Assembly: GCF_900100335.1 (NCBI RefSeq)
Contig: NZ_FNFE01000009.1
Span: forward strand, 1 to 64,000
DNA length: 64,000 nt
Direction of reading: 5' to 3'
Source of the DNA: Natronorubrum texcoconense
GTDB lineage: Archaea > Halobacteriota > Halobacteria > Halobacteriales > Natrialbaceae
Shown: positions 1 to 64,000 of the stretch, piece after piece
Position numbering within the stretch: position 1 is the stretch's first letter
Layout: each line of letters begins with the position of its first letter
The notes under the pieces: generated by a model
Told to the model about the DNA's origin: nothing
The model's input: the letters and a program-made list of their open reading frames with translations, nothing else
Databases searched by the model: none
Program-made: the position numbers and the translations under genes

Positions 1-645
1 CAGAAACGCGAGCAGGAGACTCAACACGAGTTCCGGTACGCCGACGAGCGCGCCGACCGCCGCACCGCCGAGGATCGAACCGGCGAGCAGCCAGCGACCG
101 ACCCGATCGTAGGCGGCCCGGTGATGCTCGCGCAGTCCGTAGTCGTTGACGACGAAGTGGACGCCCATCGCCACCGCGTAGAGCAGCAGACTCGAGACCC
201 CGGTTTCCTCTCGGTGAAGCAAGAGATAGCCGAAGAAACCGTTGTACAGCGCAAAGGAGCCGATGTGGATCCAGAACACGCCGGATACCGCTCGAATCGT
301 CCGTTCGCCGGCGCTCGCTCGTCGGCCCGGCCGAGCCTGCGAACGGCGAACGATCTGCTCGAGACCGTAGAAGAGCGTGAAGCCGACGAGTGCCGCGACG
401 AACAGCGACCGCTCGTGCGTCGCCGCGAGGATGACGTTCGTCGGCTCGAACGCCTCGACGACTCGAGACTGGTGTTCCGTGACCTCCGGAAGCAGGTGGA
501 CGAAGACGTACGCGACGGAAATGCCGCCACACAGCGAGAGCCATCCGCTTCGAGGTATCCCGCGGAGGAACTCGAGCCGTCCGGCACCGACGTGCACCGC
601 CGCCAGTCCGCCGGCAACGAGCAACGCGCCGAGCGTCGAGAGCAT
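1..645 (-). CDS. Multi-pass membrane protein, 3' end cut by window edge
   Basis: An open frame of 215 codons runs from an ATG at 645 to the first base of the window with no stop, so the C-terminus is missing. The product begins MLSTLGALLVAGGLAAVHVG and shows several hydrophobic helices separated by short charged loops, including a segment SVAYVFVHLLPEV with His and Pro inside a helix. That segment is loosely reminiscent of ZIP-type metal transporters, but the resemblance is weak and I do not assign a substrate. Frames on the opposite strand here are Arg-rich and look like shadows. It is transcribed in the same direction as polB, with about 80 bp between them on the other side of its start. 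Confidence 0.6.
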   Translation of the reverse strand, partial: MLSTLGALLVAGGLAAVHVGAGRLEFLRGIPRSGWLSLCGGISVAYVFVHLLPEVTEHQSRVVEAFEPTNVILAATHERSLFVAALVGFTLFYGLEQIVRRSQARPGRRASAGERTIRAVSGVFWIHIGSFALYNGFFGYLLLHREETGVSSLLLYAVAMGVHFVVNDYGLREHHRAAYDRVGRWLLAGSILGGAAVGALVGVPELVLSLLLAFL

Positions 646-723
646 TGGGTGACAGTTAGCGGAGAGCGGCAATAAAAGACGACCAGCGTGCGACGATCGG
701 CTCGAATACTCTCGAGAGCGAGA

Positions 724-2292
724 TTAGCTGAACTTCTGAACCGTCACGTCGAGCGTATCGAGATCGACGATGGGCGCAAAACCGGCGTCGGGGTCGATGT
801 TGACGCTCTTCTGGAAGTCGGTCTGGGACTGCCAGCAGCCGGAGTTGATCGCGAGCACGTTGTGGTACTTCCCGAAGCCGAGTTTGTGGACGTGACCGGT
901 GTGGAAGATGTCGGGCACCTCCTCCATTACGAGGAAGTCCTCCTCCTCGGGTGCGAGTCGCGTGTGACCCCCGAACTGGGGCGCGACGTGGCGCTTCTTC
1001 AGGAGGTGGAACATCGCCTTGTGCGGGTCGTCGTAGCTCGCCTTCTCCTCGGGCAGTTCCGCGATCACTTCGTCCAACGAAACGCCGTGGTACATCAAGA
1101 CGGAGACGCCCTCGAGCGTCACCGTCGACGGATTGCTGACGATCCGCGAGTCGTGGGCCGACATGATCTCCCGGAGGTTCTCGTCGAATCCGGGCTGGGG
1201 TTCGGCGAGGCGCACCGCGTCGTGGTTGCCCGGAATCATCACGATCTCGATGTCGCCGGGCACCTGTTTGAGGTACTCGTTGAACACCTCGTACTGCTCG
1301 TAGATGTCGACGACGTCGAGCTCCTCGTCCTGGTTCGGGTAGACGCCGACGCCTTCCACCATGTCGCCCGCGATGAGCAGGTACTCGACGTGTTGGGCCT
1401 CAGGGGTGTGTAGCCAGTCGGCGAAGGCGTTCCAGGCGTCGTGCATGAACTCCTGGCTTCCGACGTGAACGTCGCTAATCAGCGCCGCCTGCACGTGGCG
1501 ATCGGCCGTCGACGGCTTGTGTGTCCGGGGAACGTCCGGGAAGTACATCGAGTCGACGAACGCGATCCCGGAGTCGTCGGCGAGGGTTCCCTCCATCGCC
1601 AGCACCTCGTCGCAGAGCAGTTCTTCCACCAAATCGGCGTACTCCCGGTCTTTCATCACCAGCCACGGGAACGTTCCCGTCGCGTCCTCGAGTTCGATCA
1701 GCCAGTGGCCGCTCGCCGTCGAGCGGATGTCGTTGACCAGCCCGACCATTCCGACCTCGCCGCCGCCCGGCATCTTCTGGATGGCCGTCGCGGGACGGTG
1801 GTTGACCCGGCCCCGCAGTTTCGATCCCAGCTTCTCGAGTCGATCCCGAAAGACGGCGACGAAATCCTCGTACTCGCCCGTTCCGGTGCTGTCACCGGTC
1901 ATATCTCCCGCGATCTCGAGCGAACGCAGCTCGGGATCGACGGACCGGTTCGCGGTCCCCGACCCCTCTGTTTCGACTGGAGCTGCCCCATCCACGTCTG
2001 ACGGATCGGCCGTTCGATCTCCAGTCGAAACGGAGGGGTCTCCGTTGTCAGCTGTGACGGGTGGTTGCTGCCCGCCCGCTGTCGGTTTCGCGTCCGCGTC
2101 GGTCGTCGAGAGGACGGCTTCGACGTGGTCGGTCCGAACGACCAGCGCGTCCGCCGGCAGCTCCTCGACGACGCGCTCGAGGGTCGCCTGCGGGTCGTCG
2201 GCCGACGCGAGTTTCGTGACGGCCTCGCGTTCGGCGTTGTACCCACGACTGGTGAGTTCGCTGACGATCCGAGCGGAGGCCTCGAGTGGCAC
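724..2292 (-). CDS. polB: DNA polymerase D small subunit DP1 (exonuclease subunit)
   Basis: Small subunit of the archaeal replicative polymerase PolD; in this family it supplies the 3'-5' proofreading nuclease and binds the large subunit DP2 (not in this window). 522 residues. The N-terminal domain is followed by a disordered acidic linker (about residues 65-140), an OB-fold (about 175-255), and a calcineurin-like phosphoesterase domain from residue 270. Metal-binding motifs visible are LISDVHVGS (271-279), LIAGDMVEG, MIPGNHD and FHTGHVHKLG, in the expected order. The start is GTG at 2292; no in-frame start lies just upstream. Two ORB-like DNA motifs in inverted orientation (1963-1982, 2019-2040) fall in the linker codons. 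Its closeness to orc1/cdc6 and oriC fits a replication neighbourhood. Confidence 0.95.
   Translation of the reverse strand: MPLEASARIVSELTSRGYNAEREAVTKLASADDPQATLERVVEELPADALVVRTDHVEAVLSTTDADAKPTAGGQQPPVTADNGDPSVSTGDRTADPSDVDGAAPVETEGSGTANRSVDPELRSLEIAGDMTGDSTGTGEYEDFVAVFRDRLEKLGSKLRGRVNHRPATAIQKMPGGGEVGMVGLVNDIRSTASGHWLIELEDATGTFPWLVMKDREYADLVEELLCDEVLAMEGTLADDSGIAFVDSMYFPDVPRTHKPSTADRHVQAALISDVHVGSQEFMHDAWNAFADWLHTPEAQHVEYLLIAGDMVEGVGVYPNQDEELDVVDIYEQYEVFNEYLKQVPGDIEIVMIPGNHDAVRLAEPQPGFDENLREIMSAHDSRIVSNPSTVTLEGVSVLMYHGVSLDEVIAELPEEKASYDDPHKAMFHLLKKRHVAPQFGGHTRLAPEEEDFLVMEEVPDIFHTGHVHKLGFGKYHNVLAINSGCWQSQTDFQKSVNIDPDAGFAPIVDLDTLDVTVQKFS
1963..2040. repeat. Inverted pair of ORB-like 20-mers inside polB
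   Basis: The sequence at 1963-1982 and the reverse complement of 2021-2040 extended to 2019 agree at 19 of 20 positions. Each resembles the core of the origin ORBs: TCCAG, then GAAAC, then a run of four Gs. They lie in the codons of the disordered DP1 linker, about 36 bp apart. Whether Orc proteins bind here is unknown. Confidence 0.5.
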
Positions 2293-2581
2293 ACGATTCG
2301 CATTCGCGAGCGGGGAGAAAAGGATATCGTCATGGGAGTGTTCTCGAGACCGTTCCGTTTCGCCGAACGGCGGACGAGACGGCGACCCGACCGTCCACTG
2401 TTCCCACCAGTAGAGTTATTCCCGTAACTAAAATAGCAACGCGAACGAGTGATTCAGGTGTGTCCGTCTTCCATCGCGCCGGTCCGGTCATCGTGCGAAA
2501 TGACTACCGCAGTGTTCGCCGCATTCGATCCGGGGTGTCGGAGCAGAAGGTTGATTGCAGGCCCCAGCAAAACGGGTGACG

Positions 2582-3670
2582 ATGAGCGGTTCTAACCCCG
2601 GTGACCCGCCCGACGATCCCGACGAGCGTGGTGACCACACCGGTAAGCGGGGTGATCCTGACGGTGAGGGACGCCGGGATTCGGACGCAAACACGGGTCG
2701 AGATCCGGACGGTGACGCAGGCCAGAGTCCGGACGCAAACACGGGTCGAGACCCAGTTGCCGACGCGAAGCGAGATTCGGCCAGCGGGAAGCGAGATCCG
2801 GCCACCGCGAATCGAGAGTCGACCGGCACCTCCGCCGGGACGGCCGACGCGGCCGCTACCGACGACCGGGTGACGATCGAGGACGACGGCGTCGTTCACT
2901 GGTTCCTGAAATCCAACGACGGGAACGTCGTCTTCGTCCGCGATATCCTGAGCAGCGTCGCTATCGTCGCCGTGATCGGACTCCTTCTGTTCGCGCTCAG
3001 CGGGGTCTGGCCGCCGCTGGTCGCCGTCGAGAGCGGCAGCATGGAACCCGATATGGAGCGAGGCGATCTCATCTTCGTCATCGACGAGGATCGGTACGTC
3101 GGCGACGATCCGGCCGGTGACACCGGAATCGTTCCCCTCGAGAACGGCGTCGAAAACGGCCACGAGCGCTTCGGTCAACCGGGCGACGTCATCATCTTCC
3201 AACCCAACGGCGACGAGCGACAGACGCCGATAATCCACCGGGCACACTTCTGGGTCGAGGAGGACGAAAACTGGGTCGATACGAAAGCCGACGAGGAGAT
3301 CATCGGCGAGACGACCTGCGACGATCTCCAGACCTGTCCAGCGAACCACGACGGGTTTATCACGAAAGGCGACGCCAACAACGGCTACGACCAACAGTAC
3401 GGCAGCTTCAACGAGCCACAAAGCGAGGTCGTCGACCCCGACTGGGTCACCGGCAAGGCGAGGTTCGGAATTCCGTGGCTCGGCCACATCAGACTGACGT
3501 TCGACTCGATTCTCGGCGGGATGCTCGCTCCCTCGCCCGTAATCGAGACCGATCCAGCGGGGCTGACCGGACTCGACTCGAGCGCCGCACAGGTCGGTCT
3601 CGTCGGAACCACCGGCGCTGCCGGAGCGACTGGCGGAATTGCCGTCGCGGTTAACCGATACCGCGACTGA
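2582..3670 (+). CDS. Signal peptidase I (Sec11-type)
   Basis: Membrane-bound serine protease that removes signal peptides from exported preproteins. 362 residues from ATG 2582; a TTG nine codons upstream is possible, but the ATG is preferred. The first ~100 residues are a disordered, Asp/Arg-rich cytoplasmic tail with a reiterated DANTGRDP-like segment encoded by imperfect DNA repeats around 2690-2755. One membrane helix (SSVAIVAVIGLLLFALSGVW) precedes the catalytic segment VESGSMEPDMERGDLIFV, which holds the nucleophilic Ser. IIHRAHFW carries the His of the archaeal/ER-type Ser-His-Asp site, and ITKGDANN a conserved Asp. A second helix near the C-terminus is predicted. It is much longer than a typical archaeal enzyme because of the N-terminal tail. 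Confidence 0.9.
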   Translation: MSGSNPGDPPDDPDERGDHTGKRGDPDGEGRRDSDANTGRDPDGDAGQSPDANTGRDPVADAKRDSASGKRDPATANRESTGTSAGTADAAATDDRVTIEDDGVVHWFLKSNDGNVVFVRDILSSVAIVAVIGLLLFALSGVWPPLVAVESGSMEPDMERGDLIFVIDEDRYVGDDPAGDTGIVPLENGVENGHERFGQPGDVIIFQPNGDERQTPIIHRAHFWVEEDENWVDTKADEEIIGETTCDDLQTCPANHDGFITKGDANNGYDQQYGSFNEPQSEVVDPDWVTGKARFGIPWLGHIRLTFDSILGGMLAPSPVIETDPAGLTGLDSSAAQVGLVGTTGAAGATGGIAVAVNRYRD

Positions 3671-3881
3671 GCCTGCGGATCCGACTCGACTGCGCCCCCG
3701 ATTCGCCCGTTTTCTACGTTTGTTTCTACGCGAGTGCGACGGCTTCGAGACGAATCTCCACTACGGACCATCCGTTCGAGTGGAAGCGAACCAGAGGGGC
3801 GGCGCTGAGCCGAAAACGAGGGCCACCTGTCCAGTACAGATCATCGAACACGGATCGGTGAACGCGCGAATCGAGCGACGA

Positions 3882-4325
3882 TCAGCCGTCGGTGTCGATC
3901 TCGAGTCGGAGCTTGTCGCCGTCCTGGACCACGTACTCGCTCGGATCCACAGATTCGTCGTCGACCAGAAACGTCAGTTTGGTGTCCTCGTCGGTACCGT
4001 CGTAAATCGTTCCGTCGATCGTCACGACGTAGGATCCGTTCGCACGCGTACACTCGAAATGGGGAAGAAGATCGATACCCTCGGCGAACGTCACCGGCTC
4101 CTCGCCCTCCATGTACCAGTACTCGTCTCGCTCGTGGAGGTGAAAATCGATCGAGTGATTCTCGGCGTGTTCGGCCTGATAACGGTCGGCCTCGAGATCG
4201 ATGGGGTTGCCATCGACTACGACCTCGATCTCGCCGCGCTCGTACTCGACCTCGCCGTCGACGAATACACAGCCGGCGAGCGAGACGAGACTCGCCGTCG
4301 CACCGAGAACGGCCCGTCGTTTCAT
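3882..4325 (-). CDS. Small secreted lipoprotein of unknown function
   Basis: 147 residues starting MKRRAVLGATASLVSLAGC: a twin-basic n-region, a short hydrophobic stretch and a lipobox ending at Cys19, so it is probably exported and lipid-anchored. ATG 4325 is preferred over one seven codons upstream because it places the basic residues at the N-terminus. The mature part is acidic, rich in beta-prone segments (EIEVVVDGNPIDLEADR) and has no motif I recognise. It is followed by about 200 bp with no gene before signal peptidase, with which it is convergent. Confidence 0.75.
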   Translation of the reverse strand: MKRRAVLGATASLVSLAGCVFVDGEVEYERGEIEVVVDGNPIDLEADRYQAEHAENHSIDFHLHERDEYWYMEGEEPVTFAEGIDLLPHFECTRANGSYVVTIDGTIYDGTDEDTKLTFLVDDESVDPSEYVVQDGDKLRLEIDTDG

Positions 4326-4506
4326 GTCGAATCGAAGTGAGCGCACGTATATCGGTTCGTCGGTGACTCCCGAGGAGAGGGAGTCCGGGGGGGACGGGTT
4401 TCCAGCGGAACGGGAACGGAAGAGTGTAGGGTTCCAGTCGAACGATACTCGGAGGGTCGAAGATCTCGAGCAGAATGAATCCGGAGGAGTACGGCTACGG
4501 AACGAG

Positions 4507-6171
4507 CTAGTTCTCGAACCGTGCCTGGACGAACGGCTGGACGTCGTCGATATCGCTCAGTCGGGAGTCAGAGAGGAGGACGGCCTCCGTCTCGTCGATC
4601 GGTACCGAGAGACTGATCTCCTTGGTCCGGCCGTAGCGGCCCTTCGAGACGACGACGGCGTTGACGATGCCGAGCATGTCGAGTTCGCTGATCAGGTCCG
4701 TCACCCGGCGTTGAGTGAGTACGTCGGCGTCGATCTCCTCGCAGAGACGTTTGTAGATGTTGAACACCTCGCCCGTGTTGATGCTGTGGACGCCGTTTTT
4801 CTCGAGCAGGATGATCGCGAAGAGGACGAGTTTCGACTGCGTAGGGAGCGTGCGAACGACCTCGACCACGCGGTCGAGTTCGATCTTGTCCTGTGCCTGT
4901 CTGACGTGTTCCTCGACGATCGTCTCCGTCTGGGAGCGCTCCGCCAGTTCGCCCGCGGTCCGAAGGAGATCTAACGCGCGGCGCGCGTCACCGTGTTCCT
5001 GTGCCGCGAAGGCCGCACAGAGCGGGATCACGTCGTCCGACAGCGCGCCGGGCTTGAACGCGACCTCCGACCGGTGTTCCAGGATATCGCGCAACTGATT
5101 CGCGTCGTACGGCGGGAAGACGATCTCCTCCTCGCCCAGCGAGGACTTGACGCGCGGATCGAGGAAGTCGGTGAACTTCAGGTCGTTCGAGATTCCGATG
5201 ATGGAGACACGGGAGTTCTCGAGTTCGGAGTTCATCCGCGAGAGGTTGTACAGCGTATCGTCGCCGCTCTTCTCGACGAGTTTGTCGATCTCGTCTAACA
5301 TGATGACGACGACCCGTTCGTCGTAATCGACCGCGTCGAAAAACACGCTGTAGACCCGGTCGGTGGGCCACCCCGTCATGGGGACTTCCTCGAAGGACTC
5401 CTTGTCCGCCTCGAGGTTCTCGATTTTCGTCTCGACCTCGCCCCTGGAGTCGAAGGGGGTCGACTCGAGCGGATGGGCCGCCGGCAACTGATCGTTCCCG
5501 TCCACATCGTCGTCAGGGACCGCAGTCGCTCGATCGGGGGACTCCGTATCGGCGAACCGGTCAGATTCTGCGAGATCGTCTGAAACGACCGTCTCGTCGT
5601 CGAACTCCGGCTCGGCATCGGTGTCGAACTCCGGCTCGACGGCGGCGTCGGTCATGTACTCGTCGAGAGCCTCGAGCAGCTCCTCGAGTTCGGCGACCCG
5701 GTCGTCGATTCGGGCCTCGTTCTTCTCGATGAACTTGTTCGCGAGCTGTGCGAGCACGCGGTACTGCGTGTCCGTGACCTCGCAGTTGATGTACTCGACG
5801 TCACACGGGACGCTGTACTTCTGGGAGGTGCTCTCGAGTTCCTTGCTGACGAACTTCGCGCTGGCCGTCTTTCCCGTTCCGGTCTTACCGTAGATGAGGA
5901 TGTTCGACGGCGTCTCGCCGCGGAGCGCAGCGACAAGAATCGTCGCCATCTTGTTGATCTGATCGCTTCGGTGGGGGAGTTCGTGCGGCGTGTAGGACGG
6001 CCGAAGCACTTCCTTGTTCTCGAAAATCGGTTCGCCGCTGAGCAGATCGTCGAACAGGCCCTGACTCGACGCTTCGTCGTCGAGATCGGATCGCTCGAGG
6101 TTCGAGAACCCGGGACTCTCGTCGCTATCGACCTCCTCTCCGCCTCTCGGTTCTGAATTGTCGTCTGACAT
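4507..6171 (-). CDS. orc1: Orc1/Cdc6 replication initiator at oriC1
   Basis: AAA+ ATPase that binds ORB elements and initiates replication. 554 residues. Walker A is GKTGTGKT (95-102), Walker B is VVVIMLDEIDK (about 287-297), followed by a sensor-1-like IIGISNDLKF and a C-terminal winged helix (about 440-554). Between Walker A and B lies an acidic low-complexity insert, about residues 172-245, with a repeated EPEFD unit; it lengthens the protein beyond the usual ~400-residue core. The ATG at 6171 directly borders the origin region, and an ORB starts only 15 bp upstream of it, suggesting self-regulation. Haloarchaea carry many Orc paralogues; position beside oriC and oapABC marks this as the oriC1-linked copy. 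Confidence 0.95.
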   Translation of the reverse strand: MSDDNSEPRGGEEVDSDESPGFSNLERSDLDDEASSQGLFDDLLSGEPIFENKEVLRPSYTPHELPHRSDQINKMATILVAALRGETPSNILIYGKTGTGKTASAKFVSKELESTSQKYSVPCDVEYINCEVTDTQYRVLAQLANKFIEKNEARIDDRVAELEELLEALDEYMTDAAVEPEFDTDAEPEFDDETVVSDDLAESDRFADTESPDRATAVPDDDVDGNDQLPAAHPLESTPFDSRGEVETKIENLEADKESFEEVPMTGWPTDRVYSVFFDAVDYDERVVVIMLDEIDKLVEKSGDDTLYNLSRMNSELENSRVSIIGISNDLKFTDFLDPRVKSSLGEEEIVFPPYDANQLRDILEHRSEVAFKPGALSDDVIPLCAAFAAQEHGDARRALDLLRTAGELAERSQTETIVEEHVRQAQDKIELDRVVEVVRTLPTQSKLVLFAIILLEKNGVHSINTGEVFNIYKRLCEEIDADVLTQRRVTDLISELDMLGIVNAVVVSKGRYGRTKEISLSVPIDETEAVLLSDSRLSDIDDVQPFVQARFEN

Positions 6172-6185
6172 CCGTCGTGTACATA

Positions 6186-6206
6186 CCCCCTTGCTTCGAG
6201 TGGAAG
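6186..6206 (-). promoter_or_regulatory. ORB element near orc1 start
   Basis: Read on the minus strand it has the ORB order TTCCACTCGAAG, then CAAGGGGG. It is more degenerate than the two central ORBs. Being 15 bp upstream of the orc1/cdc6 start, it could serve both initiation and autoregulation. Confidence 0.55.
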
Positions 6207-6920
6207 ACCGGACCCTAAATCAGGAATATTGCGCGGTAGATAGCCCGACTGGGGCAACCTCCTATTCCAAGCACCCAACCTGGGTCCAGTTGATGCAAAC
6301 GAAACAGAGGAAAACCATGCTATTAAATTCTTCCCTTCCATCCACGGCCGTTTTCGAATCTTCGGAGGAACGAGCCCGTTAGCCTCTGAGAAAAACGATT
6401 TCATGTAACGAGCGCGTCATCGAGCCGCTGGAGTGAGATAGAACGTACGTTTCAGGTCGACGGACCAGTAGTCAAAATTCAGACACCCTTCGAGCAGTCA
6501 CCAGTGGGCGGGAACCGAGCAAAGAAGTATCGAAAATGTCATATTTTGAGAGTCCCCGATGTTCGGTTGGTATCGACCGAAAGCCGGACGGGAAACGAAA
6601 CTCGAGGTAATCGGAAGCGATAGCGGTGATGTACCGCGGCGACCAACCAGGCAGACCCTCGAGAACGGAGAACCGTGGTCGTCGTACGGAAGGAAATGGT
6701 CGATCGATTCGGTGGCGAGCAAACAAGTGTCGGAGAACGCGAGGGCGAATTTCGAAGCGTGCGAATAGGATGGCAGAGCGAGTGCGATGTGGCTCGAGTG
6801 CATCAGTATGTCTGAGGTGGAGAAGGGAGATCAGTCTTCGAGTGGTCGAACGACGTGAAAGAATAGTGTGTTAGGAGATGTCGCGAGACCCATGTTAACA
6901 ATATTCTGTGGAGGGGGAGC

Positions 6921-6950
6921 CCCCCACCCCTTCGTTTCGGGTGGAACGAG
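6921..6950 (-). promoter_or_regulatory. ORB element, left of the unwinding region
   Basis: On the minus strand: GTTCCACCCGAAACGAAGGG followed by a G-rich run, matching the haloarchaeal ORB pattern of TTCCA, GAAACGAAGGGG and a G-string. A second G-rich run in the opposite orientation follows directly (6957-6980), so the element sits in a dyad of C-runs and G-runs. Confidence 0.8.
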
Positions 6951-6981
6951 TCAACAGAGGGGGTGGGGGGAGGGGGTGTCT

Positions 6982-7117
6982 CTAGGACGGGAATCTTTAA
7001 GATAGTGGGTGAGGAACACGGTCCGTAGCACTAGCAAAACGCATTTTTTACTAGAGAAAGTGGATATGGTTACTAGTCCCTACTAGAATTGTCTCTCTCA
7101 CCGTCTCGAGTTACTAG
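6982..7117. other. Putative duplex-unwinding element with CTAG cluster
   Basis: AT-rich segment between the two inverted ORBs, including TTTTTT and several A-runs. It carries six CTAG tetranucleotides (6982, 7031, 7051, 7073, 7083, 7114), five of them as ACTAG. Local AT-richness and position suggest the melting site; the CTAG clustering has no explanation that I know. Confidence 0.6.
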
Positions 7118-7240
7118 ATCACTCCCTTTTACCGAATTCCCTCCGCTGAATCCTTCTCGCTCCGGTCTCGAGCCGATCTTACGTTCTTTCGATGGGATCG
7201 TGATCGATTTCCCCTACTCTCCCACCACCTCTCTCGACAC

Positions 7241-7269
7241 TCTCCAGTTGAAACGAAGGGGTGGGGGTG
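7241..7269 (+). promoter_or_regulatory. ORB element, right of the unwinding region
   Basis: Plus-strand copy: TCCAGTTGAAACGAAGGGGT followed by GGGGGTG. It is the best ORB match in the window and is inverted relative to the one at 6921-6950, so the pair would load Orc1/Cdc6 facing the AT-rich core. Confidence 0.85.
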
Positions 7270-7592
7270 TTTCGCTCTGGTTGTCTACTGCTACCATTCC
7301 ACACACATACCTACCGAATTCATCGAACCCTCCCTACTGGTTCATGTACTCTCAAAATCACTCTGATGTCGTGCTTTCTTCGATCCCGTGAAACTCACAC
7401 ACAGCTGGTTCGCCGTCGTCGCATCGCTGTCGTAGCCGGACCAACACTCATCATCGAACGGACACACCGCGTAGCAGTAGTTGTCCCGAGTCGATGGTAC
7501 TCGTTCTAACCGATGAATCAGTACACGTTGTGAAGTTCGCGCGTACCCGCGTATGTCCGTAATACGTCGTGCGTAGTGTTGCCCAGCTTGAC

Positions 7593-7639
7593 GACTCCGA
7601 CGAGCAATTACGGCACTCGACAACTCCGACGAGCAACTA
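7593..7639 (+). repeat. Direct repeat in the origin region
   Basis: Two 18-bp copies with core ACTCCGACGAGCAA start at 7593 and 7622, 29 bp apart, matching at 16 of 18 positions. They lie between the right ORB and oapA; no role is assigned. Confidence 0.5.
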
Positions 7640-7739
7640 ACCGAACGGTGCCGACGCGGAACGCCGTACGATGTCCGATCGAACCCCTCACCGAGCGGAA
7701 CGGACTCCTTCTCGCGTTGAATTGTCTACACGTCTGACG

Positions 7740-7752
7740 TAGGCTTAAGTGA
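7740..7752 (+). promoter_or_regulatory. Possible oapA promoter (TATA-like)
   Basis: A GGCTTAAGTG segment resembles a haloarchaeal TATA box and lies about 60 nt before the oapA start, predicting a leader of roughly 30 nt. Assigned by position and composition only. Confidence 0.35.
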
Positions 7753-7805
7753 ATTCAGTTTGTAGTACGCGCAACTGCACCCCGCGGTGCTGGAGGGCCC
7801 CACTG

Positions 7806-8444
7806 ATGGGACTGTTCACAGAACTCAAAGATAGTATCTCTCGGGTTACGGACCGCCTGTTTTCGGAACAGGAACCCAAACGAATCGGCATCTACGGTCC
7901 GCCGAACGCAGGAAAGACAACGCTTGCCAATCGTATCGCTCGTGACTGGACCGGTGACGCCATCGGCGCGGAGAGTCACATTCCACACGAAACACGGCGC
8001 GCGCGCCGGAAGGAAGGCGTCGAAATCGAGCGCAACGGCAAGTCGGTGACCATCGACATCGTCGACACCCCCGGTGTCACGACGAAAGTCGACTACGAGG
8101 AGTTCACCGACGAGATGGAAGAGGACGACGCCATCCGTCGCTCGCGCGAGGCCACCGAAGGCGTCGCGGAAGCGATGCACTGGCTGCGCGAGGACGTCGA
8201 CGGCGTCATCTACGTACTCGACAGCGCCGAGGATCCGATCACGCAGGTCAACACGATGCTGATCGGCATCATCGAATCTCGAGATCTCCCGGTTCTTATC
8301 TTCGCGAACAAGATCGACCTCGACGACTCGAGCGTCAAGCGGATCGAGGACGCGTTCCCACAGCACAAGACCGTCCCGCTGTCGGCCAAGGAGGGCGAGA
8401 ACATGGACGAAGTGTACGAAAACATCGCGGAGTACTTCGGGTGA
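7806..8444 (+). CDS. oapA: Origin-associated Era-like GTPase OapA
   Basis: 212-residue P-loop GTPase found next to oriC1 in haloarchaea. The G1 motif is YGPPNAGKTT, G3 is DTPG (in IDIVDTPGV), G4 is NKID (in ILIFANKIDLD), and G5 is likely LSAKEG. An N-terminal amphipathic stretch precedes the G domain. ATG 7806 is chosen because the longer frame upstream starts with unrelated composition. The oapB start follows after 6 bp and oapC after a further 13 bp, so the three form one operon. Its molecular role at the origin is not established; the family name reflects conserved location. Confidence 0.9.
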   Translation: MGLFTELKDSISRVTDRLFSEQEPKRIGIYGPPNAGKTTLANRIARDWTGDAIGAESHIPHETRRARRKEGVEIERNGKSVTIDIVDTPGVTTKVDYEEFTDEMEEDDAIRRSREATEGVAEAMHWLREDVDGVIYVLDSAEDPITQVNTMLIGIIESRDLPVLIFANKIDLDDSSVKRIEDAFPQHKTVPLSAKEGENMDEVYENIAEYFG

Positions 8445-8450
8445 ACGAGG

Positions 8451-8852
8451 ATGCCAAAAGCAACTAACGCGGACGACCCGGACGCTCCCAACGGTGTCCA
8501 GATCGACCTGATCAGCGGCGAGCGCATGGAGAACATGGCGACGATGGAGAAGATCCGGATGATCTTGGACGGCGTCCACGACGGCAACATCGTCATCTTG
8601 GAGGAGGGGTTGACGCCCGACGAAGAGAGCAAACTGATCGAGGTAACGATGTCCGAGATCAGCCCCGACGAGTTCAACGGGATCGAGATCGAGACCTATC
8701 CGAAATCCACGACGCGTGACTCCTCGCTCCTCGGCCGGATCATGGGTGGGGACGAATCGACGGCTAAACTGACGGTCATCGGACCAGCGAACCAGATCGA
8801 GACGCTTCACAAGGACGAAACGCTCATCAGCGCGCTCGTCTCTCGAGACTGA
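8451..8852 (+). CDS. oapB: DUF2073 family protein OapB
   Basis: 133 residues, second gene of the oap operon. It contains the DUF2073 signature region QIDLISGERMENMATMEKIR and a C-terminal part that ends in a compact alpha/beta fold (LTVIGPANQIETLHKDE). No catalytic motif is visible. Conserved linkage with an Era-like GTPase and a zinc-ribbon protein suggests a complex acting at or near the origin, which is inference from context. Confidence 0.88.
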   Translation: MPKATNADDPDAPNGVQIDLISGERMENMATMEKIRMILDGVHDGNIVILEEGLTPDEESKLIEVTMSEISPDEFNGIEIETYPKSTTRDSSLLGRIMGGDESTAKLTVIGPANQIETLHKDETLISALVSRD

Positions 8853-8865
8853 TGTCACACGAATA

Positions 8866-9936
8866 ATGCCACACGAATGTACGAACTGCGGCCGCACGTT
8901 TCCCGACGGCTCCAAGGAGATGCTGTCGGGCTGTCCCGACTGCGGCGGGAACAAGTTCCAGTTCGCCCCGTCCGGACGGGCGACGAGCGGGTCGTCCGGG
9001 TCGACTGCGAGGAAGGTAGCCGATTCGGGCGCGGGAACTGTAGAGTCACCCGACACAGCCGCGGACCCCGACACCTCCGGAACCGTCGGACGCGCCGCAG
9101 AAACCGTTCGTGGGTGGATGTCGTCGGAATCGGACGACTCGAGTACTGAACCGGAGTCGCAACCGACAGCGTCGAATCGCTCCGGGTCGTCGACGGTCGA
9201 CGATCGCTCCACATCGACGGCCGGAACTCGGTCCGGATCGGCGGACGCAAACCGATCCCAACGGGCGGATGCGAACCGATCCCAACAAACCGAAGCCCAA
9301 CAGACGGATCGATCGTGGCCCGGCAGCGACGGGTCGATCGAACCTGACGAGCGTTCCGAACCGGGCGAGTTCGCCGAGTGGCCGGAGACCGCCCGTCGGC
9401 CCGAAGACCGTTCGACACCCCCGGGCGACGCTTCCAGTGGAATCCAAGGGGACAACGCTGGGGCCGGCTCTGTATCTCCCCCCGCTGATTCGATCGACGA
9501 CGGCGGATCGCTCGAGGACGATGGGACGCTGACGGACGGGCCGACGCTCGCGGAGAGCGAGAACACGGCACAGGCCGACGCCCGAAGCGAGGTCGTGTCG
9601 ACGGACGACCTCCCCAGCGACGTCGATCGGACCACTGCACCCGAAACGGGGGCCGCTGGACCGTCGGGATCACCCGACCCCGCAGACGGTACCGGTGAGC
9701 AGCCGCCGGATCACGGCCGCGTCGTTAGCGAACCGTCGGGAGACCAACCGTCGATCGAGGAACTCCGCGCGGAGCTCAACGAACAGTTCGAGAGCATCAA
9801 AATCGTCAGCCCTGGACAGTACGAACTCAACCTGATGGAGCTCTACAACCGTGAGGAGTACATCATCTCGCTGCAAGAAGACGGTCGGTACGTCATCGAC
9901 GTGCCGGACTCTTGGCGCTCGGACGACGACTCGTAG
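8866..9936 (+). CDS. oapC: Zinc-ribbon protein OapC
   Basis: 356 residues, last gene of the oap operon. The N-terminus carries a zinc ribbon, CTNCG then CPDCGG, within the first 30 residues. The C-terminal ~65 residues (from SIEELRAELNEQFESIKIVS) form the conserved OapC tail. The ~250 residues between are disordered, Ser/Asp/Gln-rich and include near-duplicate ADANRSQ units. An ORB-like motif (9432-9451) is embedded in this linker. The stop codon at 9934-9936 is itself part of a 21-bp tandem repeat. The linker makes it longer than needed for its two folded ends. Confidence 0.88.
   Translation: MPHECTNCGRTFPDGSKEMLSGCPDCGGNKFQFAPSGRATSGSSGSTARKVADSGAGTVESPDTAADPDTSGTVGRAAETVRGWMSSESDDSSTEPESQPTASNRSGSSTVDDRSTSTAGTRSGSADANRSQRADANRSQQTEAQQTDRSWPGSDGSIEPDERSEPGEFAEWPETARRPEDRSTPPGDASSGIQGDNAGAGSVSPPADSIDDGGSLEDDGTLTDGPTLAESENTAQADARSEVVSTDDLPSDVDRTTAPETGAAGPSGSPDPADGTGEQPPDHGRVVSEPSGDQPSIEELRAELNEQFESIKIVSPGQYELNLMELYNREEYIISLQEDGRYVIDVPDSWRSDDDS
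9432..9451 (+). repeat. ORB-like motif in the oapC linker
   Basis: TTCCAGTGGAATCCAAGGGG keeps the spacing of the ORB core (TTCCA...GAA....AGGGG). It lies in codons for the disordered middle part of OapC. Confidence 0.4.
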
Positions 9937-9980
9937 CGATTGGAGGACGACTCGTAGCGATTGGAGGACGACTCGTAGCG
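9925..9980 (+). repeat. 21-bp tandem repeat carrying the oapC stop codon
   Basis: About 2.7 copies of a 21-bp unit begin at 9925, 9946 and 9967. The unit includes the oapC stop TAG; because 21 is a multiple of three, each copy repeats an in-frame TAG (9934, 9955, 9976). Recent slippage duplication is the likely origin. Confidence 0.85.
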
Positions 9981-10331
9981 CTCAGGCGATGATCCCTGAT
10001 AGTCGGACGACGTTTGCTGGCGGTCCCGACTCTGTACGGTTTGGCGAGGGTTCGCCGATCGTGTCGCCTCCGAGCCATCGCCCGACCCCCATTACTTCGA
10101 CTGCAAACCCTACTGTTCGAGACTCTAATGGATAATAACACAAGACCTTTGCTCCAGACGAACTACTGGTCTTCTGCCGTTGCTCCCGGTTCGAACGCGT
10201 CTCCGTCACGGTCCGAGATCGTGACGGACAACGATTCGTGTTCCACTCGAGGGGCGAGACTCGCCGGCGAATCGCTCGCCGTATTGGGCGAGAAAGATGG
10301 ATTTAAGCGAGACGGCTGACTGTGTTCGCGT
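9981..10331. other. Intergenic region before the small membrane-protein operon
   Basis: No gene is seen. Near its right end a TTTAAG box at 10302-10307 lies about 27 nt before ATG 10332, the spacing expected for a leaderless haloarchaeal transcript. An imperfect hairpin, CACGGTCCGAGATCGTG, occurs around 10207-10223. Confidence 0.5.
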
Positions 10332-10421
10332 ATGAGCACTCCCACCAAGGTCGTTCTCACCACGATCGCCGTCGCAGCACTGCTGTCGCTGCTGGTCATC
10401 TTCCAGACCGTCCTCGCGTAA
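10332..10421 (+). CDS. 29-residue single-helix membrane protein
   Basis: A short frame begins MSTPTKVVLTT and continues with a single hydrophobic helix to QTVLA. A TTTAAG promoter element sits at leaderless distance, and its TAA overlaps the next gene's ATG by one base (TAATG), so the two are probably translationally coupled. Short proteins of this type are common in haloarchaea but are often unannotated. Function unknown. Confidence 0.6.
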   Translation: MSTPTKVVLTTIAVAALLSLLVIFQTVLA

Positions 10422-11203
10422 TGTTCGAGGCTCGCGATCTCTCGAGTCCGGTCGAGGCAGTTCGCGACGAGTACGCGCCTGACGTACAGGTACTCGACTG
10501 TGCGCGCGATTTCGAGACGCTGGATCCCGCACGGGCGGAAGACCTCGGGTTGATCGTCGACGCACTCGAGCCCGCGAGCTATCCGTCCAACTGGCTCCCT
10601 GCGGACGCCCCGACGCTGCTCGCGCGCTACGCGGGATCGGATCTCACCATCGGGATGCCCGGCGACGGCAGCGTCGTCTGGACGCGCCAGACCGAGCCAC
10701 CGCTCGTCCTCGTGAAGGCTCGCGTCGAGGGCTCTCCGGAGCCGTTCGTCGATTTTCTGATCGCCGAAGCGTTCGTCGAACTGAACTGTGGTGTTCCCGA
10801 ACACTTCCTCGGGTTCTTCGAGGACGAGTATCTCGCGCTCGACGCGGCGACCGATCTCGATTCGAACGACACCTACCAGGTGGCCGCCGCGCTGTACGAC
10901 GGCTGGATCGGGCTCCAGACCCGCGAGGAGTTTGCGGACTGGACCGACGACCACCCCGACCTCTTCGACGCGTGGCAGGACGCCGGCGACCGACTCGAGG
11001 ACCGCGTCTCCGGGCTGTCGCGTGCCGTCGCCCGCGGCGAGACGGATTTCGCCGACGCGACGGAACTCGCGTGTGCGGCGATCAAGCACGGCCTCGAGCT
11101 GCCGGCCCCATTCGCAGCGCTCGACACCGGCGCGTACCGGGATCACGGTCCAGGGTACGCGGTCAAGTGGGCCGAGAAGACGTTCGACTCGCTCGCTGAA
11201 TAA
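10421..11203 (+). CDS. Conserved haloarchaeal protein of unknown function
   Basis: 260 residues starting MFEARDLSSPVEAVRDEYAP. ATG 10421 overlaps the stop of the 29-residue protein by one base, which supports this start over longer frames. The protein is soluble and acidic with no membrane segment; its C-terminal half is helical. I recall similar haloarchaeal proteins only as uncharacterised (a DUF7089-like family), and that name is not certain. No catalytic motif is visible. Confidence 0.8.
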   Translation: MFEARDLSSPVEAVRDEYAPDVQVLDCARDFETLDPARAEDLGLIVDALEPASYPSNWLPADAPTLLARYAGSDLTIGMPGDGSVVWTRQTEPPLVLVKARVEGSPEPFVDFLIAEAFVELNCGVPEHFLGFFEDEYLALDAATDLDSNDTYQVAAALYDGWIGLQTREEFADWTDDHPDLFDAWQDAGDRLEDRVSGLSRAVARGETDFADATELACAAIKHGLELPAPFAALDTGAYRDHGPGYAVKWAEKTFDSLAE

Positions 11204-11251
11204 CGCACTTTTCGTTTCAAATCGCCGGTCTTGGGTAGCACCTACACGATA

Positions 11252-11457
11252 CTGATGGGCAACAGCGTGTAACTACTCGAAAGGCAGCGATGATTTCCAC
11301 GTCCTCCCCAGCCGATTCACTCGTTCGCTGGCTCACGGTCGTCGACCGTTCGCCTTTCCGCGGCGCAAAGCGCCGCGCCCCGCTCACCCGCTCATCGCTC
11401 GCGTGATTTCGAATCACGCCTCGTTGTGCTCGGCGCGATTCGGAACGCGCCACGTGG
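11252..11457 (-). repeat. Variable-core intergenic repeat, copy C
   Basis: Read on the minus strand it starts at a CCACGTGGCGCG end, passes through a low-complexity core with an inverted motif (GGCGCTTTGCGCC), and ends with GGGGAGGACGTGGAAATCAT and CGCTGTTGCCCATC. The conserved ends are shared with 31729-32041 and 40582-40720. It fills the gap between two convergent genes. The core has no coding character. Confidence 0.65.
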
Positions 11458-11525
11458 TTCGCCGAGTTCAGTACTCGAGACGTCACTTTTCGTGATCGAT
11501 TCGCAACGAAAATCGGGGTCGGGAG

Positions 11526-12104
11526 TTAGAACTCGCTCTCGATGCTGCCGTCCTCGTCCAGATCGATGGTGCCGTCGAACAGCTCTCGGAAGTCGTCGAC
11601 GAGAGAGGGGTCGTGGGGTTCCTCCGAGACGTGGAAGAGGCCGATGGCGTCGTGTTTCTCGAGTAGTTCCAGGATGCGTTCGACGGCCTCGAGTGCGGCG
11701 TCGTCGCCGGCGTAGTAGGCGAGTTCGGTGACGGAGTCGAAACTGAGCCGGAGTTTGCCGTCGTGGGCCTCGAGGAAGCCGTCGATGTGTTCGACGATGC
11801 CGTCGACGTCGTCGGGGGCGGCGACGTAGTGGACGTTGTCGGAGGAGCGTCGGGAGTAGCCGCGTTCGATGCTCAGCGTGTCGAGAATTTCGGCGCGCTC
11901 CTCGTCGACGTCGTAGTACTCGAGTTTCTGTCTGACCTCGCGGGCGGTGGTTCGAGTGGAGATGACGAGGAAGTTGTCGGTATCAGTTTTCAGAAAGTCG
12001 GTGTCGATGCGGTCCGTTTCGCCCGTGCTCGGGTGGAGGAGCAGTACGCCCGTCCCACCCGGTACCGTCTCCGGCGTCCCGTCGATTGCAAGCGAATAGT
12101 CCAT
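11526..12104 (-). CDS. RecA/KaiC-like haloarchaeal protein of unknown function
   Basis: 192 residues from ATG 12104 (MDYSLAIDGTPETVPGG). The segment GTGVLLLHPSTGETDRIDTDF and the alternating beta/alpha pattern that follows resemble the DUF835/KaiC-like group that keeps a RecA fold but lacks an intact Walker A. I recall it as a DUF7090-like haloarchaeal family, without certainty. Late residues (EELF...DLDEDGSIESEF) form an acidic tail. It lies downstream of the iron permease on the same strand with an 80-bp gap, so co-transcription is possible but not shown. Confidence 0.7.
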   Translation of the reverse strand: MDYSLAIDGTPETVPGGTGVLLLHPSTGETDRIDTDFLKTDTDNFLVISTRTTAREVRQKLEYYDVDEERAEILDTLSIERGYSRRSSDNVHYVAAPDDVDGIVEHIDGFLEAHDGKLRLSFDSVTELAYYAGDDAALEAVERILELLEKHDAIGLFHVSEEPHDPSLVDDFRELFDGTIDLDEDGSIESEF

Positions 12105-12184
12105 ATTGACGTGAACAACTTTGGGCACCGACTTAATTGTGCGGATGTCGCGAGATACCCGAGCGCGAGAGGATCGGTTCCTCC

Positions 12185-13804
12185 TCAGCCGACGTCGTTC
12201 CCTTCCTGTCTGAGCAGGATCAGCATCGAGAGCCCGGAGATGAAGATGAGCAGGAGCGACGGGATCGCCGCGTACCGGTAGGCGATGGCGTCCTGGGCGT
12301 TCCAGATGATGCTGACGAGCGTTTCCATGCCGATGGGCCTGAGCATCAGCGTGACCGGGAGCTCCTTCATCGTCGTCAGAAACACGAGGACGCCGCCGGC
12401 GATCACGCCCGGCATGATCAGCGGCAACGTCACGCGCCGGAACGCCTCGAGCGGGCCGGCGTTGAGCGTCCGTGCGGCCTCGATCGTCTTGTCGTCGACC
12501 TGCAGCACGGAGGACCGAACGGTGCCGACCACCTGCGGGAGGAACCGAACGACGTAGGCGAAGACGAGCAGCCAGATCCCCTGTCTGTACAGCGAGGGGA
12601 GGAGTCTGTTGCCCATAAACACGAGCGCGAGACCGATGACGACGCCCGGAACGGCGAAGCCGACGTAGGTCGCCCGCTCGAGGATTCGCGAGACGACGGA
12701 GTTCGACCGTCCGGAGTAGTAGGCAACGGGCAGGGCGAACGCGCACGCGACCAGGGCCGCGAGGAGTGCGAGGTGGACCGAGTTGAACGCGAACTCCCAC
12801 TGGAACTCGTAGGCCGGGATCCGGTCCCCCTCGCTGTAGAGCAGCCAGCGCGTAAAGATCGCGACGGGAACGACGAGCGTGAGTACGCCGAGCAGCGAGA
12901 CGACTCCCATCGCGGGCCACTTCCAGTTGCCGAGTCGAATCGTACTGCCTTCCCCGCCGCCACCCGTGGCGTCTTCGTCGCGTCCGATCCCGGCCTCGAT
13001 GACGAGGACGATGGCGACGATCGCGACCAACTGTAGCGCGAGCAACGCGGCGTACTCGCGGCCGAAGCCGGTGGTTTCCCAGTAGATCCGGCTCGTGAAG
13101 ACGTTCGCGCCCATGAACGCCGGCGTTCCGAAGTCCGAGATCGCGTAGAGCCCGGCGAGCAACGCCCCGGCGGCGATCCCGGGTCTGATCTGTGGAAACG
13201 TGACCCGTCGGAACGCTTCCAACGGGCCGGCGTTCAACGTGCGCGCGGCGTCGACGATCGAACTATCCATCGAGAGTAACGCCGCTCGAGCCGTGAGGAA
13301 TACGTACGGGTACGTGTAGAGGGTGATGATGAATATCGCACCGGAGAGGCCGTCGATGGTGGGAAGCGTCGTTCCGAAGAGCGTGTCGACTTCGCCGCCC
13401 GAGCCGAACATCCCGACGAACGCGATCGCGCCGATGTAACTCGGGATCACGAGCGGGAGCGCGGCGACGACGGTCCAGAACCGCGGGTAGGGGAGATCGG
13501 TCCGCGTCGTCAGGACGGCGAGCGGAACGCCGAGAACGATCGAGAACAGGGTGACGAGAGCCATCAGGACGATACTGTTGACCGTAACCCACGCCGTGCG
13601 ACCGGAGACGATGAGGCTGTACGCACGCGACGGTTCGACTTCCGTCGCACGCAGGACCAGCCACAGCATCGGTGAGATGACGAGCAGGGCGACGATCGCA
13701 CTCGAAATCGCCAGAGCGGCGCTCGAGCGATCCGTCTCGTGGACCCGTTCGCGAATCGCCGCGAATTGCCGTGAGAGATCGAGGTAGTTCGTGAGTGATT
13801 TCAT
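12185..13804 (-). CDS. Iron-type ABC transporter permease, two-domain
   Basis: 539 residues with about twelve membrane helices in two homologous halves. Each half carries the permease EAA loop in near-identical form (AARTLNAGPLEAFRRVT), at about residues 200 and 450. This double architecture is typical of Fe(III) (FbpB/SfuB) and thiamine (ThiP) permeases. ATG 13804 is preferred over a GTG at 13867, because that GTG lies inside the DtxR-like palindrome at 13857-13872. The upstream gene on the same strand is the iron-type binding lipoprotein. No matching ATPase gene is present nearby, so it must be supplied from elsewhere. Iron rather than thiamine is inferred from the palindromes. Confidence 0.88.
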   Translation of the reverse strand: MKSLTNYLDLSRQFAAIRERVHETDRSSAALAISSAIVALLVISPMLWLVLRATEVEPSRAYSLIVSGRTAWVTVNSIVLMALVTLFSIVLGVPLAVLTTRTDLPYPRFWTVVAALPLVIPSYIGAIAFVGMFGSGGEVDTLFGTTLPTIDGLSGAIFIITLYTYPYVFLTARAALLSMDSSIVDAARTLNAGPLEAFRRVTFPQIRPGIAAGALLAGLYAISDFGTPAFMGANVFTSRIYWETTGFGREYAALLALQLVAIVAIVLVIEAGIGRDEDATGGGGEGSTIRLGNWKWPAMGVVSLLGVLTLVVPVAIFTRWLLYSEGDRIPAYEFQWEFAFNSVHLALLAALVACAFALPVAYYSGRSNSVVSRILERATYVGFAVPGVVIGLALVFMGNRLLPSLYRQGIWLLVFAYVVRFLPQVVGTVRSSVLQVDDKTIEAARTLNAGPLEAFRRVTLPLIMPGVIAGGVLVFLTTMKELPVTLMLRPIGMETLVSIIWNAQDAIAYRYAAIPSLLLIFISGLSMLILLRQEGNDVG

Positions 13805-13856
13805 GGTACTCGTCAGATCCGACCGACGGAATCGCGAAGCTGATTGGTCGCTTGGA

Positions 13857-13872
13857 GTTAGGTTCACCTAAA
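13857..13872. promoter_or_regulatory. DtxR-like iron box upstream of the permease
   Basis: The palindrome GTTAGG-TTCA-CCTAAA has the same 4-bp spacer and CCTAA arms as the boxes at 15313-15330 and 15454-15469. It is 53 bp upstream of the permease ATG, where it can overlap the promoter. DtxR/SirR-type repressors (Idr in haloarchaea) are the likely ligands. Confidence 0.65.
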
Positions 13873-14136
13873 CCCTCCGAAGCGATTCTGCGGAGGCTAC
13901 AGGCGGTGCAGGCCGAGTACGTTGGAGTCGTTCGAGATGGAAACGCTCTCTCGTGATGAGAAGACGCCGAAGGCGCCCCGAACCACTTTTCCCGAGGCAG
14001 TTCGTGGAACCAAGACCTACCACGAACGGAGCCACCGCGAGGAAAGAAACGCTTGCCGGCGCGGACATAGCGGGTGGTGAGCGGTCGGCAACGCGAGACG
14101 GTTTCGGTTTCGCTGTACGCTGATCGTCCGGTCGTC

Positions 14137-15306
14137 TCAGACGCCCATTCCTTCCTCGTCGATGAGATCCCCTGCTTCCTGGAGGTCCATGTCGAAGCTA
14201 CTGAGATCGAACTCCGGCGGATTGATCTCGTCGAGGTTTGGCAGCGGACCGACGTAGTCGATGCCTTCGATGACGGGATACTCGCCGTTGTCTTCCATCA
14301 TGAGCTCTTGTCCCTCCTCGGCGAGCAGGTGACGGACGAACTCCGCGACGAGTTCGGCGTCGTTGACCTCGTTCAGGACGCCGACGCCGGCGACGCTGAA
14401 CAGACAGCCGGCGTCGTTTTCCGTAAACGTCGTTCTGATCGGAGCGTCGGAGTCCTCGTTGAGGATTCGCGCGGCGTAGTAGCTGTTACCGAGTCCGATG
14501 ATCGGATCGCCGTCGCCGCCCTGATTGACGGCGCTGGCCTGATCGGAACCGCCTTCGAAGAGCTGTGCGTCCTGATCTTCGGCCATCGCCCGAACCCACT
14601 CGCGGGTTTCCTCTTCGCCCTCGAGCTCGACCATCGCCTGGATAAATCCGCGGAACGACCCGGAGTTGGGTCGCGTCGAGATGATTCCCTCGAAGCGCTC
14701 GTCGGTCGCGTACTCCATGATGTCGGTCGGCAGTTCGTCCCAGTCGTCGAACTCCGTTTCGTCTACCCGATCGCTGTTGTACTGAATCGAACGCGTTCGA
14801 CCGGTGACGCCGGTCCAGTAGCCTTCGTTGTGTTGGTAGCTACCGGGAACCGCGTCGATGATGTCTTCCGGGAGTTCCTGCAGGACGTCGTTGTTGTAGA
14901 GTTCGTTCAACGCACCCGGGTCCTGCGAGTACATCAGGTCCGCCGGATGCGTCTCTTCTTCGAGAATCTGGTTGACCTGCACGTCGTTGTCGTCGTAATC
15001 GACGCTGATGGTGAGGTCGTCGTACTCCTCCTCGATCGCATCGAACACCGCGGAGATCTGATCGGGAGTTCGACCGGAGTAGATGGTGATCTCACCCTCG
15101 AGATCGCCGAGGTCGTCCCAACTGACGACGGACGAGCCGAGGGAATCTTCCATCGGATCGGTCTCGACGAGCGGTGTGTCGTCGAAATCGTCGCCGAGAC
15201 AGCCCGCGAGTCCTGCGATTCCGGCTGCAGAGACGCTCGCGGTCGCGAGGAATCGTCGTCGGTCCATTGCGGTTCGGTGCGTTGGCGTGCTGTTGCGCTG
15301 TTGCAT
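14137..15306 (-). CDS. Iron-type ABC substrate-binding lipoprotein
   Basis: 389 residues. The twin-arginine signal is MDRRRFLATASVSAAGIAG followed by lipobox LAGC, so it is a Tat-exported lipid-anchored binding protein. The mature domain has the class II/Fe(III)-type fold start ITIYSGRTPDQISAVFDAIE and the segment ADLMYSQDPGALN. Two starts are possible: ATG 15306, which is almost leaderless relative to a TATA-like element near 15339, and ATG 15267 directly at the Tat signal; I favour the first. A perfect 7-4-7 palindrome (15313-15330) directly upstream indicates iron-dependent repression. The permease gene follows after 332 bp with its own box. Confidence 0.88.
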   Translation of the reverse strand: MQQRNSTPTHRTAMDRRRFLATASVSAAGIAGLAGCLGDDFDDTPLVETDPMEDSLGSSVVSWDDLGDLEGEITIYSGRTPDQISAVFDAIEEEYDDLTISVDYDDNDVQVNQILEEETHPADLMYSQDPGALNELYNNDVLQELPEDIIDAVPGSYQHNEGYWTGVTGRTRSIQYNSDRVDETEFDDWDELPTDIMEYATDERFEGIISTRPNSGSFRGFIQAMVELEGEEETREWVRAMAEDQDAQLFEGGSDQASAVNQGGDGDPIIGLGNSYYAARILNEDSDAPIRTTFTENDAGCLFSVAGVGVLNEVNDAELVAEFVRHLLAEEGQELMMEDNGEYPVIEGIDYVGPLPNLDEINPPEFDLSSFDMDLQEAGDLIDEEGMGV

Positions 15307-15312
15307 ATCTAG

Positions 15313-15330
15313 TTTTAGGCTGACCTAAAA
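15313..15330. promoter_or_regulatory. DtxR-like iron box, perfect palindrome
   Basis: TTTTAGG-CTGA-CCTAAAA, perfect 7-bp arms around 4 bp. It lies just upstream of the binding-protein start and between it and a TATA-like element (about 15336-15342), so a bound repressor would block transcription. Confidence 0.85.
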
Positions 15331-15419
15331 CACATATAGCTTCCGATTATTCCCGAGATACTGCACGAAAAATTGCGTCAGCGGGAGCTGTTTTTGACCT
15401 TCGTCCGATGCCCACGGAG

Positions 15420-15435
15420 TTTCGGCCAACCTAAA
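15420..15435. promoter_or_regulatory. Degenerate iron box
   Basis: TTTCGG-CCAA-CCTAAA matches the palindrome with one mismatch between its arms. It lies 18 bp from a better box at 15454-15469, which supports a cooperative pair. Confidence 0.45.
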
Positions 15436-15453
15436 CCTCTCCAACTACACCTT

Positions 15454-15469
15454 TTTAGGCCAGCCTAAA
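15454..15469. promoter_or_regulatory. DtxR-like iron box facing the methyltransferase gene
   Basis: TTTAGG-CCAG-CCTAAA, perfect 6-4-6 palindrome about 90 bp upstream of the methyltransferase start. It shares the divergent intergenic region with the box of the iron-binding lipoprotein. Confidence 0.75.
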
Positions 15470-15559
15470 GAGTCTGTCGATGATTCCTGCGTTCGTGGTC
15501 CGGGACGCCGCGCGCCCCGAGTCGAACGCATTTTGGCTCCCGAGCGCCACGTTGTGCGT

Positions 15560-16240
15560 ATGAGCGTTCGCGAGGAGTTCGACGACTGGGCCGCAAGCGG
15601 CCGCGATCGCGGGATGGAAGACCGCCACTGGCACACCGCGAAACACGCGCTCGCGCGTATGCCGGTCGAATCGGGCGACACCGTCCTCGACCTCGGCTGT
15701 GGCAGCGGCTACGCCGGCCGTGCACTGCGGGATACCAACGACGCAGGCCGCGTCTACGGGCTCGACGGCTCGCCGGAGATGGCGCACAACGCGGCGGACT
15801 ACACGGATGACCCGCAGGTCGCCTTTCTCGTCGGCGACTTCGATTCGCTTCCGTTCGCCGACGACTCGGTCGATCACGTCTGGAGCATGGAGGCGTTCTA
15901 CTACGCCGCCGATCCACACCACACCCTCGAGGAGGTCGCCCGAATCCTCCGTCCCGGTGGCACGTTCTACTGCGCCGTCAACTACTACGAGGAAAACGTC
16001 TACTCTCACGAGTGGCAGGAGCGAATCTCGATCGAAATGACTCGCTGGAATCGTCGGGAGTACCGCGAGGCCTTCCGTGAGGCGGGTCTCTACGTTGCTG
16101 CACAGGACAACGTTCCCGATCGGGAGACGACGATTCCGGACGCCGACGAGTTCCCGACCGACAACTGGGATCGCCGCGAGGCGATGGTCGAACGCTACCG
16201 CGAGTTCGGCACCCTGCTGACGGTCGGCGTCGCACCCTGA
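15560..16240 (+). CDS. SAM-dependent methyltransferase (class I)
   Basis: 226 residues from ATG 15560. Motif I is VLDLGCGSGYAG (about residues 44-55), with VYGLDGSPEM as motif II and a post-motif segment LRPGGTFYCAVNYYEEN. It belongs to the UbiE/Methyltransferase_11 type; the substrate is not evident. A 9-codon upstream extension has the wrong character. It is divergent from the iron-binding lipoprotein and has two DtxR-like boxes upstream, so it may be iron-regulated. A role in siderophore or metal metabolism would be speculation. Confidence 0.85.
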   Translation: MSVREEFDDWAASGRDRGMEDRHWHTAKHALARMPVESGDTVLDLGCGSGYAGRALRDTNDAGRVYGLDGSPEMAHNAADYTDDPQVAFLVGDFDSLPFADDSVDHVWSMEAFYYAADPHHTLEEVARILRPGGTFYCAVNYYEENVYSHEWQERISIEMTRWNRREYREAFREAGLYVAAQDNVPDRETTIPDADEFPTDNWDRREAMVERYREFGTLLTVGVAP

Positions 16241-16466
16241 CTCTCGCGGCGGCTCCCGTTTCGTCGACGGGCTGACTTTGCGGGCGGCCTTCGATTGCAT
16301 CGACGGCCTGACTTCGCGGACGGCCCCCGGTTTCCACTCGATACGCGCCGATCTCACAACCCCCTCGCTTCGACTCGAGTCGCACCTGCGTCGGGTGGTT
16401 TTGCGGCTGTGGCTCGACCCGAAGCCACCCACCCCCTACCCCCGTCACCGATCTGTACTCGTTTCG
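16241..16466. other. Intergenic region with ORB-like motifs
   Basis: No gene seen. CCCCTCGCTTCGACTCGAG (16361-16379) and CCCCGGTTTCCACTCGAT (around 16326-16343) resemble reverse-oriented ORB cores. Two near-duplicate phrases, GACGGGCTGACTTTGCGGGCG and a variant, occur around 16268-16325. Confidence 0.35.
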
Positions 16467-17042
16467 CTACTCGAACCGTTCGCCCGCGGGAATCGTGATC
16501 TCGAGCCAGTTTTCCTCCGGCGGGAGCGGACAGTCGAACGTCTCGCTGTAGGCACAGAACGGCGTGTACGCGAGGTTGAAGTCGACGACGAGTTCGTCCT
16601 CGCTTGCGAGTTCTCGATCCGGCGAGAGCTCCATATACCGACCGCCGTCGTAGCTCTGCTGGCCGGTCGTCTTGTCCCGGAAGGGGACGAACAGCGGCTC
16701 TTCGTTCGGACTCTCGAGTTGGTAGGCCGCGAGTTCGTAGGTGCCGTCCGCGAGGTCCTCGTCGTCCCGTTCCAATTCGAACTCGAGCGTCGCGACCCGC
16801 AGATACCGCATCTCCCGGCCCGCGGTCGTGTCCATCAGGACGACTTCGGGATCGTCGTGGCGCTCGACGGTGGCGGTCACGCGGTAGGTCGCGTCCGGGT
16901 CGAAGTACTCCAGCCCGTCGAACTCGTCGCGCTCTTCCGGCGGGATCGGTGACTGTGGATGCTCCGCGAAGAACTCGTCTTTCTCGGCCCGTTTCGACTC
17001 GAGTTCCTCTCGCCAGCGCTCGACGTCGATAGCGTCGCTCAT
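16467..17042 (-). CDS. DUF1684 family protein
   Basis: 191 residues, soluble and acidic. The C-terminal half has the DUF1684 hallmarks: LFVPFRDKTTGQQSYDGGRY, then DFNLAYTPFCAYSETFDCPLP, then an ENWL segment. The family is widespread and uncharacterised; conserved Tyr, Asp and Cys residues in these motifs suggest an enzymatic or ligand site, but none is proven. It starts at ATG 17042 and stands alone between the methyltransferase (convergent) and a small Hsp20-like gene. Confidence 0.85.
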   Translation of the reverse strand: MSDAIDVERWREELESKRAEKDEFFAEHPQSPIPPEERDEFDGLEYFDPDATYRVTATVERHDDPEVVLMDTTAGREMRYLRVATLEFELERDDEDLADGTYELAAYQLESPNEEPLFVPFRDKTTGQQSYDGGRYMELSPDRELASEDELVVDFNLAYTPFCAYSETFDCPLPPEENWLEITIPAGERFE

Positions 17043-17193
17043 AGCGAGCGTAGTCGACCGAACGGGGAAGGCGTTGCGTTTCCGCCCGCTCGTCGCGAGC
17101 CGTCTACCCCGGTTCGGTTCTCGAGCTGGCGGAAAACGGGCGCTCAGACGGAGCGTATCGCGCGTCGCTCTCGACGACCTCGTAACCCGACCG

Positions 17194-17433
17194 TCACTCT
17201 TTGATCGTCAGCACGCCGTTTTGTGCCGAGACGTCGCTGGCTTCCGGCGGCAGTTCGAACTCGTACTGCTCGCCGTCGGCGACGATGATGGCCGTCGAAC
17301 CGAGGATATCCATCGAGATGTCGGCGGCCGAGTTGCCGAAATCGACTGCGATAACGCTGCCGTCCTCGTACTCGAAGGTACGGACGACGACGTCGTCTCG
17401 GTCGACGTTCTCGAGGGAGTGGGGGACTTTCAT
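17194..17433 (-). CDS. Small Hsp20/GvpH-like protein (DUF7127-type)
   Basis: 79 residues from ATG 17433 (MKVPHSLENVDRDDVVVRTF). It is all-beta in character, ending in FELPPEASDVSAQNGVLTIKE, which resembles the last strands of the alpha-crystallin domain (the ..NGVLTI.. motif of Hsp20). Short haloarchaeal relatives are annotated DUF7127; the name is from memory. A chaperone function is possible but not shown. Confidence 0.75.
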   Translation of the reverse strand: MKVPHSLENVDRDDVVVRTFEYEDGSVIAVDFGNSAADISMDILGSTAIIVADGEQYEFELPPEASDVSAQNGVLTIKE

Positions 17434-17554
17434 AGCTGATAGTAGGCTCTCGGACACTTAAAGGAGCACGCTGGCAGCGTCCGGCCGCCGCGACCGTCCC
17501 GCGCTTTATTAGTGATGACGCGGCCACAGTCCGTCAAGGATATGCACGACCGCT

Positions 17555-17600
17555 GCGGAGTACGGAAAGCATGACGGGCGGAGTACGGAAAGCATGACGG
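17555..17600 (+). repeat. 23-bp tandem duplication over the helicase start codon
   Basis: Two perfect 23-bp copies (17555-17577 and 17578-17600), each containing an ATG. The first ATG (17571) opens a frame of eight codons that ends at TGA 17595-17597, overlapping the real ATG at 17594 by the ATGA arrangement. Confidence 0.95.
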
Positions 17601-19969
17601 ACTGGCGATCGATCTTCGGCCACAGACAGCCCTACGACGAGCAGGTCGACGGTATCGAGACTACCATCGACACCGCTCGAGACGGCGGCTACACCGTCGT
17701 CGAGGGCGCCTGTGGCACGGGGAAGACGATGATCGCGCTCACCGCCGGGATCGACCTGGTCCGCGATCCTGACAGCGACTACGAGCGCGTCTTCGTCCTC
17801 ACGAGCGTCAAACAGCAACTGCGCCAGTTCGAAGCCGACCTCGAGACGATCAACGAGAATCTGCCCGCCGACTGGAACCCGATTTCGGGACTCACACTGG
17901 TCGGAAAGGCCGACGTCTGTCCGTACAACCGCGAGGGGGCAGCGGGGATCGACGACGGCAACGTCTACGACCGCTGTGAGACCTTGCGGGACCGCACCCG
18001 GGACCTCACCGGCGAGGCCGGCGAGACGACCGCCCAGAACCTCGCGGCACGCGCCCGCAGCCAGCAGATCGGGTTGGCCGACAGCGGCAGTCGGGGCGGG
18101 ACCAGCAGTCGCTTCCTCGAGACGGCCGGCGAACCGACGCCGTACGCGCCCGACCTCCCCGAGTACGGCGAGGGTGGTCCCGTCGGCGCCGAAACCGAGT
18201 ACTGCCCGTTCTACGCGCAGTACCTCGAGGACCTCCCCGAGGAGGGCAGCGACGGCGACGCGGTCGAAGCCGTCCCCTACGACTTCACCGAGGCGGGAAT
18301 GATCACGCCGGAGGACCTCGTCACACGGTCGGTCGCCCACGGCACCTGTCCGCACTCGGTGATGGGCGCCGTGCTGGGCCACGCCGAAGTCGTTCTCGGA
18401 AACTACTACCACGCGTTCGATCCCCGCACGACCGGCTCCTTTACCGGCGCGCTGCTCGACGACTCCACGTTCGTCGTCTGCGACGAGGCGCACATGCTGG
18501 AGCCGCGCGTTCGAGACCTGGTCAGCGACGGCATCAGCGATACGTTCCTGCGCGACGCCGAAACCGAACTCTCGCGCGTGATCCAGCCGATCAAATTCGA
18601 ACGGGAAGGCCGCAACGCGCAAGGCGGCTCGAAGACCGCCGACGCCGACCTCGTGCGGGCCGAACTCAACGATACTGACGTCACTTTCGAGGAACTGAAT
18701 CGCACCCTCGAGTTCGTCCGGGACCTCCGGAGCGAACTCGACCGCCGGGTGACGGCCTATCTCGACCGGAACCACAGGGGATGGGAGTCCGATCCCCACG
18801 ACCTCCACGACGAGGAGATTCCGCTGCGCGATCCATCCGTGCCGGCCGAAGACGAGTTGACCGAGTGGGCGAGGGACGCCGGCTACGGCGACGCCGACTG
18901 GGTCCGGGCCGACTCCGTGGGGGCCGTCGTCGAGCGAATCCTCAACGAGGCCGAAGACGAGGACCGAATCCGCGCGGCACCCGCCGTCGGCCGCGTCCTC
19001 GGCGAGTGGTACCGCTGTAATCACACCGATTACTTCCGGGAGATCGAACTCGAGCGCACCTGGGACGACACCGAACCCGCCGACTCCTGGCGGCGAGCCT
19101 ACAACGCCAGACTCGCCCTACACAACTGCGTGCCGAGCGACGCGATCGGCGACCGACTCGCGGCCTTCGGCGGCGGTATCCTCATGAGTGCGACCCTCGA
19201 GCCGATGGAGGCGTTCACCGAAGTGACGGGACTCGACTACCTCGAGCGGGAGGAGGAGCGACCCGTCGTCGAACGACGCTACGGACTGCACTTTCCCGCC
19301 GAAAACCGGGAGAGCTTCGCGGTCGCCGCGCCGAAGTTCACCTACGACAACCGCGGTCGTCCGGGTGCGGAGAATCCGACACGGACGCAGTACATCGACG
19401 CCATCTCCCAGGTGGGGGGACTTTCGGGCAACGTTCTCGTCGGCATGCCCAGCTACGCCGAAGCCGAGTGGATCGCGGGCGTCCTCGAGGATCGCCTCTC
19501 GAAACCCGTCTTAGTCGACGCGGCGAGCGACGACGAGACCACCCAGTCGCTCAAACGCGAGTTCTTCGACGGCGGCGGGAAGGTCCTCGTCACGAGCCTC
19601 CGTGGCACCTTGACCGAGGGCGTCGACTACAGCGGCGACCGCCTCTCCGCGGCCGTCGTCTGTGGCGTTCCAATCGTCAACACCTCGAGTCCGCGGACGA
19701 AGGCGGTCCGCCGGGCCTACGACGACGAGTTCGGGGACGGCTTCACGTACGCGCTCACGATCCCCGCCGTCCGCAAGGCTCGGCAGGCGATCGGCCGCGT
19801 CATTCGCAGCCCCGACGATGTCGGCGTTCGCGTCCTCCTCGACGAGCGCTACGCTCGCGATAGCTGGGATTCGGTTCGACCGTATCTGCCCGATGACGGC
19901 GAGTTCCAGCCCGTCAGTCCGGACATGCTCGGGATGGGACTGGAGCGGTTTCGGGACCGACTCGAGTAG
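17594..19969 (+). CDS. XPD/DinG-like superfamily 2 DNA helicase
   Basis: 791 residues. Walker A is EGACGTGKTMIAL (37-49) and the DEAH-type box is VVCDEAHMLE. Four cysteines lie between them in the pattern expected for the XPD/DinG 4Fe-4S domain: ADVCPYN, YDRCETL, EYCPFYA and HGTCPHS. The C-terminal helicase half includes LVGMPSYAEAEW, TSLRGTLTEGVDYSGD and a motif VI-like QAIGRVIRSPDDVG. It is probably a 5'-3' DNA helicase for repair or replication restart; haloarchaea carry more than one member, so orthology to XPD proper is not certain. The start codon lies in a tandem duplication that creates a short overlapping upstream frame. Confidence 0.92.
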   Translation: MTDWRSIFGHRQPYDEQVDGIETTIDTARDGGYTVVEGACGTGKTMIALTAGIDLVRDPDSDYERVFVLTSVKQQLRQFEADLETINENLPADWNPISGLTLVGKADVCPYNREGAAGIDDGNVYDRCETLRDRTRDLTGEAGETTAQNLAARARSQQIGLADSGSRGGTSSRFLETAGEPTPYAPDLPEYGEGGPVGAETEYCPFYAQYLEDLPEEGSDGDAVEAVPYDFTEAGMITPEDLVTRSVAHGTCPHSVMGAVLGHAEVVLGNYYHAFDPRTTGSFTGALLDDSTFVVCDEAHMLEPRVRDLVSDGISDTFLRDAETELSRVIQPIKFEREGRNAQGGSKTADADLVRAELNDTDVTFEELNRTLEFVRDLRSELDRRVTAYLDRNHRGWESDPHDLHDEEIPLRDPSVPAEDELTEWARDAGYGDADWVRADSVGAVVERILNEAEDEDRIRAAPAVGRVLGEWYRCNHTDYFREIELERTWDDTEPADSWRRAYNARLALHNCVPSDAIGDRLAAFGGGILMSATLEPMEAFTEVTGLDYLEREEERPVVERRYGLHFPAENRESFAVAAPKFTYDNRGRPGAENPTRTQYIDAISQVGGLSGNVLVGMPSYAEAEWIAGVLEDRLSKPVLVDAASDDETTQSLKREFFDGGGKVLVTSLRGTLTEGVDYSGDRLSAAVVCGVPIVNTSSPRTKAVRRAYDDEFGDGFTYALTIPAVRKARQAIGRVIRSPDDVGVRVLLDERYARDSWDSVRPYLPDDGEFQPVSPDMLGMGLERFRDRLE

Positions 19970-19986
19970 ACACTCGCGAGTTGTCC

Positions 19987-20298
19987 TCAGTCGGACTGGC
20001 GAATCGTCACCGTCCTCGTTGCGGACGTCTCGGCGTACAGCGAGTACAGCAGGATTGCGAACCCGCCGGCGGTGAACGCACTCTGGATCGTCACGCCGAG
20101 GGCGACGTTACCGCCGACGAGGTGGGCGATGGCACCGCCGACCGAGCCGGCGACGATGAAGCTGAAGCCGAGGGCGACCGCACGCAGTGCAGCCGAACCC
20201 GTTCGTCGAAACGCACGGTACGCGAGTGCGGCGACGGCGCCACCGGTGAGTAACGTCGCGGTGTTCGCGCCGGCGATGAGGAGTGTGTATTCGTCCAT
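19987..20298 (-). CDS. Small membrane protein (DUF7521-type)
   Basis: 103 residues with three predicted helices (around residues 5-27, 39-63 and 70-90) and charged loops such as YRAFRRTG. It resembles haloarchaeal DUF7521 proteins, recalled without certainty. It is convergent with the helicase gene (17 bp between stops) and follows the thiamine-type binding protein gene on the same strand. Function unknown. Confidence 0.75.
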   Translation of the reverse strand: MDEYTLLIAGANTATLLTGGAVAALAYRAFRRTGSAALRAVALGFSFIVAGSVGGAIAHLVGGNVALGVTIQSAFTAGGFAILLYSLYAETSATRTVTIRQSD

Positions 20299-20461
20299 GG
20301 TGATCGCGTAGTCGGTCGCTGTCCCACGTCCGAGCCACCGATCGGTCGCCGATTCGATGGTCGAACGCCGCTCGGATGTCGTCCACTCCGTCGCTATTGC
20401 ACTTTAGTGACGGTGCCAGTTCCCACTCTGGGGGAACGGCTGGAACGGAGCAATCGGGCCG

Positions 20462-21598
20462 CTACTGGTCTCCGAGGCGGTCATCGAACCGTTCCGTCCA
20501 GTCCTCGAGCCACTGGTCGAGGTGGCCCCGAAGTTCGGTGTAACTCGTCGTCACCGGCTCCGCGGGTTGGCGGACGGCTTCGCCGAACTCCGGCGAGAGG
20601 CTGACGTCCTCGATGGCCGGAAACTGGACGTTCCGCCGGGCGAGTTCTAGCTGGGACTCCGGCGAGAGTACGTGTTCGAGAAACGCGTAGGCCAGATCGG
20701 GCTCCTCGCTTCCCTCGAAAATCCCCATCCCCTCGGGAACGGCGTACCCCTCGTCGTTCGGGAACGCGACCCGGTGGCGTTCGGGCTCGTACCCTTCGGT
20801 GGCCGCGAACAGCGGATCGGTCGAGTAGGAGACGACCATCGGCCGCTGGTTCTCGATGTACGCATCGTAGTAGGCGTCGCTCCAGGTGTCGTGAACCTGA
20901 ACGCCGTTCGCGAGGAGTTCCTCCCAGTACTCGAATGCGGTCTCCGCGTCGGCCGACTCGATCGTCCACAGCAGAAACGCCTGGCCGGGGGTGGAGGTGA
21001 CGGGATGTTGGGCTAACAGTGCGTTGTCGTACGCGGACCCGAGTAGGTCGTCGAACCCGTCGGGAGCCTCGAGTTCGGTTTCGTCGTAGACGAGGCTGAC
21101 GTAGCCCGTATCGTAGGTCAGCGACCGATTGTGCGGATCTCCGAGCGCGAGCTCGTCTCGGATTCGTTCGTGGCCGTCGATTCGCTCGAGGTTGAGTTCC
21201 CGGAGGAGGCTTCCGTCGCCGACCCGGTCGTCGATCCGTGCCAGATCGCCGACGGTGAACCCGAAGAGCACGTCGACGTCGATCTCGGACTCGTACTCCC
21301 CGCGCCGGATGTAGTGTTGAAGACCCGTGTTCGGAACGACCCACTCGAGTTCGGCGTCGGGATACTCCTCGACGAACGTTTCCTCGAGCCACGGTCCGGC
21401 CGGGTTCGGACCCGTGACCATCGAGCCGTAGGTGGCGATCCGGAGGGTGCCGTCGTAATCGGGTTCCTCGGGTTCGGGATCGCCGTCTTCGCCGCCGTTC
21501 GGTGGATCGTCGTCGCCGTTGCGAGTGAGGCAGCCGGCGAGACCGACGGCTGTCCCCGCTCCGACGCCGATAGTTCGCACGACCGTCCGCCGTTTCAT
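20462..21598 (-). CDS. Thiamine-type ABC substrate-binding lipoprotein
   Basis: 378 residues. Signal MKRRTVVRTIGVGAGTAVG then lipobox LAGC, followed by an acidic linker and the ThiB/TbpA-type domain: LRIATYGSMVTGPNPAGPWL, DVLFGFTVGDLARI, SLTYDTGYVSLVYDET and TSTPGQAFLLWTIE. The family binds thiamine or its phosphates, or related small ligands. Partner genes for permease (ThiP) and ATPase (ThiQ) are absent nearby: the divergent neighbour is an AI-2E-type transporter. A short hairpin (20416-20443) follows its stop and may terminate transcription. Confidence 0.88.
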   Translation of the reverse strand: MKRRTVVRTIGVGAGTAVGLAGCLTRNGDDDPPNGGEDGDPEPEEPDYDGTLRIATYGSMVTGPNPAGPWLEETFVEEYPDAELEWVVPNTGLQHYIRRGEYESEIDVDVLFGFTVGDLARIDDRVGDGSLLRELNLERIDGHERIRDELALGDPHNRSLTYDTGYVSLVYDETELEAPDGFDDLLGSAYDNALLAQHPVTSTPGQAFLLWTIESADAETAFEYWEELLANGVQVHDTWSDAYYDAYIENQRPMVVSYSTDPLFAATEGYEPERHRVAFPNDEGYAVPEGMGIFEGSEEPDLAYAFLEHVLSPESQLELARRNVQFPAIEDVSLSPEFGEAVRQPAEPVTTSYTELRGHLDQWLEDWTERFDDRLGDQ

Positions 21599-21715
21599 TC
21601 AGCGGGGATACGTCGTGAAGACGTAAGTCTCGTTCCCAACGTCTAACTGATCGTACACGTTCTCGGAATTTCTTCCGATCCGAAGGGTTTTGCTCCCGCA
21701 GTGTGAGCCATAGCT

Positions 21716-22843
21716 GTGACATCGAACGCGACCGCTCCTAGGAACCGCCGGTACGTGCTCGCAGGTATCGTCGCGATACTCGGGCTCGTCACGGGCGCGA
21801 TCCTGCTCGAGGTTCTCGGGACGATTCTCTTCGCACTGACGGTGGCGTACGTGCTGATGCCCGTACAGGACTGGTTGGTCAGACGCGGGCTCTCGGAGTG
21901 GCTGGCGGCCGTCGGGGCGACGCTGATCGGCTTCGTCAGTGCGATCGCCGTCTTCGCACCGATCGTCGTCACGCTCTACTTCCGGATCGATCAGGTAATC
22001 GGCGTCATCGAGGGGATTCCACAGGAAGTCCCGATCGAGGCGTTCGGCATGGCGTACACGATCGAGGTCGCCGAAGTGCAGTCTATCGCACTCGACTTCC
22101 TGAGCGGGGCTGCCGTCTCCTTCGCCTCGGCGCTGCCGGTGCTCGCGATCAAGTTCGCGCTGTTCGTCATCCTGCTGTTCGCGCTCGTACTCAAGGGTGA
22201 CGCGGCCGGGCGGGCGGCCATCGCGCCGGTTCCACACGAGTATCGAGATATCATCTACGCGCTCGCCGAACGGACGCGCGAAACGCTGTATGCGATCTAC
22301 GTCCTGCAGCTCGCGACGTCCGTCGCGACCCTGCTCATCGGCTACCCGCTGTTCTGGCTGCTGGGCTACGAGGCGGCCTTTACGCTGGCGATCATCGCCG
22401 CGATCCTCCAGTTCGTCCCGATCATCGGCCCGAGCCTGCTCATCGCGCCGATCGCCCTCTATCACGTCGCGGCGGGCGAACTCACCGCGGCCGTCCTCGT
22501 CGGCGTCCTCGGCATCACCCTCGTCGCCTGGTTTCCCGATATCGGCGTCCGGCCGCGCCTCGCTCAGCACTCCGCCGGCCTCCCCGGTAGCCTCTACTTC
22601 GTCGGCTTCACCGGCGGGCTCTTCACGCTCGGCCCGATCGGGATCGTCGTCGGGCCGCTGATCGTCGCGGTCTTCGTCGAAGCCGTCGACCTACTCGCCG
22701 CCGAAGTCAACGGGAATGCGACCTTCTCCGAGATCGTCGAAGCCGACCTCGAGGAGCCGCCGGGCGAGGACACATCCAGGCCCGGCACCGAGACCACGAT
22801 GACGTCGCCGGAGGAGCCCGGCTCGCGACCGGCCGACGACTGA
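21716..22843 (+). CDS. AI-2E/PerM family transporter
   Basis: 375 residues from GTG 21716, with seven to eight membrane helices. The pattern is typical of the family: N-terminal helix pair (YVLAGIVAILGLVTGAILLE), a central soluble part, then the LQFVPIIGPSLLIAPIAL and FTLGPIGIVVGPLIVAV segments. Its tail is acidic and disordered. Members export autoinducer-like or other small solutes or act as Na+/H+ antiporters; no substrate can be assigned. An AI-2 signal is not implied in a haloarchaeon. Confidence 0.85.
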   Translation: MTSNATAPRNRRYVLAGIVAILGLVTGAILLEVLGTILFALTVAYVLMPVQDWLVRRGLSEWLAAVGATLIGFVSAIAVFAPIVVTLYFRIDQVIGVIEGIPQEVPIEAFGMAYTIEVAEVQSIALDFLSGAAVSFASALPVLAIKFALFVILLFALVLKGDAAGRAAIAPVPHEYRDIIYALAERTRETLYAIYVLQLATSVATLLIGYPLFWLLGYEAAFTLAIIAAILQFVPIIGPSLLIAPIALYHVAAGELTAAVLVGVLGITLVAWFPDIGVRPRLAQHSAGLPGSLYFVGFTGGLFTLGPIGIVVGPLIVAVFVEAVDLLAAEVNGNATFSEIVEADLEEPPGEDTSRPGTETTMTSPEEPGSRPADD

Positions 22844-22921
22844 GCCGTCTGCGATTCGGAACGGATCGAGCCCGGTTACGACACCACCGTCACTTTTCTC
22901 CGTGCTCGCCGTTCGTCCGGT

Positions 22922-23467
22922 ATGGTCAATAGCCGGACGCTCGTCAACGCGCTCATCGGTGCTATCGTCGGCGTCGTACTCTCGTTCGTCCCGTTCTCGA
23001 CCGTCCTCGGCGGTATCGCTGGGGGATTTCTCGAGGGTCCGGACACCCGATCTGGGGCGATCGTCGGCGCGCTGGCGGGGGCGATCACGTTCCTGCCGCT
23101 CGCTGGGATCGCGATCTTCGGCCTCGGGGTGCTCGGATTCGGGATGGGGATCGCTGCGGTCCCGTTCGAGGGGTTCGCGCTCGTCGCGCTCGCCGTCGTC
23201 GCCGCCGTGGCGCTCCTGTTTCTGTACACCGTCGGTCTCTCCGCGCTCGGCGGCTATCTCGGCGCGTATCTCGCCAGGGAGTATCCGGCCCATCGCGTTC
23301 GAACGCGAGAGAAGATCGGGCTGTCGGCGGAGCAGTCGCCGTCGGTCGGCCGAACGCACTCGTCCGGACCGCAGTCGGACTCGCGGCGGAGGCGGGACCG
23401 AGAGTCGACTCGTCCCGACGCGCGCGACTCGAGGCGCGACCGTGATGTCGAACGGGATCGACGCTGA
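22922..23467 (+). CDS. DUF5518 membrane protein
   Basis: 181 residues. Four hydrophobic helices in the first 120 residues include Gly-rich repeats of the form GAIVGVVLSF, GGIAGGFLEG and GAIVGALAGAI, the DUF5518 signature. The C-terminal 55 residues are hydrophilic and Arg/Asp/Ser-rich, probably disordered. It follows the AI-2E-type gene by 78 bp and is convergent with the MacB-like permease. Function unknown. Confidence 0.82.
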   Translation: MVNSRTLVNALIGAIVGVVLSFVPFSTVLGGIAGGFLEGPDTRSGAIVGALAGAITFLPLAGIAIFGLGVLGFGMGIAAVPFEGFALVALAVVAAVALLFLYTVGLSALGGYLGAYLAREYPAHRVRTREKIGLSAEQSPSVGRTHSSGPQSDSRRRRDRESTRPDARDSRRDRDVERDRR

Positions 23468-23492
23468 CTCTCCACTACGCTGGTGATCCACG

Positions 23493-24878
23493 TCACTCGT
23501 ATCTGAGCGCGTCGATCGGGTCCGTTCGCGCGGCTCGCCAGGCCGGATACAGCCCGGCGGCGATGCCGACGAGCACGCCCACGGCGATGGCGAGCACGAC
23601 GTACTCGTAGGGGTAGACCAGCGGGAGGTCGATGTACCACGCGCCCAGATAGCCCGCGATGAGACCGAGCAGCGTCCCGAGGATCGCCCCCACGATGCCG
23701 AGGATCACCGACTCGGCGAGGAACAGCCCCAGTATCTCACGGTTCTGGGCGCCGACGGCTTTCATGATCCCGATCTCGCGGGTCCGTTCGGTCACCGAGA
23801 CGAGCATGATGTTCGCGATGCCGATCGAGCCCACCAGCAACGAGATGGCCGCGATGCCGACGATGAAGTTCTGTAAGAGGTCGAGCACGTCCTCGAGTTG
23901 CTGGAGCAACTCCGCGCTCGTCTGCAGCGTTATCTCGAGGTCGTCGCCCAGCAGTTCGCTCGCGTCGGACTCGTCGCTCTCGAGGTAGGCGAGCGCGCTC
24001 TCCTTGGCGCGGTCGATATCCGATTCGTCGGCCGATTCGGCCTCGACGACGATGGCGAGGAAGAGCGCGTCTCCGGGCCCGTCGGGAGCATCGGTATCGG
24101 TCTCGTTTTCGTCGGTACCGTCGCCGCCCTCGTCGTTTTCGTCTGCTTCACCCCCATCGTTTGCCTCACCGTTTTCGTCGGTGCCGTCTCCGTCGCCACC
24201 CCCACCACCGCCCGGAATCGCTCCGGCGGCGTCCTCGGTGTAGAAGGGATCCGTCGGCACGTAGACGCGCGGCGACGGCTCGAACCCCTCGAACGGGCTC
24301 AGCCCCTCCGAACTTTCGGTGATCCCGACGACGGTGACGGTCGTCTGCTGGCCGCCCTGTAACGCGATAGTCAGCTCGTCACCGACCTCGAGGTCCTCCT
24401 CGAACTGGCCGGCGACGGCTGGATTGACGACGGCCTCGCGTTCGCCCTGCTCGAACTGCCGGCCCTCCTCGAGCGTGTTCTCCCTGATGTAGGGCGGCCC
24501 GGCCGCGACGAGGGCATCGCTCTGGGGAGATATTTCACCCTCGTAGACGAGCGCCTGTGTCGACAACGGCATGTAGCCGTAGGCGGCGTCGATATCCTCG
24601 TCGTCGTTCAGCGCGTCGAGATCGTCCTGGCTGAAGACCGGTTGCGCACCGGCGAGTGGCCCGCCCTCGGTGTCGGGGTCGGCGGCCCAGCCGTAGCTGT
24701 TGCGCTGGTCGTCGGGACTGATATCTCCGATGATGCCCGCCTGCAGGCTCGCACCCAGCGTGACGAACGCGATCACGGCCGCGATGCCGATCACGATACC
24801 GAGCGTCGTCAGCGCCGAGCGCAGTTTGTGACCCCGGATCGATCGCCAGGCGAGTCGCAGGCTCTCGGTCGGTCGCAT
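23493..24878 (-). CDS. MacB-like ABC transporter permease
   Basis: 461 residues. An N-terminal helix (LRSALTTLGIVIGIAAVIAF) is followed by a large extracellular MacB-type domain and three C-terminal helices with the FtsX-type LVGSIGIANIMLVSVTERTREIGIMKA motif region. The extracellular domain has an unusual stretch, about residues 210-268, made almost only of Gly, Asp, Glu, Asn and Thr. The start overlaps the stop of the ATPase gene by one base, so the two form an operon. Likely exports lipoproteins, peptides or small molecules, or acts mechanotransmissively; the substrate is unknown. Confidence 0.9.
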   Translation of the reverse strand: MRPTESLRLAWRSIRGHKLRSALTTLGIVIGIAAVIAFVTLGASLQAGIIGDISPDDQRNSYGWAADPDTEGGPLAGAQPVFSQDDLDALNDDEDIDAAYGYMPLSTQALVYEGEISPQSDALVAAGPPYIRENTLEEGRQFEQGEREAVVNPAVAGQFEEDLEVGDELTIALQGGQQTTVTVVGITESSEGLSPFEGFEPSPRVYVPTDPFYTEDAAGAIPGGGGGGDGDGTDENGEANDGGEADENDEGGDGTDENETDTDAPDGPGDALFLAIVVEAESADESDIDRAKESALAYLESDESDASELLGDDLEITLQTSAELLQQLEDVLDLLQNFIVGIAAISLLVGSIGIANIMLVSVTERTREIGIMKAVGAQNREILGLFLAESVILGIVGAILGTLLGLIAGYLGAWYIDLPLVYPYEYVVLAIAVGVLVGIAAGLYPAWRAARTDPIDALRYE

Positions 24879-25633
24879 CAGGTATCCGCCTCGTCGGAGG
24901 CGTTCGCGCTGCCGAGGTCTTCGATCCGCTCGAGTTTCCCGTCTAACAGGTGGACGATGCGTTCGGCGCGCTCGGCGACGTGGCGCTCGTGGGTGACGAC
25001 GATCATCGTCGTTCCGCCGCCGTGGAACTCCGCGAAGAGGTCGAGGACGTCGGCTTCGGTCTCCGTATCGAGGTTTCCCGAGGGCTCGTCGGCGAGGACG
25101 AGGGCGGGGTCGTTGACGAGCGCCCGGGCGAGCGCGACGCGCTGGCGCTGGCCGCCCGAGAGTTCGTTCGGAAGGTGGTCGGCCCGATCCGCGAGTCCGA
25201 CGCGCTCGAGGAGCTCCCTGGCCCGCTCGCGACGCTCCCCGCGACCGACGTTCTGGAAGAGCTGCGGGAGGGCGACGTTCTCGAGGGCGGTCAGCCGCGG
25301 CATGAGGTTGAACGTCTGGAAGACGAAGCCGACCGTCGTCCCCCGGAGGGTCGTCCGTTCACGGTCGTCGAGCGTCGCCACGTCCGCCCCGTCGACGATC
25401 ACGGTCCCCTCGGTCGGCGTGTCGAGGCAACCGACGAGGTTCATCAGCGTCGACTTCCCCGAACCGCTCGGCCCCATAATCGCCGTATAGGAGCCCCGCG
25501 TGATATCGAGGGAGACGCCGTCTAGCGCGTGGACCGGCTCGCCGAGCTGGTAGGTCTTGCGGACGTTCTGCAGAGAGACTGCCGTACCGGTGTCGTCGGT
25601 GTCGGGCTCGTTTCCGGTTCCCGATGTCGCCAT
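24878..25633 (-). CDS. MacB/LolD-type ABC transporter ATPase
   Basis: 251 residues. Walker A is MGPSGSGKST, the signature is LSGGQRQRVALARAL, Walker B is LVLADEPSGNLD and the H-loop is MIVVTHE. The SGNLD after Walker B and the MNLVGCLDTPTEG segment are typical of the MacB/LolD branch. It pairs with the downstream permease through a one-base stop/start overlap (TGATG). Confidence 0.93.
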   Translation of the reverse strand: MATSGTGNEPDTDDTGTAVSLQNVRKTYQLGEPVHALDGVSLDITRGSYTAIMGPSGSGKSTLMNLVGCLDTPTEGTVIVDGADVATLDDRERTTLRGTTVGFVFQTFNLMPRLTALENVALPQLFQNVGRGERRERARELLERVGLADRADHLPNELSGGQRQRVALARALVNDPALVLADEPSGNLDTETEADVLDLFAEFHGGGTTMIVVTHERHVAERAERIVHLLDGKLERIEDLGSANASDEADT

Positions 25634-25755
25634 AGGACGTCAACGACAGCGCCGGCGAAAAAGGTACAGCCGAACCAGGCAACCCGCGCTCGCGATTTAT
25701 CGGGCACCGCTCGCTCGCGGGTTCGGCTGAGACGCGTGCGGACGATCCCGGGAGA

Positions 25756-26184
25756 CTACCCGCGGATCGCGTTCACGAAGTCGAGCCAGCGCTCGTGATC
25801 GTCGAGCGCGGCCGCGCTCGCTTCGGCACCGAAGCGCTTTCGGCGCAGGCTTCGGAGGGCGTTCTTGGCTCGATCGATTCCGACGATCGTCTCGACGATC
25901 CCCTCGCCTTCCTCACGGTCGATCGGCGCCGATTCGAGGCGCGCGACGAGCCGTTTGCGTTCGGCGGTCAGTTCGCGTTCGGTTTCCCTGACCAGCGGCT
26001 GGACGTCGTCCGGGATACCCTCGACCTTTCGGGTCTCGATGACGAACTCCTCGAGGGGAAGTTCGTCGTCGCCAACAGTGATCGTCTCCGGGAGCTGTTG
26101 GCCGATAGTCGCGCTTTGTCGGTTCGCGCGCTCGAGCAGGTCGCGCCTCTCCGTTCGGGTCAGTTCGTCGCTGGTGGATGGCAT
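25756..26184 (-). CDS. DUF5788 family protein
   Basis: 142 residues, soluble, helical and charged. The segments LPETITVGDDELPLEEFVIE and GIDRAKNALRSLRRKRFG match the haloarchaeal DUF5788 family as I recall it. No catalytic motif is seen. A foldback sequence lies between its stop and the MacB-type ATPase start (about 25669-25730). Function unknown. Confidence 0.78.
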   Translation of the reverse strand: MPSTSDELTRTERRDLLERANRQSATIGQQLPETITVGDDELPLEEFVIETRKVEGIPDDVQPLVRETERELTAERKRLVARLESAPIDREEGEGIVETIVGIDRAKNALRSLRRKRFGAEASAAALDDHERWLDFVNAIRG

Positions 26185-26232
26185 GGGAGTAGGTCGGGTA
26201 TCGGAGCGTTCGGATACCGGGTCGACGAGTCG

Positions 26233-26523
26233 TTACCAGTCGCCGCCGGTCGCCTCTTCCGGGGGTTCGTCCGACGTCTCGTCGCCGCGGATAATGAAGT
26301 AGGCGACGAGCGCCACGAGTCCGAAGATGAACGTGAAGAACGTCAGTCCGGCGGTTCCGATCGCCCACAGGACCTCGTTGTTGTCGCGTTTCGAGGCGTC
26401 CTTGTACACCCAGTAGCCGATGACGACCGAGATGATCAGGAAGATCACGGTCGAGACGAGGATAAGCGTGGGACTCATGAACTCCTCGCCGTTGGTCTGT
26501 AACGGAGCGAGTGCGAATAGCAT
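26233..26523 (-). CDS. Small two-helix membrane protein
   Basis: 96 residues from ATG 26523, or 81 from ATG 26478 (MSPTLILVSTV). Two long hydrophobic helices (TLILVSTVIFLIISVVIGYW and GTAGLTFFTFIFGLVALVAY) flank a short basic loop YKDASKRDN. The tail is acidic. It resembles short PLDc_N- or DUF-type haloarchaeal membrane proteins, none named with confidence. It lies 48 bp upstream of the DUF5788 gene on the same strand. Confidence 0.7.
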   Translation of the reverse strand: MLFALAPLQTNGEEFMSPTLILVSTVIFLIISVVIGYWVYKDASKRDNNEVLWAIGTAGLTFFTFIFGLVALVAYFIIRGDETSDEPPEEATGGDW

Positions 26524-26848
26524 CAGTCACCGCCCTCCAGTCCGTTCGTCGCCGTTCGAGCGCCGACTCGCCGATACCGATCGTGACCGGGGCGCGGTCG
26601 AGCTGTCGTCTGCGGGGATACTGTGAACATACTGTTGCTTCCATCGAAAAATAAATGGTGGTAAATATATTTCTTTTGATCGATTTTGTCGACACAGGAG
26701 ATCGAAGCCGATCCGGTAGCGATTCCCGACGGACCGGCGGCTCGACCGTCTCACGCTCTGGCGACGCTCACTCGGCCGCTCATCGCGCAAAACTGTTAAA
26801 TGAAAAAACCTATATGTCTATTGAATACAAACGAGTATAATTAACACC
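26524..26848. promoter_or_regulatory. AT-rich divergent promoter region
   Basis: Contains two AT-rich patches: AAAAATAAATGGTGGTAAAT around 26648 and CCTATATGTCTATTGAATAC around 26809. The second holds a TATA-like CTATATG about 35 nt before the GTG start of the ABC ATPase at 26849, predicting a very short leader. No gene is visible. Confidence 0.5.
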
Positions 26849-27781
26849 GTGACTACTATCAATATCTCAAACGCGACGAAACGGTACGGGACCGAAACGG
26901 CCCTCGACGGTCTCGATCTCTCCGTCCGGCGCGGCGAGATCTACGGCTTCCTCGGCCCGAACGGCGCGGGGAAGTCGACGACGATCAATCTGATCCTCGA
27001 TTTCATCCGACCGACCGCGGGCGAGGTGAGCGTTTTCGGTCTCGACGCTCGCGAGGACACCCTCGAGATCCGAACCCGAACCGGAATTCTTCCGGAAGGC
27101 GTCGAAACCTACGACCGGCTGACCGGCCGCAAACACGTCGAGTTCGCCATCGAATCGAAAGGGGCGGACGACGATCCAGACGAACTTCTCGAGCGCGTCG
27201 GGATCGCCGACTCGGCGGACAAGAAAGCCGGCGGCTACTCGAAGGGGATGACCCAACGACTCATGTTCGCGACGGCGCTCGTCGGCGAACCCGATCTGCT
27301 GATTCTGGACGAGCCATCGACGGGACTCGATCCCAACGGGGCCCGCGAGATGCGCGAGATTATCCGCGAGGAGAACGCTCGCGGCGCGACCGTCTTCTTC
27401 TCCTCACACATTCTCGGCCAGGTCGAGGCGATCTGTGACCGCGTCGGGATCCTCCGGAAGGGAGAGCTGGTCGCCGAAGACACCGTCGACGGCCTTCGCG
27501 ATTCGATGCCGGAACAGACCCGGCTGCGGGTGCAGGTCGACCGAATTCCCGAGGACTCCTCCGCGGCGCTCGAGGCCATCGAGTCGGTCGACGGCGTCTC
27601 CGAGGTGTCGGCCGACGGCACGACGCTCGTCGTCACCTGCGAGGATCGGGCGAAGACGACCGTCCTCCGCACGATCGAGGAACAGGGCGTCTCGATCGAG
27701 GACTTCGCGACGGACGAATCGTCGCTTGAGGACCTGTTTATGGCGTACACAGCCGACGACCGGACGGAGGTGACCCAATGA
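26849..27781 (+). CDS. ABC-2 type exporter ATPase
   Basis: 310 residues from GTG 26849. Walker A is GPNGAGKST, Q-loop GILPEG, signature YSKGMTQRLMFATAL, Walker B LLILDEPSTGLD and switch FFSSHILGQ. The C-terminal ~85 residues form the extension typical of NatA/CcmA-like subfamily A ATPases. Stop and the permease start overlap as ATGA. The pair likely exports a drug, lipid, ion or peptide; no substrate evidence is present. Confidence 0.93.
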   Translation: MTTINISNATKRYGTETALDGLDLSVRRGEIYGFLGPNGAGKSTTINLILDFIRPTAGEVSVFGLDAREDTLEIRTRTGILPEGVETYDRLTGRKHVEFAIESKGADDDPDELLERVGIADSADKKAGGYSKGMTQRLMFATALVGEPDLLILDEPSTGLDPNGAREMREIIREENARGATVFFSSHILGQVEAICDRVGILRKGELVAEDTVDGLRDSMPEQTRLRVQVDRIPEDSSAALEAIESVDGVSEVSADGTTLVVTCEDRAKTTVLRTIEEQGVSIEDFATDESSLEDLFMAYTADDRTEVTQ

Positions 27782-28629
27782 GCGCGATCACCGTCGCGAA
27801 GAAAGACTTCGCCGACGCGGCTCGCTCGCGCAAGCTGATGGGACTGACCGCCGTCTTCGCGCTCTTTACGCTCGGCGGCGCGTTTCTGGCGTCGTGGGCC
27901 GGCGACCTCTTCGCGGAGTTGGAGGGCGAGGGCGCGGAGTCGACGCTCGACCTCGTCTTCGCCCTTCAGACGCCCGCAGGCTACCTCGTGCCGATCATCG
28001 CGCTGGTGATCGGCTACGCCGCCATCGCCGGCGAGCGAGAGAGCGGGAGCCTGAAGTTCCTGCTCGGCCTGCCCCACACTCGTCGCGACGTCGTGATCGG
28101 CAAGATCCTCGGCCGCTCGGCGGTCGTCGCCGTCTCGATTCTCGTCGGCTTCCTCGTCGGCCTGATCGGGCTGTTCGTCTTCGTGGGTTCGGTCTCGATC
28201 GTCGACTACCTCTTGTTTACGGTCGTGACGATCCTGTTCGGGTTCGTCTACGTCTGTATCGCCGTCGGGCTCTCCTCGATGACCGGGTCGACGACCCGGG
28301 CGGCGGCCGGCGCGTTCGGGCTGATCGTCTTCTTCTGGTTCATCTGGAGTTTCCTCGCTATGGGGCTGCTCTATCTCGTCGAGGGCTCGCTGTGGATGGA
28401 CGACCATCCCGACTGGTACGTGAGCCTCCTCTCGCTGTCGCCGGACGCCGCCTACGGCTCCGCGATCGCCGCCGTCTTCGGCGAGGGGCAGTTCACGATC
28501 GCGACCGCCTACGGTGTCGAGAACCCGCCGCTGCTCGCCGAGCCCTGGTTCGGCTTCGTCGTCCTCGCGGTCTGGGCGCTCGTTCCGCTCGGGATCGGTC
28601 TCTGGCAGTTCGGCCGCGCCGATCTCTGA
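27778..28629 (+). CDS. ABC-2 / NosY-type permease
   Basis: 283 residues with six membrane helices. The conserved segment AAIAGERESGSLKFLLGLPHTR is the cytoplasmic coupling region of ABC-2 permeases of the NosY/CcmB-like kind. It overlaps the ATPase gene by four bases (ATGA), so translation is coupled. Its stop codon touches the left end of a foldback repeat (28629-28710) that may stop transcription. Confidence 0.9.
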   Translation: MSAITVAKKDFADAARSRKLMGLTAVFALFTLGGAFLASWAGDLFAELEGEGAESTLDLVFALQTPAGYLVPIIALVIGYAAIAGERESGSLKFLLGLPHTRRDVVIGKILGRSAVVAVSILVGFLVGLIGLFVFVGSVSIVDYLLFTVVTILFGFVYVCIAVGLSSMTGSTTRAAAGAFGLIVFFWFIWSFLAMGLLYLVEGSLWMDDHPDWYVSLLSLSPDAAYGSAIAAVFGEGQFTIATAYGVENPPLLAEPWFGFVVLAVWALVPLGIGLWQFGRADL

Positions 28630-28710
28630 TACGGATTGCTGTAACGATTTACCGGCCCGACCGCTGGACGGCTCGCGGTTGGGCCGGAAATGACTTACAG
28701 TAAACCGTAT
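28629..28710. repeat. 82-bp foldback intergenic repeat
   Basis: Outer arms ATACGGATTGCTGTAA (28629-28644) and TTACAGTAAACCGTAT (28695-28710) pair at 13 of 16 positions. Inner arms CCGGCCCGACCGC (28652-28664) and GCGGTTGGGCCGG (28675-28687) pair at 12 of 13, with a G-T pair at the other. The whole unit could form a long hairpin directly after the ABC permease stop. From memory, similar TTACAGTAAACCGTAT phrases recur between genes of related haloarchaea; that is not shown here. Confidence 0.7.
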
Positions 28711-28835
28711 GAGCCCCCGTTCGACCTTCTTCTGCGTTCACCATTCGAGCCGATCACTCGACGCACTCGAGCCCGCCACCCGAACCGGTCCGCGAGATTG
28801 CAACGTTTTTCCCGTCGGCCCTCGCGAGAGTAGGC

Positions 28836-29543
28836 ATGAAGACGGCAGGCGGTTCCGAGGCGGCGAAACGCCGTGCGGGTGAACGCGCGGCCGAGGAGGT
28901 CGAAGACGGGTTCGTCGTCGGGCTCGGCACCGGATCGACGACCGCCCACGCGATCAGGGCGCTCGGCCGGGACGTCGAAGATGGTCTCGAGGTTCGGGGG
29001 ATTCCGACGTCCTTCCAGTCTCGCCAGTTGGCGCTCGAGGTCGGGATTCCGCTGACGACCCTCGACGCGGTCGACGGCGTCGACCTCGCGATCGACGGCG
29101 CGGATCAGGTGGTCGACGATCCGGACGCGGAGGACGACGGCGCGCTAATAAAAGGCGGCGGGGCCGCGCACGCGCGCGAGAAACTGGTCGACGCGGCGGC
29201 CGATCGGTTCGTCGTCGTCGCCGACCCCTCGAAACTCGCGGGGACGCTCGAGCGACCCGTTCCGGTCGAGGTGGTGCCGGACGCCCACACGGTCGTCGCC
29301 GACCGCATTCGCGCGTTCGGGGGTGAGCCGACGCTTCGCGAGGCCGGCGAGAAGGACGGGCCGGTCGTCACCGACAACGGAAATCTGGTCCTCGACTGCG
29401 CGTTCGGTTCGATCGCCGATCCCGACGGGCTGTCCGGCTCGCTCTCCCAGATCCCGGGGGTGCTCGAGCACGGACTGTTCGTCGGGCTGGCGGACGTGAC
29501 GTACGTCGGTCGCGAGGACGGGGTCGAGCGTCGGGTGTACTGA
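28836..29543 (+). CDS. rpiA: Ribose-5-phosphate isomerase A
   Basis: Interconverts ribose 5-phosphate and ribulose 5-phosphate. 235 residues, normal for the family. Motifs present: GLGTGSTTAHAIRALG (phosphate loop), TSFQSRQLA, DLAIDGADQV (catalytic Asp region), LIKGGGAAHAREKLVDAAA, and DNGNLVLDC near the C-terminus. Haloarchaea lack the classical oxidative pentose phosphate pathway, so ribose here probably serves nucleotide and histidine synthesis. It stands alone on the plus strand, convergent with a membrane-protein gene 3 bp away. Confidence 0.95.
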   Translation: MKTAGGSEAAKRRAGERAAEEVEDGFVVGLGTGSTTAHAIRALGRDVEDGLEVRGIPTSFQSRQLALEVGIPLTTLDAVDGVDLAIDGADQVVDDPDAEDDGALIKGGGAAHAREKLVDAAADRFVVVADPSKLAGTLERPVPVEVVPDAHTVVADRIRAFGGEPTLREAGEKDGPVVTDNGNLVLDCAFGSIADPDGLSGSLSQIPGVLEHGLFVGLADVTYVGREDGVERRVY

Positions 29544-29546
29544 GCA

Positions 29547-29966
29547 TCAGGCGTTCGTCGACGATGCGGCTTCGGTGTTCCGCCCGGCGGCACGGACCGC
29601 ACGCAATCCGACGACGAGGAAACAGCTCCCGATGAGACGCGTTACGGGACGGATCCAGGGCTTTACCTCGAGTTCGTCCGGATTCTCGTAGGCGAGCTCG
29701 AGTCCGACGTCGAGGGCCTGTCGCGGAACCAGTATCATCACCAACCCGAGCACGCTGAGCGGCCGTTTGAGGATGGACGTGTGTTCGGGGTGGCGACCGA
29801 GCAGCCAGACGAAGACGACCCCCTTGAATCGGCCCGCCTGCAGCGTCCACGGCCGAAGCCTGCCGTCGTCGGGGTTCTCGAAGGCGAGCCGTTCGACGGA
29901 GTCGACGATTCGGTTCGGTGCGATACTCAACAACAGTCCCAGCGCGAGGGCGAGCGGTCGTCGCAT
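29547..29966 (-). CDS. Internally repeated membrane protein, paralogue 1
   Basis: 139 residues from ATG 29966. It contains two copies of one unit: a hydrophobic helix ending in Pro, a short amphipathic piece, the motif ENPDD-x2-LRPW (residues about 30-40) or ENPDE-x2-VKPW (about 91-102), and an R-x2-G-x3-FV helix. A paralogue with the same plan lies 62 bp upstream on the same strand (30029-30445). I do not recognise the family. The duplicated plan suggests a helical hairpin repeated within one chain; function is unknown. Confidence 0.75.
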   Translation of the reverse strand: MRRPLALALGLLLSIAPNRIVDSVERLAFENPDDGRLRPWTLQAGRFKGVVFVWLLGRHPEHTSILKRPLSVLGLVMILVPRQALDVGLELAYENPDELEVKPWIRPVTRLIGSCFLVVGLRAVRAAGRNTEAASSTNA

Positions 29967-30028
29967 ATCGACCGTACGCGTGCGACTCGCAAAACGGTTG
30001 GCCGTGATCGTCGACGTTCGCGCCCGAG

Positions 30029-30445
30029 TCACGCCGTCTCCGTCGACTCCTCAGCGGTCGGCTCGTCGCTGCGCTTGGAAAGGACGACGACGAGCAGGTA
30101 GAGTCCACCCAATGCGCGCGCCGCGGGTTCGATCCAGGGTTTCAACTCGAGATCGTCCGTGTTCTCGTAGACCACTCGTTGGCTGAGTTCGACGGCCGGT
30201 TGCGGGAGGGCGATCAGAACCAGGCCGGCAAGGCCCAACAGCGTACTGACGAGGGTCGACCCCTCCCGACCACGGACGAGCAGCCAGACGACTAGGAGGC
30301 CTTCGAGTCGCGCTCCCCAGAGCGCGTGGGGTCGAAGCTGGGCCTCCTCGGGGTTCTCGAGACCGATGCGTTCGCAGGCGTCGATCACCGGCTGGGGTTT
30401 GAGAATCTCGAAACAGCCGAAGGCGACGAGGAGTGTCCGGAGCAT
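30029..30445 (-). CDS. Internally repeated membrane protein, paralogue 2
   Basis: 138 residues. Two units again: IGLENPEEAQLRPHALWGAR (about residues 27-46) and VVYENTDDLELKPWIEPAAR (about 91-110), each preceded by a hydrophobic helix ending in a P-x-P or L-x-P turn and followed by a second helix. Its second unit resembles the second unit of the neighbouring paralogue more than its own first, so the internal duplication predates the gene duplication. It is divergent from fni. Likely co-transcribed with 29547-29966. Confidence 0.75.
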   Translation of the reverse strand: MLRTLLVAFGCFEILKPQPVIDACERIGLENPEEAQLRPHALWGARLEGLLVVWLLVRGREGSTLVSTLLGLAGLVLIALPQPAVELSQRVVYENTDDLELKPWIEPAARALGGLYLLVVVLSKRSDEPTAEESTETA

Positions 30446-30592
30446 GTGGCTTCGGAGTACGCCAGCCAGCGTGAAAAAACGCGACCCTGATTACAGTTGA
30501 CACGTCGGTGGTTGGGACCGGTACGACGGCCGCGTGGCGTCGATGGACACCTTTTCAATGGTCTCACGCTAGCGTCCGGTAGAGACGATCCG

Positions 30593-31654
30593 ATGCCCGA
30601 AACATCCGACAGGAAAGACGATCACATCCGAATCATCGAGGACGAAGACGTGGAGACGTCCGGCGCGGGCTTTACCGACGTCGAACTCGTTCACGAAGCG
30701 CTGCCGGAGCTCCACCGCGACGAGATCGACACGACGACGACGCTGTTCGGTCACGAACTCGACGCGCCGATCGTCATCGAGAGCATGACCGGCGGCCACC
30801 CGAACACGACCAAAATCAACCGCGCGCTCGCCGAAGCGGCTCAGGAGACGAATATCGCCATGGGCGTGGGGAGCCAGCGCGCCGGGCTCGAGCTCGACGA
30901 CGAGGCGCTGCTCGAGTCCTACACGGTCGTTCGGGACGTCGCCCCCGACGCCTTCCTCTACGGCAACGTCGGCGCGGCGCAGTTGCTCGAGTACGACGTA
31001 GGAGACGTCGAGCGAGCCGTCGAGATGATCGACGCCGACGCGATGGCGATCCACCTGAACTTCCTCCAGGAGGCCGTCCAGCCCGAGGGCGACGTCGACG
31101 CTCGAGGCTGTCTCGAGGCGATCGAACGGGTCGCGGCCGACCTCTCGGTGCCGGTCGTCGTCAAGGAGACGGGTAACGGGATCTCCCGGGAGACGGCCGA
31201 GCGACTCGCCGACGCGGGGGTCGACGCGATCGACGTCGCCGGACAGGGCGGAACCACTTGGTCGGGGATCGAGTCCTACCGGGCCGCCGCCGTCGGCGCG
31301 TCCAGACAAGAACACGTCGGGAAACTGTTTCGCGCGTGGGGCGAGCCGACCGTCGTCAGCACGAGCGAAGCAGCGTCGGTCCACGATTGCGTAATCGCCA
31401 GCGGCGGCGTCCGGTCGGGGCTCGACATCGCGAAAGCGATCGCCCTCGGTGCCCGCGCGGGCGGCCTCGCGAAGCCGTTTCTCGGCCCCGCAGGGCAGGG
31501 TACCGACGCCGTCGTCGACCTGATCGAGACGCTCGAACTCGAGTTGCGAACCGCGATGTTCGTCACGGGTTCGGCCTCGGTGGCCGACTTGCAGTCAGCG
31601 GAGTACGTGATGCTCGGTCGGACGAAGGAGTATCTCGAGGAACGACGGCGATAA
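30593..31654 (+). CDS. fni: Isopentenyl-diphosphate delta-isomerase, type 2
   Basis: FMN- and NADPH-dependent enzyme that interconverts IPP and DMAPP for isoprenoid lipid synthesis. 353 residues from ATG 30593; the longer frame upstream is Arg-rich and unlikely. Family motifs: [46 protein letters not shown] (active-site Gln and Glu), [29 protein letters not shown] and [19 protein letters not shown] (phosphate site of the FMN barrel). It stands alone; a repeat element begins 75 bp after its stop. Confidence 0.95.
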
Positions 31655-31728
31655 TCGCCTTTTCGCGTTTGTGAAGTGATTCACCCAACAGGGTCTGGTG
31701 ACTGAGTTCTCGCTTCGGACCGACCAGA

Positions 31729-32041
31729 CCACGTGCGGTGGCGCGTGCTGGCTGCGAGGCGCGACCGACGGGAGCGCCTCGGAAAGCGAACGGAGAGCGA
31801 AGCGATCCGTGAGCCAAGTGAACCGCGACTCGAAGGTACGCGAGGTCGTCGCGAGTAGCGCGGGACCTATGGTCCCGCGGACCGTGCGAACGGTGCGCGG
31901 TTCGGAGTGAACGAAGTGAGCGAGAACCGCGAGGTGAACGGGGAACGGAGTGACCCGTGAACGCGCGCTTCGCGCCCGTGAGCAGAAATCGGTTGAGGAG
32001 GACGTGGAAATCACTGCCACCAGCGTGAACAACACGCTCGG
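31729..32041 (+). repeat. Variable-core intergenic repeat, copy A
   Basis: Begins CCACGTGCGGTGGCGCGTGC, like copy B (40582). The core is low-complexity (GGAACGGAGTGACCCGTGAA-type phrases, a small GGGACCTATGGTCCC hairpin). It ends with GAGGAGGACGTGGAAATCAC followed by a hairpin, CAGCGTG-AACAA-CACGCT. Not coding: all frames are low-complexity and Arg/Ser-rich. It is the longest of three copies in this window. Confidence 0.68.
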
Positions 32042-32247
32042 CGTCGCTGGCTGTACGCTAGCAATCCGATCTTCCGTCCCGCAAACGAGTAAGCGACTCG
32101 ATCAATTCAGTTTCGAACTCGAGTCCGAGCGAACCGCGGTCCGGATCTCGAGTCGTACCAGCTGCTCGACACGCCGGCAGCTCCGAGCGCGCAGAAACCA
32201 GTGGCTACGGGCGGAGCGTCGATAAAATGATTCTCGGTTGGCGTCCC
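32042..32247. other. Intergenic remainder after repeat A
   Basis: Nothing recognised apart from low-complexity CGAG-rich sequence. It separates repeat A from the 3' end of the small histone-fold gene. Confidence 0.4.
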
Positions 32248-32415
32248 TTACAGGTCGCGGGGCTGGACCGTCTTCCGGTCGTTTGCTTCGGCACGTCGGG
32301 CTGCGTCTTCGAGAAGCTCGTCGACTTCCTCGTCGAGCGCTTCGTAGAAGTCCGAGGCAACGTTTTTGTCATCGAGCGCTTCCTTCACGGCGGCTTTGAC
32401 GATAAGGTCTGCCAT
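32248..32415 (-). CDS. Short histone-fold protein (DUF1931-like)
   Basis: 55 residues: MADLIVKAAVKEALDDKNVA, then a helix rich in Asp/Glu (DFYEALDEEVDELLEDAARR) and an AEANDRKTVQPRDL end. The helix-strand-helix-strand pattern and the final R-K-T-V-x-P-x-D-L match the second half of archaeal histone folds; DUF1931 proteins of this size occur in haloarchaea. It is unusually acidic for a DNA binder, which is normal in halophiles. A TATA box (32439-32447) lies at leaderless distance before ATG 32415, so the gene is probably well expressed. DNA binding is inference. Confidence 0.8.
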   Translation of the reverse strand: MADLIVKAAVKEALDDKNVASDFYEALDEEVDELLEDAARRAEANDRKTVQPRDL

Positions 32416-32437
32416 ACGATTTACGGATTCCGCGTTA

Positions 32438-32449
32438 CCTCATATAAAG
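32438..32449 (-). promoter_or_regulatory. TATA box of the histone-fold gene
   Basis: On the minus strand, CTTTATATGAGG is centred about 28 nt before ATG 32415, the spacing for a leaderless archaeal transcript. Confidence 0.65.
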
Positions 32450-32504
32450 ATTCTGGTTGTGTCCGGGGATACGGGGGTTGCAGGGGTTAACCCGCCCGTT
32501 TCGA

Positions 32505-32560
32505 CGGCCGAATTCACCGGAAAGTATATGACTGATGAGTAAACGACAGGAATTCGGCCG
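32505..32560. repeat. 11-bp inverted repeat with a 34-bp loop
   Basis: CGGCCGAATTC (32505-32515) and GAATTCGGCCG (32550-32560) are exact inverted copies. The loop holds an AT-rich GTATATGACTGATGAGTAAA phrase. It lies in the 487-bp gap between the histone-fold gene and the pilin; no gene is seen in that gap otherwise. Confidence 0.6.
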
Positions 32561-32902
32561 CCGAAATTGGGGTCGAAATCGCTCGCGCGCGCTCTGTGGA
32601 CGCTGTGGCGTCCCTACCGTCGGTTGGGCGTTCGGGGGGTCCGGCCCGGCAGTTGCCGGGTCGGACGAGTACGACTCGAGTCCCCGATGGGTTGTGATCG
32701 ACGCTCGAGTCGGTGGACGTCCGATTCGGGTCTCGAGCGAGTCGGTTCGAGCGAGGAAATCGCTCCGATGCGGTGTACGGCTCCCTACGCAGGTGCGGTT
32801 CGGCGCAGTTCCACCACGTGGACGTGTGATGGCTTTACTTTCCAAACCGTTATCATTACAATACACTGGCTATCGATATTTGTTAAAGTACTGTGACACC
32901 AC
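32561..32902. other. Non-coding stretch upstream of the pilin
   Basis: No convincing gene. The first part is GC-rich with a CCGGCAGTTGCCGG hairpin (about 32645). The last 80 bp are AT-rich (CTTTACTTTCCAAACC, TATCGATATTTGTTAAAGTA) and probably contain the pilin promoter. Confidence 0.4.
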
Positions 32903-33601
32903 ATGGACTCAACGCAAATCAACCTCCGTTCCGTCGGCAACAACGAGAACCGTGCGGTATCTTCTGCTCTCGGGGTTTTGGTGGCAGTCGTGGCTGTCGT
33001 TCTCCTTGCAGCCGTTGTTGGAATTTTCGTCCTCGAGACAGGTGACAATGGAGACGATTCTGCGGACCCGACTGTAGACGCGGCCGTCGACAACGAGTCG
33101 AACGTCGTCGAACTCTCGGTTACGGAGATGGGTGGTGCAGAGGAGTTCGTTCTCCGGAGCGATGTCGATAGTACCGAGGAACTCCGGTTAGACGAATTGC
33201 AGGAGACGGGTGATACGATGACGCTCGAGCCTGAATCGGGAACTGAAGTGAGAGCGAAAATCGTCGCAATCGACGGCAACGACGAACAGTTGGTAAGGAG
33301 TGTCGAGTGGGAGTTCGACCTCGAGCAGGACAGCGAACCGATCAACCCAGCGATGAGTGTTGACGTGAATAACAACGACGAGAGAATAACGTTTACCGTC
33401 ACCAGCATGGGTGATGCAGCGGCGTTCGTCCTTCGGGGAGATGTTCCCAACGATGAGTTCGAACTGGACGAACTGGAGGCCACTGGTGATATGATGACCG
33501 TTGATGGTGACGAACTCACTGATAACGGAACCGGTGCTATCGTCGCAATCGACGGCGATATCGAGAGTCAGATCCTCAGTATCGACTGGAATTTCGACTG
33601 A
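32903..33601 (+). CDS. Type IV pilin-like protein with duplicated beta domain
   Basis: 232 residues. The N-terminus has a class III signal: NENRAVSSALGVLVAVVAVV, with prepilin peptidase cleavage expected before or near Ala18, and a hydrophobic helix to about residue 45. After an acidic linker come two homologous domains of about 75 residues, starting VVELSVTEMGGAEEFVLRSD and ITFTVTSMGDAAAFVLRGDV and ending VEWEFD and IDWNFD. Such proteins are surface pilins or pilin-like adhesins. The gene is more AT-rich than its neighbours and stands alone with AT-rich flanks, which could indicate transfer or a surface-variable locus. A hairpin follows its stop. Confidence 0.82.
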   Translation: MDSTQINLRSVGNNENRAVSSALGVLVAVVAVVLLAAVVGIFVLETGDNGDDSADPTVDAAVDNESNVVELSVTEMGGAEEFVLRSDVDSTEELRLDELQETGDTMTLEPESGTEVRAKIVAIDGNDEQLVRSVEWEFDLEQDSEPINPAMSVDVNNNDERITFTVTSMGDAAAFVLRGDVPNDEFELDELEATGDMMTVDGDELTDNGTGAIVAIDGDIESQILSIDWNFD

Positions 33602-33627
33602 GAGATAGTAACAACTGAAACGATTTA

Positions 33628-33664
33628 CACACTGATCGCACCAGCCGTCGTGCGATCAGGTGTG
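33628..33664 (+). terminator. Hairpin after the pilin gene
   Basis: CTGATCGCAC (33632-33641) and GTGCGATCAG (33650-33659) form a 10-bp perfect stem with an 8-nt loop, extended by CACA/TGTG with one bulge. It lies 27 bp after the pilin stop. Archaeal termination usually relies on T-runs, so this is a possible terminator or mRNA stabiliser. Confidence 0.5.
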
Positions 33665-33935
33665 CATTGACTTTCAGTGGCTACTATAGCATATTATCGC
33701 CGAACCGGGTTTGGTTGAGCCCTCCGCTGGAATAGTCGTTCACACTCACAGTGGATGTGCTTCGAGATCTTACTGGATCCCTTCTACTCTCTCCTGAGTA
33801 ACAGACCCGGCTGCAATCAGCAGTAGCGCCGAACAGCAGGAGGTCACGCGTGGGAGGCGTGTGGATCGGTCGGACATCACGTTAGTGTAACCCGAACCCA
33901 ACACCTTCGAGTACACCCACCCCCCAACTTCCCCT
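33665..33935. other. Intergenic region before larB
   Basis: No gene seen. It includes an AT-rich ACTATAGCATATTATCGCC phrase (about 33682) and otherwise mixed sequence. Confidence 0.4.
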
Positions 33936-34703
33936 ATGCGCGAACTCCTCGAGGCCGTCGCCGACGGCCACCTCTCTCCGTCCGAAGCCGAAGCCGAACT
34001 CAGAGGCTATGCAACCAACGACGCGGGCCGATTCGACGCGGCCCGCAAACAGCGCCGCGGAATTCCGGAGGCGATCCTCGCCGAGGGAAAGACGCCCGCG
34101 CAGGTCGTCGCCCTCGCGGAAACTGCCCTCGAGACCACCGACAGGGCGCTGCTGACTCGCACCGACGACGAACAGCTCGACGCGCTCCAGACCGCCCTCG
34201 AGAACTCCTTCCCGAACGCGACCCTCGAACGTTGGGGCACGTCGGTTCGCGTCGTCACTCCCGAGTTCGACCAGCCCTCGCTCGACGCGACGGTCGGCGT
34301 CGTCACGGCGGGGACCGTCGACGGCCCGGTAGCCGACGAGGCCGAACTCCTGCCGCGCGACGCGGGGGCGACGATCGACCGCGTCGAGGACGTCGGCGTC
34401 GCCGCGCTGGATCGCACGCTGGATCAGGTCGACCGATTTCGGGCCGCCGACGTGCTGATCGTCGCCGCCGGCCGCGAGGGGGCGCTGCCGACCGTCATCG
34501 CCGGTCTGGTCGATACGCCCGTTATCGCGGTGCCCGTCTCGAGCGGCTACGGCTTCGGCGGCGACGGCGAGGCCGCGTTGGCGGGACTGCTCCAGTCCTG
34601 TACCGTTCTGTCGGTGGTCAACATCGACGCGGGCTTCGTCGCCGGCGCGCAGGCGACACTCATTGCCCAAGCCATCGACGGCGCTCGCGACTCGAGCCCC
34701 TGA
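33936..34703 (+). CDS. larB: Nickel pincer cofactor biosynthesis protein LarB
   Basis: 255 residues. LarB carboxylates the pyridinium ring of NaAD and releases AMP in making the nickel-pincer nucleotide of lactate racemase. It is a PurE-like fold, seen in the C-terminal half: VGVVTAGTVDGPVADEAELL, ADVLIVAAGREGALPTVIAG, TPVIAVPVSSGYGFGGDGEA and SVVNIDAGFVAGAQA. The N-terminal LSPSEAEAEL and GIPEAILAEGKTPAQV segments are also typical. larA, larC and larE are not in the window, so the cofactor pathway must be completed elsewhere. Confidence 0.93.
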   Translation: MRELLEAVADGHLSPSEAEAELRGYATNDAGRFDAARKQRRGIPEAILAEGKTPAQVVALAETALETTDRALLTRTDDEQLDALQTALENSFPNATLERWGTSVRVVTPEFDQPSLDATVGVVTAGTVDGPVADEAELLPRDAGATIDRVEDVGVAALDRTLDQVDRFRAADVLIVAAGREGALPTVIAGLVDTPVIAVPVSSGYGFGGDGEAALAGLLQSCTVLSVVNIDAGFVAGAQATLIAQAIDGARDSSP

Positions 34704-34816
34704 TACCGACAAAAAATTCTCCCGTATCCGAAACGCCAAACAGTGTATGGGGAAGGCTTTTTATTGCACACCGAATAGTGTCGGGTACCGGCCGAGGCCG
34801 GTGTGACCATTGCCCA

Positions 34817-34966
34817 ATGCCCACCTGTGATCACTGCGACGCGCACGTGTCCGAGCGCTTTGCACGCGTCTTCGCCGACGAAAACGGCGAGATCCACGCG
34901 TGTATCAGCTGCTCGGCGAACGCCGGGATCGCGGAAGCCGCGCGACACCGCGCTCGCGGTACCTGA
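34817..34966 (+). CDS. 49-residue zinc-finger protein (DUF7563-like)
   Basis: Starts MPTCDHCDAHVSERFARVFA and continues to HACISCSANAGIAEAARHRA. Two Cys pairs, C-x2-C near the start and C-x2-C after HA, form a treble-clef or ribbon zinc site. Haloarchaea encode many such short zinc-finger proteins with roles in regulation. A TATA-like GGCTTTTTATTG (about 34755) lies about 55 nt before ATG 34817, predicting a leader of about 30 nt. Confidence 0.75.
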   Translation: MPTCDHCDAHVSERFARVFADENGEIHACISCSANAGIAEAARHRARGT

Positions 34967-35047
34967 TCCCCGCTCGAGCATCGCGACCGACGACCACGCG
35001 CCCCCACTCCGTTGCGCTTTTTATCGATCTCCTGCGTAGCGTGAGCC

Positions 35048-35296
35048 ATGGCCGATCACGTGGTCTACGTCCTCGAGTGCGCCGACGGCTCCCTGTATAC
35101 CGGCTACACGACCGACCTCGAGCGACGGGTCGCCGAACACGCCGCCGGCGAAGGTGCGAAGTACACCCGCGGACGCACGCCGGTCGAACTCCAGTACCAC
35201 GAGTGCTACGACTCGAAGTCGGCCGCCATGTCCCGCGAGTACGAGATCAAACAGCTCTCTCGCCGACGGAAAGAACGACTCGTCGGCCTCGAGTGA
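35048..35296 (+). CDS. GIY-YIG domain nuclease-like protein
   Basis: 82 residues, the size of the stand-alone UPF0213/YhbQ group. The signature is [24 protein letters not shown] in place of GIY and YTGYT in place of YIG, followed by [19 protein letters not shown] and the Glu in [17 protein letters not shown]. These residues are the GIY-YIG catalytic Arg and Glu. Role in repair or nucleic-acid turnover is not defined for the family. Confidence 0.88.
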
Positions 35297-35376
35297 GCCG
35301 ATCGCCGTCGGGCATAGAATTCCGCCCGAACCCTCCCAAAAAATAGATACCGCGGCGGTTCCTGTTTCGAGACGAC

Positions 35377-36369
35377 ATGAAGATCGACATCGCCGACCTC
35401 AAACAGCCGGAGTACACCGGCGAGAATCGGTGTGAGCCGTGTACGATACTGAACCTCGCGATCGCCGCGGTCGTCGGGTCGCTCATCGCACGCAAGACGA
35501 AACTCGGCGGGCTGGCCGCGGTCGGCATCTCGATCGGCCTCATCTACGTGCGGGGCTATCTCGTCCCCGGCACGCCGACGCTGACGAAGCGGTATCTGCC
35601 GCCCGAAGTCCTGCGCTGGTTCGGCAAGGACCCCGAACCCCAGGTTTCGAGCGGGTTCGGCGGCGTCGACGCCGGAACTGAGGCGACCGATATCGCGATC
35701 GACGGGACCGACGACGCCGACGCCGCGACCGACGGCGACGACACGGCGGTCGAAGCCACCGAGGCAACGGCTGACGACGACGGAATTGCGACCGAAGACG
35801 CCGGTACTACCGAATCGGAACCCGAACCGGAACCGCTCGATCTCGAGGATTTTTTCCTCGCGAACGACGTCCTCGAGCCCTGTGACGACCGGGACGACCT
35901 CTGCCTCACCGAGGCGTTCGAAGTCGACTGGCTCGCGGCGATCGAGGAGGTAGACGAGGCCGGCGTCGACGCGACGGCCGTGATCGACGCCTTCGACTTC
36001 GACGCCGAACCGGAAGAGTTCGAACTCGAGGAGCGCGACGAGGCCCGACTACTCGTTGGCGAGCGCGGTATCGCCGGCCGCTGGCCCTCCCGCGCTGCGG
36101 TGGTCGCCGACGTCGCTGCCAGTCGCGTCCTCGCGGATTGGGCCCCCGAGTGGGACGGACAGACGCCCGAGACGAAAGGGCAGGTGCTCAACGGGCTCCG
36201 GATGTTCCTCGAGACCTGTCCGGGCGCCGGCGGCGAGATCAGCATGGACGAGGAGGTCGTCGAATCCTGCTGTAGCTCCCACGACGTGATCGCCGTGACC
36301 TGCGACGAGACGGGCGAACGACTGTTCGAGCAGCGGGTCAACACCTCCACGAGTCGGATGCAGCGGTAG
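35377..36369 (+). CDS. Membrane-anchored acidic protein of unknown function
   Basis: 330 residues. An N-terminal segment NRCEPCTILNLAIAAVVGSL with a C-x2-C pair leads into two membrane helices (to about residue 64), then a disordered stretch made mainly of Asp, Ala, Thr and Glu (about 90-150), then an acidic folded domain. The C-terminal part has a Cys group, VVESCCSSHDVIAVTCDETG. Four or more cysteines at both ends suggest metal or redox chemistry, though none is proven. It looks haloarchaea-specific; I do not recognise it. Confidence 0.75.
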   Translation: MKIDIADLKQPEYTGENRCEPCTILNLAIAAVVGSLIARKTKLGGLAAVGISIGLIYVRGYLVPGTPTLTKRYLPPEVLRWFGKDPEPQVSSGFGGVDAGTEATDIAIDGTDDADAATDGDDTAVEATEATADDDGIATEDAGTTESEPEPEPLDLEDFFLANDVLEPCDDRDDLCLTEAFEVDWLAAIEEVDEAGVDATAVIDAFDFDAEPEEFELEERDEARLLVGERGIAGRWPSRAAVVADVAASRVLADWAPEWDGQTPETKGQVLNGLRMFLETCPGAGGEISMDEEVVESCCSSHDVIAVTCDETGERLFEQRVNTSTSRMQR

Positions 36370-36409
36370 CCCGGCGGAGGCGGAACGGCGGACTCGATCG
36401 CGAGCCGAC

Positions 36410-37003
36410 TCAGTCGTCGGCTGCTGCGGACCGCGATGACGTCACGCTCGGCTCGATGAACGCGTACTCGGCGAGGTTTCGCCCTAATTTCTCCACTCGC
36501 TCCTGCAGGTCCGGATCACGAAACCGACGGCCGTCGATGGCGTCGGAGTCGGCTTCGAACTTGCTCGAGGCGTTTCGAAGCCCCACCTGGTGGGGCAGGA
36601 CCCAGCCGTGGACGCCGCGAACCGTAATCCGCAGGTGATCGAGCGTCGAGCCGTAGCTCCCACCGCCGGCGGTGGCCAGCAGCCCGACGGTGGTATCCTC
36701 GTACTCGTCCCAGCCGCAGAAGTCGTGAAAGTTCTTCAGGGCGCCGGAGTACGAGCCGTGGTAGACGGGCGTCCCGAGCGCGACGGCGTCGGCCTCGCGG
36801 ACGATCCGCATCGCCTCCTCTGCGGCATCCGGATCGTCGACGTCGGGATCGTAGACGGGCAGGTCGTACTCGCCCAGATCGACCAGGCTCGTCTCTGCGC
36901 CGGCGGCGGCGGCCGCCTCGAGGGCGTAGCGCAACGCCGTGCGCGTGTAGCTGGTCTCGCGAAGGCTGCCGTTGACGGCGACGACGGAGGGTGTATCGGA
37001 CAT
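36410..37003 (-). CDS. NADPH-dependent FMN reductase-like flavoprotein
   Basis: 197 residues. The flavodoxin-like fold is visible: VVAVNGSLRETSYTRTALRY (FMN phosphate loop), DLGEYDLPVYDPDVDDPDAA, ADAVALGTPVYHGSYSGALK, and LLATAGGGSYGSTLDHLRI. Related proteins are chromate or azo reductases and SsuE-like flavin reductases; the true substrate is not evident. It is convergent with the preceding membrane-anchored gene. Confidence 0.88.
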   Translation of the reverse strand: MSDTPSVVAVNGSLRETSYTRTALRYALEAAAAAGAETSLVDLGEYDLPVYDPDVDDPDAAEEAMRIVREADAVALGTPVYHGSYSGALKNFHDFCGWDEYEDTTVGLLATAGGGSYGSTLDHLRITVRGVHGWVLPHQVGLRNASSKFEADSDAIDGRRFRDPDLQERVEKLGRNLAEYAFIEPSVTSSRSAAADD

Positions 37004-37178
37004 ACCGGCGCTAAGACGTCCGTCAAGAAAACACCGTTGCTCGTCCGTCCGCGTGGATTCGTGTCCGTCGAGGGTTCTCGAGGCCTCTCGGATTCCGACG
37101 CACGATCAACTCTGCCCGCTCGCTGCACGATCCGTATGAGGGCGCCGCCTTTTTCGCGCCCGGCGACGAGACACGCGT

Positions 37179-38579
37179 ATGGAGACGATCAGTTTCGGCA
37201 CCGACGGCTGGCGGGCGACGTTAGCGGAGTTCACCGCGCCGCGCGTGCGGATGGTCGGACAGGCTGTCGCGACGTACCTACGGGACGAAGGACTCGAGGC
37301 CCCGGTCGTGGTCGGCTACGACGCCCGCGAGACCTCGCGCGGGTTTGCCGAGGAACTGGCTCGCGTGCTCTGTGCCAACGGCTTCGACGTGATCATGCCC
37401 GACCGCGACCGACCGACGCCGCTGGTCGCCCACGCGATCATCGAGCGCGACCTGGCGGGCGGACTCGCCATCACGGCCTCGCACAACCCGCCGGAGTACA
37501 ACGGCGTGAAGTTCATCCCCGAGGACGGCGCGCCAGCCCTCCCCGACGTCACCGACGCCATCGCGGATCGACTCGCCGACCCGGACCCCCTCCCGGAGGA
37601 CGAACACGGCACCGTCGAGGAGGTCGATCTCACGACCCCCCACGCCGACGCCGCCCTCGAACTGGTCGAGGAGATCACTGGCAGTGCCGATCTCTCGCCT
37701 GCCGACCTGACGGTCGCCTACGACGCCATGCACGGCAGCGGACGCGGGACGACCGACGCCCTGCTCGAGCGCGCCGGGGCCTCCCTCGAGTGTCTGCGCT
37801 GTCGCCGAGATCCCGAGTTCGGCGGCGGCGCACCCGAACCGTCGCCCGAGAACCTCGAGGCACTGATCGATCTCGTCACCGACGACGCGACGGACCCGGC
37901 TCTCGGGATCGCGAACGACGGCGATGCGGATCGGATCGCAATCGTCACGCCCGAGCGCGGGTATCTCGACGAAAATCTCTTTTTCGCCGCGCTCTACGAC
38001 TACCTGCTCGCGGACGATTCGGGAGGCGTCGTCCGCACCGTCTCCACGACGTTTCTGATCGATCGCGTCGCCGACGCTCACGGCGAGACCGTCCACGAGG
38101 TCCCGGTCGGCTTCAAGTGGGTCGCCGAGGCGATGGCCGACCACGACGCCCTCGTCGGCGGCGAGGAGTCCGGCGGCTTCACCGTCCGCGGCCACGTCCG
38201 CGAGAAAGACGGCGTCCTGATGGCGCTACTCGCCGCGGTCATGCACGCCGACGAACCACTGGACGACCGGGTCGATCGGCTCCTCGAGGAACACGGCACC
38301 GTCGTCCAGAACAAGCGCAGCGTGGCCTGCCCGGACCAGGAGAAGGCGCGAGTCCTCGCCGATCTCGAGGACGCAATCCCCGAGAGCGTCGCTGGAACCG
38401 ACGTGGAGAGCGTCAACACCGCGGACGGCTTCAAACTCCAGCTCGCCGACGGCTCCTGGCTCCTCGTTCGGCCCAGCGGAACCGAGCCCGTGTTGCGGGT
38501 CTACGCCGAAGCCGCAGACGAGGATCGGGTGACCGAGTTGCTCGAGGCGGGCGAGGAACTGGTCGAGCCGCTGGTCTGA
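37179..38579 (+). CDS. Phosphoglucomutase/phosphomannomutase family enzyme
   Basis: 466 residues, the alpha-D-phosphohexomutase superfamily. The phosphoserine loop is ITASHNPPEYNGVK, the Mg2+ loop is GIANDGDADRIAI, the sugar loop is GGEESGGFTV and the C-terminal phosphate loop is RPSGTEPVLRVY. All four are intact. Substrate choice (glucose, mannose or glucosamine phosphate) cannot be decided from these motifs; haloarchaea have several paralogues used for glycan and nucleotide-sugar synthesis. It stands alone on the plus strand. Confidence 0.93.
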   Translation: METISFGTDGWRATLAEFTAPRVRMVGQAVATYLRDEGLEAPVVVGYDARETSRGFAEELARVLCANGFDVIMPDRDRPTPLVAHAIIERDLAGGLAITASHNPPEYNGVKFIPEDGAPALPDVTDAIADRLADPDPLPEDEHGTVEEVDLTTPHADAALELVEEITGSADLSPADLTVAYDAMHGSGRGTTDALLERAGASLECLRCRRDPEFGGGAPEPSPENLEALIDLVTDDATDPALGIANDGDADRIAIVTPERGYLDENLFFAALYDYLLADDSGGVVRTVSTTFLIDRVADAHGETVHEVPVGFKWVAEAMADHDALVGGEESGGFTVRGHVREKDGVLMALLAAVMHADEPLDDRVDRLLEEHGTVVQNKRSVACPDQEKARVLADLEDAIPESVAGTDVESVNTADGFKLQLADGSWLLVRPSGTEPVLRVYAEAADEDRVTELLEAGEELVEPLV

Positions 38580-38680
38580 GTCAGCATCCTTCCGTGCAGT
38601 CTCGGTGACGTTCCGTCTCTCCGATCCGGGTTGCGTGCTCCGGGCCCTTCTTTACCGGCGTCGACCCGCTCCCTAGGAGT

Positions 38681-39052
38681 ATGAGCCAATCGAACCGCGA
38701 GGACGTCGCGTTCACGGAACTCACGCCGGACTCGTGGCATCAGAACGACGAGGGCAACTACTACCTCGACTGTCCGGAGTGTGGCTCCGCCGCGTCGCTG
38801 ATGACCATCGTCAAACACGGCCGCTGTAACGGGTACATGGACCAACAGGAGGGCGACACCGAGCTCGACGAGGCCGAACTCGACTGCACGGCGAAGCTCC
38901 GCCTCGAACTCGGCTACACGTCCGACCCCGACCCCGAGGCGACCGACTCGGACGCCGAACAGTCCGAAGACAGCGTCGAAACGGGCGAGGGCGTCCCCGG
39001 CGAGGGATCCCCGGCGGGGTCGGACGGGACGGTGAGCAACGAACAGCAGTAG
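38681..39052 (+). CDS. Small haloarchaeal zinc-binding protein
   Basis: 123 residues. The segment YYLDCPECGSAASLMTIVKH supplies one C-x2-C, and HGRCNGYMDQQ plus DCTAKLRLELGY supply two further Cys, so a zinc site of ribbon type is likely. The last 40 residues are acidic and disordered with GEGVPGEGSPAGSDG. It is a conserved haloarchaeal type of unknown function. Confidence 0.72.
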   Translation: MSQSNREDVAFTELTPDSWHQNDEGNYYLDCPECGSAASLMTIVKHGRCNGYMDQQEGDTELDEAELDCTAKLRLELGYTSDPDPEATDSDAEQSEDSVETGEGVPGEGSPAGSDGTVSNEQQ

Positions 39053-39104
39053 TCTCGGCCGTATCTCGCTCCAATTCGACTCGAGACGGAGCCAGTACAG
39101 CCCG

Positions 39105-39614
39105 TCAATCCACTCGTTCCGCCGGCACGCCGACGACGGTCGCCCCGGCTTCGACGTCCCGCGTGACGACCGATCCGGCGCCGACCGCCGCATCTTCGCC
39201 GACCGTAATATCGCCGAGCAGCGTCGCGTTCGCTCCGATCTGGACGCCGTCCTCGATCGTCGGATGGCGCTTGACCGGTTCGTTCGTGTCGCCGCCCAGC
39301 GTGACGCCGTGATACATGTGGACGTCGTCACCGATCTCGGCCGTCTCGCCGATGACGACCCCCATACCGTGATCGATCGTCACCCGGCGACCGATCGTCG
39401 CACCGGGATGGATCTCGACGCCGGTGAGCATGCGGACGACGTGCGAAAGCAGTCGGGCGAGCAACTGAAAACCGGCGTTCCAGAGCCGGTGGGTGAGCCG
39501 GTGGCCCCAGACAGCGTGGACCCCGGGATAGGCGAGTGCGACCTCGAGACACCGCTTTGCAGCGGGATCGCGTTCGCACATCGTCCGCGTATCCTCACGC
39601 AGTCGTTGGAACAT
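39105..39614 (-). CDS. cysE: Serine O-acetyltransferase
   Basis: Makes O-acetylserine from serine and acetyl-CoA for cysteine synthesis. 169 residues, the short EpsC/SrpH form. The helical N-terminal part ([34 protein letters not shown]) is followed by left-handed hexapeptide repeats: [34 protein letters not shown] and [19 protein letters not shown]. The catalytic His pair of the family is in IDHG and YHGV. No cysK is adjacent. Confidence 0.93.
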
Positions 39615-39827
39615 CGGTCACCAGTTCGGACGCGACAGTTAGCGTATGATGCGCTCGGGACGACACAGGGCGATCGATCGATCGACAGCACCGGCCGGTA
39701 ACGCGACGAGGGGAGTTCCTGCCGATGCGCGCCGTCTGGCCGGTAGATACCATACCCGGACCTACCGGCGAGTTGGCCTAAAAGGGTTCGCTTCCCGTCG
39801 TCGCGACACGGCGCTGCCGTCTCCGAC

Positions 39828-40496
39828 TTATTCCCCGCGTGCGAGTCGCGTGCCGATCCGCTCGGGCAGGTCGGTTTCTCGAACCGCCTCCTGGACGGCG
39901 TCGATATCGTACTCCACGCGGTGCGTTTCGGCGGTCAGCGCGTCGAGGTCGACGACCGCGTAGGCCGCTCGCGGATCGCCGTCTCGAGGCTGGCCCACGC
40001 TGCCCGGGTTGATGACGATCCCCTCGGCGAACTGCTCGACGCCCTGGACGTGAGTGTGGCCGAGCACGAGGACGTCCTCCTCGCCGAGCATCCCCGGAGA
40101 GAATTCTCGCGGATACGTGTAGCGCGTGTATCGCTGCGGATCGTCCGGGTGGCCGTGGACGAGTTTCACTCGGCCGTCACAGGCGAGACGTTCATCGGGA
40201 AGCGACTCGAGCCACGCGAGTTGCCCCTCCGAGAGCTGTTCGCTGGCGTGCTCGACGCCGGCCCGCGCCATCCCGTTGAATCGGAACGGGGCGTCGCCGA
40301 CGACCGCGGCGTCGTGGTTGCCCATCACCGTCGGCACGTCGCGCTCCCGAAGTTCGTCGACGCACGCAGCGGGCCAGGGGTTGTAGCCGACGACGTCCCC
40401 CGCACACAGCACCTCGTCGACGGGCGGCATGTCGTCGAGAACGGCCTCGAGGGCGACGCGATTCCCGTGGACGTCGGAGATGAGTCCGACTTTCAT
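39828..40496 (-). CDS. Metallophosphoesterase (MJ0936/YfcE-like)
   Basis: 222 residues from ATG 40496 (MKVGLISDVHGNRVALEAVL). Metal-binding motifs in order: SDVHGN, CAGDVVGYNP, MGNHDAAV, LVHGHPDD and LGHTHVQG, and INPGSVGQPRDGD closes the domain. The relatives are phosphodiesterases of unsettled biological substrate. The region between this gene and purO holds repeat copy B. Confidence 0.9.
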   Translation of the reverse strand: MKVGLISDVHGNRVALEAVLDDMPPVDEVLCAGDVVGYNPWPAACVDELRERDVPTVMGNHDAAVVGDAPFRFNGMARAGVEHASEQLSEGQLAWLESLPDERLACDGRVKLVHGHPDDPQRYTRYTYPREFSPGMLGEEDVLVLGHTHVQGVEQFAEGIVINPGSVGQPRDGDPRAAYAVVDLDALTAETHRVEYDIDAVQEAVRETDLPERIGTRLARGE

Positions 40497-40581
40497 GTAC
40501 GAAGACAACGGCCGCGAGCGGTTTGTAGGTTGGCCGACCGCTCACTCTGCGGATCAACCCGGCTACGACGGACTGATCGAC

Positions 40582-40720
40582 CCACGTGCAGTGGCGCGTG
40601 CTGTGGGCCGGCCGAGCGAACGCGAGGGCGGTCGACGAATGCACGCGAGGGATGAGTGAACGAAGCGAACGAATCGGTTGGGGAGGGTGTGGAAATCATC
40701 GCCGCCAGCGTGTGGCGGTT
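40582..40720 (+). repeat. Variable-core intergenic repeat, copy B
   Basis: Begins CCACGTGCAGTGGCGCGTGC (19 of 20 bases as in copy A), has a core of GAACGCGAG/GTGAACGAAG-like phrases, and ends with ATCGGTTGGGGAGGGTGTGG then AAATCATCGCCGCCAGCGTG. It is shorter than copies A and C because the core differs. It lies between purO and the phosphoesterase gene. Confidence 0.68.
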
Positions 40721-40794
40721 CCTTTTACTAGCAACTACCGAAAAACGGATCCAGCGTAAGCTACGAACCACTACTCTACCCTTTTTGGTACCGA

Positions 40795-41385
40795 CTAGTC
40801 GCCGTTCTCGATGGCCGTCTCGAACCCGTCGTCGGTTCGACTCACGCCGGCCGCACAGACGGCGTGTTCGAACTCGAGGTCGTAAACCTCGCTCGCCGCC
40901 GCCTCGGCACTGTCGGCCTCGAGACTGAACGATTCCGGCGCGTCCTTCTCGTAGGTCGCCACGAGCGTCGGCTCGTCGATCGTCTCGACGAGCAGGGCGT
41001 CCTTCCGCACGGTGCCGATCAGGGCCTCGCCCAAACCGTCGATCGTCGCCGCGATCCGCGGCGTGTTGTAGTCGTCCTTCTCGTAATCCAGCGCCAGCAG
41101 GCTCTCCGCGAGGGCGTCTCGAGCGGGGTAGCCCAACTCGAGTTTCTCCGCGATCGGATCGACGTGCGAGCCGTTGCCGAAGGTAGCCGTCTCGCCGGTC
41201 GGCGTCTCGACCACCCGCAGGCAGTTGTAGGACACGTAGGGGTTGTCCGTCTCGGGGGCGTCCGCCGTGGGACCGACGGTGAGGGCGTCCTCTCGAGCGG
41301 TGATCTCCCGGTTGGGAAACGAGCGCGACGACACGCGGTAGGCGCCGACGTCGGGACCGACGACGACGAATCGTCCAACGTACAT
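40795..41385 (-). CDS. purO: Archaeal IMP cyclohydrolase PurO
   Basis: Closes FAICAR to IMP, the last step of purine synthesis in many archaea. 196 residues from ATG 41385. It begins with the family start [20 protein letters not shown] and contains [42 protein letters not shown] and [11 protein letters not shown]. Length and motif order match known PurO. An upstream in-frame Met is disfavoured because family proteins begin at MY(V/I)GRF. Confidence 0.95.
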
Positions 41386-41477
41386 ACGCGGGAGTGCGCG
41401 AGAGAGGGGAAAAGGGATGTCGGTTCGGACTCGAGCGGCCGTCTTTGCCGGCATCGTACCGGGTTCGGAGCCGCCGT

Positions 41478-41487
41478 TTTATATACG
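41478..41487 (+). promoter_or_regulatory. TATA box of the HNH gene
   Basis: TTTTATATAC lies about 26 nt before the GTG at 41508, a leaderless arrangement that supports GTG as the true start rather than an upstream ATG. Confidence 0.65.
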
Positions 41488-41507
41488 ATGCCGCGGCGAA
41501 CGGGGGT

Positions 41508-42068
41508 GTGACGACGGAAGCGGAGTGTCTCGAGGCGTTGCGACGGGCCGCGGAGCAACTCGGCGAGTCGCCGACGAAAGCGCAGTACGAAGAGCTAGGG
41601 CTGACGCCGGCGTCGGCCACGATCATGAAGACAGTAGGTGGGTGGAATGCGGCAAAAGAGCGCGCAGGACTGGAAACGTTCGATCGGGCTGCAACGGGCG
41701 GTCAACCGGTCCAACCGAAACCGGACTGGGTCGACATACCCGACGATGCCGAGTGGGAGGAACTCACGGGTCAACAGCGCTGGTACTACAAGAATCGGGA
41801 GGCTCGAATCGAGCGAAAGGATCGTCGACGAAACGAAATCCGACAGTGGCTCTATACGTACAAAGACCGACGCTGTGAGTGCACCCGATGTGGCGAAGAG
41901 CGACCACCGTGTTTGGACTTTCACCATCCGGACGAAAAGGAACTGGGTATCTCAGCGATGGTCGTCGACGGATACTCGAGGGAGCGTATTCGAGAAGAGA
42001 TCGATCGCTGTATCGTTCTCTGTGCAAATTGCCACCGAATAGAACACTACGACCTACCGACACGGTAG
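41508..42068 (+). CDS. HNH endonuclease with homing-associated repeat
   Basis: 186 residues from GTG 41508. The N-terminal half, SPTKAQYEELGLTPASATIM followed by VGGWNAAKERAGL, is a homing-endonuclease-associated helical repeat (HNH_repeat type). The C-terminal half carries an HNH site: CTRCGEERPPCLDFHHPDEK and VLCANCHRIEH, with zinc Cys pairs and catalytic His. It is a free-standing protein, not an intein or intron product as far as can be seen. It lies between purO (divergent) and tRNA-Gln. Such proteins are often mobile or of defence type; its target is unknown. Confidence 0.82.
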   Translation: MTTEAECLEALRRAAEQLGESPTKAQYEELGLTPASATIMKTVGGWNAAKERAGLETFDRAATGGQPVQPKPDWVDIPDDAEWEELTGQQRWYYKNREARIERKDRRRNEIRQWLYTYKDRRCECTRCGEERPPCLDFHHPDEKELGISAMVVDGYSRERIREEIDRCIVLCANCHRIEHYDLPTR

Positions 42069-42208
42069 TCCCCACGCGATTACAGCCACAATCCGGATGC
42101 CGACAACTGTGATATACCACGGTATCTGGTCCAGTTCGTAACACTCTAATACGGACACCAACTACTGACTGGTACGTCGTCGGAAAACGAGACCGGCGAA
42201 ACATGACA

Positions 42209-42281
42209 AGTCCATTAGGGTAGCGGCCAATCCTGAAGCCTTCTGGGGGCTTCGACGCTGGTTCGAATCCAGCATGGACTA
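42209..42281 (+). tRNA. tRNA-Gln (anticodon CUG)
   Basis: A 73-nt cloverleaf: acceptor AGTCCAT/ATGGACT, D arm with GGGTAGCGGCCAATCC, anticodon stem AAGCC/GGCTT enclosing loop TTCTGGG with anticodon CTG after T33, and T arm CTGGTTCGAATCCAG. Discriminator A at 42281. CCA is not encoded. No intron is present. Confidence 0.92.
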
Positions 42282-42330
42282 CTCCTCTCCGTTCTTCGAC
42301 TCGAGACCTTTCAGCCCGTCCTCTCCGACT

Positions 42331-42352
42331 CTCCAGTGGAAACGAAGGGGTC
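42331..42352 (+). repeat. ORB-like motif downstream of tRNA-Gln
   Basis: CTCCAGTGGAAACGAAGGGG is a near match to the right ORB of oriC1 (one substitution in the shared 20 bases) but lacks the long G-run. It lies between the tRNA and a lipoprotein gene, 35 kb from the origin. Confidence 0.55.
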
Positions 42353-42412
42353 GAACCTGCGTCGTCGATCGTACCAGAACCCCTATCTGAGTTGCATTCG
42401 TACTGACTGGCA

Positions 42413-43207
42413 ATGAATCGACGGCAGTTTTTCACAGCGGGGGCGGTCGTAACCGCCGCGACCGTCGCTGGCTGTCTTGGTGGTGACGACGAGACCGATG
42501 ACACGGACAATGGACTCGACGACGCCGATCAGGGAGACGGCTACGGACCGGAGCCTGACGACGAACTCGACGAGCGATCGATCGATACCGACGACTACGA
42601 GACGATGCCCTACGAGGGTATCGAGGTACCGCTAGCCCCGCTCGAGGACGTCTACTACTGGTACGCGCGACAGGAAGCCCGGATAGTCGACACGCGAGAC
42701 GTCGGTTCGTTCGAGGACGCCCGAATCGTCGGTGCCGCGTTGAGTCCCGCACCCGACGGCGGCGACGACGATCCGGTCGCGGGCTGGGCCGAAGACGACC
42801 GAATCGTGACGTACTGCGTCTGTCCGCACGCGATGGCCGTCCAGCGGGCCGCGGGGTTGATCGACGACGGCTACGAGAACGTCTACGCGCTCGACGACGG
42901 CTTTCAGGAGTGGATCGAAGCCGGCTATCCGCTCGAAGGGAACGACGTCGACGACGCCGCCAGCGCGAGTCTCCCGGCGTACCACGTCGAAGGACGGTCC
43001 GATCCGGCCTACGCCGGCGAGTACGTTTCCGTCCGGACGGTCGATGACGACAAACAGGAGATGAGCCTCGTCGACGCCGACGGCTCCTATGAACTAACGC
43101 TGCACTTCACTGGACTGAGCGACGACTCGTTGCTCGAGGTCGAAGCTCCCGACTACACCCGTGAACTGACGCTCGCGGAACTGACGAGCGACGTCGTCAC
43201 GGCCTGA
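42413..43207 (+). CDS. Rhodanese-domain lipoprotein
   Basis: 264 residues. The signal MNRRQFFTAGAVVTAATVAG then Cys20 marks a Tat-type lipoprotein. An acidic linker leads to a rhodanese domain (about residues 75-165): ARIVDTRDVGSFEDARIVGA, active-site loop VTYCVCPHAMAVQRA with a candidate catalytic Cys, and VYALDDGFQEWIEAGYPLEG. A C-terminal beta-rich domain follows. It may transfer sulfur at the cell surface; the acceptor is unknown. Confidence 0.85.
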   Translation: MNRRQFFTAGAVVTAATVAGCLGGDDETDDTDNGLDDADQGDGYGPEPDDELDERSIDTDDYETMPYEGIEVPLAPLEDVYYWYARQEARIVDTRDVGSFEDARIVGAALSPAPDGGDDDPVAGWAEDDRIVTYCVCPHAMAVQRAAGLIDDGYENVYALDDGFQEWIEAGYPLEGNDVDDAASASLPAYHVEGRSDPAYAGEYVSVRTVDDDKQEMSLVDADGSYELTLHFTGLSDDSLLEVEAPDYTRELTLAELTSDVVTA

Positions 43208-43209
43208 TT

Positions 43210-44589
43210 CTACGTCTCGGAGCGCTCGTACGCGCCCTCGCGCTCGAGTTCGCCCCGTTTTCGCAACACGCTCGGCGTTCGGCAGATCCCCGGCGCGCCG
43301 GTCGCCTGCGGCACCGTACAGTTGTTACAGTTCTCACAGAGGACGCGCAGATCGCCGTCAACCGGCGTCTCGGCGTCGGTACCGTTCTCGAGCAGCCGCG
43401 CCCCCAACCGCGGCTCGGCGTAGAAGGGGCGGGCCATGCCGACCATGTCACAAGCCGCTCTCTCGCGAGTGCCGTCACTGGATACGCCACTCGAGCCGAG
43501 CAACCGATCCATCTCTCGTCGCTCGCGGATCCCGCCCTCCGCGAGCACGGGGATCGACACCCGCTCGCGAACTCGCCGGCAGAAGCCCTCGTTCCACGCG
43601 GGGTCGAAGTCGTACTGTAGCGACTGGACCCGGTTCGCCGCGGCGACGAGTCGTCTGCGCGTCGCGCCGCCGAACGCCGCGTCGTACGCCTCGCGCAACT
43701 GCTCGTTCCCCCAGGCTCGTTCGGGGTACTCCCCGCGAACGATGCTCATGTCCCAGACGACCGACGTCTGGACGGGGACGACCGCGTCGTAGCCGATTCG
43801 TTCGAGTCGCCGAGCGATCTCGATCCCGTCCTCGAGCGACAGTTTCCGCCGGACGATCGGCGAGGGCGGTGCGGGCGTCTCCGCCGGCACCTTGGTCATG
43901 AGCGGAATATCGCCCGCTCGCTCGCGGATCTCGTCGTGAACGAGCGCGAGGAATTCGAGTCTCGCCTCCGGAGAGCCGCCGAACTCGTCGTCCCGACGGT
44001 TGTAGAACGGCGAGAGAAACTGCTGGACGATGCCCATATTCGCCCCCGAGAGGTGGATGCCGTCGTAGCCGGCTTCCACCGCATATGCTGCAGACCGGCC
44101 GAAATCGGCCGCGAGTTCGTACACCTCCTCGGTCGAGAGCACGTGGGGATCGTAGGCGAGAAAGCCGAGTCGATCCAGCAGCCGCAACTGCCAGGGTGGT
44201 CTCGAGACCGCCAACTGCTCCAGTTCCGGATGCGCCTCGCGATACTCGGCGTGCCAGGTTTCCATGCTCCGTAGACCGCCGTGCTCGAGTTGCACGAAGA
44301 TCCGGCTGCCGTGCTCGTGGATCCGGTCGGTCAGCCGCGATAGTTCGGCGACGAACTCGGGGTCGTGGACGCGGGTCATCCCCGGCGCGGCACAACCGCC
44401 GTCGCCGCGAACGATGGTCGCCCCCTGACAGAGGAGGCCGACACCCGACTCCGCTGCGGGCTCGAGATCGTCGATCAGCGTGTCGACCGCGTCGGGGCCG
44501 TTGCCCGCACACTCGAGCACTGGCGCGCGATAGAGCCGATTGGGAACCTCGCAGCCGCCGATCTCGATGGGGTCCTCGAGGGTGGTCAT
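43210..44589 (-). CDS. Old Yellow Enzyme family NADH:flavin oxidoreductase
   Basis: 459 residues from ATG 44589. A TIM-barrel flavin oxidoreductase: EVPNRLYRAPVLECAGNG, FVQLEHGGLRS, YDGIHLSGANMGIVQQFLSP and FYNRRDDEFGGSPEARLEF are family hallmarks. The C-terminal CENCNNCTVP with a later C supplies Cys residues for the 4Fe-4S cluster of the 2,4-dienoyl-CoA reductase branch, but no second flavin/NADH domain follows, so the protein is shorter than that branch. Substrate unknown. It is convergent with the rhodanese lipoprotein (3 bp). Confidence 0.88.
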   Translation of the reverse strand: MTTLEDPIEIGGCEVPNRLYRAPVLECAGNGPDAVDTLIDDLEPAAESGVGLLCQGATIVRGDGGCAAPGMTRVHDPEFVAELSRLTDRIHEHGSRIFVQLEHGGLRSMETWHAEYREAHPELEQLAVSRPPWQLRLLDRLGFLAYDPHVLSTEEVYELAADFGRSAAYAVEAGYDGIHLSGANMGIVQQFLSPFYNRRDDEFGGSPEARLEFLALVHDEIRERAGDIPLMTKVPAETPAPPSPIVRRKLSLEDGIEIARRLERIGYDAVVPVQTSVVWDMSIVRGEYPERAWGNEQLREAYDAAFGGATRRRLVAAANRVQSLQYDFDPAWNEGFCRRVRERVSIPVLAEGGIRERREMDRLLGSSGVSSDGTRERAACDMVGMARPFYAEPRLGARLLENGTDAETPVDGDLRVLCENCNNCTVPQATGAPGICRTPSVLRKRGELEREGAYERSET

Positions 44590-44666
44590 ACCGACGCTAT
44601 CACGGGATCGTACAAGAGCGTGCCGTCCGTGCGCACGACGTCCCCGGCCGCGTCTACGACGAATCT

Positions 44667-44746
44667 CGCCGTGACGGTGACGGATGCCGTAGCGGTGGTA
44701 CGTCGCCGTGACGGTGACGGATTCCATAGCGGTGGTACGTCGCCGT
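44667..44746 (+). repeat. 37-bp tandem repeat
   Basis: Two copies with period 37 start at 44667 and 44704, differing at two positions, and a third copy begins at 44741 (CGCCGT only). It lies upstream of the Old Yellow Enzyme gene and of the small gene at 44873. The unit contains GTGACGGTGACGGAT. Confidence 0.8.
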
Positions 44747-44872
44747 TCGGATGGGACTGAGGGGGTGTGGTCGCCGAAATCAACGTGCTTCTGCCGGGAT
44801 CGTATCGATGCGGCCGACGTATCAAATATTGTAAGAAAACGTCTCGTTGTTGGCCGCAGACGTGTCGACCGT

Positions 44873-45277
44873 ATGACTCGTACACGCACACATCCGACGA
44901 TGATAGCCACCGCCTCGAGACTCCTTCCCTGGTTTCGCGTGGTGTTCGGAGCGATCGGGCTCCTCGTTCCGCGCGTGCTCGGTCGGTGGTACGGCCTCTC
45001 GGCGAACGGCGGCTCCCTCGACGTCGCGCTTCGCTACGCGTGCATTCGAGCGCTCGGGCTCGGGATCGGCCGACTGACGGCGAGCAGGGCGACCCGTCGC
45101 GAGTGGGATCGCATCGCCCTCCTGATCGACGTTCTCGATACGCTCATGCTCCTCGAGGCCGGTATCCGGGGACGGATTCCGAAACGAAGCGCGCTCGTGA
45201 TGCTGAGCGGAACGATTTCGGGTGCCGCGATCGGGTTCCTCGCACGAGACAGCGATCCCGTGCGAGCGGCCGACTGA
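44873..45277 (+). CDS. Small haloarchaeal protein, possibly membrane-associated
   Basis: 134 residues from ATG 44873; an ATG at 44900 is also possible. Mixed hydrophobic segments (LLPWFRVVFGAIGLLVPRVL, LMLLEAGIRG and SALVMLSGTISGAAIGFLAR) suggest two or three membrane or amphipathic helices. The protein is basic for a haloarchaeal protein. I do not recognise the family. An AT-rich ATCAAATATTGTAAG (about 44821) may be its promoter. It is convergent with the alcohol dehydrogenase. Confidence 0.6.
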   Translation: MTRTRTHPTMIATASRLLPWFRVVFGAIGLLVPRVLGRWYGLSANGGSLDVALRYACIRALGLGIGRLTASRATRREWDRIALLIDVLDTLMLLEAGIRGRIPKRSALVMLSGTISGAAIGFLARDSDPVRAAD

Positions 45278-45307
45278 CGCGGACCCTGTGATCGACCGTC
45301 GCGCGTA

Positions 45308-46351
45308 TTATGGCGGCGTCAGGACCGCACGCCCCTCGATCTCGTTGTGCTCGAGGCGTTCCGCGACCGTGTTGATCTCCGCGAGGTCGTGGGTCTCGGT
45401 TCGCAACTCGACGTCGCCGCGGTCGACGAGCGAGACGAGTTCTTGCAACTCGGCGTACTTCCCGACCAGCGTGCCGCGGAACGCGAACTCGCCGTTGACC
45501 AACGCCTGACTGGGTTCGTGGACGTGGCCGCCGTAGCCGACGATGTGGTGGTCGCCGCCGGCGGCGACGATTTCGGGCGCCAAGGCAGTCGTCTCGTCTC
45601 TCCCGACGAAGTCGATCACCTGCTGGGCACCCTCGTCGTCGGTCAGATCCGCGATCACGCTCGGAACGTCTTCGTCGGCCGAGTTGACGGTGTGATTGGC
45701 GCCCAACTCCGTCGCTAACTCGAGGGCCTCGTTCTTGATGTCGGCGGCGACGATGGTCGCGGCGCTCGTCGCGTCGAGACACTGGAGGCCGATGTGGCCG
45801 AGCCCGCCGACGCCGATGACGACGCAGGTGTCGCCCGGGTTCAGTTCGCGGACGGCCTTCTTGACGGCGTGGTAGGCCGTGATCCCCGCGTCGGCGTGGG
45901 GGGCGATCTCGGTCGGATCGACGCCGTCGGGAAGCGGGATCACCGCTCGCTCGTTCGTCCGAAGGTACTCGGCGAAGCCGCCGTCGGTGGTGAGCCCGTT
46001 GAACGCGCTGTTCTCGCAGTACATGTCCTCGCCGAGCCGGCAGGGCCGACAGATGCCGCAGGTCTGGACGGGGTGACAGATCACCGGATCGCCCGCCTCG
46101 ACCAGCGTCACCTCGTCGCCGGTTTCGGCGACGATGCCGGCGTTCTCGTGGCCGAGCGTCATCGGGAGCTCCTGGGGGGCGTACTCGGTCCACATCCCCT
46201 CGACGATGTGGTTGTCCGTCTGGCACCACCCCGCGCCTTTGACCTCGACCAGAACGCCGTCGGATTGATTGATCTCGGGTCGATCGACGTCCTCTACCTC
46301 CAGCGCCTCGCTCATCTCGTCGGTGTACTCGTGGAGTCGAGCTGCTTGCAT
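45308..46351 (-). CDS. Zinc-dependent alcohol dehydrogenase
   Basis: 347 residues from ATG 46351. Medium-chain dehydrogenase: catalytic zinc residues in GAGWCQTDNHIVEG and TLGHENAGIV, the structural-zinc Cys set in QTCGICRPCRLGEDMYCENS, and the NAD fold VVIGVGGLGHIGLQCLDATS. It resembles the alcohol dehydrogenase of soluble diiron (propane) monooxygenase clusters in actinobacteria. It is divergent from the amidohydrolase/DUF59 pair, the other two accessory genes of those clusters. Likely substrates are short secondary alcohols; this is inference. Confidence 0.92.
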   Translation of the reverse strand: MQAARLHEYTDEMSEALEVEDVDRPEINQSDGVLVEVKGAGWCQTDNHIVEGMWTEYAPQELPMTLGHENAGIVAETGDEVTLVEAGDPVICHPVQTCGICRPCRLGEDMYCENSAFNGLTTDGGFAEYLRTNERAVIPLPDGVDPTEIAPHADAGITAYHAVKKAVRELNPGDTCVVIGVGGLGHIGLQCLDATSAATIVAADIKNEALELATELGANHTVNSADEDVPSVIADLTDDEGAQQVIDFVGRDETTALAPEIVAAGGDHHIVGYGGHVHEPSQALVNGEFAFRGTLVGKYAELQELVSLVDRGDVELRTETHDLAEINTVAERLEHNEIEGRAVLTPP

Positions 46352-46535
46352 GGTGCTATGATACCGTTCAACACGGCCAATGATAACGTTCTCCACCTAT
46401 CAGAAGTCGTGACCGTTTGTTCGTTGATACCCTGAGAGTGACGACCTAATTTTGACGGCGTACTGTGGTCCGTCTGGGTAACTCAGCTCTCTCTGAAAAA
46501 GAGTCATGTTCTATGTTAACGATAATCACTGTGCG
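46352..46535. promoter_or_regulatory. Divergent promoter region of adh and amidohydrolase
   Basis: 184 bp of mixed AT content between the two divergent genes, with AATGATAACG near 46379, TTCGTTGATACC near 46422 and CTAATTTTGACG near 46447. The candidate TATA elements cannot be assigned securely. Confidence 0.4.
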
Positions 46536-47600
46536 ATGTATCAGCACAACGGCGAGGAGATCTTCGTCATCGACGCTCACGTTCATCTGTGGGACGCCAC
46601 GGAGGAAAACATCCAGCACGACGGCGGCGAGGAGTTCATCCGGTGCTTCTACGACTACCACACGACGTTTACGCCCGAGGAGCGCCAGTGGGGGATGGAC
46701 GAGTACCGCTACTACGGCCCAGACCGGATGCTCGAGGACATGTTCGGCAACGCTGCCGTCGACATGGGCATTTTCCAGCCTACCTATCTCTCCGACTTCT
46801 ACGAGGAGGGGTTCAATACGACCGAGCAGAACGCCGAACTGGCGACGGAGTACCCGGAGCGGTTCGTCCTCAACGGCTCGTTCGATCCCCGCGACGCCGA
46901 TCCGGGGATCGAGTACCTCGAGGAACTCCACGAGAAATACGACATTCCGGGCGTTAAGCTGTACACGGCCGAGTGGCGCGGCGACTCGAAAGGGTGGCGC
47001 CTCGACGACGAGGAGGCGTTCCGATTCCTCGAGCGGTGCGAAGAGTTGGGGATCGAGAACATCCACACCCACAAGGGACCGACGATCCGACCGCTGAACC
47101 GCGACGCGTTCGACGTCAAGGACGTCGACGACGCGGCCTCCTCGTTCTCGGGACTGAACTTCATCGTCGAACACGTCGGCCTTCCTCGGCTCGACGACTT
47201 CTGCTGGATCGCGGGCCAAGAGCCGAACGTCTACGGGGGCCTGGCCGTCGCCGCCCCGTTCGCCCAGAACCGGCCGGGAAAATTCTCCGAGATCATGTCC
47301 GAACTGCTCTGGTGGCTCGGCGAGGACCGCGTCCTGTTCGGCTCGGACTACGCGCTGTGGAATCCCGACTGGCTCGTCGAGGAAGTCATGGAGGCCGAAC
47401 TCACGGAAGAGCACCGCACGGAGTACGGCGTCGAGTGGGATCTCGAGACGAAACGGAAGGTGATGGGCGAGAACGCCGCCAAACTCTACGACATCGATAT
47501 CGAGGCAAAGCGCCGGCAGTTCCAGGAGGACGAGATCAGCCAGCGGTTCGGCCTCGAAGACCACTACGCCGGCGGGGAGCCCGCGGCGGCCGACGACTGA
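46536..47600 (+). CDS. Amidohydrolase-2 protein of the diiron-monooxygenase accessory type
   Basis: 354 residues. ATG 46536 (MYQHNGEE) is preferred because relatives start with MY..(D/N)GE; an ATG ten codons earlier exists. Metal-dependent hydrolase: VIDAHVHLWDA supplies the HxH pair, VKLYTAEWRGDSKGWRL follows, then IHTHKGPTIRPLNRDAF, FIVEHVGLPRLDDF and LFGSDYALWNP with the catalytic Asp. These segments recall the amidohydrolase encoded with propane monooxygenases in mycobacteria and Gordonia, where its exact reaction is still unclear. The stop overlaps the start of the DUF59 gene by one base. Confidence 0.9.
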   Translation: MYQHNGEEIFVIDAHVHLWDATEENIQHDGGEEFIRCFYDYHTTFTPEERQWGMDEYRYYGPDRMLEDMFGNAAVDMGIFQPTYLSDFYEEGFNTTEQNAELATEYPERFVLNGSFDPRDADPGIEYLEELHEKYDIPGVKLYTAEWRGDSKGWRLDDEEAFRFLERCEELGIENIHTHKGPTIRPLNRDAFDVKDVDDAASSFSGLNFIVEHVGLPRLDDFCWIAGQEPNVYGGLAVAAPFAQNRPGKFSEIMSELLWWLGEDRVLFGSDYALWNPDWLVEEVMEAELTEEHRTEYGVEWDLETKRKVMGENAAKLYDIDIEAKRRQFQEDEISQRFGLEDHYAGGEPAAADD

Positions 47601-48409
47601 TGGGCCGAACGGAAGCCGACGCCGACGGACCCGAACCGACGCGAGCCGCCGTCCGCGACCGACTGGATCGGGTCACCGATCCCGAACTCGACCGTTCGAT
47701 CGTCGAACTCGAGTACGTGGACGGAATCGAAATCGACGGTCGACGAGTCGAGGTCGAGATCACGCTCCCGACGGCGTGGTGCTCGCCGGCGTTCGCCTGG
47801 ATGATGACCGTCGACGCCCGCGACGAGGTCGCGACGCTGGCTGCGGTCGAGGTGGTCCGGATCACGCTCCGTGAACACATGCACGAGGCGGAAATCAATC
47901 GCGGCGTCAACGAGCGACGCTCGTTCGCCGAGGCGTTTCCGGACGCCGACGGAGACGTCGAGGCGGTCCGCGCGGAACTCGACGAAAAAGCCCGCGTCGC
48001 CAGACAGTACGACGCGACTGAGGCGCTGCTCGAGGCCGGTCTCGACGGCGAGGCGATCACCGGGCTGCGACTGGCGGACCTCGAGCCCCTCGAGGCGGAC
48101 GGCACGCCCGACGACGGCGAGGCGACGGGTTCGTTCGCCGTCTACGTCGCCGACCGCTCGTTCGTCGTCCGGGTTCCGCGAGCGCCGATCGAGCGCTACC
48201 TCGAGAAGGCCCGCGAGACCGATCTCGTCTCCGAGGCGGACGACGTCCTGTTCCGGACGCCGGAGGGCGAGCCGATCGACCCCAACTCGTTCGACCTCGT
48301 CCACCGTCGCGGCCGGCTCGCGACGGTCAATATGTCGAGTCAGGGCGGAATCTGTGACGGGCTTCGGGAAGCGAGGGAGAAGCGACTCGAGGAGTCGGCG
48401 GACGACTGA
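47600..48409 (+). CDS. DUF59/PaaD-type metal-sulfur assembly protein with C-terminal extension
   Basis: 269 residues; the start overlaps the amidohydrolase stop (TGATG). Residues ~15-105 are a DUF59 (MIP18/PaaD) domain: VTDPELDRSIVELEYVDGIE, VEVEITLPTAWCSPAFAWMM with the conserved Cys, then LREHMHEAEINRGV. The remaining ~165 residues are an acidic extension with YVADRSFVVRVPRAPIERYL and LFRTPEGEPIDPNSFDLVHR, not present in short PaaD proteins. DUF59 proteins assist Fe-S or diiron assembly; which client is served here is open, because no monooxygenase is nearby. Confidence 0.88.
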   Translation: MGRTEADADGPEPTRAAVRDRLDRVTDPELDRSIVELEYVDGIEIDGRRVEVEITLPTAWCSPAFAWMMTVDARDEVATLAAVEVVRITLREHMHEAEINRGVNERRSFAEAFPDADGDVEAVRAELDEKARVARQYDATEALLEAGLDGEAITGLRLADLEPLEADGTPDDGEATGSFAVYVADRSFVVRVPRAPIERYLEKARETDLVSEADDVLFRTPEGEPIDPNSFDLVHRRGRLATVNMSSQGGICDGLREAREKRLEESADD

Positions 48410-48446
48410 CGCGACCGCGGCGGAGCCGTCACCGCGTTCGGTCAAC

Positions 48447-49001
48447 TCACTTCTCGACCTCGAGCAGCGCCACTCGCTCGCGGACCAGGTCACCGAGGCT
48501 CGCGTCGGTCGCCCCGCGTTCGGCGTCGGTGATGTCGAAAAAGTCACACAGCGTGGCATCGTCTCGAGCGTCGAGGGTCGGTTCGGCCGCGACGAGGGCT
48601 TCGAGTTCGGTCAGCGCCGCGCGCGCCGCCATTTCGCTGCCCGTAGGAGCTTCGGTATCGTCGTTCGTACCCCGACCCCCTTCGTTTCCGGTGGAGCCCG
48701 TGTCAACGAGGAGCACGGCTCGGTTCTCTCCCTCGCCGACGCCCATCTCGAGGGCGCGATCGATCTGTCGGCGGCCGGCGGCGTAGAGCAGGATCTCGAC
48801 GGCCCGATCCCGGGCGACGTTCGTCCCGCGGGCGATGGCGCGATCGGCCAGTTCGACGGCCCGCTCGAGGTGAGCGCGGTCGGCGACGTAGCGCGCGTCG
48901 AAGGCCTGTACCGTCACGTCGTGCCGGTCGCCGATCGCGCCGATCTCGGCGACGAACCGATCGAGGTCGTCGACGGAGAGGGTGCACTCGAGTAGCTCCA
49001 T
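48447..49001 (-). CDS. cgi121: KEOPS complex subunit Cgi121
   Basis: 184 residues. KEOPS makes the t6A modification of ANN-decoding tRNAs; Cgi121 presents the tRNA to the complex. Recognisable parts: HDVTVQAFDARYVADRAHLE, GTNVARDRAVEILLYAAGRR and QIDRALEMGVGEG. Between the last two strands is an acidic insert (about residues 101-120: GSTGNEGGRGTNDDTEAPTG) whose codons hold an ORB-like motif. The start overlaps the hel308 stop by one base, so the two are co-transcribed and probably translationally coupled. Confidence 0.9.
   Translation of the reverse strand: MELLECTLSVDDLDRFVAEIGAIGDRHDVTVQAFDARYVADRAHLERAVELADRAIARGTNVARDRAVEILLYAAGRRQIDRALEMGVGEGENRAVLLVDTGSTGNEGGRGTNDDTEAPTGSEMAARAALTELEALVAAEPTLDARDDATLCDFFDITDAERGATDASLGDLVRERVALLEVEK
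48677..48696 (-). repeat. ORB-like motif in the cgi121 insert
   Basis: On the minus strand CTCCACCGGAAACGAAGGGG has the ORB core GAAACGAAGGGG. It lies in codons for the disordered insert of Cgi121. Confidence 0.5.
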
Positions 49002-51370
49002 CAGAAATCACCCAGGCTGGACTGGCCGTCGTCCGCCGTTTCGTTCGTCGCGTTCTCGTCGGCTCCGCCTCCAGCGCTCGAGCCGGCGGCCCCTTCGTTC
49101 GCCGCTCCGTCGGCCGGTTCGACGCCCTCCATCGAGGGATCCTCGCGACCGGCGTTCTCGAGGATGTTCTCCGCCGTCTTCTCGCCCTTGAGCGCGCCCA
49201 GGACGACGCCCTTGTCGGCGCTTCTGAGATCGGCCGGCTCCTCGATGCCGACCGCGTAGAGCTGACGGGCGCGTTTGCGACCAACGCCGCCGACGGAGAC
49301 TAGTTCGAGCAGTTCCTCGCTCACGCCGTGTTCGACGCGAGCGCGGGCTTCGCGGACGGCAACGGTCCATTCGCTGTCGATCTCCGCGGCCAGCGACTCG
49401 GCCGCGCCAAGCAGCCACTCGGCGGTGTCGACCTTCCCGCGGAGGTCGCCGGGACCGATCTTGTACCGGTCGGTCAACCGCTCTTCGTCCTCCTCGCTGG
49501 CCCAGTCCTCGAGCAGTTTGCCCGTCTTGAGCGCGGCCAGCCAGTCCTCGAAGCGGTCTTCCTCGTACTCGCTCGGCCGGTCGCCGAGCAGTTCGGCCTC
49601 CCGTTCGTAGTAGAGTTCGCCGAACGTCTCGTCCTCGCCCGAACGAAGGTAGAGTTCGTACATGTCGGGCGTCCGCGAGACGAGCTGGTAGAGGCCGAGC
49701 GCGGTCGGTCGGTCGTCGGCGCGCTCGAGCCCGTGGACGATCTCGGCGGCGCTCATCGGATCGAGGTAGAGCCGGGAGACGGTGTGGCCGAGGCTGGTGG
49801 CTTCGAGGGTTTCCTCGCGCGTTGCCTCCCGTTGTGCCGCGAGGTCGGCCGCGGAGGTGAACGCGCCGTCGTCGATCTCGGCGTCGTCCTCGGAATCGCC
49901 ACCCGCTCTCTCACGCTCGATGAAGTCGTTGCGCTCGAGGTAGTCCAGCACGTCGTCGGTCACCCGCTCGAGCCGCCCTGCCTCGGTCGACTGGCTGGCA
50001 TAGAGGGTTGCCTCGAGGAACTCGAGTAACCCCTCACGCGTGCGGGCGAAGCCGGAGGCGATGGTCGCGAGCACGTGCGTTCGCAGGGCGGGTTCGGCGG
50101 CGAGTTTCGACCGGACGGCCTCGGGGTCGGCCCAGACGTAGCGGTCGAACAGCTCCTCGCTCTCGTCGTGACTCTTCGCCAGCAGGACGGCCTCGCCGTA
50201 GGGGTCGAGCCCCGGCCGGCCGGCGCGGCCCATCATCTGGTGGACCTCGAGGACGTCCAGCGGGGACATCCCGCCCGCGCTGGGGTCGAAGCGCCGCCAG
50301 TCGCGGACGATGACCCGGCGTGCTGGGGTGTTCACGCCGGCGGCGAGGGTCGGCGTCGCCGAGATAACCTTCAGCAGTCGGTCGCGGAAGGCGTCCTCGA
50401 CGAGCGTTCGCTGGGTGCTCGAGAGGCCGGCGTGATGGAACGCCGCGCCCCGCTCGACGCAGTCGGCCAGATCCTTGCTGGTCTCGGTGTCGCTGTCCTC
50501 CCTGATCTCCTCGGCCAGATCGACTAACGCTTCCCGCTCGTCGCCGTCGAGTTCGCGACTCGAGACCTGCCCCAATCGGCTCGCGGCGGCCTCGGCGTTT
50601 CGCCGGGAGTTGACGAAGACGAGCGAGGAGCCGCCCTCCTGCAAGATGTCCCGGACGAGCGCGGCCTCCTGTTTTTCCGATCCTTCGACGGGAACCTCCC
50701 GCGTCGAGCCGTCGTCGAAGTTCAGGGCGTTGCCGTAGTGGACGCCCATCCGCAGATCGATCGGTCGCCAGTCGGTGTCGACGAGCGCAGCGTCGAGCCA
50801 GTCGGCGATTTCGTCGGCGTTGCCGACCGTCGCGGAGAGCGCGACCGTCTGCATGGCGGGGTTGAGCCGCCGGAGTTTCGCGAGGGTGACCTCGAGCGTC
50901 GGCCCACGATTTCGGTCGTCGATCAGGTGAACCTCGTCGCTGACGACGCAGGTCAGATCGCTCAACCAGTCCGCGCCGTTACGCACGAGCGAGTCGACCT
51001 TCTCGCTGGTCGCGACGATGATGTCCTTCGTCGCGAGCCACTCGCTGGTGCTCTCGTAGTTGCCCGTCGTCACGCCCGTCGTGACGCCGAACCGTTCGTA
51101 GGCCTCGAACTCGGCCTTCTTCTCGCTGGCGAGCGCTCGCAGGGGGACGATGTACAGCGCCTTTCCGCCGCGTTCGACCGCCGACAGCATCGAGAGCGCG
51201 GCGATCATGGTCTTCCCGCTGGCGGTCGGGACGGCGGCGACGAGGCTCTCACCGTCGGTCGCGCCGGCCTCGACGGCCTCGGCCTGTGGCGGGTAGAGCT
51301 CCTCGATGCCCTCGCTTCGGAAGTGATCGACGGCACCGGCCGGGAGCCCCGACAGCTCCTCGATATTCAT
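49001..51370 (-). CDS. hel308: Hel308/Hjm DNA helicase
   Basis: 3'-5' superfamily 2 helicase that unwinds lagging strands at stalled forks. 789 residues. Walker A is [14 protein letters not shown] (about 46-59), motif [10 protein letters not shown], motif IV-VI region [23 protein letters not shown] and [19 protein letters not shown]-terminal domains include a helix-hairpin-helix-like [20 protein letters not shown]. The final ~60 residues are an Ala/Gly/Asn/Glu-rich tail ending QSSLGDF, which resembles a short C-terminal clamp-binding peptide (QxxLxxF), so PCNA contact is likely. It is followed by cgi121 with a one-base overlap. Confidence 0.94.
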
Positions 51371-51593
51371 TACTCGTCTTTGGCGCGTCCCGTGGTTTAA
51401 ACTGTCGTCTCGTCAGCGTGCAGACGTCGCCGCCGGCGGATTCGACTCGTACGAGGAGACGGACACGGTGGCACGGTGGCTGCCGGATCGATGCCGGACG
51501 AGCGACTCGAGAGCGGTGACCAGCCCAGTCGGCCGGTCCGACCTGCACCTGCCCGTCGGTACACCGATGGGGCTGGCGACCGAAACCGGTCGT

Positions 51594-52028
51594 ATGCTCG
51601 CTCCCGATCACGTCCTCGTCCCGACGTTCGGCCGCCCGCGGGAGGACGAGGCGCTCGCGTACGCCCTCGAGACGTTTCCCGACGCCGACGTCACGCTGCT
51701 CGCCGTGGTCACGCCGCTCGGCGAGCGGATGAGCGAGGGCGGTATCCTCGAGCGTGACGACGAACGCACGACACAGGCACGCGAGCGAGCGACGACGCTA
51801 CTCGAGGCGGTCGACGAACCGACCGCGAGCGAACGAGTCCGACTCGAGACCGCCGAGGGGCGGCCCGGAACCGTCGTCCCGCAGTACGCGAGCGAGGAGC
51901 GCGTCGATCACGTCGTGCTGTACGGCCACCGAAACGACACGAAGGGGTTCGTCCAGCGATTTCTCGGTCGCGGCATCGCATCGACGGTCGTCGAACGGAC
52001 CTCGAGTCCGGTGACGGTCCTCGAGTAG
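51594..52028 (+). CDS. Universal stress protein family (UspA)
   Basis: 144 residues from ATG 51594 (MLAPDHVLVPTFGRPREDEA). UspA fold: HVLVPTFGRP at the first strand, a second strand DVTLLAVVTP, and the ATP-binding C-terminal region DHVVLYGHRNDTKGFVQRFL followed by GIASTVVERTSSPVTVLE. The G-2x-G-9x-G(S/T) signature appears altered (GHRND...RGIASTV), so nucleotide binding is uncertain. An ATG nine codons upstream is possible. Confidence 0.8.
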   Translation: MLAPDHVLVPTFGRPREDEALAYALETFPDADVTLLAVVTPLGERMSEGGILERDDERTTQARERATTLLEAVDEPTASERVRLETAEGRPGTVVPQYASEERVDHVVLYGHRNDTKGFVQRFLGRGIASTVVERTSSPVTVLE

Positions 52029-52120
52029 TCACGCTGGCGGTATCGACGGTCGAAAATGCGGAAAACGGTTGCGGAGCCGTCGACTCGGTCCCGCCATCGA
52101 ATTCGGTTCAGCCGCAGTCG

Positions 52121-52396
52121 TCAGTCGTCGGCCGTGACGGTCGCATCCTGTCGGGTGGTCTCGGTCGACCCGGACAGGTCACTGAGCGGCGAGATGCCGC
52201 CCGCGAGGATCGCCGCGGCGACCAGCAGCGCCGAGGAGAGCACGACGTACTGGTCGCCGCTGTAGCCGGCCAGTCCGGCACCGAAATCGACGACGAAGAC
52301 GACGAAGAAAAACGAGACGATTGCCAGGATAATCATCAGCACGAACGCAACGAAGTTCGAAACGAAGTCACCGATCGCCTGCGTGATGGAACTCAT
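52121..52396 (-). CDS. Small membrane protein
   Basis: 91 residues with two hydrophobic segments: FVSNFVAFVLMIILAIVSFF and YVVLSSALLVAAAILAGGIS. The tail is Ser/Thr/Asp-rich and disordered. No family is recognised. AT-rich sequence upstream (CTACTGATATATCATACAAA, about 52431) contains its likely promoter. Confidence 0.65.
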   Translation of the reverse strand: MSSITQAIGDFVSNFVAFVLMIILAIVSFFFVVFVVDFGAGLAGYSGDQYVVLSSALLVAAAILAGGISPLSDLSGSTETTRQDATVTADD

Positions 52397-52543
52397 AGTC
52401 TACAGTTTGACTCTCCCGATCACTGAAAAGCCTACTGATATATCATACAAATTTCATACGCATGACCTGTCCGCGGCCACCGACACTCGTATTATGGTCG
52501 GGCCTCGAGTAGCCCACGACACGGAGTCACTCCGCGAGCACCC

Positions 52544-52771
52544 ATGAAACCGGTTTGCTACTGCAGTCGCTGCGGCGACGAAATCTCGCGAACCGCCGAG
52601 GAGTGTCCACACTGCGGCTATCATCCCCAGTCGATCGCGTGGCGGTTCGGCGCGGGTGCGCTCATCTTCGGCGCCGCGACGACGCTCGTCTCTCCACCCG
52701 TGGGACTGCTCGGCGTCTTCGTCGGGATCACCGCGCTCGGCGGGAGCTACTTGCTGTCGCCGGCGGAGTGA
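52544..52771 (+). CDS. Zinc-ribbon membrane protein
   Basis: 75 residues. Two Cys pairs, YCSRCGDEI and CPHCGYHP, make an N-terminal zinc ribbon of the zinc_ribbon_2 kind. Two short helices (AGALIFGAATTLV and LGVFVGITALGGSYLL) follow. Haloarchaea encode many such proteins; function unknown. ATG 52544. Confidence 0.75.
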   Translation: MKPVCYCSRCGDEISRTAEECPHCGYHPQSIAWRFGAGALIFGAATTLVSPPVGLLGVFVGITALGGSYLLSPAE

Positions 52772-52803
52772 CGCTCGCTCGAGCGCGGCCCCTCGAGGCC
52801 GAC

Positions 52804-54012
52804 TCACCCGCCGATGATCATCGCCAACAGCTGATAGAGTCCGTACCCCACGACGATCGAACTCCCGAGCGTCAGCAGCCAAAACGTGATCGTAAAGCCG
52901 ATCTTCCGCCTCGAGACGCCGGCCGAGCCCGCCGCGAGCCCGCCGCCGATGACCCCCGAGAGGATGATGTTGTTGAGCGAGATCGGAATCCCGAGCGCGA
53001 TTGCAAGCTGTGCGATGATAAAGCCCGGCACGAGCGCCGCGATCGACCGCCGAACGCCGAGCTGGGCGTACTCCCTCGAAGTCGCCTGCAGCAGTCGCGG
53101 CGCGGCCATCCAGGCCCCGGCGAGGATGCCGGTCGCGCCGATCGCGAGCAGGACGATCCCCGGCAGGCCGAGTTCGATCCGGAAGAGGTTCTCGAGCGGG
53201 CCGGTCGCGAGGCCGACCTGCGAGCCGCCCGAGGAGAAGGCGACGATGCCGCCCAGCACGAGCAGAAACGACTGAATGCCGCTCTCGACGGAGACGAGGA
53301 CGCGTTGTCGGACCCAGTAGAACGCGAGAGCACCGACGACGATCGTGACCAGAACTGTTCCGAGATCGACGCCGCCCGCGAGCGTCGGTCCGCCGCCGAA
53401 CAGCCGGGAAACGAACCGCGCGAGACTCCCCTGATCGGCGGCCGGATCGGGGATGACCCCCAATCGGATGTTGGCGACGATGGCCCCGACGACCCCAGCG
53501 AGCAACGGGACGCCGACGGTTTCGGGGACGTCGTCGCGCCGCAACAAAATCGCTGTCACGTACGCCAGCCCGCCGGACATGATCGGAACCATCAGCCAGA
53601 ATGTCCCGAGTCGCTGGTACGTTGCCATCGCGGGGTCGCCGCCCAGCGAGAGGCCGACGCCGATCATCGCACCCGTCGTCGCGAACGCCGCGGGGATCGG
53701 ATACCGCGTGTAGATGCCGACCGCCATGAACGTCGCCGCCGTCAGCAGACCTGCAGTAGCCGCGAGCGGCGTGATCGCCACGCCGTCGATGAGGTCTGCG
53801 CCGACCGTCTCCGAGATGCTCCCACCCTGCATGAGCGCGCCGGCGGCCGCGAGCAGGCCGATGACGAACGCGGCCCGCATCGTCGAGATCGCGTTCGCGC
53901 CGATCGCGGGCGCGAAGGGTGGCGAGTTGCTGTTCGCCCCGAGTACCCACGCCATGAACAGACAGGTGAGGATGGCGGTCCCGACGAGTACGGCGAACGA
54001 CAGTGCGACCAT
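52804..54012 (-). CDS. PiT family inorganic phosphate transporter
   Basis: 402 residues from ATG 54012, with about ten membrane helices. The PiT signature is seen near both ends: WVLGANSNSPPFAPAIGANA in the first helix pair and GIPISLNNIILSGVIGGGLA in the second half; both carry the GANS/LNN-type motifs of the phosphate site. It likely imports phosphate with Na+ or H+. The longer frame upstream is not coding in character. No PhoU gene is adjacent. Confidence 0.88.
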   Translation of the reverse strand: MVALSFAVLVGTAILTCLFMAWVLGANSNSPPFAPAIGANAISTMRAAFVIGLLAAAGALMQGGSISETVGADLIDGVAITPLAATAGLLTAATFMAVGIYTRYPIPAAFATTGAMIGVGLSLGGDPAMATYQRLGTFWLMVPIMSGGLAYVTAILLRRDDVPETVGVPLLAGVVGAIVANIRLGVIPDPAADQGSLARFVSRLFGGGPTLAGGVDLGTVLVTIVVGALAFYWVRQRVLVSVESGIQSFLLVLGGIVAFSSGGSQVGLATGPLENLFRIELGLPGIVLLAIGATGILAGAWMAAPRLLQATSREYAQLGVRRSIAALVPGFIIAQLAIALGIPISLNNIILSGVIGGGLAAGSAGVSRRKIGFTITFWLLTLGSSIVVGYGLYQLLAMIIGG

Positions 54013-54138
54013 TCCGTCTCTCACTGTTCTACGACGGACCGGAAAAGCGTTCCCTCGGTCGACTCGTGGGCCGACTCGTTCGCTAGCCACCGACTGTGGT
54101 CCGGAAGCGGTATGTCCCAGACGCTCGAACCGTCGGGT

Positions 54139-54384
54139 ATGAGAGTCGAGTTCGACGAAAACACCTGTATCGGCATGTATCAGTGCGTGGCTGAGTGGGA
54201 CGCCTTCGAGAAGGACAAAGCGAGCGGGAAAGCGGTCCTCGAGGACAGCGAGGAGGTCGAAGACGGGGTCTTCGCCCGCGAGGTTCCCAAGGACGCGGAA
54301 CTCGACGCGAAGTTCGCCGCGCGAACCTGTCCCGTCGACGCGATCAGGATCTACGACGACGACGGCGAGCAAATCATCCCCTAA
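54139..54384 (+). CDS. Cytochrome P450-type ferredoxin
   Basis: 81 residues from ATG 54139 (or 90 from ATG 54112). Three Cys in a C-x5-C...CPVDA pattern: CIGMYQC at residues 10-16 and TCPVDAI around 64. This spacing is typical of small single-cluster ferredoxins (3Fe-4S or 4Fe-4S) that reduce cytochromes P450 in actinobacteria and haloarchaea. It is next to remnants of a P450 gene (54595-54906) and of a bat-type regulator (54419-54610), so it is probably the orphaned partner of a lost P450. It may now serve another enzyme. Confidence 0.85.
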   Translation: MRVEFDENTCIGMYQCVAEWDAFEKDKASGKAVLEDSEEVEDGVFAREVPKDAELDAKFAARTCPVDAIRIYDDDGEQIIP

Positions 54385-54418
54385 TTCTCGAGTCGACCGT
54401 CCGTGGTTTTCCGCGCCG

Positions 54419-54610
54419 TTACCGTCGCAACGCCACGTCCACCAGCCTCGATTCGACCGTCCGGAGCAGGGTCGACGCCGCGCTCTCCGAGCAGGCTAAC
54501 GCCGACGCGACTTCCTCGAGCGACCCGTTGCGCGGAACGTCGTAGTAGCCGCATTCTCGAGCCGTTTCCATCGCTTCGAACTGTCGAGCGGTGAGTCTCC
54601 CCGCGAACGT
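54419..54610 (-). pseudogene. Remnant of a bat-type HTH regulator (C-terminus only)
   Basis: On the minus strand a frame ends at TAA 54421-54419. Its last ~60 codons read RLTARQFEAMETARECGYYD, then DVPRNGSLEEVASALACSES, then STLLRTVESRLVDVALRR, which is the C-terminal HTH-10 domain of bacterio-opsin-activator-like regulators. Upstream of this the frame loses similarity, and the DNA reads instead as a P450 fragment on the other strand. The sensor part of the regulator and its start are missing. Confidence 0.7.
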
Positions 54611-54906
54611 TTCGACCCGAGCGCTGGCTCGCAGACGAACTCGGGGACGGATCCGAAACCGAGCGGACGGACGACGGTCGAACGCTCGAGTCCGACTCCG
54701 ACCGACCCGAGTACACTCATTTCCCGTTCGACGGCGGCCCGCGTCACTGTCCGGGTATGCGATTCGCGATGGCCGAACTCAAACTCGCGCTCGCGACGAT
54801 CGCCCGCCACGTCGAATTCGACCGTGTCAGCGACTCGCTCGAGCCGTCCGTCGGGATCACGTTCGATTCCCGGACCGCTCGAAGTTCGCGTCCGAACGTG
54901 AGCTGA
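54595..54906 (+). pseudogene. Remnant of a cytochrome P450 (C-terminus only)
   Basis: A plus-strand frame without stops reads TFRPERWLADELGDGS, then RPEYTHFPFDGGPRHCPGMR, then FAMAELKLALATIARHVEFD and SDSLEPSVGITF, ending at TGA 54904-54906. It has the P450 meander motif FRPERW and the heme-binding loop FPFDGGPRHCPG with its Cys ligand. The first ~330 residues of a P450, including helices I and K (ExxR), are absent. The fragment cannot make a working enzyme. Confidence 0.8.
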
Positions 54907-54960
54907 CTGCAGGGCTCGAGCGCTCGATCTGCCGTGAAAAAACGCGAGTCGGAGCAACGA

Positions 54961-55875
54961 TTACGAAATCTTGTCGTACTGCTCGGAGAGCTTCTCGGCG
55001 GCCTCGCCGAGCTGGTCGCGCTCGAACTCCGAGAGGTCCCACTCGACGACCTCTTCGATGCCGTTCGAGCCGAGCTTACACGGGACGCCGAAGGCGGTGT
55101 CCTCGTGGCCGTACTCACCCTCGAGCGGGACGCTGCAGGGGAGCACCTCGCCGGTGTCTCGCAGGACCGCTTCGACGATGTGGCCGACGCCGGTCGCCGG
55201 CCCCCACTCCGTGGCGCCCTTCTTTTCGATGACGTTCATCGCCGAGGTCTGGAGCTCCTCGAGCAGTTCCTCCTTCTCCTCGTCGGTGAACTCGAGGTCC
55301 TGGCCGTCGACGCGGACCTTCGAGAAGACGGGCACCTGGGCGTCGCCGTGCTCGCCGAGGATGGTCGCGTCGACGTTCTGGACGGGCACGTCGAAGCGCT
55401 GGGCGATGACGTACCGGAAGCGAGCGGAGTCGAGTCGACCGCCGAAGCCGACCACTTGCTCGCGAGCCCGGTCGCCGGCCTCGTAGAGGTGACGGTTGAG
55501 CAGATCGACGGGGTTCGACGTCGTGACGGTGACGAAGTCGTCGTTGTGCTCCGCGAGCGAGGAGCCGATATCCTCCATGATCGGCGCGTTGTCGCCCGCG
55601 AGGTCGATACGCGTCTGGCCCGGCTGGCGCGGAATGCCGGCCGTGATGACGACGACGTCCGATCCCGCCGTATCCTCGTAGTCGCCCTGCCGGATCGTCG
55701 TGTTCGAATCGTAGGCCACCCCGTGGTTGGTGTCCGCAGCCTGTCCGATCGTCGTATCCTCCTGATCCGGAATGTCGACGAAGACGAGTTCGTCCGCGAT
55801 ATCCCGAAGTGCGATGTTGTAGCCTGCGGCGGCCCCGACCGTCCCGGCCGCGCCGACCACGCTAACTTTCGTCAT
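54961..55875 (-). CDS. mdh: Malate dehydrogenase
   Basis: Oxidises malate to oxaloacetate in the citric acid cycle. 304 residues from ATG 55875. LDH-like fold: [19 protein letters not shown] (NAD loop), [30 protein letters not shown] (substrate Arg loop), [19 protein letters not shown] and [20 protein letters not shown] with the catalytic His. This is the halophilic tetrameric MDH type known from Haloarcula. Its Arg in PRQPGQTR selects malate over lactate. Confidence 0.95.
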
Positions 55876-56128
55876 ACCACGTAATGATCCACCGTCCCAC
55901 GCGTTAAATCCGTCGAAAACTCCTCCTTCGAACGATCTGACGAGAATTATGTCGACAGCTGTCGAACTCATTTCGATGCGCAGCAATCGTCGGCAAAATA
56001 CCACGTTTCGGCGTGAATACCGCCATCGGAGGCCGAAACGTCGACGATCGTTTCGTCTCGAGCCCGACGATTCGTCGAGACCACTCGAGACCGAACCGAT
56101 CATTGTCCGCGCCCGCAGTCACTCCCGT

Positions 56129-56593
56129 ATGCGAGTCAGCGTCATCGGCGGCGGAGCGATCACCGACGAACAGACGGCCCGCGCCGAAGCCGTCGGCCGC
56201 GAACTCGCCGCTCGCGGCCACACGGTCGTCTGTGGCGGCCGCGGTGGAACGATGGAAGCCGTCTGTCGCGGCGCGAAAACCGAGGGCGGAACGACGATCG
56301 GAATTTTGCCCGGCGACCGTCCCGGTGACGCGAACGAGTACGTCGACGTCCCGATTGCGACCGGACTGGGCCACGCCCGGAACGCGCTCGTCCCGCTGAA
56401 CGGCGACGCGGTTATCGCGCTCACCGGCGGCGTCGGCACGCTCACCGAAATCGGCTTCGCGGGCATCTACGACCGTCCCGTAGTCGGCCTCGAGACCCAC
56501 GACGTCTCCGAGATCGGAATCGACCTCGTGACCGTCGACAGTCCCGAAGCGGCCGTCGACGCCGTCGAGGCCGCGCTCGAGGGCGAGCCCTGA
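56129..56593 (+). CDS. TIGR00725/LOG-like Rossmann-fold nucleotide-binding protein
   Basis: 154 residues from ATG 56129. It starts MRVSVIGGGAITDEQTARAE and contains VVCGGRGGTMEAVCRGAKTE, GILPGDRPGDANEYVDVPIA and IALTGGVGTLTEIGFAG; GGRGGxM and GGxGTxxE are the family loops of the SMF/DprA-LOG group. Related proteins hydrolyse cytokinin-like nucleotide monophosphates or bind molybdopterin-type ligands; no ligand is assigned here. It is divergent from mdh. Confidence 0.88.
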   Translation: MRVSVIGGGAITDEQTARAEAVGRELAARGHTVVCGGRGGTMEAVCRGAKTEGGTTIGILPGDRPGDANEYVDVPIATGLGHARNALVPLNGDAVIALTGGVGTLTEIGFAGIYDRPVVGLETHDVSEIGIDLVTVDSPEAAVDAVEAALEGEP

Positions 56594-56653
56594 GCGCCGG
56601 TGGCAGGACCCGAACCCGGAACCGTCTTTTTCAGCGCGCGTGTCGAGTGCCGT

Positions 56654-57082
56654 ATGGCCGACGCCGACGACACCGACCCGTACCACATTCGCGAGGAACT
56701 CCCCGACCCCGAGACGTTCGCCGCGTTACGCGAGGCCGCGGGGATGCCGCCGCGCTCGCTCGAGGGGGTCGAACGCGGCCTCCCGAACTCGCTGTACGGC
56801 GTCGTGGTGGTCCACGAGCCGACCGACGAACCCGTCGGGATGGGCCGAATCGTCGGCGACGGCGGCACCGTCTACCAGATCTCGGATATGGCGGTTCACC
56901 CGGACCACCAGCGACGGGGGCTCGGGACGCGGATCATGACCGCTCTCGAGGACTATATCAACGAAACGGCGCCGTCGCAGGCGTACGTGAACCTGATCGC
57001 CGACGTCGACGGCTTCTACGAGGGGTTCGGCTACGAACCGGTCCGACCCGATTCGAAGGGGCTGTACCGGCGTACGGAGTGA
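56654..57082 (+). CDS. GNAT family N-acetyltransferase
   Basis: 142 residues from ATG 56654. Acetyl-CoA site QISDMAVHPDHQRRGLGTRI with the Q/R-x2-G-x-G/A loop, then GFGYEPVRPDSKGLYRR near the end. The N-terminal PDPETFAALREAAGMPPRSL is common in small GNATs related to YhbS/YjdJ. Substrate unknown. Starts 60 bp after the TIGR00725-type stop, so they may share a transcript. Confidence 0.9.
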   Translation: MADADDTDPYHIREELPDPETFAALREAAGMPPRSLEGVERGLPNSLYGVVVVHEPTDEPVGMGRIVGDGGTVYQISDMAVHPDHQRRGLGTRIMTALEDYINETAPSQAYVNLIADVDGFYEGFGYEPVRPDSKGLYRRTE

Positions 57083-57173
57083 GCTACCGCGGACTCGAGT
57101 GGCGATCGCTCGGCGCGTTCTCGACGCGCGACCGTTCGCAGCTTTTTCGACGTTCCACTCCCTCTAGACGAGC

Positions 57174-57887
57174 ATGAGCGACTTCGACAAGGAAGCCGAA
57201 CGCGAGAAACTCCGGGAGAAGTACGAGCGCGACGAACGCGAGCGGGAGGCGACCCAGCGCATGAGCGACCTGCTGCTCAAAGGAGCCACGATGACGAACG
57301 CCCACTGTGGCACCTGCGGCGACCCGCTCTTTCAGGAGGACGGTACCACGTTCTGTCCGAGCTGTCACGGGAATCCCGACGCCGTTCAGGGGACGGAGCT
57401 CGAGGCCCAGCCGGCCGACGAGGCTGCCGAAGAGGGCCGTACCGAAGCCAACCAGCAAGCGGGTTCCGCACCTAATCGCGCACCACAGAGTCCGGACGAC
57501 GAAGGGGCTGACGAGACGGCCGTTGACAGGAGTCCAGCGGTCGATTCGGCTGCCGCCCGCGGGCACGACCCAGTCGATTCAGGCGCACAAGATGACTCGA
57601 GCCCTGAGATCGGTTCCACTCCCGACCCCGCGGTCGACTCGAGCACCGGGGACGAGCCGCGGCCCGAGACCCCGTCGCCGACCCCCTCACCTCGGTCGTT
57701 CGAGGGCCGTCGCCCGGCCGCCGATTCCTCGCCGGCCGACGGTGATCTCGAGTCCGCCCACGCCTCGCTCGTGCAGTCCCTCGAGAAGTTCGCCCGTAAG
57801 GCCGCCGAGACCGACGATCCGCGCTACGCGAAGGAGTGTCTCGAGGCCGCTCGCGAGGCGAGCGAGACGCTCGAGACGTTGCGGTGA
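57174..57887 (+). CDS. Autoantigen p27 (Sjogren/scleroderma) family protein
   Basis: 237 residues. The N-terminal helix DKEAEREKLREKYERDEREREAT leads to SDLLLKGATMTNAHCGTCGD and FCPSCHGNPDAVQG, a zinc ribbon that defines the p27 family (ZNRD2). The rest is acidic, Pro/Asp/Ser-rich and disordered, ending in a helix (KFARKAAETDDPRYAKECLE). The eukaryotic relatives are involved in RNA/DNA-level processes, but archaeal function is unknown. Confidence 0.88.
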   Translation: MSDFDKEAEREKLREKYERDEREREATQRMSDLLLKGATMTNAHCGTCGDPLFQEDGTTFCPSCHGNPDAVQGTELEAQPADEAAEEGRTEANQQAGSAPNRAPQSPDDEGADETAVDRSPAVDSAAARGHDPVDSGAQDDSSPEIGSTPDPAVDSSTGDEPRPETPSPTPSPRSFEGRRPAADSSPADGDLESAHASLVQSLEKFARKAAETDDPRYAKECLEAAREASETLETLR

Positions 57888-57912
57888 GCGGTGGATGATC
57901 GTCCGGTAGCCG

Positions 57913-59502
57913 TTAGAAGTCGGGCGGCTGGATCTCTTTCGGCTCGTTGTCGCCGCAGCCGTGCTCGTACAGCTGTGAGGTGCGGGTGTCTCGGTTCTCG
58001 TGATCGTCGATGGTGTCGTAGGTGATGTCCTCGTAGACGACGTACATGTTGACGTGCGTCAGTTCGACGCCGTACTCCTCCTCCCACGTCTCACAGAGGT
58101 GATCGGCGAGGATCGGCGGCACGTCGTTGTCGTTGAATCCGCCGCTGCGGACGCTGTTCATGTAGAATCGGTAGCGGTAGGTGTCGTACTGGGTGTGGAG
58201 CTCTTCGGACGGCCGCTCGTAGGTTAACGGCCGATCGTTGTAGACGTCGATCCGATCACCGTCCGCGGTCTCGGCGGGGAAGACGTAGTAGCGGTCCGTC
58301 GTCCGCGGGTTCGGCGCGAAGACGCTCCAGTTGGGTTGATCGACGCCGAAACTCGAGGCCACGTCGTCGACCCGCTCCTCGGGCGTCGAGTTCCCGTCGA
58401 TGAGCGCGACGGCCGGGATGTACGACAGAATCGACAGCAGGACGAGCGAGCCGAGGACGACGCCGAGGGTGACGCTGTAGGCGCCGGTCCGGATCTGGTC
58501 CAGCGACGGCGCGGTCACGCGCGGGTACGGGACGGCGGCGGCGACCGACTCGAGTCTGGTTCGGGGTCCGGTGAGTCGGTCAGTGTCGAAGTCGACGAGT
58601 GCGGCGACGGCCTTCAGATCGTCCCAGAACTGCGCCTGCAGGAACAACAGCAGGCCGGCCATCGCGACGTAGGGGAACGCCCCGATGCGGACCGTGAGGA
58701 TGAACGAGGCGTGGCCGCCCGCGAACAGCGCGACGAGGAACATGCGCTTTCGCCCGACCAGCACGAGCAACAGCCACGAGAACATGAGCATGTAGTACCA
58801 CATGTAGCTGCCCAGCTCGAGCAACACCGGGAACTGTCGGGCGTAGCCCACGAAGAGGAACGTCATATCGTCGAGGCCCATGATCAGCGGCGTCGCCTCC
58901 CCGCTGGTCCACAGCTCGTTTTCGGACTTGTGGTACCAGTTGAGGAAGTACATGTAGACCATCTGGCAGAGGATCAGCGCGGACGCGACGCCGGCGACCG
59001 ACGGTCTGGGGTCGCGGCCGGCGTGAACGGCGTCGACGGACCAACGCTCGCCGAGTGGCAGGAAGATGGCCCAGAACAGCAGGAGCCGAAAGAGCGTGTC
59101 GGCGTAGCTCAACACCAGCGGGTTGTGGTGGTCGAGCGAGACGACGAACAGAAACGAGAGGATCGTCGCGATCCGGGTCTTGTAGCCGACGATCAGCTGG
59201 ACGGCGATTAGAATCTGGATCCCCATTAGAAGGGCGATCAGCGTCGGATCCGTCGTCAGGTGGTAGAACGAGAACGCGTTGTCCGCGCTCAACTCCATCG
59301 CGAGCGACCGCGGAACGACTCCCTCCTCGGTGTAGAAGTGCGTGAAGTTACGCGCCCGCAACAGCACGTCCGCGATGATGAGCAGCCCGACGAACACCCG
59401 AAAGACGGCCAGCGTCCGCGTGTCTATCCGGACACACTGGGCGACGTTTCGCTGCACTCGCCGTGCGAGCGTCTCGAGTCGGGGTCTCACGGAGCCCTCC
59501 AT
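57913..59502 (-). CDS. HTTM domain membrane protein
   Basis: 529 residues with about eight membrane helices in the first 370. The Horizontally Transferred TransMembrane (HTTM) domain is recognised by ARNFTHFYTEEGVVPRSLAM, then DNAFSFYHLTTDPTLI, LPLGERWSVDAVHAGRDPRP and QMVYMYFLNWYHKSENELWT. Vitamin K-dependent gamma-glutamyl carboxylases share it. The C-terminal ~140 residues are extracellular, including FAPNPRTTDRYYVFPAET. No carboxylase activity can be claimed. It is convergent with the p27-family gene. Confidence 0.85.
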   Translation of the reverse strand: MEGSVRPRLETLARRVQRNVAQCVRIDTRTLAVFRVFVGLLIIADVLLRARNFTHFYTEEGVVPRSLAMELSADNAFSFYHLTTDPTLIALLMGIQILIAVQLIVGYKTRIATILSFLFVVSLDHHNPLVLSYADTLFRLLLFWAIFLPLGERWSVDAVHAGRDPRPSVAGVASALILCQMVYMYFLNWYHKSENELWTSGEATPLIMGLDDMTFLFVGYARQFPVLLELGSYMWYYMLMFSWLLLVLVGRKRMFLVALFAGGHASFILTVRIGAFPYVAMAGLLLFLQAQFWDDLKAVAALVDFDTDRLTGPRTRLESVAAAVPYPRVTAPSLDQIRTGAYSVTLGVVLGSLVLLSILSYIPAVALIDGNSTPEERVDDVASSFGVDQPNWSVFAPNPRTTDRYYVFPAETADGDRIDVYNDRPLTYERPSEELHTQYDTYRYRFYMNSVRSGGFNDNDVPPILADHLCETWEEEYGVELTHVNMYVVYEDITYDTIDDHENRDTRTSQLYEHGCGDNEPKEIQPPDF

Positions 59503-59882
59503 TCGATACTAGATGTCAACAACGACGAAATAGTCGTTTCGGTCACGGTTCGTCGATCGACTCCGGACGAGGGGTGGGCGGATCTGGCAGGTGCATTGAC
59601 GGTCATCGTGAGGGCGTAGTGACGTCGTCCGCGAGACGGAACGGCTCCGATTCGTCGTAGAGTCGGGGTGGAGGGGACTGTCTCGGCCGTCGCGGACGAC
59701 GGTCGACGTCTGCTCGCAATCGAGAGGCATCCGGTATATGTTTTCTGTTCAGCACGACTCCGCTCGAGACCACTACGCTCGCTTCGGGTCGCGGCTCGAG
59801 TGTCGCCGAACGGCCGTAGGATCGCCACTCAGAGTCCGTATCGGCCGCTAAACGTTCGGAACTCGGAGCCACAAACCGGTGC
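59503..59882. other. Intergenic region, no gene recognised
   Basis: 380 bp between two genes on the minus strand. Frames in both directions are Arg/Ser-rich without motifs. AT-rich CCATTCGATACTAGATGTCA (59501-59520) overlaps the start of the HTTM gene, and ATCCGGTATATGTTTTCTGT (59729-59748) is another AT-rich patch; either may hold a promoter. Confidence 0.45.
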
Positions 59883-62009
59883 TCAGGAGAACCGGAGGAA
59901 CTGTCGGTCGTCGGCTCGCTCCTCGGTGGCCGGATACATCACGACGAAGTTCCCGTTCGTGAGGGTGGAGATGCTCTTCGGGAGCGTCTGCAGTCTCGGG
60001 TCCCACCCGATATCGTTCCGGCGTGCGCTCATGCAGACGACGAGGTCGTCCGAACGAACGTCGTCGCGGAGCGTCGCGAGCAGTTCGTCCCAGCCGTTCA
60101 GGTCGACGAACTCGCCGGGTGCGTCCGGCTCGACGAGACCGAACAGTCGCTGGCACTGCTCTCGGTTTCCGCCGATCACGAGTCCCCGAATCGGCGCGCC
60201 CGTCTGCTCGGAGATGAGCTTCACCGTGTGCAGCGCCTCGGAGAAGCCGTCGTTGTGGTCGATCCCAGGTGGGAGGACGAGGACGATTCGTCGAGTGGTG
60301 TTGAGCCGCTCTCGAACTCGACCGACCAGCGCTAGCTGGGTGGTTCGACTGAGCACCCGATCGATGGTGTGGCCGAACACCTGCTGGGTCCGCGAGCGAG
60401 CCCCGTCCCAGCCGATGACGAGCGTGGTGATCCGGTTCTCGACGGCCGAGTGGACGATGCCGGAGGCGATGTTGTGATTGACCCGAGTGTGTTCCTCGAT
60501 CGGGACTTCGGCACTCGAGGCGTAGGCCTCCATCTCGTCGAGCAGCGCCTCCGCTTTGGCGACTTTTGCCTCCGTTCGCGTGCTCGCGTCCGGACGGACG
60601 ACCGCGACGGTGTGGATCGGTTCGTCGTCGCGCTCGCTGCGGATCGTAAACGCCAGATCCAGTAGCGACTCCTTGTACTTCGAACTCGCCGAGACGGGGA
60701 CGAGGATTCGCTGTCGCGTATCGCTCGGATCGTACTCCTCGTGTTCGCGTGCGCGAACGAGTGCGCCGCCGGCGCGTTCGACGAGCGCCGGACTGACCAG
60801 ACTCACCACGAGGATCATCAGTACGACGGCGTTGATCATGTTCTGATCGAAGCCGGGAACGCCCGCCTCGAAGCCGATCTGAACGATCGCGAGCGCGGCG
60901 GCGGCCTGGCCGACCGAGAGACCGAACATGCCGAGCACCTGGTCGCGGTCGTAGCCGTAGACTCGCCCCGTCGCCCACGCGGCGGCGTACTTCGTCGCGA
61001 AGACCATCACGATCAGCGAGCCCGCGATCACGAGCGTTCCGGTCCCCTCGAGCACCACTCTCGCGTCGACGAGCATCCCCACGGAGAGCAGGAAGAAGGG
61101 GATAAACAGCGCGTTACCGACGAACTCGATGCGGTTCATCAGCGGCCCCGACTCGGGGATCAACCGATTGAGCGCGAGACCGGCGAGGAACGCCCCGATG
61201 ATGTGTTCGACGCCGACGAGTTCGGCGAGGAAGGCGCAGATGAAGAGGACGGCCATCACGAACAGGAACTCGAAGTAGCTCTCCTCGCCGTGGATGCGGA
61301 AAAACCAGCGTCCGAGTCGGGGCACGAGCAGCCAGATCCCGACGAAAAAGAGCGTCAGTCCGACGCCGAGTTGCAGCCAGAAGGCGGCGTCTAAGGCCCC
61401 GTCGACGGACGCGATCACGACCGCGAGCACGAGAAGGGCGAGCGTATCGGTCAGGATCGTGCCGCCGATCGTCGCGGTCATCGCCTCGTCCGTCGCGATG
61501 CCGAGACGGTTAACGACGGGGTAGGCGAGCAGCGTGTGGGAGGCGAAGATGGCCGCGAACAGCGACGCCGCGGCAACCGTTAGATCCAGCAGGTAGACGC
61601 CGACTACCGTTCCGATAGCCTGCGGAATAACGAACGAAAACAGCCCGAAGACGATGCTCCGATCCTTGTACTCGATGAACTGGTTGAGGTTGATCTCGAG
61701 GCCCGCGATGAACATCAGGTAGATCAGCCCGACCTCGCCGAGCAACTGGATCGTCGCGTCTCGCTCGAGCAGGTGGGCGCCGTTCGGGCCGATCGCCGCC
61801 CCGATCAAGATGACGCCGACGATTCCGGGGAGTCGGTAGCGTTTGAGGACGAGCGGCGCGACGAGGAAGATCACCATCGCGAGCCCGAAGATGAGCACGG
61901 GGTCGTCGAACGGCGGGGTCAGCGACGGGCCGGTCGCCAGCGGCGTCGCTGTCTCCGCGGTCGTCGTCGACTGCATCGACGAGGCTCCTCTCAGGTTGGC
62001 TCCGTTCAT
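59883..62009 (-). CDS. Cation:proton antiporter with C-terminal Usp-like domains
   Basis: 708 residues from ATG 62009; ATG 61976 ([12 protein letters not shown]) is also plausible. The first ~400 residues are a CPA2/KefB-type transporter of about twelve helices: [60 protein letters not shown] and [20 protein letters not shown]. The C-terminal ~300 residues hold two Usp-like Rossmann units ([20 protein letters not shown] and [20 protein letters not shown]), which probably regulate transport by nucleotide binding. Likely exchanges Na+ or K+ for H+. Confidence 0.9.
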
Positions 62010-62180
62010 CCCGTCACTGTCGCTCGGTCGCCGTGAGGTCTCACTGGATGCACTCGCTGAACGTCGTAGAGTCTGTCACTGGGCGCCCTCGATGATCGTC
62101 TCTCGTTCCGATCGCCTTTCAGTAGTTCGTGGAAACAGCCAGCCGCTCGAGCCGTAATGAGTCAGTACTTCGGCTGTCGA

Positions 62181-64000
62181 TCAGTTCGACCCCGTGTACT
62201 CGGTCCCGATGACCTCCCGCATTCGTTCTGCTGTCACCGCGCCGACGCCGTCGGCCGCCTGCAGTTCGTCCTCGCTCGCGATCATCACGGCTTCGACGGT
62301 GCCGAACTCCTCGAGTAGCGATCGCGCGGTCACCGGCCCGATTTCGGCGATCGAGGAGACGACGTACTCCTGCTGTTCGGCGACCGTCTTCGCTCCCTTC
62401 TCGCCGTGGACCGACACCTCGCGGTCGGACGTCTCCTGCTCGCGGCCGGCGATCACGGCGAGCAGTTCGGTCGTCTCGTCCTCGCCGTCGGTTCGCAACA
62501 CGCTCGCGCCGAAGTCGACGGCCAGACTCGAGAGCGCGCCGCGGATCGCGTTCGGATGGATGTCCCGCTGTTCGTAGATGCCGTCGCCCTCGACGATCAC
62601 GATCGGCCGGGAGTAGTGGCGGGCCATCGCGCCGACCTGCTCGAAGATCGAGCGGTCGCCGCCGACCAGCGAGTCGACGAAGTCCGCGACGGACTTGCGC
62701 TCGACGACGACCCGGTCCGAACAGACGTAGTCGCCCACGTCGAGGGTCTCGAGGCGAATTTCGATCTCCTCGCGCCTCGAGAGATCCCGCGCGATGTTGG
62801 CGTCCATCTCGCGCTGGTCGGCGACGATCTCGATTCCGTCGCCGTCGGCGTGGGGTTCGTGAGTTTCCACGGCGTCGCGTTCGTTGTCGACGGTTTCGCC
62901 CTCGAATTCGCCCTCCTCGTCGCCCGGTTGCTCGTCTACAGTACCCGGTTCGTTGGTACTCGCCTCCGAGTTGTCGCTCGAGAAATCCTGCAGTCCGGGC
63001 TGTGCCGAAACCCCCTCACTTCCACTGGAAGAATCGCCGACTGCGGTCGAATTTCCGTCGTTCCCGTTCACTTTCGCTTCGCTGTTGGAGCCGTCGTCGA
63101 AATCCGACAGCGCCTGCTGAGAATCGTCGAGTTCCTCGGCGAGCGTGTCGGCCATCCCTTTCAACTCGCGCAGTTCGGACTCCATCTCCTTCTCCCGGCG
63201 CTGGGAGATCCAGAAGTAGGCCTCGTCGCGGGTGTCCTCGGCCATGAGGACGACGACGCGGCCCTCGGACTGGCGGCCCGTTCGTCCCTTGCGCTGGATG
63301 GATCGAATCGCGGTCGGGACGGGTTCGTAAAAGAGCACGAGGTCGACTTCGGGGACGTCCAGCCCCTCTTCAGCGACCGACGTCGAGACCAGCACCTCGA
63401 ACTCGGCGGCGCGGAACTGGTCTAACACCTCCTGTTGCTGGTTCTGGGTCATCCCGTCCGATCCCTCGCGGTCACCCTGCCCGACGAAGCGCTTGGCGTC
63501 GAAGCTGTCGTTCAGAAACTCCGTCAGCGCCTCGGCCGTGTCGCGGGACTCGGTGAAGACGATGACCCGTTCGCCGCCCTCGAGCCCCAGCGTCTCGGCC
63601 AGCAGCATCCGGGTCTTGCGGTACTTCGGGTGCAGTTGGTCGAAGCTCTCGGCCTTGCGCATGGCCTCCCGAACCCGCGGATCGGAGACCATCCGCTGGC
63701 TGGCCTTCGACGCGCCCGACGACCGCGCCTGGTTGCGCTGGCGGTCGAAGTACCGACAGACCGCCTCGACGCTCTGGGTCTCGACGAGCGTGACGGCCTG
63801 TCGGAGCTTCATCACCTCCGCGTGGACGGACATCCCCTTGAACCCCTCCGACTGGTCGTTGTTGATCAGCTGCTGGAGCTCCGCCCGCATCCGGTTGAGG
63901 TCTTTCTGGGACTGGTCGGGCTGGGTCGATTTCGCGACGCCGAGTTCCTTGAGCTTCTCGAGGCGGTCTTTGATAACCTCGTTCAGCGCGTCGCGGATCT
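62181..64000 (-). CDS. hef: Hef helicase-nuclease, 5' end beyond window
   Basis: Archaeal fork-structure endonuclease and helicase (FANCM/XPF-like). The frame stays open to base 64000, so only the C-terminal ~605 codons are here. Visible: the helicase C-terminal domain (RVIVFTESRDTAEALTEFL, STSVAEEGLDVPEVDLVLF, QRKGRTGRQSEGRVV), a disordered acidic linker holding an ORB-like motif, the ERCC4 nuclease domain (DVGDYVCSDRVVVERKSVAD, with the GDx..ERKx3D site), and tandem HhH motifs (IAEIGPVTARSLLEEFGTVE). The DExH helicase half lies to the right of the window. Confidence 0.94.
   Translation of the reverse strand, partial: IRDALNEVIKDRLEKLKELGVAKSTQPDQSQKDLNRMRAELQQLINNDQSEGFKGMSVHAEVMKLRQAVTLVETQSVEAVCRYFDRQRNQARSSGASKASQRMVSDPRVREAMRKAESFDQLHPKYRKTRMLLAETLGLEGGERVIVFTESRDTAEALTEFLNDSFDAKRFVGQGDREGSDGMTQNQQQEVLDQFRAAEFEVLVSTSVAEEGLDVPEVDLVLFYEPVPTAIRSIQRKGRTGRQSEGRVVVLMAEDTRDEAYFWISQRREKEMESELRELKGMADTLAEELDDSQQALSDFDDGSNSEAKVNGNDGNSTAVGDSSSGSEGVSAQPGLQDFSSDNSEASTNEPGTVDEQPGDEEGEFEGETVDNERDAVETHEPHADGDGIEIVADQREMDANIARDLSRREEIEIRLETLDVGDYVCSDRVVVERKSVADFVDSLVGGDRSIFEQVGAMARHYSRPIVIVEGDGIYEQRDIHPNAIRGALSSLAVDFGASVLRTDGEDETTELLAVIAGREQETSDREVSVHGEKGAKTVAEQQEYVVSSIAEIGPVTARSLLEEFGTVEAVMIASEDELQAADGVGAVTAERMREVIGTEYTGSN
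63012..63031 (-). repeat. ORB-like motif in the hef linker
   Basis: On the minus strand CTTCCAGTGGAAGTGAGGGG resembles the ORB core with two changes in the GAAAC part. It is encoded in the disordered linker between the helicase and nuclease parts of Hef. Confidence 0.4.

Follow-up and report, generated by a model that had tools for sequence, protein, structure and literature searches.

A haloarchaeal alcohol dehydrogenase, amidohydrolase and DUF59 protein that probably form a metabolic unit of their own rather than an orphaned monooxygenase accessory set

In Natronorubrum texcoconense, three neighbouring genes coding for an alcohol dehydrogenase (ADH), an amidohydrolase (AH) and a DUF59 protein with a C-terminal extension (DUF59x) probably constitute an autonomous metabolic unit, in which an amidohydrolase and its maturation partner are combined with an NAD-type alcohol dehydrogenase, and not the orphaned accessory set of a soluble diiron monooxygenase (SDIMO); we put the probability of this reading at roughly 0.55. 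The genes lie in a 64,000-nucleotide stretch of DNA, hereafter the window, with the following features:

45308..46351, minus strand: ADH, NAD(P)-dependent medium-chain zinc alcohol dehydrogenase of 347 aa, start ATG at 46351, domains PF08240 and PF00107
46352..46535, no strand: divergent intergenic region between ADH and AH; the divergence is common to most haloarchaeal loci
46492..46508, plus strand: promoter-like element TCTGAAAAAGAGTCATG, 5' of the AH start, a near-identical stretch being found in many Natrialbaceae loci
46536..47600, plus strand: AH, Amidohydro_2 (PF04909, E 1.5e-43) TIM-barrel enzyme of 354 aa
47600..48409, plus strand: DUF59x, DUF59 (FeS_assembly_P; PF01883, E 7.5e-15) protein with a C-terminal extension, 269 aa

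The stop codon of AH and the ATG of DUF59x, as read from the sequence, overlap by one base, and the spacing between ADH and AH in haloarchaeal loci with the divergent layout is typically about 100-270 bp. The ATG at 46536 appears better placed as the start of AH than the one at 46506, because a query beginning at 46506 gave an upstream stop in several relatives whereas one beginning at 46536 gave none, and because 46506 falls inside the conserved promoter-like stretch (TCTGAAAAAGAGTAATG and variants), whose distance to the AH start codon is constant (for example in loci L139, L141-L143, L150 and L151). ADH is adjoined by a gene for an FMN oxidoreductase of the old-yellow-enzyme type (window 43210-44910, minus strand), a possible family-level add-on to the trio, and an exported rhodanese-domain protein with a Tat-signal-like start is encoded at 42413-43207 (plus strand).

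The sequence-only reading had described a divergent set with no monooxygenase, reductase or GroEL-like gene, and this description holds, as none was found between window positions 35000 and 60000. A family-by-family search of the genome of the window (G000, 99.9% complete) likewise revealed neither a soluble diiron monooxygenase nor a coupling protein: PF02332 (hydroxylase alpha/beta) had no match in the window or in its genome and PF02406 (MmoB/DmpM coupling protein) had none in the genome. Three other haloarchaea (G034, G197 and G285) served as positive controls for both families; PF02332 gave no match across a 14-genome control, and its absence was therefore judged against these three. They are rare haloarchaea with SDIMO hydroxylase subunits and coupling protein (L031-L036), and all of them lack the trio AH. 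The only other diiron-type oxygenase found in the N. texcoconense genome was PaaA/PaaC, encoded on a contig other than that of the trio (C2:611194-613135), with a DUF59 match next to it at C2:613405, so that paaA/paaC has a DUF59 gene of its own.

The trio of N. texcoconense is no isolated remnant: orthologues of AH were found in 87 of the 292 haloarchaeal genomes sampled, spread over 35 of 77 genera, with a diiron monooxygenase detected in none of them, and close orthologues (matches with E below 1e-100) occurred in 55 of 125 Natrialbaceae. When synteny was compared in other haloarchaea, none of the 43 haloarchaeal loci had a monooxygenase in the available sequence. Across haloarchaeal families, conservation at the locus is limited to ADH, AH and DUF59x; genes for the FMN oxidoreductase, CGI-121 and a helicase accompany them in only about 16 of the 43 loci, no Rieske gene is among the conserved neighbours, and the genes outside the trio vary, so that no consistent pathway emerges from them. 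On plasmids of Halorarius and Halomicrococcus, a bacterio-opsin-activator-type regulator is encoded near the trio (L037:8545-9249 and L038:10146-10850).

Within the trio, AH and DUF59x were adjacent and on the same strand in 132 of 132 loci, with a median gap of 4 bp. ADH is the least bound member: it was present in 38 of the 43 haloarchaeal loci and absent within 10 kb in the other five, as in some bacterial loci, and its orientation varies between loci. The separability and changing orientation of ADH would fit three broad-use catabolic or detoxification genes gathered independently and having no joint function. This explanation nevertheless has to account for the same trio in haloarchaea and several bacterial phyla and for an AH–DUF59x linkage with no exception, and we consider it unlikely.

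As had been proposed from the sequence, the three genes are homologous to those flanking prm/mim monooxygenase genes, which we saw in Caballeronia, Aminobacter, Paracoccus, Bradyrhizobium, Gemmobacter and Ponticoccus. The same flanking genes have been stated for Rhodococcus, Gordonia and Mycobacterium, and in the published description of prm clusters the four genes downstream are likewise those for a hydrolase, a metal-sulfur cluster protein, an ADH and GroEL (PMC4428276). On plasmids and genome contigs of many Pseudomonadota and some Actinomycetota, AH–DUF59x belongs to complete prm-type clusters that include GroEL. Compared with these accessory genes of group V SDIMOs, AH is orthologous (47-67% identity among the bacterial and archaeal members), DUF59x is orthologous including its C-terminal extension, ADH is homologous, and the AH–DUF59x order is kept. 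In contrast, the haloarchaeal trio comes without monooxygenase, reductase, coupling protein, GroEL or Fis/sigma-54 regulator, its ADH is divergent, and its AH forms a separate group in the tree.

AH–DUF59x without a detected monooxygenase was also found in bacteria, namely in Thermomicrobium, Thermoflexus, Chloroflexus and Thermogemmatispora (Chloroflexota and Thermomicrobiota being among the phyla), as well as in Poribacteria, Bacillota, Acidiphilium and several Alphaproteobacteria; some contigs among these 27 bacterial loci are short, so that single absences weigh less than the pattern. The trios of Thermomicrobium, Thermoflexus, Chloroflexus, Poribacteria and Bacillota (L041, L049-L057, L072, L099 and L105) resemble the haloarchaeal one in that AH and DUF59x stand alone, mostly with ADH, and with no monooxygenase or GroEL in the available sequence, but they usually form one co-directional operon, sometimes with DUF59x first, and they have other regulators, such as IclR in L041. 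The stand-alone bacterial loci had no operon partner in common, their neighbours being Opp transporters, B12 methionine synthase, AOR, DJ-1 and GH3, and many of the ORFs at these loci are antisense ORFs in G+C-rich DNA. Of 63 monooxygenase loci, 62 had GroEL, versus 1 of 70 other loci (0 of 43 haloarchaeal and 1 of 27 bacterial, the single case being a 3-kb contig). GroEL thus tracks the monooxygenase and the trio does not, and the independent life of the trio in haloarchaea, Chloroflexota and other groups argues that its members are not monooxygenase chaperones.

The phylogeny of AH gave a mixed answer on the kinship with monooxygenase-associated genes. In a quick tree of 79 AHs and two outgroup rows, a single branch (SH-aLRT 94) separated all 29 haloarchaeal rows from the monooxygenase-linked rows, which goes partly against the proposed relationship; the haloarchaeal AHs are nevertheless inside the same orthologous family. 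The monooxygenase-linked rows need at least four state changes on the starred branches of this tree, whose outgroup branches are very long and whose deep branching order would allow either gain or loss of the monooxygenase.

A different possibility is that the three proteins help, as accessory factors or chaperones, to mature a diiron or Fe–S oxygenase whose genes lie elsewhere in the genome, as the sequence-only reading had also considered. DUF59 proteins such as PaaD do act on oxygenase systems, paaA and paaC are present in the genome, and DUF59x matches the haloarchaeal PaaD model NF041868, although weakly and far below the cut-off (33.9 bits against 180, E 2.7e-8), which places it outside PaaD. 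The DUF59 gene that paaA/paaC already has speaks against such a role, as does the distribution of the two systems among 125 Natrialbaceae, where PaaA/PaaC scored above cut-off in 34 of the 55 AH-carrying genomes (the other 21 being without it) and in 47 of 70 genomes without AH, with no association (Fisher p = 0.57). Furthermore, none of the AH-carrying haloarchaea sampled has an SDIMO, and GroEL, the known monooxygenase chaperone, is missing. A role as chaperones of some other diiron enzyme is thus not supported, as this genome has no diiron monooxygenase of that type and the trio occurs independently of PaaA/PaaC, and we regard such a role as very improbable.

The preferred reading of an autonomous unit takes AH as a metal-dependent enzyme with intact catalytic residues. 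His15, Lys141, His179, His213 and Asp271 were found in 132 of 132 relatives and His17 in 131, and the HxH, His, His and Asp residues of a metal site are all present (H15, H17, H179, H213 and D271). The AH model (pLDDT 89.6) is closest in fold to decarboxylases and hydratases of the amidohydrolase superfamily; the oxygenase SfbO (8sm6; E 2.2e-7, TM about 0.5) is among the matches with similar scores, and a sequence search of the PDB returned only chance pentatricopeptide matches. The SfbO match, the constant presence of an iron-handling partner and the PF04909 fold common to AH and the oxygenases AibH2, SfbO and PtmU3 would agree with AH itself being a dinuclear oxygenase of this type, matured by DUF59x and followed by ADH, which would also explain the link to alcohols. 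The ligands of AibH2 are D25, H27, H211, E265, D337 and H340 (PMC10401708); when positions were mapped through the HxH and strand-8 Asp motifs, and not by direct structural superposition, the first position was His and the D+3 position Ile or Leu in 132 of 132 AHs, and a dinuclear oxygenase assignment was rejected on these ligands. In addition, those oxygenases have their own Rieske ferredoxin partner where AH has a DUF59 protein, the conserved gene set of AH holds no Rieske gene compared with about 90% for AibH2-like proteins, and the fold matches to decarboxylases and hydratases are no worse, all of which leaves little room for this alternative. Because two of the six AibH2 ligands have given way to other residues throughout the 132 sequences and no Rieske gene is conserved, AH is read as a mononuclear-type enzyme on its predicted ligands.

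In DUF59x, PF01883 covers residues 15-89 only (55.4 bits, cut-off 23.5), and the long C-terminal extension noticed earlier is real, comprising about 160 residues. It is normal for the family, since almost all full-length relatives are about 230-300 aa long with an invariant Cys252, and it is present whether or not the locus has a monooxygenase; Cys61 and Cys252 were found in 129 of 129 relatives. The model has a pLDDT of 91.9, and its N-terminal part matches DUF59 and CIAO2B structures. As in PaaD, SufT and CIAO2, the N-terminal domain has DPE and TxxC motifs and a corresponding fold (matches to 2cu6 and CIAO2B); DUF59x differs from these proteins in the extra domain with Cys252 and in having an amidohydrolase as its obligate neighbour. 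The C-terminal domain (window 47960-48409) bears a weak likeness to the tyrosine recombinase core (XerD/XerA) but lacks the catalytic HxxR...Tyr end. The results are mutually consistent but weak and thus only a lead: Foldseek against XerD gave a probability of 0.96 with E 0.06, the profile match to XerD 1a0p had E 0.25, hhalign gave a probability of 54% to a recombinase set that held some wrongly framed rows, and 1 of 27 members matched PF00589 (E 0.09).

The best reading of DUF59x is that of a metal or Fe–S partner dedicated to AH, because the two genes are never apart and because relatives of AH recruit DUF59 or NifU proteins elsewhere; its DUF59 domain could have a structural role instead of delivering metal. 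In 20 of 20 additional haloarchaeal loci sampled, AH paralogues that are 24-32% identical adjoin a short DUF59 gene; these loci represent about three groups and not 20 independent events, and some are annotated plasmid loci again (e.g. L184 and L181). Such pairs were also found in Natrinema, Natronorubrum, Haloarcula, Rhodococcus oxybenzonivorans, Bradyrhizobium sp. 186, Nonomuraea and Sinorhizobium sp. RAC02, so that paralogue–DUF59 loci (L179, L180, L181, L182-L201, L202-L204 and L206) come from haloarchaea, Actinomycetota and Alphaproteobacteria. In three rhizobial plasmids, of Shinella, Pararhizobium and Ensifer, the gene beside the paralogue, in the place of DUF59, belongs to the NifU family (NifU and amidohydrolase at L205:3989-5292, L250:2989-4304 and L251:2989-4292), and more distant AH pairs beside UbiD/UbiX genes had no adjacent DUF59 or NifU gene. 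The short pairs (L180, L181, L202-L206, L250 and L251) resemble the trio in placing an Amidohydro_2 gene beside a small gene of the Fe–S-assembly type, but their partner has no C-terminal extension and they have no ADH in common. The DUF59-paired AHs share Lys141 in a K-x-Y motif and His179-Lys, and the DUF59-paired paralogues have lost the first His of HxH and the strand-8 Asp. They also lack Cys37 and Cys223, which are conserved in the AH family of the trio; a common Fe–S cluster on AH cysteines is therefore unlikely and was rejected. The literature searched held nothing relevant on an AH–DUF59 partnership beyond cluster maps, and no description of the recurrent linkage to DUF59 or NifU.

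ADH has the features of a zinc-dependent medium-chain alcohol dehydrogenase (PF08240, E 1.1e-26; PF00107, E 1.9e-22), and the alignment shows Cys43, His68 and the four cysteines of the structural zinc site. Its best PDB match is the Aeropyrum pernix alcohol dehydrogenase 1h2b (E 1.4e-98), followed by Rhodococcus ADH-A (2xaa/3jv7), which is annotated as a secondary alcohol dehydrogenase. The latter match is only suggestive of secondary alcohol dehydrogenase activity, and the enzyme type allows a secondary alcohol or ketone pathway.

Taken together, we propose that AH would act as a metal-dependent lyase or hydrolase with a classical HxH-His-His-Asp site and that DUF59x would be its dedicated partner, most likely maturing it, by loading iron or an Fe–S unit or in another way, and such a maturation role would explain why the two genes are always joined. 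ADH, as a zinc enzyme that may prefer NAD, would convert an alcohol to a ketone or aldehyde, or the reverse, in a step that precedes or follows that of AH. Gene content, linkage, distribution and residue conservation are direct observations here; the service of DUF59x to AH, the order of steps, cofactor use and the kind of substrate are inferred from them. In proteobacterial and actinobacterial propane and acetone oxidisers, the unit is linked to an SDIMO and GroEL, the monooxygenase presumably supplying its substrate, whereas in haloarchaea and other groups it would run on substrate from another source. The nature of ADH and the link with propane and acetone oxidisers suggest small alcohols or ketones as the substrate of the trio. 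In the literature found, no role had been assigned to the genes beside propane and acetone monooxygenases, GroEL excepted. More tentatively, and with a rather low likelihood, amidohydrolase-fold proteins with DUF59 or NifU partners might make up a large group of enzymes, so far unrecognised, that depend on iron and have their own protein for loading iron or Fe–S, possibly redox-active or O2-using, in which case propane-monooxygenase clusters would carry one as a real catalytic step and not as an accessory. For the haloarchaea, the trio offers a function that can be studied without a monooxygenase, and for the wider family the recurrent linkage of amidohydrolase-fold proteins to DUF59 or NifU predicts a dependence on metal maturation.
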